This document shows positions 1 to 39,423 of a stretch of 39,423 nt of DNA, one piece after another. A model generated the notes under the pieces. The model saw nothing but the letters and a program-made list of their open reading frames with translations, was not told the origin of the DNA and did no database searches. Each line of letters starts with the position of its first letter. The first letter of the stretch is position 1. Origin of the DNA: Spirochaetales bacterium (GTDB lineage: Bacteria > Spirochaetota > Spirochaetia > Sphaerochaetales > Sphaerochaetaceae); NCBI GenBank assembly GCA_012514185.1, contig JAAZAT010000282.1, positions 1 to 39,423 on the forward strand, given 5' to 3'. Position numbers and translations under genes: made by a program.

Positions 1-90
1 GAGCAGCACATCATCGGCAAGCAATTGGTGACCGACCATATGTTCGATCGGCCGGCAGCTGACATCATCAAGAAGAACGGGGGTAAATAA
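1..90 (+). CDS. C-terminus of a small [2Fe-2S] ferredoxin-like protein (partial)
   Basis: Frame 1 is open from the window edge to a TAA at 88-90 and encodes 29 residues (EQHIIGKQLV near the start). This ending resembles the C-terminus of the small thioredoxin-fold [2Fe-2S] proteins that often precede hydB/nuoF genes in bifurcating hydrogenase clusters. The cysteine-bearing part lies outside the window, so the assignment rests on position and the short tail. The stop overlaps the next start as TAATG, so it is translationally coupled to hydB and belongs to the same operon. It could instead be another small hydrogenase subunit. Confidence 0.55.
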   Translation, partial: EQHIIGKQLVTDHMFDRPAADIIKKNGGK

Positions 91-1877
91 TGGCGTTCAG
101 AAACTACATCTTGGTCTGCGGAGGTACCGCTTGTGAGTCAAGCCGCTCGGACCAGATTTACCAGAACCTGATAGAGGAGTGCAAGGCACAGGGAGTCGCT
201 GACGAAGTACAGGTCGTCAAGACCGGCTGTTTTGGTTTCTGCGAGCAAGGCCCGATCGTCAAGATCCTTCCCGAGGACTCTTTCTATGTGAAAGTCGCTC
301 CAGAGGATGCCAAGGAGCTGATCAGCGAGCATGTCATCAAGGGCCGCGAAGTCACCCGCCTGCTCTACGACAAGGAGTCGAGCCGCAAGCATGCCAAGGT
401 TGAGGACATCAAGTTCTACCAGAAGCAGTTCCGCATCGTACTGCGCAACTGCGGTTTCATCGATCCCGAGAACATCGACGAATATATCGCCCGTGAAGGG
501 TATCAGGGGCTTGAAAGAGCTCTCTTCGAGCTGACCGGTGATGAGATCATCGAGGAGCTGAAGACTGCAGGCCTGCGTGGTCGCGGCGGTGCAGGCTTCC
601 CGACCTGGATGAAATGGAATTTCTCCCGCCAGGTACAGAATGACACCAAGTATGTCGTCTGCAACGCCGACGAAGGCGACCCGGGTGCCTATATGGACCG
701 TTCCACTTGTGAAGGCGACCCGCACTCGGTGCTCGAAGCCATGACCATCTGCGGCAAGACCATCGGAGCACACCAGGGCTTCATCTACATCCGCGCCGAG
801 TATCCCTTGGCCATTCACCGTCTCGAAATTGCCATGAAGCAGGCCCGTGAATACGGTCTCTTGGGCAAGAACATCCTCGGAAGCGGCTTTGACTTCGACA
901 TTGAGATCCGTCTTGGGGCCGGTGCGTTCGTCTGCGGTGAGGAGACTGCCCTGCTGCAGTCCATCGAAGGCAAGCGCGGCATGCCCCAGCCTCGTCCTCC
1001 ATTCCCCGCTGTCAAGGGCTTGTGGGGCAAACCGACGGTCATCAACAACGTTGAGACCTGGGCGAACGTCCCGGTCATCCTGACCAAGGGCGGCAACTGG
1101 TTCAACAAGATCGGTACTTCCGACAGCAAGGGAACCAAGGTTTTCGCCCTCACCGGCAAGATCCGCAACTCCGGCTTGGTCGAAGTCCCGATGGGAACCA
1201 CCCTGCGTGAGATCATCTACGACATCGGCGGCGGCATCGCTCATGACAAGAAGTTCAAGGCTGTGCAGACCGGCGGTCCGTCCGGCGGCGTCATCACCGA
1301 AGAGAACCTCGACACCCCGATCGATTTCGGCTCGCTGGTGCGAATCGGCTCGATGATGGGAAGCGGTGGTATGATCGTCATGGACGAAGACGACTGCATC
1401 GTCGACGTTGCGAAGTTCTACCTGAACTTCTCGGTCGATGAATCCTGCGGCAAATGTGCACCCTGCAGAATCGGTGGAAAGTCCCTGTGCAACATCCTGG
1501 AGAAGATTACTTCAGGCAATGGCACGCTCAAGGATTTGGACACGCTCTCGTCCATCGGTGAAGCAATGAAGAAGGGCAGTCTGTGTGCTCTGGGACAGAC
1601 CACTCCCAACCCGGTCCTCTCTTCGATGAAGCACTTCAAGGAAGAGTATCTCGCCCACATCGTGGACAAGACTTGTCCCAGCGGCACCTGTAAGAAACTC
1701 ATTTCCTACACGATCAATGCCGAGAAGTGTATCGGTTGTACGGCCTGCGCACGCAAGTGCCCCGTCGCTGCAATCTCTGGCGAACGAAAACAGGTTCATG
1801 TCATCGATCAGGCCCTCTGCATCAAGTGCGGTGTCTGTATGGAGACCTGTAAGTTCGGCGCCGTCGAAATCCACTAG
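90..1877 (+). CDS. hydB: NADH-binding subunit of electron-bifurcating [FeFe] hydrogenase (NuoF/HydB type)
   Basis: 595 residues with three parts. The N-terminal thioredoxin-like [2Fe-2S] domain has ligands C10, C15, C47 and C51. The NuoF core holds the FMN/NADH-binding segment GLRGRGGAGFP at 161-171 and NADEGDPGA at 192-200. The NuoF 4Fe-4S site is C453, C456, C459 and C499. Two C-terminal 4Fe-4S ferredoxin motifs follow (C547-C557 and C577-C587). In the HydABC family this subunit binds NAD(H) and flavin and passes electrons to HydA in the cytoplasm, coupling NADH and ferredoxin oxidation to H2 formation. The start is the ATG inside TAATG, coupled to the upstream gene. hydA follows 21 bases downstream. 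The extra ferredoxin tail separates it from respiratory NuoF. Confidence 0.96.
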   Translation: MAFRNYILVCGGTACESSRSDQIYQNLIEECKAQGVADEVQVVKTGCFGFCEQGPIVKILPEDSFYVKVAPEDAKELISEHVIKGREVTRLLYDKESSRKHAKVEDIKFYQKQFRIVLRNCGFIDPENIDEYIAREGYQGLERALFELTGDEIIEELKTAGLRGRGGAGFPTWMKWNFSRQVQNDTKYVVCNADEGDPGAYMDRSTCEGDPHSVLEAMTICGKTIGAHQGFIYIRAEYPLAIHRLEIAMKQAREYGLLGKNILGSGFDFDIEIRLGAGAFVCGEETALLQSIEGKRGMPQPRPPFPAVKGLWGKPTVINNVETWANVPVILTKGGNWFNKIGTSDSKGTKVFALTGKIRNSGLVEVPMGTTLREIIYDIGGGIAHDKKFKAVQTGGPSGGVITEENLDTPIDFGSLVRIGSMMGSGGMIVMDEDDCIVDVAKFYLNFSVDESCGKCAPCRIGGKSLCNILEKITSGNGTLKDLDTLSSIGEAMKKGSLCALGQTTPNPVLSSMKHFKEEYLAHIVDKTCPSGTCKKLISYTINAEKCIGCTACARKCPVAAISGERKQVHVIDQALCIKCGVCMETCKFGAVEIH

Positions 1878-1898
1878 GATCAGGAGAGGAGGAAACAA

Positions 1899-3647
1899 TT
1901 GAGTATCGTACATGTGAAGATAAATGGCATCCCCGTTGAAGTTGAAGAGGGGACCAGCGTACTGAATGCGGCCAGGAAGGCCGGGGTCAAGATCCCGACC
2001 CTCTGCTACCACGATGACCTCAAGCCCTTCGGCTCCTGCGGTCTGTGCATCGTGAAGCAGGAAGGCAGCGCGAAGATCATTCGTGCTTGTGCAGCACCGG
2101 TCAATGAAGGTCTGAGTGTCATCACCCACGACCACGAGTTGTTCGAAGCCCGCAAGACCATTTTGGAACTGATTCTGTCCACCCACCCCTCCAGCTGCCT
2201 CACCTGCATCCGCAACGGTGAATGCGAGCTGCAGGACATTGCTGCAGAATTCGGCATCCGCGAACAGCCCTTCGAGGTCCGCCTCAGCAATCGGGAGAAA
2301 GACACCTCGTCTGCATCGATCGTGCTGGATCCCGAGAAGTGCATCAAGTGCGGACGCTGTGTACAGGTCTGTCAGGACCTGCAGGGTGTCTTCGCCCTTG
2401 AGTTCATCGGACGCGGTGATGAGACCTGCATGGCTCCCGCTGCCATGCTCAAGCTTGACGACAGCCCCTGCGTACGTTGCGGCCAGTGTGCTGCACACTG
2501 CCCGGTTGGTGCCATCTATGAGAAGGATGAGATCGCAACTTTCCTCTCAGCAGCCGCCGATCCCGAGAAGCAGGTCGTCGTCCAGATCGCTCCCTCTATT
2601 CGTGTAGGCTTGTCCGAATCCTTCGGTCTGCCTGCAGGAACCGTGACCACCAAGAAAATCTATGCGGCCCTCCGCAGGCTTGGTGCAAAGGCTGTACATG
2701 ATACCAACTTCGGTGCCGACCTCACCATCATGGAAGAGGGGACTGAGCTGGTCACCAGGCTGACCAAGGGCGGCGCCCTTCCCCAGCTGACCAGCTGCTG
2801 CCCGGCTTGGGTCGACTACGTGCAGAAGTACTATCCCGACCTGCTCGACCATGTATCGAGTGCCAAGAGCCCGATGCAGATGGTGGGAGCCATCGAGAAG
2901 ACGTTCTACGCCGAGAAGATGGGTATTGACCCGGCGAAGATGTACACCGTTGCCATCATGCCCTGCACAGCCAAGAAGTATGAGTCCGAACGTGACGAGC
3001 ATATGTATGCCAGCGGCCACAAGGACGTGGACCTGGTGTTGACCACCCGGGAGTTCGCCCGTCTGATCAAGAGCCAGGGAATCGATTTCCTCTCGCTTGC
3101 AGAAGAAGAGGCTGATAGCCCGATCGGAGAGTACAGCGGCGCCGGCACGATTTTCGGTGCCACCGGTGGAGTCATGGAAGCTGCGGTCCGTACCGCCTAC
3201 CATGTCGTGACCGGCAAGGAGCTGCAGAACGTCGAAGTCGGTGTGGTCCGCGGCCTTGCCGAGGTCAAGAAGGGAACCGTCGACTTTGATGGGACTCCGG
3301 TCCGTGTTGCAGTCGTGCATGGTCTTTCCCATGTCAAGGAAGTGATGGATGAGATCCGCGCTGCCAAGGCAGAGGGCAAGCAGGCTCCCTATGAGTTCAT
3401 CGAGGTCATGGCCTGTCGCGGCGGTTGTATCGCCGGCGGCGGACAGCCCTATGGTGCAACCGACATTCTGCGCGAGGAACGCTCGAAAGGCCTCTATGCC
3501 GACGACAAGAACAGTGCAGTGAGATGCTCGCACCAGAATGAGTCGATCCAGAAGCTCTACGAGACCTTCCTTGAAAAGCCGATGAGCCACAAGGCCCATC
3601 ACCTCTTGCATACCACCTATCAGGAACTTCCTGTTTACAAGGCCTGA
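1899..3647 (+). CDS. hydA: [FeFe] hydrogenase catalytic subunit HydA
   Basis: 582 residues starting at a TTG behind a very strong ribosome site (AGGAGAGGAGG, 1882-1892). Order: plant-type [2Fe-2S] domain (C36, C47, C50, C64), His-ligated 4Fe-4S (H96, C100, C103, C109), two 4Fe-4S motifs (C148-C158 and C191-C201), then the H-cluster domain. The H-cluster motifs are TSCCPAW (C300 proton relay, C301 ligand), MPCTAKK (M354, C356) and MACRGGC (C506, C510). All catalytic residues are present, so it should make or oxidise H2. The third motif has Arg507 where Pro is common. With hydB it forms the trimeric bifurcating (group A3-like) enzyme. The maturases HydE, HydF and HydG are not in the window. Confidence 0.97.
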   Translation: MSIVHVKINGIPVEVEEGTSVLNAARKAGVKIPTLCYHDDLKPFGSCGLCIVKQEGSAKIIRACAAPVNEGLSVITHDHELFEARKTILELILSTHPSSCLTCIRNGECELQDIAAEFGIREQPFEVRLSNREKDTSSASIVLDPEKCIKCGRCVQVCQDLQGVFALEFIGRGDETCMAPAAMLKLDDSPCVRCGQCAAHCPVGAIYEKDEIATFLSAAADPEKQVVVQIAPSIRVGLSESFGLPAGTVTTKKIYAALRRLGAKAVHDTNFGADLTIMEEGTELVTRLTKGGALPQLTSCCPAWVDYVQKYYPDLLDHVSSAKSPMQMVGAIEKTFYAEKMGIDPAKMYTVAIMPCTAKKYESERDEHMYASGHKDVDLVLTTREFARLIKSQGIDFLSLAEEEADSPIGEYSGAGTIFGATGGVMEAAVRTAYHVVTGKELQNVEVGVVRGLAEVKKGTVDFDGTPVRVAVVHGLSHVKEVMDEIRAAKAEGKQAPYEFIEVMACRGGCIAGGGQPYGATDILREERSKGLYADDKNSAVRCSHQNESIQKLYETFLEKPMSHKAHHLLHTTYQELPVYKA

Positions 3648-3668
3648 TGGTTGGCCAGTATCCAATGT

Positions 3669-3700
3669 GCCCGGCCCCCGACAGGCCGGGCCTTTCTCTT
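3669..3700 (+). terminator. Rho-independent terminator of the hyd operon
   Basis: A perfect 8-bp stem GCCCGGCC/GGCCGGGC (3669-3676 with 3684-3691), a 7-base loop and a pyrimidine/T-rich tail CTTTCTCTT. It lies 22 bases after the hydA stop and is the clearest intrinsic terminator in the window. Confidence 0.85.
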
Positions 3701-3748
3701 CAATGACAAGACTCGGACAGCAATGTTCGGGTCTTGATCATTGAAGAG
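3696..3748. repeat. Long imperfect inverted repeat just after the hyd terminator
   Basis: CTCTTCAATGA (3696-3706) pairs with TCATTGAAGAG (3738-3748). CAAGAC (3707-3712) pairs with GTCTTG (3731-3736), leaving one bulged base at 3737. CGGACA (3714-3719) pairs with TGTTCG (3724-3729) with one G-T pair, around a GCAA loop. The arm total is about 23 bp. It overlaps the T-tract of the hyd terminator, so the two hairpins compete for the same bases. It may be a second terminator, an RNA processing or stability element, or part of a dispersed repeat. Confidence 0.7.
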
Positions 3749-3838
3749 AGAAAATCGATTGAGAAATCATCAGATCCAGCCTAGGTGATGAAACAAAACC
3801 ATGGTAGCATGAATCAACGGGCGATATGAGGTGAAAGG

Positions 3839-4540
3839 ATGCAGCAAGCTGTAGAGTACCGGCGCAAAGGTTTGGTATCGGGGGGAGTGCTGCTGGAATT
3901 GTTGGTCGGCACCCAACTCGGCTTTGCCGTGATGCTGGTCTCATTGCTGCTTGGGATGCCCCCCTGGGCAACTGTAATGCTGCTGGTGGGAACCATCGCG
4001 GCGGTCTTGTTTGTCTGTTCGGCTGAGATCAGCTACATTGTGGATGCCGACGGTATAACCCGAGCCATCGAGCCGAAGGTCTTGCACTATACATCCCTTG
4101 CTCGACGGGACTTTGTACCGTGGTCCCGCATCGCATCGTATACGCTTGACTACGACCGAAACCGGAGCTGGCAGACCTACCCGTATCTGCTCATTCTGGG
4201 AACCCGACCGCGCGTGCAGTGGAAGATTGCCGGGACTTCAATGCAAGATGCAGCCTTTGAAGGGTTTGTGGACGGTTTCGTACGAAGCATCAGCGCAAGT
4301 GAGGCAGCACCCGATGCTGCTGCGAAGGCAGCTGTTGTCCCACCCATTACGAGGCGCCCAGGATTCTATGCCACCAAGCGGGCGAAGGTTCTTGCTTGTG
4401 CGCTCGTCGCAATCGATGTACTGATCATCGCAGGAGTATGGACGGAAACGTTGCATCTTTCACAGGCGGGCATGTACCGGCTGGTTGCAGTATTGCTGCC
4501 CGGCACCCTCTATATCCTGTACAGGACACTGCGGCATTGA
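3839..4540 (+). CDS. Membrane protein with PH-like domain, function unknown
   Basis: 233 residues from an ATG with GAGGTG 5-6 bases upstream. Two hydrophobic segments lie near the N-terminus (about residues 18-65, separated by GMPPW). A soluble beta-rich stretch of about 100 residues follows (ISYIVDADGITRAIEP... to VQWKIAG), and two further hydrophobic segments lie near residues 180-228. The soluble part looks like the PH-like domain of small bacterial membrane proteins, based on strand pattern rather than a diagnostic motif. It stands alone between the hyd terminator and a convergent lipoprotein gene. Another membrane protein with a PH/GRAM-like segment lies at 6724. No enzymatic motif was seen. 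Confidence 0.8.
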   Translation: MQQAVEYRRKGLVSGGVLLELLVGTQLGFAVMLVSLLLGMPPWATVMLLVGTIAAVLFVCSAEISYIVDADGITRAIEPKVLHYTSLARRDFVPWSRIASYTLDYDRNRSWQTYPYLLILGTRPRVQWKIAGTSMQDAAFEGFVDGFVRSISASEAAPDAAAKAAVVPPITRRPGFYATKRAKVLACALVAIDVLIIAGVWTETLHLSQAGMYRLVAVLLPGTLYILYRTLRH

Positions 4541-4567
4541 ATGGTTTTTTTCTAGAGAGAGAAGGGA

Positions 4568-4591
4568 GGCGGAATCCTTGCAGATCCCGCC
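4568..4591. terminator. Weak hairpin between convergent genes
   Basis: GGCGG.ATC pairs with GAT.CCGCC around a CTTGCA loop, with one mismatch in a 9-bp stem. It sits in the 62-base gap between the stops at 4540 and 4603, the largest gap between convergent genes here. A T7 run lies at 4544-4550, but not directly after the stem. It may help terminate either strand. Confidence 0.3.
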
Positions 4592-4602
4592 CCCTCGATG
4601 GA

Positions 4603-6639
4603 TCAAGGAATTCTGAACAGAAGCAGTGAAGAAGTACTTTTGGATGTGATGACCAGCATATCCTGCTTCAAGGACATATCCATTCTCGATGCTTGGTAGG
4701 ACTCCAAGCCCTTGGTATCCAGGTGGGTTGCTGCAAAGCTCGGTGACGGGCACTGGAAGGTCAGTAAGCTGGCGGGCGTGAGGACATACAGCTTGGTTCC
4801 CGACGAGTTGGGTAGCAGCTGCACGATGCCGTCCATGCTCCCTATCCCGTTTTCTCCCGAAGTGAATACCTCCATCTGCTCCCATGTCCCATTTGCATAG
4901 GTGAATCTTCCTACATCGTTGTCCGTGGCATACATCAGGTTGTCATCGTTGAGGAACTTCACCTCGGCTACATTGCTCAGATACGGGGTGTTGCCTGAGT
5001 TGAATTCAACCGGATTGGTGAATGGGACGGCGATGGTTCCCTGCCGAAAGATTTTCAACATCGAATTTTCTTTCAGCGTGAGCGCCGAGGATTTTCCTGT
5101 AGTGCTGATGGCCATACCTGCATACGGAATGTTGTACTGTGGATATCGCATGTAGTAGTAATCCGAATACAGGTCGTTTTCTGCATTCACATAGAAATTC
5201 GTCTCAACGACATGGTCCTTGAGAGGATGCAGGCCGTACAGGATTCCAGAACTGCGAACAAGGGTAAGGTCGGTCAGATACGGGAACGTGAGATCTCCCG
5301 GTACACTGTATCCGTATGTGTTGTTGCGCCTAAGGCGCTTGGTAAGCGACGAGGTGGCGATGTCGTACTCATAGATGGTCAGACCCGGTGCAACCGAATC
5401 GGCGATGACCACCCTGTTCGAAGAGTGGTCGACCATCAGTTCGGTGATGCCGCTGGTGGTAAATCCATCGGCTGCGGTGTAGGTGTGTACGACTTCCAAC
5501 GAATCACGGACAATTCTGCAGACTTGGATGGTCTGTGCTTGGTTGCTGGCCAGCAAAATCTTTCCATCGGGAAGGAAAGCCGCATGGGCATCGATTCCGA
5601 TATGCATGCCGCCGGTATTGTCCTGTACCGTGCTGACGAGGATCGGGACTCCGGTCTCCCCGTTTACAGTGGCGGTGAAAGAGATGCTGGCCGACCCGGA
5701 ACTAGCCTTCAGGGCCCCCTTTGCAATGACGTCCAAGCGATGGGTGCCGCTGGCCGGGGTGAAAGAGCAGTCCAAGCCAGACCCTATCAGGACCCCGTCG
5801 AGGTACCAATCGACCGCCAGATTCGATGTGTCGGCGGCACTCAGGCTGACGGTGACCGGCTGCAGGGCGTTGACCATAGCACTGATCCCCAGGATCGTGC
5901 ACTCCACCGGAATTCCGAGCTGGTTGACCAGGGTCAAGCCGGAAGGGACGTTGGCATACTTGTCCAATTGCAGTGTAATAACCCCCTCGGTGGTCCTGTT
6001 GCCCACGATTCTCACCACCTCCGCACACCCCGCCACGGCGGTGCCGCCGCTGAAGAGCTGGGCGTTCAACAGGTAGGAGCCTGCAGCATAGTGTCCTGAA
6101 TAGGTCACCGAGCCTGAGGCCATGTTGTTGGTGGTCGGGCTGAGAACCTGGGTGTTGCCCTGTTCATCGGTGAGGCTTGCCTGCAACGACGGGTCGCTGA
6201 CATTCAGGGCGTTCCATGCAAGCTGGATGGAGAGCAGCCCTTTGCCTGCCAGGCTGTCCAGTTCAATGATGACCGGTGCCGGATCTGGTGTCAGGGTGAC
6301 TGTCGCCTGGCCTGTCACCAGGTCGACGCCGCTGCTGTTCTGGCCTACAGCAGTGATGGTCCAATTGCCGATCAGGAGCCCTTCCACTTCCAGATTTTCC
6401 GTGGTGCTCATGACGCTGAAGGTGGTTCCCTGGGGACCTTCACCTTCCACCGCATAGCGCGACACTTTCAGGGGAGTGTCTTGGGGAACCAAGGAGCGTT
6501 CGACCGCTTCCTTGCTCACCATTCTCAACTGCAAGGTGGAACGAGGTGCACTCTCCTCCTTGCATCCTCCCATCATCAGGCACAGAAGGCCTATGAGGGG
6601 GATGAGAAACCAACGAGAAGTAATCGATGTTCTATTCAT
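4603..6639 (-). CDS. Large surface-type lipoprotein with Ig-like repeats and a propeller-like C-terminus
   Basis: 678 residues from the ATG at 6639, chosen over an upstream TTG at 6657 because GGAGG lies 5 bases before it. The lipoprotein signal peptide ends in LMMGGC, with lipidated C26. Residues about 30-330 look like three successive beta-sandwich (Ig/fibronectin-like) units; the third contains a segment (DWYLDGVLIGSG) typical of PKD/Ig-like folds. Residues about 340-678 contain repeated short strand pairs with aromatic/Asp turns (for example LPNSSGTKLYVLT), like a beta-propeller. Such lipoproteins are common in Treponema and Sphaerochaeta and are presumed envelope-exposed binding proteins. 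No catalytic motif was seen. It is monocistronic and divergent from the 6724 gene. Confidence 0.85.
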   Translation of the reverse strand: MNRTSITSRWFLIPLIGLLCLMMGGCKEESAPRSTLQLRMVSKEAVERSLVPQDTPLKVSRYAVEGEGPQGTTFSVMSTTENLEVEGLLIGNWTITAVGQNSSGVDLVTGQATVTLTPDPAPVIIELDSLAGKGLLSIQLAWNALNVSDPSLQASLTDEQGNTQVLSPTTNNMASGSVTYSGHYAAGSYLLNAQLFSGGTAVAGCAEVVRIVGNRTTEGVITLQLDKYANVPSGLTLVNQLGIPVECTILGISAMVNALQPVTVSLSAADTSNLAVDWYLDGVLIGSGLDCSFTPASGTHRLDVIAKGALKASSGSASISFTATVNGETGVPILVSTVQDNTGGMHIGIDAHAAFLPDGKILLASNQAQTIQVCRIVRDSLEVVHTYTAADGFTTSGITELMVDHSSNRVVIADSVAPGLTIYEYDIATSSLTKRLRRNNTYGYSVPGDLTFPYLTDLTLVRSSGILYGLHPLKDHVVETNFYVNAENDLYSDYYYMRYPQYNIPYAGMAISTTGKSSALTLKENSMLKIFRQGTIAVPFTNPVEFNSGNTPYLSNVAEVKFLNDDNLMYATDNDVGRFTYANGTWEQMEVFTSGENGIGSMDGIVQLLPNSSGTKLYVLTPASLLTFQCPSPSFAATHLDTKGLESYQASRMDMSLKQDMLVITSKSTSSLLLFRIP

Positions 6640-6723
6640 TCTTTCCTCCGACCACAAAGGAAGGAAGAGTAGGGAATCGCTTCACATCTTTTCTTTTTTC
6701 TCTTCAACAGGTACATTCAGTGC

Positions 6724-7212
6724 ATGCAAGCATTGATCAAGATCGCCCTGTTGGCCCTGACCCTGGTTCTGGTATTCATCAACCCCCTCTCTATCGGACG
6801 GGTGGTCTACTATTCACTCTTTCCCCTGTTGTTTGTCCTGGTGTGGCTGTTCTACCTGACCTCCTACGTCGTTAGCGAGAAGGCGGTGCGCAAAGCAACC
6901 ACAGAGCCTTTCTCCTACTCCTGTTTTTGCGCCCTGATTCCTCCCGTGGATGACGGGGACCTCATCCGCGGACGGCTCATCATCACCGACAAGCGGCTTG
7001 CCCTGTTTCAGAAGGATGCAAAGAAGGGCGGTGTCAAGGAAGTCTGGAGCATGGACATTGCCGAGGTCAGGCACTTTACCGTCGGACAGCTGCTTTCGGT
7101 GCGCAAAGGCGTCACCTTCCTTGCCGAAGAGCGGGAGGCCCGGTTTGTAGGCCGTCGGATTGCACAGGACAAAGAAGCGATCACCATCGCCCTCGGCTGG
7201 AAACAAGCTTAG
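6724..7212 (+). CDS. Small membrane protein with PH/GRAM-like segment, function unknown
   Basis: 162 residues. Two hydrophobic helices at about 3-48 are followed by a soluble domain containing GRLIITDKRLALF (about 76-88), the strand-turn-strand signature seen in bacterial PH/GRAM-like domains. No Shine-Dalgarno sequence precedes the ATG. A TACATT hexamer ends 6 bases upstream, so the message could be leaderless, but no good -35 is seen at the right distance. The stop overlaps the stop of the convergent 7209 gene by 4 bases. It may be functionally related to the 3839 membrane protein. Confidence 0.75.
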   Translation: MQALIKIALLALTLVLVFINPLSIGRVVYYSLFPLLFVLVWLFYLTSYVVSEKAVRKATTEPFSYSCFCALIPPVDDGDLIRGRLIITDKRLALFQKDAKKGGVKEVWSMDIAEVRHFTVGQLLSVRKGVTFLAEEREARFVGRRIAQDKEAITIALGWKQA

Positions 7213-8288
7213 AAACTGTAACTGAACCCTATACGCATCGGCTCGAAGGAGAACCTGAAATCAGGGCTCGTGATCACCCACTGAGCCTGGATGCCTGCCT
7301 GGTAGAAGAACCGCAGGTTCTCCACGATTTCATAGGAGAAACCGCCCAGCACTTTCGCTGTCAGCCCAAAATCGGTGCTTGTCCCGAAGAAGAAAGTCGG
7401 GCCGAGGGAGATGGAGAGCGGAATAGTGAAAGCCTCATCTTTCCTGAGCGTCCATTGCCCCTTGGCCAGCACACTGAGTTGGTTCTCGCTGCCGTCCCTC
7501 GCATACTCCAAGGCGCCTCCGAAACTAAAGAGTGTATCGGTGTGTTTCAACACATCCAACTGCACGGAGAAGCCGTTATTGGTCAGGGCGGGCAGGTCGA
7601 AGTTTGCAAACGATACCGCCGTTCCGATCGTCCAGCTCAACGGCTCGGGATCGATCTCTACACGGGTTGTGGGAATTGGCGGGGTCTGGGGCGCCATTGG
7701 GGTAAGCACTACTTTTTCGCTTTCGCGTGGAACTTCTGGAGGGCCTTCATCTCCGCCTTGCATTGCAATCGGTTCTGCTGATTCTTCACTGACGGGAATC
7801 TCTTCAAGGCCCGGCTCCTGCTGTTCGACTACAGGCTCCTCCTCCTTGACGGATGCCTTCACCAAAGGCTGTTCAGGGGCGAACGGAATCGGTACTTTGG
7901 GGGCGCTGGAAACGGGAAGCTTGAGCAAGCCCGACATCAGCAGCGGGTCGATGGGAGGGGGGAGTGGAGCCGTATTTGTCAGGTCCGGCTGTTCAATGGG
8001 GATCACTGCGATGGGCTCTTCCTCTGTGACGGGGATTTCCTGCACCACCGGACTCGCCTTGGCTTGCACCTCCTGTTGCACAGGTTCGGCAATGAAATCC
8101 GGTTTTGGTTCTTCTTCGAAGACAGGTTGGATAGGAGGTTGCACCACAGCTTCTGCCGGCTGAGTGGATACCTGTTCAGCTTGCTCAGGCTCACCTGTCT
8201 GGGGCCTCATCGCAATGTACCAGTAGGTACCGCCCAGTACAACGAGGCAGGCTAATACTATCAACACTACCGACCAAGTCTTATTCAC
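7209..8288 (-). CDS. N-terminally anchored protein with Pro/Glu-rich linker and outer-membrane-barrel-like C-terminus
   Basis: 359 residues from a GTG at 8288 with AAGGAG 6 bases upstream; the longer ATG frame to 8348 has no ribosome site. One strong hydrophobic segment (about 6-27, WSVVLIVLACLVVLGG) has no clear cleavage motif. A linker of about 190 residues is rich in Pro, Glu, Val and Gln (EEEPKP, EIPVTEEEP, EQPDL), like the linker of TonB. The last 140 residues alternate polar and apolar residues in strands (VSFANFDL, QLDVLKH, SFGGALEYA) and end in aromatic SYSF, as in small outer-membrane beta-barrels. This suggests a periplasm-spanning tether. It could instead be a secreted barrel with an atypical signal peptide. 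Confidence 0.75.
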   Translation of the reverse strand: MNKTWSVVLIVLACLVVLGGTYWYIAMRPQTGEPEQAEQVSTQPAEAVVQPPIQPVFEEEPKPDFIAEPVQQEVQAKASPVVQEIPVTEEEPIAVIPIEQPDLTNTAPLPPPIDPLLMSGLLKLPVSSAPKVPIPFAPEQPLVKASVKEEEPVVEQQEPGLEEIPVSEESAEPIAMQGGDEGPPEVPRESEKVVLTPMAPQTPPIPTTRVEIDPEPLSWTIGTAVSFANFDLPALTNNGFSVQLDVLKHTDTLFSFGGALEYARDGSENQLSVLAKGQWTLRKDEAFTIPLSISLGPTFFFGTSTDFGLTAKVLGGFSYEIVENLRFFYQAGIQAQWVITSPDFRFSFEPMRIGFSYSF

Positions 8289-8351
8289 AACATACTCCTT
8301 ACAGTAACTATAACACCACAAGAGGCCTTTCTTGTACAAGTCTAACACGGG

Positions 8352-8373
8352 TTGATGAACTGAGTACCATCAA
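8352..8373. promoter_or_regulatory. Inverted repeat in divergent intergenic region (possible operator)
   Basis: TTGATG (8352-8357) and CATCAA (8368-8373) form a perfect 6-bp inverted repeat with a 10-base spacer, close to one helical turn between half-sites. It lies between the divergent starts at 8288 and 8486. The size suits a dimeric regulator, but no regulator gene is nearby. A 10-bp palindrome CTTGTACAAG (8332-8341) lies just beside it, towards the 8288 gene. Confidence 0.35.
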
Positions 8374-8485
8374 TTCCTTTCTTTTCGGTGAAGATTTGTG
8401 CATTTGTTCCCTCCCGAGGGTACCCTTTTCGGAGAATTCCAGCACCAGGGCATGCGTGATAGGGTCTGCAAACGGAGGGTATCGT

Positions 8486-9034
8486 ATGCGGATTCACCTT
8501 GTCGCCCTGGTTTTGCTGATTCCTTTCAGCCTTTCTGCACGGCATGCCGGATTGGCAGTCTCCCTCGACCTCTGCTCGCTGGACAGCCTTGCCTCTGATA
8601 CCGCGATTGTCCGCATGGAAGCCGCCTTGGATGTTACCCCGGAGTTCAGCCTGAGCATGCCCCTGACTTTGATGGCAGAGCGGTACCGCGGAGGAGTGCA
8701 ACTGTGGGAGACAGGCATCTTTCTCCAGTACCACCCGCTTGGTTGGGACCTGTTCCTCTCGCTGTCCCTGATGCAGGTTGCTTGTGTTGCCAACCATCCC
8801 TATGAGGATGGGACGCAGCTGTTGTTCCTGAACGAAATGGCGGTAGGGTGGCAATGCTCCTTCCCCCCGTCCATTGTCGTCAAACCGAGTGTGATCATCA
8901 AGGATCCCAATCGCATCCTCACCGAGGAGTATGGCTCCTTGCAGTCGTTGTTTACACGGTTTCCCATGGTTCGCTTCGCCCTGCTTGTCGGATGGACGTT
9001 TCCTGTTCCCTCCTCCAAGGGTGCAGGGCGGTGA
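8486..9034 (+). CDS. Small exported protein, function unknown
   Basis: 182 residues from the ATG at 8486, preceded by GGAGGGT at 5 bases; upstream in-frame ATGs have no ribosome site. The N-terminus MRIHLVALVLLIPFSLSARHA is a classical signal peptide with probable cleavage after SARHA or SLSA. The mature part is rich in alternating strands (GGVQLWETGIFLQYHP, LFLSLSLMQVA), compatible with a small barrel or beta-sandwich in the periplasm or outer membrane. The 9068 lipoprotein gene follows after 33 bases and is probably co-transcribed. I do not recognise the family. Confidence 0.7.
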   Translation: MRIHLVALVLLIPFSLSARHAGLAVSLDLCSLDSLASDTAIVRMEAALDVTPEFSLSMPLTLMAERYRGGVQLWETGIFLQYHPLGWDLFLSLSLMQVACVANHPYEDGTQLLFLNEMAVGWQCSFPPSIVVKPSVIIKDPNRILTEEYGSLQSLFTRFPMVRFALLVGWTFPVPSSKGAGR

Positions 9035-9067
9035 AGAGTTTGCATGAACAGGAAGGAGGAAGTTTGT

Positions 9068-9907
9068 ATGATGCGCACACTGGGTAATTGGGTGGTGGTC
9101 ATCCTGCTTGTCCTGCCGCTCAGCGGATGTTCGATGGGCTGGGAAGTGCAGAGCAAGGCGAAAATCAGCGATGACCAGCTGTTTCCTGCTGTATCGGAGA
9201 TGATCGAGCAGCAGAAGGATGTGGTATGGCCGTATCTGCAGGAGGACCTGCAGCGCAGCCTTGCCTCAAGACAGGTCAATGCCGGTGAGATTGTGACCAA
9301 TACCTTGGAGGAGGAACAAGGCCGGCAATATCTGGAGTTCTGCTACACCGTAGGCAGGGATGCGGATATTGAGGAGGTCGTCGCCTTCGCCCATGGTCTG
9401 CTGAATGAACAGGAGCAGCAGGAGTTGGATGAGAAGCTTGAAGCAGCACGAACACTCATGCTGGACAAGGCGGAAGTGCTCAGCCGCGGCTTGGCTCCCA
9501 GCCAGCGTGCTGCATTCTGGAAGGATATGCAGAAACTGGTCACCAGGACGCTGGTGCTTTTTACCGCAGGCGTAGTCTATGCATGCATCCCTACGGTGGT
9601 GTTCTGGGGGAAAATCTCTGCAGCAACCGCCATCGCTGTAGCAACCGGAGTGGTCGCCAGCACAGTCATGTCCATCTGGCGGTACTATCAGTTCGGCGGC
9701 AGCATCGACGAATCGTTCGGTGAATGGCTGACCAGCGTCACAACCGAGCCTGAACTGTCGTATGCCCTGGCGGCTAGCGTGATTGCAGTGGGCAATACCC
9801 TCAAGCGGGGAGCGGTGGTGACAGGAATCATCATCTGCGTGTTTGCCCTCTACAACGTCGTGGACATGGTTAAACCGATGCTTGCCAAATACAATTTCGG
9901 TGTTTGA
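9068..9907 (+). CDS. Lipoprotein with a hydrophobic four-helix C-terminal region, function unknown
   Basis: 279 residues from the first of two consecutive ATGs (9068/9071), preceded by AAGGAGGAAG. A start at 9044 is possible but lies upstream of that ribosome site. The signal peptide ends LPLSGC (C21), so it should be lipidated. Residues about 30-150 form charged amphipathic helices, including an EQEQQELDEKLE stretch. Residues about 160-275 hold four hydrophobic segments (LVLFTAGVVYA, ATAIAVATGVVAS, YALAASVIAVG, VVTGIIICVFALY). A lipid anchor plus membrane-inserting helices is an unusual combination. No family was recognised. Confidence 0.75.
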   Translation: MMRTLGNWVVVILLVLPLSGCSMGWEVQSKAKISDDQLFPAVSEMIEQQKDVVWPYLQEDLQRSLASRQVNAGEIVTNTLEEEQGRQYLEFCYTVGRDADIEEVVAFAHGLLNEQEQQELDEKLEAARTLMLDKAEVLSRGLAPSQRAAFWKDMQKLVTRTLVLFTAGVVYACIPTVVFWGKISAATAIAVATGVVASTVMSIWRYYQFGGSIDESFGEWLTSVTTEPELSYALAASVIAVGNTLKRGAVVTGIIICVFALYNVVDMVKPMLAKYNFGV

Positions 9908-9928
9908 GCAAGCTCTGTGTTTCTGAGG

Positions 9929-9957
9929 TTGCTCCAGCCAATGCTTTGTGAAATACT
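9929..9957 (+). promoter_or_regulatory. Predicted promoter of pepT
   Basis: TTGCTC (9929-9934), a 17-base spacer, then AATACT (9952-9957). The inferred start near 9964 leaves a leader of about 30 bases carrying the GGAG ribosome site. Each hexamer matches the housekeeping consensus at about four of six positions. Confidence 0.45.
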
Positions 9958-9993
9958 GTGTGCATCACGAACATCAGCAAGGAGCTCCTCACC

Positions 9994-11238
9994 ATGTCTA
10001 CTTCCCTGAAAAATGAAATCCTCTCACGGTTCCTCCGTTATGCAGTCATCGATACCATGAGCGACGACCAGGCAGTGGCCGTCAAGCACCCCTCCACCGA
10101 CGGTCAGTGGGACCTGTTGAACCTGCTCGTCGATGAATTGAAGGAGCTCGGCATCAGCGACATCCAAGTCGATCCCAACGGGGTGGTCATTGCAAGGCTG
10201 GCTTCCAATATCGATCATCCGGTGCCCACCGTTGCCTTCATGGCCCATGTCGATACCGCAGATGATGTGATGGGAAACAACGTAAAGCCAAGAGTGATCG
10301 ACTCCTACGACGGCAAGGACATCGTGCTGAACGAGCAGTACACTCTCGTGGCCGAAGAAAATCCCGAGCTGGCCAAGTATGTGGGGGAGACGATCATCGT
10401 CACCGACGGTAACACCTTGCTGGGCAGCGACGACAAGGCCGGGGTGGCTGAGATCATGAGCGCCGCAGCCTACCTGAAAGCCCATCCCGAGATCAAGCAC
10501 GGGGTGGTGGAGTTCATCTTCACCAGCGACGAGGAGACCGGCTCTGGCATGAATACCTTCCCTTACGACAAGATCAGCTGCGACTACTGCTATACCATCG
10601 ATGGGGGGAAACGCTTTGAGATCGAGAGCGAGTGCTTCAATGCAGCAACGGTGAAGGTCCATTTCAGCGGGGTCAGCTATCACCTGGGCATGGCCCGCGG
10701 CAGGCTTGTCAACGCACTGACGATGGCCTCGTTCTTCATCAATGCACTTCCCCAAGCCGAAAGCCCGGAAGCTACCGATGGCCGTTACGGTTACTACTGC
10801 GCCCAGAACATCAGCGGGACCAGCACCGAGGTGGACCTTGTCATCTATCTCAGGGATTTCGACCTGGACATCCTGAATCGCAGGATTGATGCGATCAAGA
10901 GTCTTGCTCTTGCCACCGAGGCTCTCTATCCGAACGGAAAGGTCAGCGTCGATGCAAAACACATCTACTACAACATGGCCTTGGTTGCAGCAAAGAAACC
11001 CTTTGCCATGGAGAACCTGTATGAGGCAGGCCGGCAGCTCGGCATGGAGCTGAAGAGTGAGCTGATTCGCGGCGGCACGGATGGGGCGCGCATGGCAAAT
11101 GAACGCGACATCCCCTGTCCGAACATTTTCACCGGCGGTCACAACCTGCATTCACGCTTTGAGTGGGCGGCCCTTCCTGCCATGGTGGATGCCTGCCGCC
11201 TGATAATCAAGATTGTCGAGGTGGGTGCCTTGAAATGA
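9994..11238 (+). CDS. pepT: Peptidase T (tripeptide aminopeptidase)
   Basis: 414 residues from the ATG at 9994 with GGAG at 9981-9984; an earlier ATG at 9958 adds a tail with no ribosome site. M20B metallopeptidase motifs are in order: AHVDT (H85, D87), LLGSDDKAG (D146), catalytic TSDEETG (E180, E181), TIDGG (D203), RGGTDGARM, and a final GGHNLHS (H383). These give a complete two-zinc active site with the bridging Asp and general-base Glu. The enzyme removes N-terminal residues from tripeptides in the cytoplasm, completing peptide use. Its stop overlaps the next start as ATGA, coupling it to an envelope gene pair. Confidence 0.96.
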   Translation: MSTSLKNEILSRFLRYAVIDTMSDDQAVAVKHPSTDGQWDLLNLLVDELKELGISDIQVDPNGVVIARLASNIDHPVPTVAFMAHVDTADDVMGNNVKPRVIDSYDGKDIVLNEQYTLVAEENPELAKYVGETIIVTDGNTLLGSDDKAGVAEIMSAAAYLKAHPEIKHGVVEFIFTSDEETGSGMNTFPYDKISCDYCYTIDGGKRFEIESECFNAATVKVHFSGVSYHLGMARGRLVNALTMASFFINALPQAESPEATDGRYGYYCAQNISGTSTEVDLVIYLRDFDLDILNRRIDAIKSLALATEALYPNGKVSVDAKHIYYNMALVAAKKPFAMENLYEAGRQLGMELKSELIRGGTDGARMANERDIPCPNIFTGGHNLHSRFEWAALPAMVDACRLIIKIVEVGALK

Positions 11239-12194
11239 AGCGGCTCTGCTCTCTCCTTCTTTGCCTGCTTCTCTTTTCGCTTCCCGCCGCATCCCTTGCG
11301 ATCGACAGTGCAAGCACTGTTTCCGAGCAGGTCCGCCTATCTGTCAGGCGGGCCTTGGAGCGCGCGATGCTGCCGCTCTTGCAGGAGGACGAAACGCTGG
11401 TCGCCTATATCGATACAGCGGCCCTCACTCTTTCCGTAGGAGAGCGACACCTTGCACTTGATATCCCTGATTATGCACAGGACCTGGAAGCGTTTCTGGT
11501 CTCCAACCTCGCCTATGACGGGCTTGTCCTGGTTCAAGAGCTTCCTCCCATCGGCCTGGAGTTTGTCCTTGATCGGGGCTTTGCCGTTGAAAACAACTCA
11601 ACGACGCCCATCAGTGAGGGTCGGCCCTACTGGGTATTGGACGGCCAAGGCCACAAACGCGGCGTGGTGGTGGCCTCGCATGTGAGATCCAGCGAGCCCA
11701 AGCTGGCCTTCCTCCAGCAGACGGCAGGCAGGGAGCTTTTGGCCGGCATGGCCCTTGAGCCCATGGGGTTGTTCCCACTCAGCATCGAATCCAGCATCCA
11801 CTCGGATGGCTCGATAGGAGTGGGCGTCGGTGCTTCCTACCCTCTGCCTTCCTATCCGTTTCGCCTGCACGTGGGTTTCAGCACCCCCGATTTTACGCAG
11901 GGGTATCTGGTTGCCGGATTGGGATCGGCCCTCCCGCTCTCCCATCTTTTCTCATCCAAGAGCCATTTGGTGCGTTCCCTCAGCCTTGAAGCAAAGGCCC
12001 TTGTCGGTATAGGTACCTCCTTTGCATCAGGCGGCCTCTCCTATATGGGCGAGGGGAGCCTATCTGTGGTGTATCACCAGGGAGCCTGGACTTTCAGAGT
12101 GGGAGCAGGGAACCATCTTGCTGCCTCCAGCCAATCGTTGGTGCGTCAAGGGCTTTTCCTCAGTCTCGGAACATCGTACACTTATACACCATGA
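11235..12194 (+). CDS. Exported beta-rich protein, function unknown
   Basis: 319 residues from the ATG in the ATGA overlap with pepT. The N-terminus MKRLCSLLLCLLLFSLPAASLA is a signal peptide with likely cleavage after SLA. Residues about 25-190 are mixed alpha/beta. Residues about 195-319 are a run of glycine-rich amphipathic strands (GVGVGASYPL, RLHVGFST, YLVAGLGSAL, FRVGAGNHL, LFLSLGTSYTYTP), which suggests a membrane beta-barrel or beta-sandwich. It overlaps the next lipoprotein gene by ATGA, so the two products are probably made in equal amounts and may work together at the envelope. No family was recognised. Confidence 0.8.
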   Translation: MKRLCSLLLCLLLFSLPAASLAIDSASTVSEQVRLSVRRALERAMLPLLQEDETLVAYIDTAALTLSVGERHLALDIPDYAQDLEAFLVSNLAYDGLVLVQELPPIGLEFVLDRGFAVENNSTTPISEGRPYWVLDGQGHKRGVVVASHVRSSEPKLAFLQQTAGRELLAGMALEPMGLFPLSIESSIHSDGSIGVGVGASYPLPSYPFRLHVGFSTPDFTQGYLVAGLGSALPLSHLFSSKSHLVRSLSLEAKALVGIGTSFASGGLSYMGEGSLSVVYHQGAWTFRVGAGNHLAASSQSLVRQGLFLSLGTSYTYTP

Positions 12195-13597
12195 AACACG
12201 CATTGCGCACCCTCTTGATCGGCCTTCTCATCAGCCTGATGCTCACCTCCTGCTCGTCGCTGTCCGACTTGGTGCGTTCCCAGGTGGAAGGTCTTCCCTC
12301 CTGGGTGTACAGCCCCCAGACCCGAAGCGACGAGGTGGCATTCGTAGGGCAGGGAAGTGCAGCGGTGGCATACAATGCAAGGCTGCTTGCATACGAGGCC
12401 ATCCTCAAGCAGATATCGGAGTATGTCGGGGAGGATGTGCACAATGCCTACTATCGCGAGCTGACCACCACCAACGCCATTGCGGATCTCAAGCTCACCA
12501 TTTCCAGCGAATATGAACGGACAGAAGGCCGCTCCCAGAACCAGGTGTATCTTTTGGCCCGCTTGGATGCAGGGCTGCTGGCCGGTAAGCGGACAAGCGT
12601 CTACAACGAAATCTTGAAACGCGATGCTGATATTGAAGAACTGCTGAAACAGGCCGACCGCTCCTATCGGGCCAATGATGACACAACAACCATCCGTCTC
12701 TACCTGGAGGCGGCGATCCTTGCATCCCAAGGACCGGTCAATGTCAAGAAGCACGAGTTGTCGAATCTCCTGGCGAAAGCCCAAACCTTCATCTCATCGC
12801 TGCGCCTCTCTCTTCGTGATGCCAACCCAACCATGGCAAGTGTGAGCGTGTATGTCCGACGCAAGAGCCGCCTGCTCTCCCCGAAGGTTCTCAAGGCATC
12901 GGTATATGCGACGTTCCAGGCTCGAAACAGCCTGGGCAGGTCGTATACCGATTTCTTGCAGTTCAACACCGCAGGAGACGGGTTCTTCTCCTTTGTTCCC
13001 TACAACCAAGGATTGCACAAGAGCGGGGAAGTGGTTTTCTCCCTCGATTTCACCGATTTGCGTAATCGGATCACTTCTCTCCTGGATGCACAGGACATTG
13101 CGCCCATCCTCTCTGCCATGGATGAGTGCCACATCGAATTCCCCTATTCGATAGCTTCGCCGGTGGATGGGCGGACGGTGGTTGCACAGATACAGGCCTT
13201 CAACCAGCAAGGGGCCCTTCTTTCCCAGGGTGGTGCCCAAGAGGCCTTCAATGAGGAACTGGCCCTTGACGGCATCGCCGTCCAGCAGGTCTTTCTGGGT
13301 TCGGTGGAATTGGAAGAACAGCTTGCCCAACTGAAAAACCTGTACCCTCAAGGTGCATTGGCTTTCCTGGGGACGGTGGGTGTGGTAACGAATCAGCAGA
13401 TACGGGATAAGCAGGTGGTGGTGGCCTCTGGCCGGGTACGGATCCATGACCTGGAAACCCAAAGCGTGCTGTATGACACCGATGAAGTGGAGGCTGTGGC
13501 TTCGGGGGCCACCTTGCTTGAAGCACGCGAAGAGGCCTTCAGGCGGTTCGGCTCCATAGCAAGCTATCTGGTGAGGGCTTTCCTGTTCAAGCGTTGA
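12191..13597 (+). CDS. LPP20-like lipoprotein
   Basis: 468 residues from the ATG overlapping the previous stop. The signal peptide ends MLTSC (C21). Residues about 33-140 (GLPSWVYSP, FVGQGSAAVAYNARLLAYEAILKQIS, then a YLLARLD strand) resemble the LPP20/FlgO-type domain: a P-W-V opening, a GxG turn and an alanine-rich helix. The rest is beta-rich with no known motif. Its 3' end overlaps that of convergent ugpQ by 11 bases inside a 19-bp palindrome. In other bacteria, proteins of this fold are outer-membrane-associated or flagellar accessory lipoproteins. No flagellar gene is present here, so a general envelope role is the safer reading. Confidence 0.8.
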   Translation: MKHALRTLLIGLLISLMLTSCSSLSDLVRSQVEGLPSWVYSPQTRSDEVAFVGQGSAAVAYNARLLAYEAILKQISEYVGEDVHNAYYRELTTTNAIADLKLTISSEYERTEGRSQNQVYLLARLDAGLLAGKRTSVYNEILKRDADIEELLKQADRSYRANDDTTTIRLYLEAAILASQGPVNVKKHELSNLLAKAQTFISSLRLSLRDANPTMASVSVYVRRKSRLLSPKVLKASVYATFQARNSLGRSYTDFLQFNTAGDGFFSFVPYNQGLHKSGEVVFSLDFTDLRNRITSLLDAQDIAPILSAMDECHIEFPYSIASPVDGRTVVAQIQAFNQQGALLSQGGAQEAFNEELALDGIAVQQVFLGSVELEEQLAQLKNLYPQGALAFLGTVGVVTNQQIRDKQVVVASGRVRIHDLETQSVLYDTDEVEAVASGATLLEAREEAFRRFGSIASYLVRAFLFKR

Positions 13598-13601
13598 ACA
13601 G
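13583..13601. repeat. Perfect 19-bp palindrome across two convergent stop codons
   Basis: CTGTTCAA-GCG-TTGAACAG: two perfect 8-bp arms around a 3-base centre. The plus-strand TGA (13595-13597) and the minus-strand TGA (13589-13587) lie in opposite arms. It could act as a hairpin at both mRNA 3' ends or as a protein-binding palindrome. Confidence 0.85.
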
Positions 13602-14306
13602 CGCAAGCAGGGCTTTCGGATTGTTGCTGATGATTCCCTTGGCACCCCGTTCAAGCAAGGACGCCGCTTCGTCACGATCATCGACTGTCCAGGTACAGAG
13701 TTGATAGTTCCACGCTCTTGCCTGGTCGAACTGCTCCTTCGGCGGTTTCAGGTAGGTGGGCCGTACCAAATGCCTGCCTTGGCCGTGTCGCAGGATCTTC
13801 GGTACGGAGGGCGAGTCGCTGTAGATGAGGGCTGTGGGGATGCTGTTTTTGCTGATGCGCTTGAACCGAAGCAGGCTGATGGGATTGAAGGAGCTGAGCA
13901 AGGCCCGGCTCTTGAGGCTTTTCGTTTCAAGCAGTGCAAGCACGGCAGCTTCCAGACCGAGGTTTGCTGTTCCCTCGGCCTTCATCTCGATATCATACAA
14001 CACCGTGTCCCGACAAAGGTCGAGCACCTCTTCCAGCAATGGGATGTGCTGACCGTCGCCGACATCGATCCGCTTCAGTTCTTGGTAATCCAGTTCGTCG
14101 ATGCGCCTGTCAATGCCGGCTATGCGCTTCAGGTCGAAATCATGGAACACCACCAGCTCACCGCTCTTGCACTTCTGCACATCGAGTTCAATCCCGTCGA
14201 TCTTCATATCCAGGCAGGCTTTGAAGCTTGCAAGGGTATTCTCCGGATGATCGTACGAGCAGCCGCGATGGCCGAAGAGAATCGGCCTGTCAAAGACTTT
14301 CTGCAT
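13587..14306 (-). CDS. ugpQ: Glycerophosphodiester phosphodiesterase
   Basis: 239 residues from the ATG at 14306, chosen over a TTG at 14321 because GGGGGGT lies 6 bases upstream and the ATG overlaps the nfo stop as TAATG. GDPD motifs: GHRG (H13, R14) with PENT, IELDVQ (E40, D42), VFHD (H55) and YDIEMK. Together these form the general acid/base His pair and the metal site. It hydrolyses glycerophosphodiesters to glycerol-3-phosphate and an alcohol. No signal peptide is present, so it is cytoplasmic (UgpQ-like, not GlpQ). The product could join glycerol metabolism with GlpK encoded at 20372. It is co-transcribed behind nfo. Confidence 0.93.
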   Translation of the reverse strand: MQKVFDRPILFGHRGCSYDHPENTLASFKACLDMKIDGIELDVQKCKSGELVVFHDFDLKRIAGIDRRIDELDYQELKRIDVGDGQHIPLLEEVLDLCRDTVLYDIEMKAEGTANLGLEAAVLALLETKSLKSRALLSSFNPISLLRFKRISKNSIPTALIYSDSPSVPKILRHGQGRHLVRPTYLKPPKEQFDQARAWNYQLCTWTVDDRDEAASLLERGAKGIISNNPKALLALFNA

Positions 14307-15148
14307 TATTGCACCCCCCAACGGAGACGGGAGACCTCAGCCTTCCACAGTTCACTGTCGATGGTCTCAAGAACCAAGGGGATATGTTCGAATCGGGAAT
14401 CGGAGGCGATGTGATCGAAAGTCGGCCAACCGATGCTGCCCTTGCCCAGGCTCTCATGACGGTCGAGCCTGCTGCCTGCAGGCCCTTTTGCGTCGTTGAG
14501 ATGCATGCCCAACAGCTTGTCCAGCCCGATTAGGCTGTCAAACCGTGCAATGGCCTTCTCAAACTCCTCGATGCTGCCCATTTTGTATCCTGCGGCATGT
14601 GCATGGCAGGTGTCGATGCAGAACCCCACTCGATTTTGAAACCGGCACTGCTCATACAGGTACGCCAGCTCTTCGAAATTGGAGCCCAGATTGGAACCTT
14701 GGCCTGCAGTATTCTCGATGACAGCAATGGCATCGCCGGTCTCGGAAAGTGCGATGTCCAGGCTCTCGGCAACCAAGCGCAGCCCTTCCTTTGCATCTAT
14801 CTGGTTGAGATGCGAGCCCGGATGGAAGTTCAACAGCTTCAGTCCCAGCTGCTCCACACGCTTCAGTTCATCGATGAAGGCATCCAGGCTCTGTTGCCGT
14901 TTCACTGCATCAGGATTTGCGAGGTTGATCAGGTAGCTGTCGTGCACCAGGATCTGGTTGGAGGAGAAATCCAAGGACTCGCATGTTCTGACAAAGAGAG
15001 CAATGTCCTCAGGATCCAACGGCTTGGCCTTCCACTGCCTCTGATTCTTGGTGAACATGCCCAGTGCATTGGCACCGAGCTCGTGAGCCGCGATGAGGGC
15101 GTTCTGAAGCCCTCCTGCGATGCTGGTATGGGGTCCAATCGTATGCAT
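14306..15148 (-). CDS. nfo: Endonuclease IV (AP endonuclease)
   Basis: 280 residues. All nine metal ligands fall at the same residue numbers I recall for E. coli Nfo: H69, H109, E145, D179, H182, H216, D229, H231 and E261. This also fixes the start at the ATG at 15148. The enzyme cuts DNA 5' to abasic sites in base-excision repair. No Shine-Dalgarno is visible before the ATG. A TTGACA -35 and TAGCTT -10 place the expected transcription start at or next to the ATG, so the mRNA may be leaderless. It is divergent from the M16C peptidase and overlaps ugpQ. Confidence 0.97.
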   Translation of the reverse strand: MHTIGPHTSIAGGLQNALIAAHELGANALGMFTKNQRQWKAKPLDPEDIALFVRTCESLDFSSNQILVHDSYLINLANPDAVKRQQSLDAFIDELKRVEQLGLKLLNFHPGSHLNQIDAKEGLRLVAESLDIALSETGDAIAVIENTAGQGSNLGSNFEELAYLYEQCRFQNRVGFCIDTCHAHAAGYKMGSIEEFEKAIARFDSLIGLDKLLGMHLNDAKGPAGSRLDRHESLGKGSIGWPTFDHIASDSRFEHIPLVLETIDSELWKAEVSRLRWGVQ

Positions 15149-15154
15149 GGAAGA

Positions 15155-15183
15155 AAGCTAGAGCTTTCGGGCAGGGTTGTCAA
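15155..15183 (-). promoter_or_regulatory. Predicted nfo promoter with consensus -35
   Basis: Minus strand: TTGACA (15183-15178), a 17-base spacer and TAGCTT (15160-15155). The expected transcription start, 6-7 bases on, coincides with the nfo ATG at 15148. The -35 matches the consensus fully; the -10 is weak (three of six). Confidence 0.55.
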
Positions 15184-15205
15184 TCAGCTGAACTCATGGT
15201 AGTGT
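15177..15205 (+). promoter_or_regulatory. Predicted promoter of the M16C peptidase gene, sharing -35 bases with nfo
   Basis: Plus strand: TTGTCA (15177-15182), a 17-base spacer and TAGTGT (15200-15205, weak). The -35 matches consensus at five of six positions and overlaps the opposite-strand nfo -35 within TTGTCAA. Polymerase could occupy only one of the two promoters at a time. Confidence 0.4.
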
Positions 15206-15234
15206 CCTCCTTACAGAGAGAGGAGCGATACAGG

Positions 15235-18186
15235 ATGAGTGAACGGCAATGGGCCCTTGGCGATGAGGTATCCGGGTTTCAGTTGGTAGAGATTTCCACC
15301 CTGCCGGAGTACAAGGGTGTCGGGTACTTGTTTCGGCATATTGAAACCGGTATGGAAGTGTTCCAGGTGGTCAATGAGGATAGCGAGCTCTTTTTCAGCT
15401 ACGTGTTCAAGACGCTGCCCGGCAACGACTGCGGGATCGCCCACATTCTTGAGCATTGCGTGCTTGCCGGCTCTGAGCGTTACCCGGTGCGCGATCCGTT
15501 CATGACGTTGCTCAAGGGCAGCACCAACACCTTCATGAATGCCATGACCTACCCGGACAAGACCCTGTATCCAGCGGCCAGCCCGCTGAAGAAGGACTTT
15601 GACAATCTCTTTTGTGTGTACACCGATGCAGTATTCGCCCCGCTTCTGAGAGAAGAGACTTTTTGGCAGGAGGGGGTGCGCTTGGTCAGTGACGGTGAGA
15701 ACCTTCACTTTGAAGGGGTTGTCTACAACGAAATGCTCGGGGACGGCTCCGACCATGATTCGATTGTCGGCAAGAGCAGCGTCCGCTCCCTGTATCCCGA
15801 TACCCCCTATGCCTTTGAATCGGGGGGGAATCCCGAGCAGATCGTCCGCCTCGACTATCAACAGTTCCTCTCCTTCTACAGCCAGTTCTACCATCCCTCC
15901 AACTGCAAGCTGTTCCTGTTTGGAAACCTGCCGGTGGGAGAGAAGCTGGCGTACCTCGATCAGGAGTATTTGAAGACCCGCGGTTCGCTTCGTGTGAACA
16001 GCACCTGCAAGCCGGCCGCAAGATGGAAGCAGGAACGCAGCGTCACCTTCACCAGCCCGATGGAGGAGGGGCAGACCAAGGAGAGTTCCTCGGTCGTCCT
16101 CTCTTGGGCGACCAGTGAGGTGACCGACTCCTTGGCTTTGATCACCCTTTCAACCCTGGTTGACATTCTTCTGGGCAATCCGGCTGCCCCGCTGTACAAG
16201 GCGCTGCTCGACAGCGGGCTTGGATTGGACATCTCACCTGAGAGCGGGATGAGCGCCGACTTCAGGCAGATGCCGTTTCTGGTCGGTTTCAAAGGAATCG
16301 ATGCTCAGAAGGCGGAACAAGCAAGAGCCTGCATACTCAATTCCCTGGCAGACATCATCAAGCAAGGCTTGGACAGCGAATTGGTCGCCTCCAGCCTCAA
16401 GCGTGCACGCTTCAAGCAGTTGGAGATTCCCGGAGGCATGCCCAATGGGCTGAGGGCGTTGAACCGGAGCTTGCGTGGTTGGATTTTCGATCTTGGCCCA
16501 AGCGCCACCATCCAGTCGGCTCCCTTGCTCGAAGAGCTTGAACGGAAGCTGGAGGAAAATCCCCGATATTTCGAGGATTGGATGCAGGTCAACCTCATCG
16601 ACAACCCGCACCGATGCCTGGTGACGGTAAAAGGTGATGCCGAGCACCAAAAACGCCAAAGTGATTCGATTGCGCGATACGCCCAACAAATCAAGGACGA
16701 GCTGGGAAAGAAGGGGATGAAGCAGGTCGTCCTGCAGAATGAGCGGTTTGCCACATTTGAGAGTGAGGGTGATAAAGCCGAGGCTCTGGCCACGGTACCG
16801 TACCTGCGCTTGAGCGACCTGCCCAGTACGATCAAGCCGAATACCCACGATCATGTGCTTGCGGGTGGGCGCGACCTCTTTATCAGGCCGCAATTTTGCA
16901 ACCAGATTGTCTATGCAGATATCAGCTTGGATATCGCCGACCTCTCCGAGCGTGAGCTGTTGTTGCTTCCCTTCTATACAAGGCTGGTGCAGATGACCGG
17001 CATGGGCGAGCTCTCCTATGTACAGGTGGCCACCAAGCTCAAGCACCTGACCGGCGATTTCAATCTCTTTGTCGAGATGGGTTCGTCGTGTAGTGATGAG
17101 GATGTTCTGGTGCTGCTCTGCAGGGCCAAAATGCTGGTTGAGGATTTTGAGGAGGCGATGCAATTCATCCAGCGGTTGCTGTTTGAAGCCAAGGTCGATG
17201 ACCTGAAGCAGATCAAGCAGGTGCTGAACAACTATAAGACCGATTTCGCAGACAGCATAACCTACAGCGCCCACAGTTTCGCCTCGCTGTGTGCAGCCAG
17301 TGTCTTCAGCCCGATCCAGTACGAAGGCGAGCAGCTTTCCGGTCTGCACCAGTGGTTCTTCCTCGATGCCCTGACCGAAGACGACCTGCCGCAATTGGCG
17401 GTGGAGATGCTCGCGCTGCAGCAGAAGCTGAACAATCGCAATCGCCTGACCTGTCACCTCAGCTGTGATGAACAGGCTGTTCAGCCCCTGATTCCAATCG
17501 TCGATCGTTTTGTTCTGGGGTTCGAGGACAGGGGACCCGTTGTCGCCCAGAAGCGCAGCTACGATGCAGTCAGCAAGGGTGAAGTGCACGAAGTGCAGCT
17601 CTACCGGCTTCCCTCTACGGTCAGCTATGCAGCCTATGCCCTGAGAACCAGCGCACGGGGCAGCATCGAACAGGCGGCCCAAGTCTTGCTCGGCCAGATT
17701 CTGAGCGGAAACGACCTGTGGGAGGTGATCCGCGGTCAGGGAGGAGCCTACGGGGTGTCGGCCAATGCCGATGTGATGGAGCAGGTCTTCGTGTTCTCCA
17801 CCTATCGCGATCCACGGATCATCGGCTCGCTCAGTGACTTCAAGCGGGTGCTCTCCAAATATGCAACCGAGGCCGTCGATGCCAAGCATATTGAGAATGC
17901 CTTGATTTCCACCGTCGGTTCCGAGCTCAAGCCGCTCTCACCCAGCCAGGACTCCATCCTTTCTTTCCGACGGCTGCTCTACAAGATCAGCGATGAGTTC
18001 AGGCTCATGCGCAGGGAGCAGCTCTTGGGCATGGACAGCGACCAGCTCAACAAAGGCGCCCAGGCGTTGCTGAGATCGGCCGAGCTGGAGGATTCCTATG
18101 TGGTGTTGGCTGGTTCCCAGTTGCTGGAAGCTGAGAAGGTGAAGCATCCTATGCTTGATCGTCCTTCAATCCGTCTGCCGCTGTAG
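15235..18186 (+). CDS. M16C metallopeptidase (presequence protease/PreP-like)
   Basis: 983 residues from the ATG at 15235 with AGGAG at 15221-15225; the ATG at 15196 has no ribosome site. The inverted zinc motif HILEH (H70, E73, H74) and the third ligand in VYNEM (E166) mark the active N-terminal M16 half. The M16C-associated middle and the inactive C-terminal half make up the full length of about 980 residues typical of PreP/falcilysin-type peptidases. These are closed-chamber zinc peptidases that degrade short unfolded peptides. No signal peptide is present, so it is cytoplasmic. Its 3' end overlaps the convergent hydrogenase-like gene by 38 bases. Confidence 0.95.
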   Translation: MSERQWALGDEVSGFQLVEISTLPEYKGVGYLFRHIETGMEVFQVVNEDSELFFSYVFKTLPGNDCGIAHILEHCVLAGSERYPVRDPFMTLLKGSTNTFMNAMTYPDKTLYPAASPLKKDFDNLFCVYTDAVFAPLLREETFWQEGVRLVSDGENLHFEGVVYNEMLGDGSDHDSIVGKSSVRSLYPDTPYAFESGGNPEQIVRLDYQQFLSFYSQFYHPSNCKLFLFGNLPVGEKLAYLDQEYLKTRGSLRVNSTCKPAARWKQERSVTFTSPMEEGQTKESSSVVLSWATSEVTDSLALITLSTLVDILLGNPAAPLYKALLDSGLGLDISPESGMSADFRQMPFLVGFKGIDAQKAEQARACILNSLADIIKQGLDSELVASSLKRARFKQLEIPGGMPNGLRALNRSLRGWIFDLGPSATIQSAPLLEELERKLEENPRYFEDWMQVNLIDNPHRCLVTVKGDAEHQKRQSDSIARYAQQIKDELGKKGMKQVVLQNERFATFESEGDKAEALATVPYLRLSDLPSTIKPNTHDHVLAGGRDLFIRPQFCNQIVYADISLDIADLSERELLLLPFYTRLVQMTGMGELSYVQVATKLKHLTGDFNLFVEMGSSCSDEDVLVLLCRAKMLVEDFEEAMQFIQRLLFEAKVDDLKQIKQVLNNYKTDFADSITYSAHSFASLCAASVFSPIQYEGEQLSGLHQWFFLDALTEDDLPQLAVEMLALQQKLNNRNRLTCHLSCDEQAVQPLIPIVDRFVLGFEDRGPVVAQKRSYDAVSKGEVHEVQLYRLPSTVSYAAYALRTSARGSIEQAAQVLLGQILSGNDLWEVIRGQGGAYGVSANADVMEQVFVFSTYRDPRIIGSLSDFKRVLSKYATEAVDAKHIENALISTVGSELKPLSPSQDSILSFRRLLYKISDEFRLMRREQLLGMDSDQLNKGAQALLRSAELEDSYVVLAGSQLLEAEKVKHPMLDRPSIRLPL

Positions 18187-19486
18187 ATCGTTCGCCCCAG
18201 ATGCGGGCCAGACTGTTGAGGTCTTTTTCCGACTTGAGCTTGAGCACGACGCATTGACGGATGCTTGCCTGGCTTTTTGCAATATCCTCAGCCAAGACTT
18301 TGCAGGATGGACTGCCGCAGAGTCCGCAATCGATGCCGGGCAGGGCTTTGAGGATACGTTCTGCCTTGCGGAGTTTCTGCAGGGCCTTTGCATGGTCGGT
18401 GTCCAGGCCAAGCACCGCCAGGGGGGCGACCGGTTCCAGATTGAGATTTTTATAGAACGCACTCGCATGCCTCAGGATGCGTTCGCACAAATTCTGGTCC
18501 AACTGCTTGGGGACGGTGCTGGACCAGTGCCTGAGCCGCTCGGTTGCCAGAAATCGGTTGCGGACCGTCAGGATTCCCCCGACACACCCCTCTGCACAGG
18601 CGTCAAGCTCCAGAAATTGCAGGTTCGTGTCCTGTTCGTCTTCCAGGATTTCCAAGAATTCAATGACATTGTGCATCTCGTCGACTGCCAGGCAACGTCC
18701 GCTGTGACTCGAGCTCTGTCCCTTGACCAGGCTCCACCGCAAGGCTTTACGGGTGCAGACGGGGAAGCTGAACGCACGATTTCCTTCCTGTACTTCTCCC
18801 TTGTGCTTTGCAAGGTATGCACAAACAAGGTTGTAGGCGGTATCGAAATTGATGATCCCGTCGAAGAGGCGATGCTCCTCCGATCCCTCGGTCTTGAACT
18901 GGGCGATTTTTGCAGCACAGGGACTGAAGTAGAAGACACCCAGGCCGTCGGCGATCGCCTTCAGTTCACTGCGGACGAACATGGCCGTCACTTGGGCAGG
19001 GGAGCGCAGGGTGCTCAGGTTGCCCACCAAGAGGGGGAACCTGACTTGGATCAGGCGCTGGACCGAGGGACAGAAATTGCTGATCAGGGGAAGAGAGGAA
19101 CTCTGGTCCTTTGCTTCAAGAACAGTAAGAATGTCCACACCGGTTTCGGCAAGGTAGAGGTGGGTGAAGCCCAGCGCATACAAAGCTGTGATGATCTGGC
19201 CGAGCTTCACCGAATCGTCGAACTGTGCAAAAAAGACAGCCGGTACAATGGCGACGCGGGTGGTGAAGGCTTCAAGCTGGGAAAGGCTGTCCTGCTCGAT
19301 GGCGATGGCATCGTTCGGACAGACAGCCATGCACTGGCCGCATTCGATGCACAAGTCATTGTCGATCCGGGCTTTCCCCTTGGCGATGCGGATGGCCTGG
19401 GTCGGGCAGCGCTTCATGCAATGGGTGCACCCCTTGCAGGCATGTTCTACGATGTAGAGGGCATGATGAAAAACCTGGGTGCTCAT
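18149..19486 (-). CDS. Sensory-type [FeFe]-hydrogenase homologue (HydS-like iron-sulfur protein)
   Basis: 445 residues. Two N-terminal 4Fe-4S motifs (C17-C27 and C46-C56) precede a hydrogenase large-subunit domain (about 75-320). A C-terminal Fe-S domain (CGLCGSPSC, C387, C390, C395, plus C412) follows. The four cysteines that bind the H-cluster cubane are kept (C139, C190, C297, C301), as is a Lys after the second motif (K193). The proton-relay Cys is Phe138, the active-site Met is Ser188, and the third motif reads ACAEGC. These changes match putative sensory hydrogenases rather than fast catalysts. GGAGGAGGT precedes the ATG, which overlaps the ATPase stop (ATGA). Likely role: sensing H2 or redox state and signalling through the ATPase. 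Confidence 0.85.
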   Translation of the reverse strand: MSTQVFHHALYIVEHACKGCTHCMKRCPTQAIRIAKGKARIDNDLCIECGQCMAVCPNDAIAIEQDSLSQLEAFTTRVAIVPAVFFAQFDDSVKLGQIITALYALGFTHLYLAETGVDILTVLEAKDQSSSLPLISNFCPSVQRLIQVRFPLLVGNLSTLRSPAQVTAMFVRSELKAIADGLGVFYFSPCAAKIAQFKTEGSEEHRLFDGIINFDTAYNLVCAYLAKHKGEVQEGNRAFSFPVCTRKALRWSLVKGQSSSHSGRCLAVDEMHNVIEFLEILEDEQDTNLQFLELDACAEGCVGGILTVRNRFLATERLRHWSSTVPKQLDQNLCERILRHASAFYKNLNLEPVAPLAVLGLDTDHAKALQKLRKAERILKALPGIDCGLCGSPSCKVLAEDIAKSQASIRQCVVLKLKSEKDLNSLARIWGERSTAADGLKDDQA

Positions 19487-19905
19487 ACCTCCTCCTTAAG
19501 ATTGAAGAGCATGGTCAGATGGGTATGGTCGCCTTCTTTTGTATAGATGGAGAGCTTGTCACAGCTTTTTTGGATGTTCGGCAGGCCCATGCCCGCCCCG
19601 TATCCCAGTTCGCGCACTTCCTCGGTTGCGGTGGACCACCCCTCGGTCATCGCTAGGTCCAGGTCGGGGATGCCGGGGCCGGTATCAATGACTTGGACCT
19701 GGATTGCATCCTCCTCGAAGTCGCAGAGAATCCTGCCCCCGTATGAGTGTGCAATGACGTTGACTTCAGCCTCGAAGACCGCGACTATGATGCGCTTGAT
19801 CGTCTGGGGTGGGATGTTCAGCTGCTTGAGCAGCCGTTTGAGGTTGCTTGAGGCAACCCCTGCCACCGAGAAGTCCTGAGCTGGGACGAGGTACTCTTGG
19901 TGCAT
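19483..19905 (-). CDS. Anti-sigma-type ATP-binding protein (HATPase_c, SpoIIAB/RsbW-like)
   Basis: 140 residues with the GHKL fold: N-box E45/N49 in VFEAEVNVIAHS, G1 box DTGPGI (D74, G76, G78) and G2 box GAGMGL (103-108). There is no phosphoacceptor or sensor domain, so it is not a complete histidine kinase. Stand-alone proteins of this size act as Ser/Thr kinases of anti-sigma-antagonist proteins or as anti-sigma factors. It starts one base after the DRTGG stop and overlaps the hydrogenase-like gene. Similar ATPases occur in clostridial and Thermotoga hydrogenase clusters, so a signalling role with its neighbour is the best inference. No antagonist or sigma partner is adjacent. Confidence 0.88.
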   Translation of the reverse strand: MHQEYLVPAQDFSVAGVASSNLKRLLKQLNIPPQTIKRIIVAVFEAEVNVIAHSYGGRILCDFEEDAIQVQVIDTGPGIPDLDLAMTEGWSTATEEVRELGYGAGMGLPNIQKSCDKLSIYTKEGDHTHLTMLFNLKEEV

Positions 19906-19906
19906 C

Positions 19907-20251
19907 CTAATATACCGGCTTCAACCCTTGTTGATAGAGCAGTGCACTGGCCTTGAAGAGGGAATAGGCAGTGTAGGAGAGGGAGATGTTCAGCTCATTT
20001 GCCATATCGATCATGCTCTGGCTCGGTTTCTTGTTGCGAACCAAAAGGATGTTGCTGATATCGCTCATCTCCGCAGTTCTAATGGCTTGGTTGTTGGACA
20101 AGCCGGTAATGAGGATGATGTCATCCTCCAAAATGGTCAGGACATCGCTCATGAGGTCGCTGGCGAAGCCTCTCGTCACTTCATCTTCCAGATGGGACTC
20201 TCCGCAGACGAGTTTTCCATCCACACATGCTAAAATATCTTTGAGTTTCAT
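19907..20251 (-). CDS. DRTGG-domain protein
   Basis: 114 residues. The pattern ILITGLSNNQAIRTAEMSD, ILLVRNKKPSQSMIDMANE, then ISLSYTAYSLFKAS matches the stand-alone DRTGG fold, also found in phosphotransacetylases and CBS-containing proteins, though the name-giving motif is degenerate. The fold is thought to bind a small ligand or mediate protein contacts. It heads the ATPase/hydrogenase-like operon. DRTGG, ATPase and hydrogenase genes also cluster in other anaerobes, which supports a joint function. No Shine-Dalgarno precedes the ATG, and TATACT ends 7 bases upstream, so the message may be leaderless. Confidence 0.85.
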   Translation of the reverse strand: MKLKDILACVDGKLVCGESHLEDEVTRGFASDLMSDVLTILEDDIILITGLSNNQAIRTAEMSDISNILLVRNKKPSQSMIDMANELNISLSYTAYSLFKASALLYQQGLKPVY

Positions 20252-20258
20252 AGGTGAG

Positions 20259-20264
20259 AGTATA
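20259..20264 (-). promoter_or_regulatory. Predicted -10 element of the sensory hydrogenase operon
   Basis: Minus-strand TATACT (20264-20259) lies 7 bases before the ATG at 20251. No convincing -35 is present 16-18 bases upstream, so this may be an activator-dependent or alternative-sigma promoter. Confidence 0.4.
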
Positions 20265-20312
20265 CCATGGACAAAGGCTCCGACGGTAGGTAAAACTCAG
20301 ACTCCTTTTACT

Positions 20313-20336
20313 CTTTTTGCCTTTCAAAAAGAAAGG
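20313..20336. promoter_or_regulatory. Two overlapping inverted repeats at the glpK promoter
   Basis: CTTTTTG (20313-20319) pairs perfectly with CAAAAAG (20325-20331). CCTTTC (20320-20325) pairs perfectly with GAAAGG (20331-20336). The two pairings share bases and exclude each other. They sit over the proposed glpK -35 and spacer, so they are best read as operator half-sites. Confidence 0.45.
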
Positions 20337-20350
20337 TGAGAAGCTATACT
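20322..20350 (+). promoter_or_regulatory. Predicted glpK promoter
   Basis: TTTCAA (20322-20327), a 17-base spacer and TATACT (20345-20350, five of six). Transcription would start near 20357. The short leader would begin at or just before the AGGAGG ribosome site (20360-20365). Confidence 0.45.
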
Positions 20351-20371
20351 GGCTGAAAGAGGAGGATTTGC

Positions 20372-21886
20372 GTGAAATACGTTGGAGCTTTGGACCAGGG
20401 AACGACCAGTACCCGTTTTATTGTGTTTGACCAGAAAGGAAGTCTCGTTTCATCCCATCAGCTGGAACACCAGCAGATTTACCCCCAGCCCGGTTGGGTT
20501 GAACACGACCCTTGGGAAATCTGGGACAACAGCTCGGAGTGCATCAGCAAGGCGCTGAAGGCTGCCAACCTCAAAGGGAGTGACATCGCCGGCATCGGCA
20601 TCACCAATCAGAGGGAGACGATTGTTGCCTGGAATCCGAAAACCGGAAAAGTATGGCACAATGCAATCGTTTGGCAGGATTTGCGGGGATCCGATCTCAT
20701 TGAGCGGTTGAAAGAGCAGGTGGATGCCTCCTTCCTTCAGAAAAAAAGCGGATTACTTTTCAGCCCGTATTTTGCTGCATCCAAGATCGCCTGGCTTTTG
20801 GACCATGTGGAGGGCCTTCGTGATGAGGCAGAGAGGGGGGATGTGGTCTTCGGCACCATCGACACCTGGCTTACGTGGAATCTGACCGGAGGAAAGGCTC
20901 TGGTCACCGATGTCTCCAACGCCTCCCGCTACCTGTTGATGAACATTGAAAGCTGCCAGTGGGATGATGAGCTGCTCGCTCTTTTCAACATCCCCAAGAA
21001 GGCACTGCCGACCATCGTGCCATCCTCGGGCATGGTGTACGCTCATACCACCCCCAGCGGGCCCTTGCGCAGCGAGGTTCCTGTCTGCGGCATTCTCGGC
21101 GACCAACAAGCCGCCTTGTTCGGCCAGGCATGCTTCACCGAAGGACTGGGAAAAAGTACCTATGGCACCGGCTGTTTCCTCTTGGTGAACACCGGGCGCA
21201 AGTTGGTTACCAGCGCACAGGGACTCTTGACCACCGTCGCCTACCAGCTGGGAAACGAGCCTCCCATGTATGCCTTGGAAGGTTCCATTGCGGTAGCAGG
21301 TTCGCTGGTCCAATGGGCCCGCGACAATCTCAAGATCGTAGAGACTCCGCAGGAACTGGACAAACTGGCCTCCTCTGTGCCAGACTGCGGCGGAGTGTAC
21401 ATTGTTCCTGCTTTCAGCGGGCTGTTTGCCCCGTACTGGAGATCGGATGCCCGCGGGGTCATCGCCGGCCTTACCGGATATGTCACCCGTGCACACCTCG
21501 CCAGGGCCATCCTTGAGGCGACCGCCTTCCAAGCCCATGATATCTTCAAGGGAATGGAGAAGGACAGCGGCATCGAGATGACCACGTTGAAGGTCGATGG
21601 AGGACTTACCAACAGCAAACCGCTCATGGAGTTCCAAGCTGACTTGTTGGGAATTCCCGTCATCCGTCCGTTGGTTGTGGAAACTACTGCTTTGGGTGCT
21701 GCCTATGCAGCCGGCCTGTCGGTGGGGGTATGGAAGGACCTCGACGAACTGGCTTCCTATTGGAAGGAAGAGCGGCGCTGGGAGCCCACGATGAGCGATG
21801 AAGTGCGATGTGAGAAAATTCGGTTCTGGAAGAAAGCGGTGAACCGCACCCTGGATTGGGTGGGTACACAAGAGGATGAACAGTAG
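20372..21886 (+). CDS. glpK: Glycerol kinase
   Basis: 504 residues from a GTG with AGGAGG about 6 bases upstream. FGGY-family motifs: DQGTTSTR near residue 8 (phosphate loop), GITNQRET (about 77-84), WQDLRG, GSIAVAGS, APYWRSDARG and VDGGLTNS (ATP site), then TALGAAYAAGL. The length matches bacterial GlpK. It phosphorylates glycerol to glycerol-3-phosphate in the cytoplasm. No glycerol facilitator or GlpD is adjacent. cdaA follows after only 9 bases with no terminator, so read-through into the c-di-AMP operon is likely. Overlapping inverted repeats at the promoter suggest regulation. Confidence 0.97.
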   Translation: MKYVGALDQGTTSTRFIVFDQKGSLVSSHQLEHQQIYPQPGWVEHDPWEIWDNSSECISKALKAANLKGSDIAGIGITNQRETIVAWNPKTGKVWHNAIVWQDLRGSDLIERLKEQVDASFLQKKSGLLFSPYFAASKIAWLLDHVEGLRDEAERGDVVFGTIDTWLTWNLTGGKALVTDVSNASRYLLMNIESCQWDDELLALFNIPKKALPTIVPSSGMVYAHTTPSGPLRSEVPVCGILGDQQAALFGQACFTEGLGKSTYGTGCFLLVNTGRKLVTSAQGLLTTVAYQLGNEPPMYALEGSIAVAGSLVQWARDNLKIVETPQELDKLASSVPDCGGVYIVPAFSGLFAPYWRSDARGVIAGLTGYVTRAHLARAILEATAFQAHDIFKGMEKDSGIEMTTLKVDGGLTNSKPLMEFQADLLGIPVIRPLVVETTALGAAYAAGLSVGVWKDLDELASYWKEERRWEPTMSDEVRCEKIRFWKKAVNRTLDWVGTQEDEQ

Positions 21887-21895
21887 GAGTTCCTG

Positions 21896-22717
21896 ATGGT
21901 TCTTGACGCAATGCAAGGAGTGTTGTCATTCATACGCCCCGCCTTACAGGTGGGGGTTCTTGCATGGTTGTTCTACCGGTTCTACGTCACCATAGCCCAG
22001 ACCAAGGCACAACAGTTGGTCAAGGTGGTGGTGATCCTGTTTGCAGCCTTTGCCATCAGTTACATCCTGAAACTGGATGTCCTGCTCTGGTTCTTCCGCT
22101 ACATTTCGGTTCCTGCAACCATTTTCATCTGCATTGTCTATCAGCCGGAACTGAGGAGGTCGTTCACCCAGCTGTGGAGCGGCCGTTCCAGGCTCTTCAG
22201 GATCGGGACGCAGACGACGAGCTCGGATCAGATCGACTCCATCCTCAATGCCTGCAACGTGTTGGTGAACAAGCGCAGGGGTGCCTTGATCGTATTCCCG
22301 CGCCGCCTGGGGATCAAGAACATCATCGACAGCGGGACCCGGCTCAACGCCGACCTCTCCACCAGCCTGATTCTTACGGTGTTCGACCATGATACTCCGC
22401 TGCATGATGGGGCGATGGTTGTCCAAGGCGGGCGCATCGTGGCCGCCGGATGCTACCTCCCCCTCAGTGAGCAGACCGATATCAAGAAGAGTTTCGGAAC
22501 CCGCCACCGGGCGGCGTTGGGATTGGCTGAGGAGTCGGATGCTGTTGTGCTCATTGTCAGCGAGGAGACCGGGGCGATCAGCATGACCTACAACGCCAAC
22601 CTCTACTATGACTTGGAAACTGGAACGATCAAGCGAATGCTGCTTGCCTTGTTCAGTTACAACGACATCACGCCTGAAGAACTTTTGCAGGAGGCAAGCA
22701 GTGATGAAACTGAATAA
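21896..22717 (+). CDS. cdaA: Diadenylate cyclase CdaA
   Basis: 273 residues from an ATG with GGAG. Three hydrophobic segments (about residues 8-85) precede the DAC domain. The catalytic DGA motif is at 171-173 in HDTPLHDGAMV and the RHR motif at 203-205 in GTRHRAALG. It joins two ATP into cyclic di-AMP at the membrane. In many bacteria c-di-AMP controls potassium and osmolyte transport and wall homeostasis. The last 14 bases overlap cdaR, the usual partner. glmM, often third in such operons, is absent here; acpS follows instead. Confidence 0.96.
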   Translation: MVLDAMQGVLSFIRPALQVGVLAWLFYRFYVTIAQTKAQQLVKVVVILFAAFAISYILKLDVLLWFFRYISVPATIFICIVYQPELRRSFTQLWSGRSRLFRIGTQTTSSDQIDSILNACNVLVNKRRGALIVFPRRLGIKNIIDSGTRLNADLSTSLILTVFDHDTPLHDGAMVVQGGRIVAAGCYLPLSEQTDIKKSFGTRHRAALGLAEESDAVVLIVSEETGAISMTYNANLYYDLETGTIKRMLLALFSYNDITPEELLQEASSDETE

Positions 22718-23114
22718 ACACCTGCAAGCATTCATCTACAACTGGCCGGCCAAGGTCTTGTCCTTGGTCTTTGCCTTGCTGGTGTACGCCTTCATCCAAT
22801 ACACCACCTTGGGAGCCCGGGTGGTGACCCTGCCTCTGGAAGTCTTGCTGCCTGCCGGTTACGAAGCCGAGAGCCTTGTGCCTGCTTCGGTTGAGGTCAG
22901 CATCAGGGGGAATGAGGATATCATCTACCTCATCAATCCGAATTCCATCCAGGCAAGTGCAGACTTCTCCGCCGTCAAGCAGGAGGGCATTGCCACAGCT
23001 CCGGTGATTCTCATCTACGATGAGCAGCTTTTCGATAGTGCCGATATCGCCCTGTCGGCCAATCCCACCCAATTCAGGATTCTCTTCACAGCGGGGAGCG
23101 GACCTGATGATTGA
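22704..23114 (+). CDS. cdaR: CdaR/YbbR-like regulator with a single YbbR domain
   Basis: 136 residues from the ATG at 22704, with GGAGG about 9 bases upstream. One N-terminal membrane helix (about 15-34, AKVLSLVFALLVYAFIQY) is followed by one extracytoplasmic YbbR-type domain (RVVTLPLEVLLPAGY ... VSIRGNEDIIYLI). Firmicute CdaR usually carries several YbbR domains, so this is a minimal form. It overlaps cdaA by 14 bases and acpS by 8. By analogy it binds CdaA and modulates diadenylate cyclase activity; that role is inferred from order and fold. Confidence 0.85.
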   Translation: MKLNKHLQAFIYNWPAKVLSLVFALLVYAFIQYTTLGARVVTLPLEVLLPAGYEAESLVPASVEVSIRGNEDIIYLINPNSIQASADFSAVKQEGIATAPVILIYDEQLFDSADIALSANPTQFRILFTAGSGPDD

Positions 23115-23484
23115 GGGCATCGGCATCGACGTAGTGAATATTGACCGGATCGGCAGACTCTCTCTGGCAGTGAAGCAACGGTTGTTCCATCCGCAAGAGC
23201 TGGAGGATGCGTCCGCCCTTGCCTTGGAGGTGCAAAGCGAGTTCCTTGCCGGCCGATTTGCAGCCAAGGAAGCCCTGGGCAAAGCCTTGGGCACCGGATT
23301 GAGAGGGATAAGCTTGCATGAAATCTGGGTCGAGAAGCAATCCGACGGCAGTCCCAAGCTCTGCGTTGCAGGAAGAGCCCGGGCATTGGTAGGCACCCGG
23401 ACGACGATGTTGTCCATCAGTCATGACCAGCCGGTTGCAGTAGCTGTAGTCTTGCTTCAAGGAGGCGGTGATGGCTCGCTCTGA
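23107..23484 (+). CDS. acpS: Holo-[acyl-carrier-protein] synthase
   Basis: 125 residues from the ATG at 23107, with GGGAG about 8 bases upstream. AcpS motifs: GIGIDVVNIDRI at 4-15 (metal-binding D8), FAAKEALGKALGTG (catalytic Glu/Lys) and LSISHDQ near the C-terminus. It transfers 4'-phosphopantetheine from CoA to the serine of acyl carrier protein. It overlaps both neighbours (8 bases with cdaR, 14 with truA) and is part of a housekeeping operon. Confidence 0.95.
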   Translation: MIEGIGIDVVNIDRIGRLSLAVKQRLFHPQELEDASALALEVQSEFLAGRFAAKEALGKALGTGLRGISLHEIWVEKQSDGSPKLCVAGRARALVGTRTTMLSISHDQPVAVAVVLLQGGGDGSL

Positions 23485-24316
23485 TTGGAAACGGCCTGAT
23501 CTGGAGCCTCTGGGGCCGGGGCTCAGAAGAATTCGGATGACTGTCTCCTACCACGGCAGCCACTACAGCGGTTGGCAAAAACAGGCCAATGCAAAAGCTG
23601 TGGCCCAAGTCATCGAACAAGCGGTCAAGCAGATGATTGATGAGGATGTCCAGGTGGTCGGCAGCGGGAGAACTGACAGCGGGGTGCATGCCTTGGCACA
23701 GGTCTGCCATATGGATATTGCCAATACCCGGGTGAAGGCACCGAAGTTCGCCCTTGCCCTCAACCGGCTGCTTCCCGCCGATATCAGGATTCTCGACGCA
23801 AGCGAAGTCGATGGGACCTTTCATGCCCGCTATACAACCATGGCGCGGATGTACCGCTACTACTACAAGCGTGAATGTGATATGACCGCCTTCGACGACC
23901 AGCTGGTGGCAAAGGTGAAGCAGTTTCCTCCACTTGAATTGTTGGATTCTTATGCCCAAGTCCTGCTGGGGACGCATGACTTCACCACCTTCACTGCAAG
24001 CGGGGATCTCTGTCCGTCCCGCTGGCGGGACATCTATGAGTCGTATTGGAAGGTGGAGACCGATCGGTACGGCAAACAGCTCTTGACCTATACCATCTGC
24101 GGCAATGCTTTCTTGTACAAGATGGTACGCTCCCTGGTCGGGTCGATGATGGAGTTTGCCCAGAAAGGCCTGACGAAAGAGGAGTTTGCCGACATACTTG
24201 CTTCGCTGGACCGAAGCCGTGCCGGCCGGACGGCCAGCGCCTGTGGTCTCTATCTCTACCGGATCAGCTACGATCCGGCAGAGTATGCATGGTTTGAGGA
24301 GGGCGGCGATGAGTGA
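23471..24316 (+). CDS. truA: tRNA pseudouridine(38-40) synthase
   Basis: 281 residues from the ATG at 23471, with GGAGG 5 bases upstream. The catalytic motif GSGRTDSGVHA holds the nucleophilic D69. YHGSHYSGWQ near 27-36, HARYTTMARMYRYYY, and the C-terminal AGRTASACGLYL are family signatures. It isomerises uridines 38-40 in the anticodon arm of tRNAs. It overlaps acpS by 14 bases and the glycosylase gene by 8. Confidence 0.96.
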   Translation: MARSDWKRPDLEPLGPGLRRIRMTVSYHGSHYSGWQKQANAKAVAQVIEQAVKQMIDEDVQVVGSGRTDSGVHALAQVCHMDIANTRVKAPKFALALNRLLPADIRILDASEVDGTFHARYTTMARMYRYYYKRECDMTAFDDQLVAKVKQFPPLELLDSYAQVLLGTHDFTTFTASGDLCPSRWRDIYESYWKVETDRYGKQLLTYTICGNAFLYKMVRSLVGSMMEFAQKGLTKEEFADILASLDRSRAGRTASACGLYLYRISYDPAEYAWFEEGGDE

Positions 24317-25058
24317 CATCCAGTACAAGCGTGATGCCCTTGCCTCGGCGTTGCAAAGCTTTGTGGACCTGTGTGACGAGGCTGAGGCGGTCATCGGAAA
24401 TACAGAAGTGCAGGGCAGTGGAGAACGGGATTTCTCCGTCCTGCTCGATGCCTTGCTGCCTCTTCCGATCGATAAGGATTCCATCCAGGGCACCAATATC
24501 CGACAGTTGGAATCCCTTGCGCTCTCTTGTACCAAGTGCCGTCTTTGTGAAGGAAGAAACCATGTGGTGTTCGGCGAGGGCACCATCCCGGCTCGACTCA
24601 TGGTCATCGGCGAGGGCCCCGGCTTTGAGGAAGATGCCAGCGGCAAGCCATTCGTTGGAAAGGCCGGCCAGTATCTGGACAGCTGGCTGAACGCCATCCA
24701 TCTCAACCGCAGCAGCTCGGTATACATAGCCAACATCGTCAAGTGCAGGCCGCCGCAGAATCGTGATCCCGAAGTCGACGAGGTAGAGGCTTGCATTCCG
24801 TACCTCAAGCGGCAGATCCAGCTGGTCAAGCCGCAAATCATCCTGTTGGTCGGCAGTGTAGCGGCCCGTTCCCTGCTTGGCGTTGCCGACGGGGTGGGCA
24901 AGCTGCGGGGTCGATTTTTGCGGTATGAAGGAATTCCGGTCGTGGTTACCTACCACCCGGCTGCAGTATTGCGCAATTTGGAGCTGAAACGCCCGGTTTG
25001 GGATGATTTGAAAAAGGTTGCCGCGTATTTGGATATCCAGCTGTCCGGGAGGTCGTGA
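24309..25058 (+). CDS. Family 4 (iron-sulfur) uracil-DNA glycosylase
   Basis: 249 residues from the ATG at 24309, with GGAGGG upstream. Motif 1 GEGPGFEED with PFVGKAG is at 101-119; the second catalytic segment TYHPAAVLRN contains H226. Cysteines C74, C77 or C80, C146 and C162 are placed to hold the 4Fe-4S cluster of family 4 enzymes. It removes uracil from DNA, the step before AP endonuclease (nfo is also in this window). An N-terminal region of about 70 residues with acidic helices precedes the core. It overlaps truA by 8 bases and priA by one (TGATG). Confidence 0.94.
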   Translation: MSDIQYKRDALASALQSFVDLCDEAEAVIGNTEVQGSGERDFSVLLDALLPLPIDKDSIQGTNIRQLESLALSCTKCRLCEGRNHVVFGEGTIPARLMVIGEGPGFEEDASGKPFVGKAGQYLDSWLNAIHLNRSSSVYIANIVKCRPPQNRDPEVDEVEACIPYLKRQIQLVKPQIILLVGSVAARSLLGVADGVGKLRGRFLRYEGIPVVVTYHPAAVLRNLELKRPVWDDLKKVAAYLDIQLSGRS

Positions 25059-27022
25059 TGGCCTTGTTCGCCCTGGTGGCCTTGGACTTGCCGCTCAAGC
25101 AAGCCTTTACCTATACCATCGATCCTGAGATCGCCGACACAGTGGCTGTGGGTCATCGAGTGGTCGTCCCTTTCGGCAAACGGGAGATGACCGGCTATGT
25201 CATTGAACTTCTGGATGCCTTCAATGCTCCGTACGAGCTCAAGCCGATCAAGCGTGTCATCGATGCATCGCCGCTCTACGGCAGGCAGCTCATCGACCTT
25301 GCTGATTGGATGAGCCGCTACTATCTGTGCTCGCTCGGAGAGGCCTTGAGCATGATGATCCCCGGTGGTAGAAGAGAGCTCGGCATCCCCCCCCTCGAGA
25401 TCGAGGAAGACCTGAGCTTTGAGCGCATCCAGCATCTCAGCGATGAGCAGGATGCCGCGATCAAGGAGATCCTGAGGCGCGAGAAACCGATGTACTACCT
25501 CTACGGAGTAACCGGAAGCGGCAAGAGCGAAGTTTTCCTGCGCTGCGCCGAGGCGGTGATAGCAGAAGGGAAATCGGTCATCTACCTGGTGCCCGAGATC
25601 ACGCTGACCCACCAGCTTGCCCAGCAGGTCTCTTCACGGTTTGCCAACAAGGTGGCGATCCTTCATTCAGCCCTCACTCCCAGCCAACGGCTGAAGGAGT
25701 GGAAGCGCATCGTCAGAGGGGAAGTGGACCTTGCAATAGGTGCCAGGAGTGCCGTGTTCGCTCCGTTTGAAAATCTTGGTTTGATCATACTCGATGAGGA
25801 GCACGAGAACAGCTACAAGAGCGGCAACACCCCCCGTTACCATGCGAGGCAGGTTGCCCAGCGCCGTTGTCAGCAGGAAGGCGCGACCTTGGTCATGGGC
25901 AGTGCGACTCCTTCCCTTGAGGCGTACAGCCTCATGCTGGACGGCAGTCAGGTGGGAGCGCTGCGCCTGTCCAAGCGGGTGGCCGGCGGAAGCATGCCGC
26001 GTGTTGAGGTGGTGAACCTTGCGTTTGAGAAATCCCTGGTCAGCTCTGCGTTGAAGCAGGGAATCAAGCAGACACTGGACAAGCAGAGGCAGGTCATCCT
26101 CTTTCTCAATCGTCGGGGCTTTTCCTACTTTTTCCACTGCAACAGCTGCGGCTATGAGCTTCACTGTCCCCATTGCTCGGTGGCTTTGACCTATCACAAG
26201 AAGAGCGAGCAGATGGTTTGCCACTACTGCGGCTATCGCACCGCCCCGATGCGGGTCTGCCCCGAGTGCCGAAGCGTTGATGTAACGTACAGCGGCTTCG
26301 GCACCGAGATGGTCGAGCAGGAGATCCGCACCCTCTTTCCCAAGGCCCGAGTAGAGCGCCTCGATACCGACAGCGCCAAGGAGAAAGGCCATGTGCAGAA
26401 GACGCTCTCCGAATTCCGTCAGGGCTCGATCGACATCCTTTTGGGAACGCAGATGGTGGCAAAGGGGCTGAATTTCCCCAAGGTGGAGCTGGTCGGCATC
26501 GTGCTTGCAGACAGCGGGATGAATATCCCGGACTTCCGCAGCCAGGAACGGACCTTCAGCCTGCTTGTCCAGGTCTCGGGCAGGGCCGGTCGATACAACG
26601 ACCAGGGCAAGGTGATCATCCAAACCTTCCATCCTGACAATCCTGCCATCCAATACGCCTTGGACGGGGATGTCGAAGGGTTCTATAACGAGGAGCTGGT
26701 GGTTCGCAAGGAGACAGGCTTCCCCCCGTACAGCAGGCTCATCAACCTGGTGCTCAGGGGGCGCAACCAAAAGAAGGTTGAGGAGGAAACCGCCAAGCTG
26801 GAGGCCCTCCTGGATGCCGGATCGGCTCACATCAAGGCGGAAGTACTCACAGCCGGTGAGTGCCCGCTGGAGATGATCGCCTCCAACCATCGGTTCCACA
26901 TCCTTGTCTCAGGCAAGGACGGCTCTTCGGCGCACCATCTGGTCTCAACTGTGCTCGCTTCCTATACCCCTCCCTCGACGGTGTATCTGGAAGTTGACTT
27001 CGATCCGCTACAGCTCTTGTAG
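25058..27022 (+). CDS. priA: Primosomal replication restart helicase PriA
   Basis: 654 residues from the ATG in TGATG, with GGGAGGT upstream. Order: N-terminal DNA-binding domain (1-105), Walker A GVTGSGKSE at 150-158, DEEH box (LDEEHENSY), then eight zinc-binding cysteines in four CxxC pairs (CNSCGY, CPHC, CHYCGY, CPEC) and the C-terminal helicase lobe (GTQMVAKGLNFP, SGRAGR). It reloads the replisome at collapsed forks. It is shorter than the E. coli protein (about 730), mainly in the N-terminal and linker parts, but all functional motifs are present. It closes the operon; a convergent lipoprotein gene ends 3 bases away. Confidence 0.97.
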   Translation: MALFALVALDLPLKQAFTYTIDPEIADTVAVGHRVVVPFGKREMTGYVIELLDAFNAPYELKPIKRVIDASPLYGRQLIDLADWMSRYYLCSLGEALSMMIPGGRRELGIPPLEIEEDLSFERIQHLSDEQDAAIKEILRREKPMYYLYGVTGSGKSEVFLRCAEAVIAEGKSVIYLVPEITLTHQLAQQVSSRFANKVAILHSALTPSQRLKEWKRIVRGEVDLAIGARSAVFAPFENLGLIILDEEHENSYKSGNTPRYHARQVAQRRCQQEGATLVMGSATPSLEAYSLMLDGSQVGALRLSKRVAGGSMPRVEVVNLAFEKSLVSSALKQGIKQTLDKQRQVILFLNRRGFSYFFHCNSCGYELHCPHCSVALTYHKKSEQMVCHYCGYRTAPMRVCPECRSVDVTYSGFGTEMVEQEIRTLFPKARVERLDTDSAKEKGHVQKTLSEFRQGSIDILLGTQMVAKGLNFPKVELVGIVLADSGMNIPDFRSQERTFSLLVQVSGRAGRYNDQGKVIIQTFHPDNPAIQYALDGDVEGFYNEELVVRKETGFPPYSRLINLVLRGRNQKKVEEETAKLEALLDAGSAHIKAEVLTAGECPLEMIASNHRFHILVSGKDGSSAHHLVSTVLASYTPPSTVYLEVDFDPLQLL

Positions 27023-27025
27023 CAG

Positions 27026-27478
27026 CTACGGATTGTCATACATTGCCTGGGCATCTTCCGTTACATCGGTATCGTTCAAAAGACAAGAGATGACCGTTTT
27101 TGATTCTATTGAATGGATGGTCATGTTCAGACGTAGTCGGGTGAGCGTTCCCACTTTTCCGCCGCTGAAATCCATGTCCATCTCTCCGTCTTGCGGAAAG
27201 GGTGGTGCTGAGAGCTTGTCGGTTCCATCGATGAGTGTACCATTGGCATTGGTATAATTTGAATACGTTCTCGTGCCGGCCTCTTCCGTATACTCCGCAG
27301 GAAATGCACCACCATTGGCAAATTTGAACTGCATCACCTCCTCATCGGCGAGCCTGAATTCATCCAGCAGCAGTTTGATTTTCTCTTGGGTCGGATTGAG
27401 GTCCGATCCTCCATCAGGGTCGCAGGAAACAAAGATAAGGAGAACAAGGCAAAGAAGAGCAATGGGCATGGTGCGCAT
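27026..27478 (-). CDS. Small lipoprotein, function unknown
   Basis: 150 residues. GGAGG precedes the ATG by 5 bases. The signal peptide ends IFVSC (C19), so it should be lipidated. Asp follows the lipidated Cys; in E. coli that residue retains lipoproteins at the inner membrane, but whether the rule holds in spirochaetes is uncertain. The mature part is acidic, with a predicted helix (KIKLLLDEFRLADEEVMQF) and then beta-like segments. No family was recognised. Its stop lies 3 bases from the priA stop. Confidence 0.75.
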   Translation of the reverse strand: MRTMPIALLCLVLLIFVSCDPDGGSDLNPTQEKIKLLLDEFRLADEEVMQFKFANGGAFPAEYTEEAGTRTYSNYTNANGTLIDGTDKLSAPPFPQDGEMDMDFSGGKVGTLTRLRLNMTIHSIESKTVISCLLNDTDVTEDAQAMYDNP

Positions 27479-27555
27479 AGGTGCCTCCTTCTGGTCCTAC
27501 GGGTTGGCTCAACTGGAAAAAATCGAGGGATAGAATAGGGCTTTACTCATACACA

Positions 27556-27584
27556 ATTATAAATCTGTATAAATATATTGCCTA
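27556..27584 (-). promoter_or_regulatory. Predicted promoter of the 27478 lipoprotein gene
   Basis: Minus strand: TAGGCA (27584-27579), a 17-base spacer and a consensus TATAAT (27561-27556). The start would be near 27549, giving a leader of about 70 bases. It lies in the most AT-rich stretch of the window. Confidence 0.55.
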
Positions 27585-27629
27585 GAGAACAACCCTCTTT
27601 GTCCTCTGGGTGTACTGTCCTCTCTTGCG

Positions 27630-27658
27630 TTGACCATAGCGTTTTGTGTTGGTATAGT
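27630..27658 (+). promoter_or_regulatory. Predicted def operon promoter
   Basis: TTGACC (27630-27635), a 17-base spacer and TATAGT (27653-27658): five of six matches in each hexamer. The expected transcription start (27665-27668) lies within 3 bases of, or at, the def ATG, leaving no room for a ribosome site. It is one of the best promoters in the window and would drive seven overlapped genes. Confidence 0.7.
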
Positions 27659-27667
27659 TGAGCTACT

Positions 27668-28177
27668 ATGTTAGATATTTATACACTTGGAGAAGAGGTG
27701 CTTACCGAGAAGTGCCAACCGGTAACCAAATTTGATAATGCGCTGAAAATCTTGGTGGATGCGATGTTTGAAACCATGGCTGAGGCCGATGGAGTCGGCC
27801 TTGCTGCTCCCCAGGTCGGGGTGAACAGCCGCCTGTTCGTCATCCACATCCAAGGCCAGGAGAAGCGTGCATATATCAATCCCCAGATAATTGAGACTTC
27901 GATAGAGACAGATACCGCCGAAGAGGGATGTCTTTCCATACCCGGCGTCTGGCATGATGTGCAGCGCCCTGCCAGGGTCACCATCCAGGCACAGGACACC
28001 GAGGGAAAGGTATTCACCGTCAAGGCCGAAGGATTGCTCGCCCGGGCGATCCAGCACGAGAATGATCACCTCAACGGGGTATTGTTCATCGACCGCCTTG
28101 ATGATGAGGAGCGGGAGAAAATGGTGAAGGCCTATGAGAAACGGACCAAGCCGGCCAAAAGGAGACGCGAGCGGTGA
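27668..28177 (+). CDS. def: Peptide deformylase
   Basis: 169 residues; the N-terminus (MLDIYTLGEEVL) aligns with the family start, fixing the ATG. Motif 1 GVGLAAPQ (42-49), motif 2 EEGCLS with zinc ligand C88, and motif 3 QHENDH with H140, catalytic E141 and H144 are all present. It removes the formyl group from nascent proteins. fmt, the enzyme that adds the formyl group, follows with a GTGA overlap, the usual pairing. No Shine-Dalgarno lies in front; the promoter -10 ends 9 bases upstream, so the mRNA is probably leaderless. Confidence 0.97.
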   Translation: MLDIYTLGEEVLTEKCQPVTKFDNALKILVDAMFETMAEADGVGLAAPQVGVNSRLFVIHIQGQEKRAYINPQIIETSIETDTAEEGCLSIPGVWHDVQRPARVTIQAQDTEGKVFTVKAEGLLARAIQHENDHLNGVLFIDRLDDEEREKMVKAYEKRTKPAKRRRER

Positions 28178-29118
28178 GAATCCTCTTTGCAGGAACTCCA
28201 GAGATTGCAGTCCCCACCTTGAGGGCCTTGTCAGAGCACTTTGATGTCGGTGCGGTTTTAACCAATACCGACAAACCCGGTGCAAGGGGCAGGGCCCTTG
28301 TTCCGTCTGCAGTCAAGAGCGAAGCCCTCAGGTTGGGGCTTCCGGTACTGCAGCATGACAGCTTGCTTGCACAGGCCCGCACCGAGGTGGCGGCGACCGG
28401 CTGCGATACGCTTGTCTGCTTTGCCTACGGGAGAATGTTCGGGCCGAAGTTTCTCTCGCTTTTTCCCAATGAGAAGCTGAATATCCATCCCTCGCTGCTT
28501 CCCTCCCTGCGTGGACCAAGCCCCATACAAGGGGCGATTCTCAACCAGATGAAAGAGAGCGGGATCAGCATCCAGCGCATCGCCCGGGAGATGGATTCGG
28601 GAGACCTGTTGGCCTGTGAACCTTTTGTGCTGCAGGGTGACGAGACATCGGAAAGCCTCTCCTCCTTCGTCAGCCTCAAGGCTGCTGATTTGGCGGTACG
28701 GGCCCTTGGCTTGGTGCAGGCAGGCACTGCAACGTTTATCAAGCAGGAAGGAGAGGCGACCTACACGACGCTGATCACCGGCGAGATGGCGCATCTCGAT
28801 TTCCATCAAAGCGCAAAGGAACTTCACGCCCGCATCCGCGCCCTCTACCCGTGGCCGAAAGCCCGTACGCTGTACAACGGACAGACTCTTTTGATTACCG
28901 GGGTGCATGGCTGTGTACAGGATGCAGGGGATCAGAAGGCGGACGCAGATGTACCGGTAGGTACGGTGGTTGGAAAGCAAAAGGGCAAAGGCATCGCGAT
29001 TGCAACCGGTGATGGGCTGCTCTGGGTCACTACACTGCAGCTGGAAAAACGCAAGGAGATGGACTGGGCCTCCTTTTTAAACGGCAACCAAGGCTTTCTT
29101 GGTGCAAGGCTCGGGTAA
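28174..29118 (+). CDS. fmt: Methionyl-tRNA formyltransferase
   Basis: 314 residues from a GTG overlapping the def stop, with GGAG 9-10 bases upstream. The opening RILFAGTPEIAVPTL, the formyl-folate site NIHPSLLPSLRGPSPI split around HPSLLP (about residues 109-122), and the later EMDSGDLL segment are family hallmarks. The C-terminal anticodon-side domain is present (AKELHARIRALYPWP). It formylates initiator Met-tRNA using 10-formyltetrahydrofolate. The patatin gene follows after 4 bases. Confidence 0.96.
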   Translation: MRILFAGTPEIAVPTLRALSEHFDVGAVLTNTDKPGARGRALVPSAVKSEALRLGLPVLQHDSLLAQARTEVAATGCDTLVCFAYGRMFGPKFLSLFPNEKLNIHPSLLPSLRGPSPIQGAILNQMKESGISIQRIAREMDSGDLLACEPFVLQGDETSESLSSFVSLKAADLAVRALGLVQAGTATFIKQEGEATYTTLITGEMAHLDFHQSAKELHARIRALYPWPKARTLYNGQTLLITGVHGCVQDAGDQKADADVPVGTVVGKQKGKGIAIATGDGLLWVTTLQLEKRKEMDWASFLNGNQGFLGARLG

Positions 29119-29122
29119 GGCT

Positions 29123-31336
29123 ATGAAACGAGCTCTGGTTATCGTGGTTTTGGCTCTCTTGTGTGTACCGCTTGCCGCCTCCAAGCCGACAGTGGCTCTT
29201 GTACTCAGCGGCGGCGGCGCCCGCGGGCTTGCCCATATCGCTGTGCTGGAAGCCCTTGAGGCAGAGGGAATTCCCATTGACATGGTTCTGGGAACCAGCA
29301 TGGGGTCGCTGGTCGGTGGCTTGTACAGCAGCGGCTATACTCCCAAGGAAATCAGGAGGCTCTTGAAAGAGACCGACATGGTCGGCTTGTTCTCGGAGCC
29401 TGCTCTCGATACCATCCGCACGCAAGATACAGCTTTCTCCTATATGCACGACCATGTGTTCTCGCTCGGCTTCGGCGAGAAAGCCTTGGGTGATGGCCCT
29501 TCGCTCATCGGCGACCAGAAAATTCTTGAGCTGTTGGGGTATCTTTTTTCCAAGTACCCCAACACGATCGATTTCGACGATCTGCCCATTCCGTTCCGTT
29601 GTGTTTCTGCGGATGCTGTAACAGGAGAGCGTATCGTACATGAATCGGGATCCCTGGTCGGCGCCATCAGAAGCAGCATATCCATCCCCTTGGTGTTTTC
29701 GCCATACCCCTATGAGGAGAATCGCTTGGTGGTGGATGGAGGCGTGGTGGACAACCTGCCCATCGCCCTCGCCCGGTCTTTGGGGGCCGATATCGTCATC
29801 GCCAGCGATGTGAATGCCCTGCAATTGCAATCCTATGAAGAACTGGAAAGCCTGTCGGTGATGGCGATGCAGACAGTCATCCTGGTCACCCAGGAGAAGG
29901 CAGCCATGCAACATCCGCTTGCAGACCTGCTGTTTCTCCCTGACTTGAGGGACATCTATTCGCTGGATTTCACCAAATCGGAACAGATCATCGAACGCGG
30001 CAGGCAGGCTGTGGAGGCAAAACGTGATGAGCTTGCTGCCTTGGCCGAAAAGATCGAGTCGTCACGCGGCCTTGTTGCTCTGGACAGCAACCGCAACGGA
30101 GCATACAGCCTGCAACCAACACCGACCATATTACAGATTGCCATCCAGGACATTTCTCTCAACAAAGGCCATCAGATGCCCCAGTCCAAACAGTTTTCCT
30201 CGTTCCTGGGACGGAAACTCACCAAGCAGACAGCTGAGGAGCTCAACTTGAAGCTGAGGGAGATCCGAAAGGCCAACGCCCTGGCAAGCCTCTCCTATGA
30301 GATGGCTCGTGATGGCACCTTGCTGATATCGGGTCGTGGTTTTGAAAAGCAGAATCGGAATATCAGCCTCGGCCTGCAAAGCGATGCAGGGTTTTCCAAC
30401 GCACTGCCCTCATCATTGGCTTGGTACCGGGCGGATGTGTTTCTGGATGCATACGTCAATGACTTTTGGAACACCGACCTCTCCTTGTTGGTCAATGCGA
30501 CCTTGGGACAGAAGACCAGCATGCAGCTTGCCCTCAGCTACCCGTTTGCTTTCACCAGTTGGGGACAGGTGGATGTGAAACTCGGCCTGTTCTATGGCAG
30601 CGGCAGTTTCAGCACGCTGAGCACGGTGGTGAATGCCGCCCGCACCGCTCCCCTTGATCGAGCCTTTCATGCCGATCTGGCCCTGGATCTTCGGTTCAAC
30701 GAAATCGGCTTGGCTTCCCTGACGGGTTCCTACCATCTGGTCTCGCTGCACGACAACCGGTTCGCCGATACCTTTCTTCCTTTCCCCGAACTGAAAGCCA
30801 GCTTGTTGTACAACAACCTGCGAAGCCGTTTCACCCCCAGCGGATACCGGCTGGACGTGCTTGCATCGATCGGATACCTCGATCAACTTTTAGGTAGCAT
30901 GCGCCTTGCCTGGAATCAGAGATTCGCCCTCACGTATCTGGACAGTATCGGGTATGATTTGCATCTCTCCTTGATCCGCAGGCCGTATCCCTTGTTGGAC
31001 AGCTATGCCGATTTAGGCATCGTCGAAGGAATACCCGGCTACAGTCCCTTCTCGCTCAGGCGTGATGCCCTGTATGCAGGAGTAACCTGGCAGCACCGGC
31101 TCAGTGAAGTGCTGGGGTATCCCACCTACAGCAAGGTCATCCTGCGTACAGGCGTGCTGGATGGGTATGACCCCTATACCGCCCAGGCTCCTGCAAGCAA
31201 TGACTATTTCTCCGACATCAAGTGGGACATGGGCTTGGGGGTGGTCCTGGGGCTGGTCGCACCCCTTGGTGAGATCCTGATCAGCTTCGGGGCAAACCTC
31301 GCTGGTTTTGTCACCATCGCCGTCGGAGTCTATTGA
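29123..31336 (+). CDS. Patatin-like phospholipase fused to an outer-membrane barrel (type Vd/PlpD-like)
   Basis: 737 residues from the ATG at 29123. The signal peptide (1-20) ends PLAAS. The patatin domain has the oxyanion loop GGGARG (30-35), nucleophile S59 in GTSMG and D205 in VVDGGVVDN, so the Ser-Asp dyad is complete. A single POTRA-like unit (about 340-405) leads into a C-terminal barrel of many amphipathic strands ending in VGVY. This matches type Vd autotransporters, in which the lipase is carried through its own barrel to the surface. It starts 4 bases after fmt and its TGA overlaps the next ATG, so a surface lipase lies inside a translation-linked operon. The ribosome site is weak (AAGG). 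Confidence 0.92.
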   Translation: MKRALVIVVLALLCVPLAASKPTVALVLSGGGARGLAHIAVLEALEAEGIPIDMVLGTSMGSLVGGLYSSGYTPKEIRRLLKETDMVGLFSEPALDTIRTQDTAFSYMHDHVFSLGFGEKALGDGPSLIGDQKILELLGYLFSKYPNTIDFDDLPIPFRCVSADAVTGERIVHESGSLVGAIRSSISIPLVFSPYPYEENRLVVDGGVVDNLPIALARSLGADIVIASDVNALQLQSYEELESLSVMAMQTVILVTQEKAAMQHPLADLLFLPDLRDIYSLDFTKSEQIIERGRQAVEAKRDELAALAEKIESSRGLVALDSNRNGAYSLQPTPTILQIAIQDISLNKGHQMPQSKQFSSFLGRKLTKQTAEELNLKLREIRKANALASLSYEMARDGTLLISGRGFEKQNRNISLGLQSDAGFSNALPSSLAWYRADVFLDAYVNDFWNTDLSLLVNATLGQKTSMQLALSYPFAFTSWGQVDVKLGLFYGSGSFSTLSTVVNAARTAPLDRAFHADLALDLRFNEIGLASLTGSYHLVSLHDNRFADTFLPFPELKASLLYNNLRSRFTPSGYRLDVLASIGYLDQLLGSMRLAWNQRFALTYLDSIGYDLHLSLIRRPYPLLDSYADLGIVEGIPGYSPFSLRRDALYAGVTWQHRLSEVLGYPTYSKVILRTGVLDGYDPYTAQAPASNDYFSDIKWDMGLGVVLGLVAPLGEILISFGANLAGFVTIAVGVY

Positions 31337-32331
31337 TGCAGACCCCGTACCGCAGTTACGCCCCGCATTTGGAGGGCCTTTATGGAGGCCGGGTGTATCG
31401 AGTCGGTGTCGACGCCCTTTTTTCTTGTCCGAATCGTCGGAAGGATGGAACAGGGGGTTGCGCTTTTTGCGACGGAAGGGGAGCCTCTGCTGTCTATCAT
31501 CGCACCCAAGAGCATGAGCTGAGTCGGCTGGGCCTGTGCAGGGACGGCCTTGCCGAAGATTTTTATGAGGATGCCGGTTCCCTTCCTGAACGGATCGATC
31601 GCATCCGCATTCAGATTGAACGGGGCAAGGCATTTGTGAAGCGCCGCTATAAAGCCGAGCGGTACAGCCTCTACTTCCAGTCCTACACCAATACATTTGA
31701 CACCATGGAGAACCTGAAGGCGTTGTTTGATGCAGCGTTGGCCTGTGGTCCGTTTGTTGAGTTCATCGTCTCGACCCGTCCCGACTGCCTGCCTCAGCAG
31801 GTGGTGGAGTTGTTGGCATCGTATGTCGGCAAGGTCGAGAAAGTCTGGGTTGAGATCGGGCTGGAGAGTGCAAATCAGCGCAGTTTGGACCTCATGGGCC
31901 GAAATCATGACACGGAATGTTATATTCGTGCGGTAAAAGCGTTACATTTGCGCGGCATCGGTGTTTGTACTCATGTGATGCTGGGATTGCCGTATGAAGG
32001 GCGTGATGACTATCTTGCAACTGCAAGACTGGTCAACGAGGTGCACAGTGATGCCGTGAAAATCCATAACCTGCATGTCTGTGCGGGAACTCGCTTGGAT
32101 GATTGGCATCGGATGGGAGAGGTATGTACTGCTTCGCTGGAACGGCATGTCAGTGATTGCATTTTCTTTCTCCGACATCTTCGCGGCTCGGTTGTCATCG
32201 AACGGATGATGTGCGAAACTCCTAGTCATAGACGTGTTTCTCCTCGTTCGTTTCCTGACAAGCACCAATTTCTTGCACAGGTGACGCAGAGCATGGAAAC
32301 GCATGGCTGGGTACAAGGGGATTTGGTATGA
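31336..32331 (+). CDS. Radical SAM protein, YhcC/TIGR01212 type
   Basis: 331 residues from the ATG in TGATG. The radical SAM cysteines are C31, C42 and C45 in CPNRRKDGTGGCAFC, the extended spacing typical of the YhcC (COG1242) family rather than CxxxCxxC. The N-terminus (YRSYAPHLEGLYGGRVYRV) and the HVMLGLPYEGRDDY segment also match. It is thought to be a cytoplasmic SAM-dependent enzyme acting on RNA or another macromolecule; the substrate is not established to my knowledge. It overlaps vanZ by ATGA. Confidence 0.92.
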   Translation: MQTPYRSYAPHLEGLYGGRVYRVGVDALFSCPNRRKDGTGGCAFCDGRGASAVYHRTQEHELSRLGLCRDGLAEDFYEDAGSLPERIDRIRIQIERGKAFVKRRYKAERYSLYFQSYTNTFDTMENLKALFDAALACGPFVEFIVSTRPDCLPQQVVELLASYVGKVEKVWVEIGLESANQRSLDLMGRNHDTECYIRAVKALHLRGIGVCTHVMLGLPYEGRDDYLATARLVNEVHSDAVKIHNLHVCAGTRLDDWHRMGEVCTASLERHVSDCIFFLRHLRGSVVIERMMCETPSHRRVSPRSFPDKHQFLAQVTQSMETHGWVQGDLV

Positions 32332-32828
32332 GTGGAAGGATTCCATTGCAAAAGATAGTCCGGATAACCGGAATTGTACTCACATTAGTGGTAGTCGGTC
32401 TCATTTTGGCGTTTTCGTTCATGCCGAAGGAGGCCTATCCCAAAATTTCATGGATACCTTTTGCCGACAAGGGCGACCATATGGCAGCTTATGCAGCCTT
32501 CGGATTCTCCTTCTTCTTGGCGACGCTGCAAATCCCCGGCTCCGGAAAACAACGAAGAGCCGGATCCAAGGTTCGTTCAACCCTGCACATCACCAGCTGG
32601 TCCGGCCGATCGATCATCTACACCTTGGTGGCCGGGTTGCTGCTCGGAGGCTTGGTGGAGTTCCTCCAGCCAAGGTTTGGAAGAACGCGTGAGTGGCTCG
32701 ACCTTGCAGCCGACTTCATGGGGCTGGTCGTCGGGGTGGCGGTGGTCCTGTTGCTGCTCAAGTTGGTCGGTTCGTATTTTACCACGCGGCCTTGGCTGTA
32801 TGACCCCAATTGGAAGGATGAGGTTTGA
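32328..32828 (+). CDS. VanZ-like membrane protein
   Basis: 166 residues. Hydrophobic helices lie at about 11-27, 49-66, 91-112 and 126-148. The sequence KGDHMAAYAAFGF (about 47-59), a membrane-edge GGLVEFLQPRFGRTREWLDLAAD segment given here as key residues E, Q, R and D, and then MGLVVG match the VanZ family pattern. VanZ-like proteins are small integral membrane proteins of uncertain biochemical role, first seen with teicoplanin resistance. There is no resistance cluster here. ATG/TGA overlaps tie it to the radical SAM gene and to fumA. Confidence 0.88.
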   Translation: MSGRIPLQKIVRITGIVLTLVVVGLILAFSFMPKEAYPKISWIPFADKGDHMAAYAAFGFSFFLATLQIPGSGKQRRAGSKVRSTLHITSWSGRSIIYTLVAGLLLGGLVEFLQPRFGRTREWLDLAADFMGLVVGVAVVLLLLKLVGSYFTTRPWLYDPNWKDEV

Positions 32829-33673
32829 TGAAACTCGCTGAACGAATACAAGATGCGCTGATGCATGCAGTAGTCGAGCTTGATGAGCCTGTGCTTGACT
32901 TGATCCAAAGAGCGTATGCTCAAGAGGAACGAAAGCCGGCACAAGCCGTACTCGATGCAATCCTGAAGAACCTTGAGCTTGCAAAAGAGACAAGCCTGCC
33001 GATGTGTCAGGACACCGGATTGCTGTTAGTCTTCGCCGATGTGGGGCGCACCTGCCCCCTGTCGCTTGCAAGCATTGAAGCATCCATCATGGAGGGCTGT
33101 GAGACGGCCGTTCAGCAGGCGTATTTTCGTCGTTCCATCGTCGATGAACCGGTCTTCGACCGAACCAATACCCAAAACAACCTGCCTCCGGTCATCTGGT
33201 GGAACCTTGTCGAAGGCAGTGGTCTAAAAATCCAGATTCTCCTCAAGGGGTTCGGCAGTGAGAACTGCAGCTCGGTGAGGATGCTCAATCCCACCGGGGG
33301 AAAGGAAGCCGTGGTGGAGGCGGTCAGGCAGATCGTCCAAAAAGCCGGGGGCAAGCCTTGTCCTCCGATTTTTGTAGGAGTGGGCTTGGGCGGCACCATG
33401 GACCGGGCGGCGTATTTGAGCAAGCGTGCCCTGCTTCGCGATGTACGCGAGGCAAATAGTGATGAGCGATATGCCGCCTTGGAGCAGGAGATACTTGCCG
33501 CCATCCAGACGTTGGGAATCGGCAGCGGCGGGCTGGGAGGCTCCATTACCGCCTTGCATGTGGCCATTGAACAGGAGAGTACCCACATTGCGGGACTTCC
33601 TCTTGCCGTATCGATCAATTGCTGGGCCGACCGAAAGGCGACCATCATGTGGAAGGAGGGCGAAGATGCATGA
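32828..33673 (+). CDS. Fumarate hydratase class I, alpha subunit
   Basis: 281 residues from the ATG in TGATG, with GATGAGGT upstream. Class I motifs: MCQDTG (C60), GSENCSS (C147), GGKPCPP (C178), GVGLGGTMD and GSGGLGGS. Candidate iron-sulfur cysteines are C60, C147 and C178. With the beta subunit it interconverts fumarate and malate using an oxygen-sensitive 4Fe-4S cluster, as expected for an anaerobe. The closely related L(+)-tartrate dehydratase cannot be fully excluded. It overlaps the beta subunit by 8 bases. Confidence 0.93.
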   Translation: MKLAERIQDALMHAVVELDEPVLDLIQRAYAQEERKPAQAVLDAILKNLELAKETSLPMCQDTGLLLVFADVGRTCPLSLASIEASIMEGCETAVQQAYFRRSIVDEPVFDRTNTQNNLPPVIWWNLVEGSGLKIQILLKGFGSENCSSVRMLNPTGGKEAVVEAVRQIVQKAGGKPCPPIFVGVGLGGTMDRAAYLSKRALLRDVREANSDERYAALEQEILAAIQTLGIGSGGLGGSITALHVAIEQESTHIAGLPLAVSINCWADRKATIMWKEGEDA

Positions 33674-34190
33674 ACTCAACCTTCCTCTCACAGCAGAGGA
33701 TATTGCCGGTCTGAGTGCCTACGACCAAGTCCTCTTGACCGGAACGCTGTACGTCGGCCGCGACCAGGTGCACAGCCTGTTGTACGAACGATTGCTTCAC
33801 AACGAGAGCCTTCCCGTTGACCTGGTCGGGCAGGCAATGTATTACATGGGCCCGTCTCCGGCACCGGAAGGGAAGGTGATCGGCGCCTGCGGTCCGACGA
33901 CCAGTGCAAGGATGGATCGGTTTTCACCCCTGTTGCTGGACCACGGGCTGAAGGTCATGATCGGAAAAGGCCCTCGAAGCCAGGATGTTGTTGATGCGAT
34001 CAAGCGAAACAAGGCGGTCTATCTTCAGGCTTTCGGTGGATGCGGGGCTCTCTATGCCTCCACAGTGAAGTCTTCACGCATCATTGCATTTGAACACCTC
34101 GGACCGGAAGCCCTCCTCCTTCTTGAGGTAGTAAAATTCCCGGCAATTGTCGCCATTGATAGCCGACAGGGAAGTGTTTTCGCTTATTAG
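33666..34190 (+). CDS. Fumarate hydratase class I, beta subunit
   Basis: 174 residues from the ATG at 33666, with GGAGG 7 bases upstream. Swivelling-domain motifs: GTLYVGRDQVH (about 29-39), GPTTSARMD (catalytic Thr/Ser region, about 79-87), GKG, and AFGGCGALYAS. It completes the two-subunit enzyme with the alpha chain. It is the last gene of the def operon; I see no clear terminator in the following 160 bases. Confidence 0.93.
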   Translation: MHELNLPLTAEDIAGLSAYDQVLLTGTLYVGRDQVHSLLYERLLHNESLPVDLVGQAMYYMGPSPAPEGKVIGACGPTTSARMDRFSPLLLDHGLKVMIGKGPRSQDVVDAIKRNKAVYLQAFGGCGALYASTVKSSRIIAFEHLGPEALLLLEVVKFPAIVAIDSRQGSVFAY

Positions 34191-34352
34191 TGCTGTTTCT
34201 CTTCTTTTTACTGGACGTTTTGTTTGAGGTGGAGTACAGTTTCCTGTATGCAAGCCTCCCTTGCAAGCCTCTTCATCTTGGGGTGACTGAAGAGCCTTTT
34301 CTTTCCATGCGGAAAGAGGGAAGGAAAATCATGTAAGACGGAAGGATATACC
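34191..34352 (+). promoter_or_regulatory. Leader region of the FKBP gene: promoter candidate, direct repeat and hairpin
   Basis: A possible promoter TGGACG (34212-34217), 17 bases, TACAGT (34235-34240) would start RNA near 34247. A 10-base direct repeat TGCAAGCCTC occurs at 34249-34258 and 34262-34271. A hairpin CTTTCC-ATGC-GGAAAG (34301-34316) lies in the leader. The element types are visible; their function is not known. Confidence 0.4.
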
Positions 34353-35138
34353 GTGAAGAATTATATGACTGTGCGCCTCGCACCCTATCTTCTCCTGTTC
34401 CTGCTCATCGGCTGCGCCAAAGAGGCTGTTCCCCAGATGGCAGTGCCGAGCATTCCTGTTGTTACCGAGAAACAGATAATAAAGGAGACTGATGTCATCA
34501 ACGACCTGGTCAAACCAGTCGAATTAGATGACCGATTCAGCTATACCTACGGCTATATGCTGTACACAACACTGCAACAACAGGGCTTCGGAAGCCTGGA
34601 TGCTTCCTATTTCGCCAAGGGGGCCTTGGACGCCCAGAGGCAGAAAGGTTTTTTCACCCAGGAGGAGATGAGCAAGATCCTCTATGAGGTCCAAACAAAT
34701 ATGCTTCAGATCGCCCAGCAGGAGCTTGAAGCCCTTGCTGCACAAAACCTGAAGACAGCCGAGGAGTTCCTTGCAACCAATGGTTCTCGTGAACAGGTAA
34801 AAAGTACTGATTCGGGCCTGCAGTACGAGGTCTTGTCCGTCGGTGAAGGGCAGAATCCCACCGAGGAGAGCATTGTCGAGGTTGACTACCAGATCCTGCT
34901 TCCCAACGGCCGGGTCGTCGACAGCAGCTATGAGCGGGCACAGAGCTCAACATTCCAGCTGAAAGCCATCATGGTTCCCGGATTCATTGAAGGGGTGAAA
35001 CTCATGAGCGTCGGTTCCAAATACCGGTTCTGGATTCACCCGAACCTGGCGTACGGCAAGGAAGGGACGCAAACCATTGAACCGAACACGCTCTTGATCG
35101 TGGAAGTCGAGCTGAAAGCCATCAAACAGGCGCTGTAA
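34353..35138 (+). CDS. FKBP-type peptidyl-prolyl isomerase lipoprotein (Mip-like)
   Basis: 261 residues from a GTG with GGAAGGA about 7 bases upstream. The signal peptide ends LLIGC (C21). A helical FKBP_N dimerisation region (about 50-145, YTYGYMLYTTLQQQG ... AQQELEALAAQ) precedes the FKBP domain (about 160-261), with YERAQSSTFQL, VPGFIEGVKLM, WIHPNLAYGKEG and PNTLLIVEVEL. It should catalyse proline isomerisation or act as a chaperone on folding envelope proteins. In the active-site strand, VDSSYER replaces the usual FDSSY start, and WIHP replaces the common IPP. The 3' end overlaps a convergent gene by 17 bases. Confidence 0.92.
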   Translation: MKNYMTVRLAPYLLLFLLIGCAKEAVPQMAVPSIPVVTEKQIIKETDVINDLVKPVELDDRFSYTYGYMLYTTLQQQGFGSLDASYFAKGALDAQRQKGFFTQEEMSKILYEVQTNMLQIAQQELEALAAQNLKTAEEFLATNGSREQVKSTDSGLQYEVLSVGEGQNPTEESIVEVDYQILLPNGRVVDSSYERAQSSTFQLKAIMVPGFIEGVKLMSVGSKYRFWIHPNLAYGKEGTQTIEPNTLLIVEVELKAIKQAL

Positions 35139-35817
35139 GCAGGTCCAGTATCGTTTCCAGCTGAGTCACCGTGTAAGTCGCCCCAATGCCGGGGGGGATT
35201 TCCCGGGTGTGAGGATTGTACCAGATTGAGTCGATGCCGCTGTCCATCGCACCGCGGATGTCGCTTTCGGGGCTGTCTCCGATCATCAGGCAGCGGCTCT
35301 TCTCGCCCGACAAATTCGAGCGTTCAAGCATGGCGCTGAAGTATCGGGTGTCGGGTTTCTGCCATCCAAGCTCCTCGCTTATGAAAATGTCCTTGAAGAA
35401 GTGAGAGACTCCGCTCACCTTCAATCGACCCCGCTGCACATCAGCGATGCCGTTGGTGGCGAGAAACAGCGTGTATCCCCGCTTTGTTAGCGCCGTAAGG
35501 ATGCCAAGGCTGTGACCAAACAGTATCCCTTGCCCCGCCAGATGGTTCTGATAGCTTTCGGATGCCCGAACGGCATCCAATGCGAAGCGGGATGTTTCAG
35601 AGAAGCGCTCAAATCTCTTGGTTTTCAGCTGTTCAAGGGTCAACGCACCTTGCTCGAACTCTTTCCAGCAAGAAGCATTGCAAGCTTTGTACAGGAAAAA
35701 GTGATCGCTTTGCACTGTAAGTCCCAACTCACGGGCCATCGAATGGAATGCGTGGTGCTCAGCTTGTTCAAAATCGAACAGGGTTCCGTCTGCATCGAAG
35801 AAAAGATAGCGGTACAT
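35122..35817 (-). CDS. HAD-family phosphatase, YjjG-like (pyrimidine nucleotidase)
   Basis: 231 residues. HAD motif I FFDADGTLF (nucleophile D8, D10), motif II FLATNG, the lysine of motif III in WQKPDTRYF, and motif IV MIGDSPESDIRG are complete. The cap sequence and length match the YjjG subfamily, which dephosphorylates pyrimidine (including modified) nucleoside monophosphates. AAGGA lies about 9-10 bases before the ATG. It is monocistronic, divergent from the HdeD-like gene and convergent with the FKBP gene, with a 17-base overlap. Confidence 0.9.
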   Translation of the reverse strand: MYRYLFFDADGTLFDFEQAEHHAFHSMARELGLTVQSDHFFLYKACNASCWKEFEQGALTLEQLKTKRFERFSETSRFALDAVRASESYQNHLAGQGILFGHSLGILTALTKRGYTLFLATNGIADVQRGRLKVSGVSHFFKDIFISEELGWQKPDTRYFSAMLERSNLSGEKSRCLMIGDSPESDIRGAMDSGIDSIWYNPHTREIPPGIGATYTVTQLETILDLLTAPV

Positions 35818-35829
35818 GCTCTGTCATCC

Positions 35830-35858
35830 TTTACTTGGGTTCTTCTTGTCTGTACGAT
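35830..35858 (+). promoter_or_regulatory. Predicted promoter of the HdeD-like gene
   Basis: TTTACT (35830-35835), a 17-base spacer and TACGAT (35853-35858). The start would be near 35865, upstream of both candidate ATGs. Each hexamer matches consensus at four positions. Confidence 0.4.
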
Positions 35859-35904
35859 AAAGAAAAACAGTCCGGTGATGCAAGACCGGTTCAAGGAGCT
35901 GATA

Positions 35905-36516
35905 ATGCAGGATAGTTTTCTCAAGCGCCACCTGACCCTTTCGATTCTCTTTGGGTCGTTGCTCATGATTCTTGGCATCTACCTGATGTTCCAGCAGGAG
36001 TCGTTCGTCAGAATATTCATCTCGATTCTCGGCTTGTTCCTTGCCGGTTCGGGGCTGTTCGCCCTGTTCTCCCTGAAGAGCTATAGTCTGGGAAAGCGTA
36101 CAAAGATTGCGACGCTTATCAAGGCCCTCATAAGCCTGGGTTTGGGCATCGTTGCCATCATCGTACCTTTGACGGCCGCCGATGTGAGCTGGAAGGTGCT
36201 CTTGTTTGTAATCGCCATCGAATTGGTTTTTTCGGCGGTCATCTCATTCTTGGACGCGCTCCTGCTGCGAAAGAGTGAGATCATCGTTACCGGCATGCTC
36301 TCTGAAGGTGTGTTTTCCTTGGTTGTTGCCATCCTGTTGTTCGTCTTCCCCGAGCAGATAGGCAGCATGCTGCTCAAGCTGGTAGGGGTTGTGCTGATCG
36401 CCTGCGGCTTGGGCATGGTGCTTTGGGCCTATCGGATCCGCAAGATCAACCGACAGTTCACCACGAAAGCCATCGAGGTTGAAGCTGTCGTGGTGGACGA
36501 AAGCGCGGAAGACTAG
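35905..36516 (+). CDS. HdeD-like (DUF308) membrane protein
   Basis: 203 residues from the ATG at 35905, with AAGGAG 6 bases upstream; an alternative ATG at 35878 would add nine residues but lacks a good ribosome site. Six hydrophobic helices in three pairs cover about 10-185. Small polar turns and the pattern LSILFGSLLMILGIYL / LISLGLGIVAIIVPL / VFSLVVAILLFVFP are typical of the HdeD/DUF308 family. The last 20 residues are charged and acidic. In other bacteria these proteins are linked to acid or stress tolerance. Its stop shares the CTAG palindrome with the convergent lipoprotein stop. Confidence 0.85.
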   Translation: MQDSFLKRHLTLSILFGSLLMILGIYLMFQQESFVRIFISILGLFLAGSGLFALFSLKSYSLGKRTKIATLIKALISLGLGIVAIIVPLTAADVSWKVLLFVIAIELVFSAVISFLDALLLRKSEIIVTGMLSEGVFSLVVAILLFVFPEQIGSMLLKLVGVVLIACGLGMVLWAYRIRKINRQFTTKAIEVEAVVVDESAED

Positions 36517-38363
36517 GGTACGAGGAAGGAAGTGACGAGGCCGTAGCGGGCGATGCCGTCGGCATCTGCAACCGACTCTCCTCCGATGGTCAGCATGGAG
36601 GAGGCAAGCGGCAGCATCTTTCGGCTGAACATATAGTCGATGCGCTCCTTGAAGTCCTTCTTCAGCAGCGTGTTGCCTGCATCGGTTGCACTGGAGAAGT
36701 GAGTCGCCCGATAGACGTCATAGAACTGCTCATCCTCGAGAAGGGTGGAGAGCGGCCACAGATAATCGACTTGCCGATAGGCTATCGGGCTGAAGGTGTT
36801 CCAATCCTGGTGTGATGGTTCAAAGAGACTTGCAGCAAGCAGGGTCGGCTCGGTGACCGAGCCTTCGGCGATGATGGCTTTCAGGCTCTCCTGCCGTGCT
36901 TGGGTGACGCTTTTTTGGACAGCCTGCCAATCACCACCGGAGGCGAAGGTCGAGAGCACCTTGTACTCCGGCAGGTAGGCGAGAGCAAGACGCAGCGTCT
37001 TCTTCTCGCTGAACTGAACACTGGCCCCATGGGCGCTGGAGCTGATGATCGGCAGGGATGTGATGATGGCCCCGCCCTCCACCAGTACTGCGTGCATGCC
37101 CACCTCCCGCACCACATCAATGACATTCTGCATGTGGCCGGTCAAAAATATGACCGGATGGGAGAGGTCGCTGATACTGTTCTTGACCTGGACAGCCATG
37201 CCCTTGTCGCTCCAAGGCTTGTCGTCGAGGGGCAGCAACATTGCATGCAGCTGGCTTTGGTCGGTAAGCAGGGCCGTCGGCTTGTCGGTGGTGTAGATTC
37301 TTGGGAAGGTGAGTTTGTCCAACGGGGGGATCTGCCGATACAACTGTTCCAAGGCAGCTTGGCGAAGCCGCTCCTCTTCTTCCAATTGGCGCTCCAACGC
37401 TTCCTTCTGTGCAAGCTCCTGCTGCTTCAGCTGGGCCAGGCGCTTTGCTTCCGCGTCCCGTTCTTGTTCGAGCCTGATTTTCTCTTCAAGCGTCGAGGTT
37501 TTCTCTTCCAGCTGGACCTTCAGGATGCCCATCTCCTCACCCAGACTCTGGATGGTGGATTCAAGGGATTCCACGAGAGTTGCATGCTGGCTTTGCAATG
37601 CCGATTCCTTTGCAAGAAAGTCGGCCTCGGTCTGGGCAAGCAAATCTTCCAACTCGCCCTTGATGATCTGCTGTTCGGTAAGCAATCCTTCCAGCTCGTT
37701 TGCATGGTAGGTCAGATTTTCGTATGCCTGGGTCAGGTCATCCAGCTCCTGCAAGGCGATAATCAGCTGCTCACCGGTGGACGTTGCTTCTTCCTTGGTT
37801 GCAGCCAATGCCTCGAGTGCAGCATCGAGGCGGGCTTGCAGGTCGGCTTTTGCCTGGGTTAGTTCCTCAAGCTGCTGCAAGGCGGCGGCCAGCTGCCCGC
37901 TGGTGGAGCCTTGTTCCCCTTCGATTGCTGACAAAGCCTGCAGTGTTGCATCAAGGCGGGTCTTCAGGTCCTTGTTGGAACGTTCCAGCAGGGTAGTTTT
38001 CTCTCCAAGGGAGGCAATAGTGGCTTGGGCTTCATCCCATGCTTGTTGTCGGCTTTGCTGCAGTTGCTGCTCTTCAAGCAGCCGCTTTTGCTCTGCTTCC
38101 ATCGCTTGCCGGGCAGCCAGTTCCCGCTCCTGTTCTTCTTGTTGAGCCTTCTTTTGTTCTTCCTCAAGCTGCTGCCTGGCAAGCTCGGCATCGAGGATTG
38201 CCTGCCTCTCGGCTTCGATGGTGGAGTATTTGGTGACCGGTAGAGAGCCTTCGGATGCGCTCAGTTGTATGGCATCCTTGCCCTGGCTTGCAGTATAGCT
38301 CTGGCATCCGGCGGCAAGAAGAAGCAGGGCAAGAAGAATGGGCAGTAACCAACGTTTGTTCAT
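36513..38363 (-). CDS. Long coiled-coil lipoprotein with a degenerate nuclease/phosphatase-like C-terminal domain
   Basis: 616 residues. The signal peptide ends LLAAGC (C20). Residues about 48-345 form a long heptad-repeat coil rich in Gln, Glu, Leu and Lys, with two adjacent 42-residue copies (137-178 and 179-220) that align without gaps. Residues about 355-616 are globular. Strand-turn patterns HPVIFLTGHMQN (about 420), DYLWPLS and KERIDYMFS, followed by DADGIARYGLVTSF, recall the endonuclease/exonuclease/phosphatase fold. The usual GDxN and SDHxP catalytic motifs are replaced, so activity is doubtful. Likely a periplasmic or envelope spacer with a binding head. It is third in an operon with HIT and a Cys-rich protein. 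The AAGGA ribosome site is distant (about 13 bases). Confidence 0.8.
   Translation of the reverse strand: MNKRWLLPILLALLLLAAGCQSYTASQGKDAIQLSASEGSLPVTKYSTIEAERQAILDAELARQQLEEEQKKAQQEEQERELAARQAMEAEQKRLLEEQQLQQSRQQAWDEAQATIASLGEKTTLLERSNKDLKTRLDATLQALSAIEGEQGSTSGQLAAALQQLEELTQAKADLQARLDAALEALAATKEEATSTGEQLIIALQELDDLTQAYENLTYHANELEGLLTEQQIIKGELEDLLAQTEADFLAKESALQSQHATLVESLESTIQSLGEEMGILKVQLEEKTSTLEEKIRLEQERDAEAKRLAQLKQQELAQKEALERQLEEEERLRQAALEQLYRQIPPLDKLTFPRIYTTDKPTALLTDQSQLHAMLLPLDDKPWSDKGMAVQVKNSISDLSHPVIFLTGHMQNVIDVVREVGMHAVLVEGGAIITSLPIISSSAHGASVQFSEKKTLRLALAYLPEYKVLSTFASGGDWQAVQKSVTQARQESLKAIIAEGSVTEPTLLAASLFEPSHQDWNTFSPIAYRQVDYLWPLSTLLEDEQFYDVYRATHFSSATDAGNTLLKKDFKERIDYMFSRKMLPLASSMLTIGGESVADADGIARYGLVTSFLVP
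37704..37955 (-). repeat. Tandem 126-bp imperfect repeat in the coiled-coil gene
   Basis: The two copies (37955-37830 and 37829-37704) encode consecutive 42-residue units beginning LDATLQALSA and LDAALEALAA, each containing a conserved STSGQL/STGEQL and a QLEELTQA/ELDDLTQA segment. 42 residues equal six heptads, so copy number could change without breaking the coil phase. Confidence 0.75.
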
Positions 38364-38378
38364 AGTGCTGTGGTGTCC

Positions 38379-38660
38379 TTAGAAGTTGAAGAATGCCTCG
38401 GCTCGAGCCTTGGCTTGTGCTTTGCGCTCCGCTTCCTCCTTGGAGTCCTCTCCAAGCATGAACGAGTCGCAATAGTTTGCCTCCACCTTGTCCTCGATGT
38501 ACTCTTCCACTCCCTCAAGGCAGTCATGATAGATTCCCGGGCTGTAGAAGCGGCAGTTTACGCAGCTGTGCAGACTTTTCGAACAGGTTGGGCAGAGCGT
38601 CGAGTAGCCGATACTGGTCATGGGGTCGATGCTTGTATGACAGTGATGGCAGGCACGCAT
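38379..38660 (-). CDS. Small Cys-rich (zinc-ribbon-like) protein, function unknown
   Basis: 93 residues with eight cysteines: C4/C7, C23/C26, C33/C36, C47 and C64. The first four form a classic zinc ribbon (CxxC-15-CxxC). The second set, with H45 nearby, could bind another metal. The C-terminus is a charged helix (EDSKEEAERKAQAKARAEAFF). GGAG lies 9 bases before the ATG. It begins 2 bases after the HIT stop and 15 bases before the coiled-coil lipoprotein gene, so all three are probably co-transcribed. No signal peptide is seen, so it is cytoplasmic. I do not recognise a named family. Confidence 0.75.
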   Translation of the reverse strand: MRACHHCHTSIDPMTSIGYSTLCPTCSKSLHSCVNCRFYSPGIYHDCLEGVEEYIEDKVEANYCDSFMLGEDSKEEAERKAQAKARAEAFFNF

Positions 38661-38662
38661 AG

Positions 38663-39064
38663 TTAAAACTCCAATTGTTTCCCATACTCGGCCATTTCGC
38701 CATCGGTATAGGTCTCTTTCGAAAGCTGGATGTTCTTATGGTCGTTCTTCCAGCGGGGGATGACATGCAGATGCAGGTGTGGTACTTCCTGCCCGCTCTC
38801 CTTTCCGTTGTTGATGATCAGGTTGGTGGCATCGCAGCCCAGCTGTTTCCTCAGCGCTGCATCAGCAAGTTTTGCAAGGTTCATCAGTCGGGCGAGCACC
38901 TCAGCGGGGCACGACTGGAGATCTGGATAGGGCTCCTTGGTGATCAGCAGCAGGTGACCCTTGTTGACAGGTTTTATGTCGAGGATGGCGAAGCAAAGTT
39001 CGTCCTCATGAAGTTTAACGCTGGGGATTTCCCCTTTTAAAATCTTTGTGAAAATCGTTTCCAT
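38663..39064 (-). CDS. HIT-family nucleotide hydrolase
   Basis: 133 residues from the ATG at 39064, with GAGGTG 4 bases upstream; an upstream ATG at 39139 adds sequence unlike the family. The histidine triad HLHLHV (H96, H98, H100) is complete, preceded by NLIINNGKESGQEVP. The N-terminus (TIFTKILKGEIPS) matches Hint/PKCI-type HIT proteins, which hydrolyse AMP-lysine, AMP-NH2 or dinucleotide bonds. It is the first gene of a three-gene operon and divergent from the EF-G gene. Confidence 0.95.
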   Translation of the reverse strand: METIFTKILKGEIPSVKLHEDELCFAILDIKPVNKGHLLLITKEPYPDLQSCPAEVLARLMNLAKLADAALRKQLGCDATNLIINNGKESGQEVPHLHLHVIPRWKNDHKNIQLSKETYTDGEMAEYGKQLEF

Positions 39065-39326
39065 GGCACACCTCAAAGCCATTGTATCACACAAGTGTCG
39101 AGTCGGAAAAGGATTGTATTGGGAAAAGGGATTGCACAAAATAAGCAGATATACTATTATCCACGAGGTACGGTGGGACGGTGGATTTACTTCTTGGTCC
39201 CTTTCAATCCCTTCAGAGGCTAACCTGATGCGTACTAGGAAGAAAGACCTTTTCCATCGGGTGTTGTTTGGAACTGCAGGGATACCTGTGGATTCGTTTT
39301 ATTCTATTTTATAGAGGTTATACAGA
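39065..39326 (+). promoter_or_regulatory. EF-G upstream region: promoter and possible leader hairpin
   Basis: A promoter candidate TTGCAC (39132-39137), 17 bases, TATTAT (39155-39160) would give a leader of about 160 bases. Within it, CTGCAGG-GATA-CCTGTGG (39275-39292, two wobble pairs) forms a hairpin followed by a T-rich stretch, shaped like an attenuator 34 bases before the start codon. The 88-codon reading frame across this region has no ribosome site and looks spurious. Confidence 0.4.
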
Positions 39327-39423
39327 ATGGCTAGTTTGCAAAACTTGAGGAACATCGGAATCAGTGCCCACATTGACTCGGGAAAGACGACTCTCTCCGA
39401 ACGCATCCTCTACTACTGCAATA
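39327..39423 (+). CDS. fusA: Elongation factor G, N-terminus (partial)
   Basis: 32 codons up to the window end, from an ATG with a weak AGAGG site. The sequence [17 protein letters not shown] with SERILYY is the G1 P-loop of EF-G. Most bacterial EF-Gs read HIDAGKTT; the Ser form, with [13 protein letters not shown], is typical of the spirochaetal EF-G1/mitochondrial EF-G1 clade. The protein drives translocation on the ribosome. The rest lies outside the window. Confidence 0.9.

Follow-up and report, generated by a model that had tools for sequence, protein, structure and literature searches.

How does a hydrogenase-derived sensor that carries no PAS domain pass on its signal? This question was raised by the authors who described TamHydS, a group D (M2e) [FeFe] hydrogenase of Thermoanaerobacter mathranii (PMC8163306), and it is posed again by a compact locus in a 39,423-nucleotide stretch of DNA (hereafter, the window) from a Sphaerochaeta-type MAG that is approximately 86% complete. 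The locus is an operon of three genes: one for a sensory-type hydrogenase of group D, one for a GHKL ATPase that is strictly linked to it, and one for a further protein with a DRTGG domain. The identity of these proteins is well supported by the analyses described below, from which we infer a candidate signaling path.

Organization and conservation of the operon

The three genes lie on the minus strand and are read in the order DRTGG, ATPase, hydrogenase-like gene:

19907..20251, minus strand: stand-alone DRTGG-domain protein, 114 aa (motif GFASDLMSDVLT; Pfam and fold match)
19483..19905, minus strand: GHKL (SpoIIAB-like) ATPase, 140 aa (Pfam, motifs, adjacency to the hydrogenase gene)
18149..19486, minus strand: group D (M2e)-type [FeFe]-hydrogenase-like sensor protein, 445 aa (Pfam, alignment, AlphaFold model)

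The DRTGG and ATPase ORFs are 1 nt apart, and the ATPase and hydrogenase ORFs share 4 nt (ATGA). Downstream, a gene that we read as an M16-type peptidase (15196-18186) is convergent with the hydrogenase gene, their 3' ends overlapping by 38 nt; upstream, a glpK-like gene is divergent. The initial annotation had placed DRTGG, SpoIIAB-like ATPase and hydrogenase-like genes at 18149-20251 of this strand, and all three ORFs are present, each with a Pfam match. Their association is not due to chance, because the trio is kept gene by gene across dozens of genomes and dN/dS is 0.01-0.09 for its members among the three closest species.

The conserved gene order that had been proposed as a check was indeed found. 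The locus occurs in 37 genomes, i.e., 18 of the genus (host included), one genus fragment, 11 other spirochaetes and seven Bacteroidota. In none of the 37 is the ATPase gene more than 10 nt away from the hydrogenase gene (gap -14 to +10 nt), and this strict ATPase-sensor gene linkage across Spirochaetota and Bacteroidota is new here. DRTGG lies directly upstream of the pair in 32 of the 36 genomes that could be assessed; in three genomes the ATPase and hydrogenase genes have no DRTGG gene near by, and in one it is two genes off. Since the ATPase and hydrogenase genes are always adjacent, whereas DRTGG is sometimes missing or displaced, we regard the pair as the core of the operon.

One genome (G022) has the ATPase and sensor genes missing and retains a lone DRTGG gene, whose product is 69% identical, at the same locus beside the M16 gene; hydBA is still carried on the same contig. 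This suggests that DRTGG has a function for which the sensor is not required. Another genome, G019, was dropped as an example of clean module loss: its contig begins inside the M16 peptidase gene and has a transposase-like gene after glpK.

The DRTGG protein matches Pfam DRTGG (PF07085) with an E-value of 2.8e-7 (30.8 bits against a cut-off of 25.2). Its AlphaFold model (pLDDT 94.6) has as best fold match 2ioj, itself assigned to Pfam DRTGG (TM-score 0.82), followed by the DRTGG domain of CBS-pyrophosphatase and by HPr kinase/phosphatase. It thus shares fold and Pfam family with known DRTGG proteins (AF1212, 2ioj; CBS-DRTGG pyrophosphatase; the HPr kinase N-domain fold), but differs from them in being stand-alone, with no CBS or catalytic domain, and in accompanying the group D operon or hydABC in the loci seen. 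A literature search returned nothing on a stand-alone DRTGG partner of an [FeFe] hydrogenase.

The ATPase matches HATPase_c_2 (1.6e-10, Pfam). Its N-box residues E45 and N49 and its DTGPGI and GxGxGL motifs are invariant or almost so.

The intergenic region was compared in an alignment of 8 relatives:

20252..20371, no strand: intergenic region between the operon and the divergent glpK

An extended -10-like element (TGnTATACT) ends seven bases 5' of the DRTGG ATG and is conserved in the aligned relatives; because of this spacing, a leaderless operon transcript is suggested. The stretch separating the operon from glpK also contains a palindrome, CTTTTTGAAAGGCAAAAAG, that is conserved in most of the aligned relatives. 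Regulatory roles of both the -10-like element and the palindrome are putative. Searches upstream of the operon for a Rex-type operator gave no site scoring above shuffled sequences.

The hydrogenase-like protein belongs to group D

Group D hydrogenases have been proposed to be sensory (PMC8163306, PMC10407848, PMC13104023). Their published traits are two N-terminal [4Fe-4S] motifs, an H-domain, a C-terminal Cx2Cx4Cx16C motif and no PAS domain; in the active site Cys299 is lost (mostly replaced by Ala) and Met353 is replaced by Ser or Thr (PMC8163306). In Pfam searches, the product of 18149-19486 matched Fe_hyd_lg_C (7.1e-20), Fer4 and FeS (PF04060), with no match to a PAS domain. It has two N-terminal [4Fe-4S] motifs (C17-C27 and C46-C56) and a C-terminal Cx2Cx4Cx16C cluster motif formed by C387, C390, C395 and C412, features on which the initial annotation was silent.

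Residues previously assigned to the H-domain from the sequence were all correct: the cysteines C139, C190, C297 and C301, which are invariant among 21 aligned relatives, as well as F138, S188 and the third motif, ACAEGC. The lysine of the SPCAAK motif is also retained. F138 occupies the Cys299 position (Phe or Tyr), and S188 the Met353 position, where all relatives have Ser or Thr. D269 and E293 are the equivalents of D265 and E289 as mapped by spacing, E289 being common to other groups too, and the H-domain further contains V254 and Q257, which are discussed below.

The AlphaFold model of the protein (mean pLDDT 85.7) has [FeFe] hydrogenases as its best PDB matches. In an H-domain tree built without the TamHydS reference, the protein and its relatives form a group D side that stands apart from proteins of groups A, B and C in the same genomes (SH-aLRT 100 for the split); the three C-labelled rows within it repeat group D ORFs. 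Because the architecture and active-site changes fit the published traits and the protein falls on this separate side of the tree, it is, by architecture and phylogeny, classed as group D, in keeping with the earlier view of it as a sensor-type hydrogenase.

TamHydS is its closest described counterpart. The two share domain order, the Cx2Cx4Cx16C tail and the lack of PAS (PMC8163306, PMC10407848), Met353 replaced by Ser or Thr, the loss of Cys299, and the D265 and E289 equivalents. The TamHydS gene also adjoins a histidine-kinase-like ATPase and is linked to a bifurcating hydrogenase (PMC8163306, PMC10407848), so that a lone ATPase as signaling partner, initially taken as unusual, has a precedent in another PAS-less protein. 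The differences are that the A137 position is Phe or Tyr in the 18149-19486 protein and its relatives, that Val and Gln take the place of S249 and E252 in Sphaerochaeta, that the Sphaerochaeta operon includes a DRTGG gene whereas an AraC-type regulator is reported on the other side of TamHydS, and that HydEFG is undetected in most Sphaerochaeta host species.

The group C (M2f) sensory hydrogenase TmHydS resembles the protein in its N- and C-terminal FeS motifs, its replaced Cys299 and its sensor type, but has a published C-terminal PAS domain and lies on a separate side of the tree. The host genome also has a group C type protein (G000:C314), with a SpoIIE-type phosphatase gene downstream.

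Replacement of proton-relay residues in Sphaerochaeta

The proton path proposed for group D runs through S249-E252-D265-E289; E252 is highly conserved and S249 (Ser or Thr) moderately conserved, and H2 oxidation was no longer detectable in the TamHydS variants E252V and E252D (PMC10407848). Wherever a Sphaerochaeta sequence extends over this site, V254 and Q257 are found at the S249 and E252 positions, i.e., two of the four relay residues are replaced in the genus. Other families have Ser or Thr (one Ile) in the S249 column and Glu in the E252 column, the sole exception to Glu outside the genus being the divergent L034. These columns were placed by published numbering, spacing and alignment to group A structures, the alignment being one that does not include TamHydS itself, so that the residue mapping is inferred. 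In a profile alignment to a group A-type structure, the E252/Q257 column falls on the valine of the GGV motif, and position 252 has been reported to correspond to that valine (PMC10407848). TamHydS numbering applied directly to L071 suits the N-terminal cluster domain (C20, R30, R32, K35, R42 and K58); beyond this domain it breaks down owing to indels and was rejected.

S249 and E252 are features of the published consensus for a proposed path rather than a formal definition of group D, and we therefore file the genus as a group D variant. Since V254 and Q257 occur genus-wide and E252 variants of TamHydS show no detectable H2 oxidation, the Sphaerochaeta sensor is predicted to be a very slow or inactive H2 catalyst. 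Genus genomes carry the V/Q pair whether or not they have HydEFG; therefore, the change does not track maturase loss.

Maturases are undetected in most genomes of the genus

HydE, HydF and HydG were undetected in the host MAG and in 20 other genus genomes, that is, in 21 of 26, eight of which have assemblies of just one or two contigs; only G003, G006, G008, G010 and G024 have HydEFG. Among all 60 genomes, 14 contain the three maturases together above curated cut-offs, and two more hold one or two of them. An [FeFe]-hydrogenase domain is encoded in 54 genomes, 38 of which have none of the three maturases above cut-off, as do 19 of the 29 that are at least 95% complete; these counts come from one search tool and three HMMs and could be misled by diverged maturases, lost plasmids or masked sequence. 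We give credit to the search because it finds HydEFG in the single-contig genomes G042 and G059 and because the three genes co-occur almost perfectly.

Most Sphaerochaeta species have several [FeFe]-hydrogenase paralogues, typically five, under purifying selection. HydA of 18 genus genomes retains TSCCP, MPCTAKK, GATGGVME and ACRGGCIAGGGQP, and hydA dN/dS is near 0.03 among the host (G000), G005 and G018, indicating purifying selection. A literature search found no paper on H2 formation by Sphaerochaeta pure cultures. It is possible, though we hold it only tentatively, that the H-cluster is built by an unknown route in these organisms, or that the sensor, perhaps together with other paralogues, is an H-cluster-incomplete redox switch coupled to the GHKL ATPase. 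Control by H2 or redox state at the H-cluster, as initially envisaged, is weakened by the undetected maturases in the MAG and its close relatives and by the loss of two of the four relay residues.

Link to the HydABC hydrogenase

Two genes near the start of the window are possible targets of the module:

90..1877, plus strand: hydB, NuoF-like subunit of the HydABC hydrogenase
1899..3647, plus strand: hydA, group A catalytic subunit (canonical motifs)

The host hydA has the motifs TSCCPAW, MPCTAKKYE, GATGGVME and EVMACRGGCIAGGGQP. The trio is about 15-20 kb from hydBA in nine of ten genus genomes checked, and on a different contig in G017. The intervening genes are largely conserved as well and form a wider syntenic block; because of this, the linkage over approximately 15 kb is by itself weak evidence of regulation. 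In Bacteroidota, the trio is directly upstream of the hydrogenase genes (DRTGG1-ATPase1-HydS-DRTGG2-PHP-HATPase2-(Sir2)-HydC-HydB-HydA), and this arrangement is a better argument for a hydABC link than the distance in Sphaerochaeta. The link to hydAB suggested at the outset is real, direct in Bacteroidota and over approximately 15 kb in the genus. The hydABC operon of Sphaerochaeta has the order HATPase2-HydC-HydB-HydA; a Rex gene that diverges from it may suffice for hydABC control.

Possible modes of action

We give an even chance to the reading in which the operon encodes a group D (M2e) hydrogenase-derived redox/H2 sensor with the GHKL ATPase as its direct partner and DRTGG as a separable component. 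The sensor would change its conformation in response to the redox state of its FeS relay or, where an H-cluster is present, to H2 at that cluster, and this would in turn alter the nucleotide-dependent binding of the ATPase or its kinase activity. From the ATPase, the signal might then reach the small DRTGG protein, which may adjust the electron-bifurcating HydABC hydrogenase or its expression. Counting against this model are the lack of an operon-encoded DNA-contacting output protein, the undetected HydE/F/G, the V/Q relay, the separate Rex gene of hydABC, the failure to find a Rex-like operator, and a hydA linkage that is part of wider synteny. Alternatively, the sensor may have no complete H-cluster in this lineage and serve, together with the ATPase, as a hydrogenase-derived [4Fe-4S] redox sensor not touching H2. 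The maturase survey, the genus-wide replacement of S249 and E252, and Phe or Tyr in place of Cys299 favor such a protein, but the four H-cluster cysteines and the SPCAAK lysine are kept, HydA of the same genomes is canonical and under strong purifying selection, suggesting that H-clusters are made, and V/Q also occurs in genus genomes possessing HydEFG. On balance, we consider it rather unlikely. It is improbable that the protein is a catalytic hydrogenase of low activity, served by an accessory ATPase and without a sensor role: TamHydS shows measurable H2 turnover (PMC8163306) and the structural matches are catalytic [FeFe] hydrogenases, but the operon has no NAD- or flavin-binding partner subunit, the proton relay residues are replaced, and the constant partner is a small signaling-type ATPase.

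The ATPase could also be an anti-sigma factor/kinase of the SpoIIAB/RsbW type that holds on to a sigma factor for as long as the hydrogenase detects no H2. It is nearest to SpoIIAB by both profile and PDB sequence search and retains the fold family, N-box E and N, and G1 and G2 kinase motifs of these GHKL kinases, and a SpoIIE-family phosphatase gene is found in the host genome, in the cluster Rex-HydS-SpoIIE-group B that includes the group C hydrogenase. However, its best NCBIfam match, SpoIIAB, scores 52.1 bits against a cut-off of 135, and neither a cognate STAS protein nor a B/F/G-type sigma factor was found. A single STAS match was found in each of G000, G005 and G018, in frames of approximately 550 aa (554 aa in G000) that we read as SulP-type transporters; no stand-alone STAS protein was detected in G005 and G018, the closest near-complete relatives of the host, although some other genus members do have one of about 120-134 aa. 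No sigma B/F/G was above cut-off in eight genus genomes, nor does any STAS or sigma gene lie in the conserved neighbourhood of the trio. Partner switching, proposed in the initial annotation, is therefore unlikely in its classical form on a sigma factor, and we see little chance that the ATPase holds a sigma factor in the manner described. A kinase/phosphatase pair might instead act on some other protein, perhaps DRTGG.

Implications

The gene pair, unbroken in 37 genomes of two phyla, marks the ATPase as a candidate partner for signal transfer from the redox/H2 sensor. The absence of detectable HydEFG from hydrogenase-rich, near-complete genomes raises the question of how, or whether, the H-cluster arises there. 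Finally, the genus-wide change of Glu252 to Gln, together with that of Ser249 to Val, offers a natural experiment on whether a sensory hydrogenase needs H2 turnover.

Maturases and hydrogenases in Sphaerochaeta

Profile searches at curated cut-offs detected no HydE, HydF or HydG, the maturases that build the H-cluster, in the host genome (G000) or in 20 other genomes of the genus, and these 21 genomes each encode 1-6 [FeFe]-hydrogenase domains. A compact HydEFG operon occurs in only five genomes of the genus, and its flanks are common to only some of them. The host carries a second hydrogenase cluster:

L056 (G000:C314), 525-6481: genes for Rex, a thioredoxin-like 2Fe-2S protein, a group C-type hydrogenase (603 aa), a SpoIIE-type phosphatase and a group B-type hydrogenase

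Module locus and its surroundings

At the module's locus, G022 retains an orphan DRTGG gene, lacking the ATPase and hydrogenase genes there, with hydBA on the same contig:

L124 (G022:C153), 18607-18969: orphan DRTGG gene

In G019, where the locus falls at contig ends (L120/L121), a transposase-like gene comes after glpK, and the contig carrying the M16 peptidase gene begins inside that gene; the module is either absent or lost at the contig junction.

Features near the module in the window are:

20252-20371: conserved palindrome CTTTTTGAAAGGCAAAAAG
20252-20371: extended -10-like TGnTATACT, seven bases upstream of the DRTGG start
21896-23114: CdaA-like diadenylate cyclase gene, then a YbbR-like gene

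TGnTATACT is a possible leaderless promoter. Diadenosine compounds have been reported with DRTGG domains of CBS-pyrophosphatases, and the CdaA-like gene may have a link of this kind with the module.
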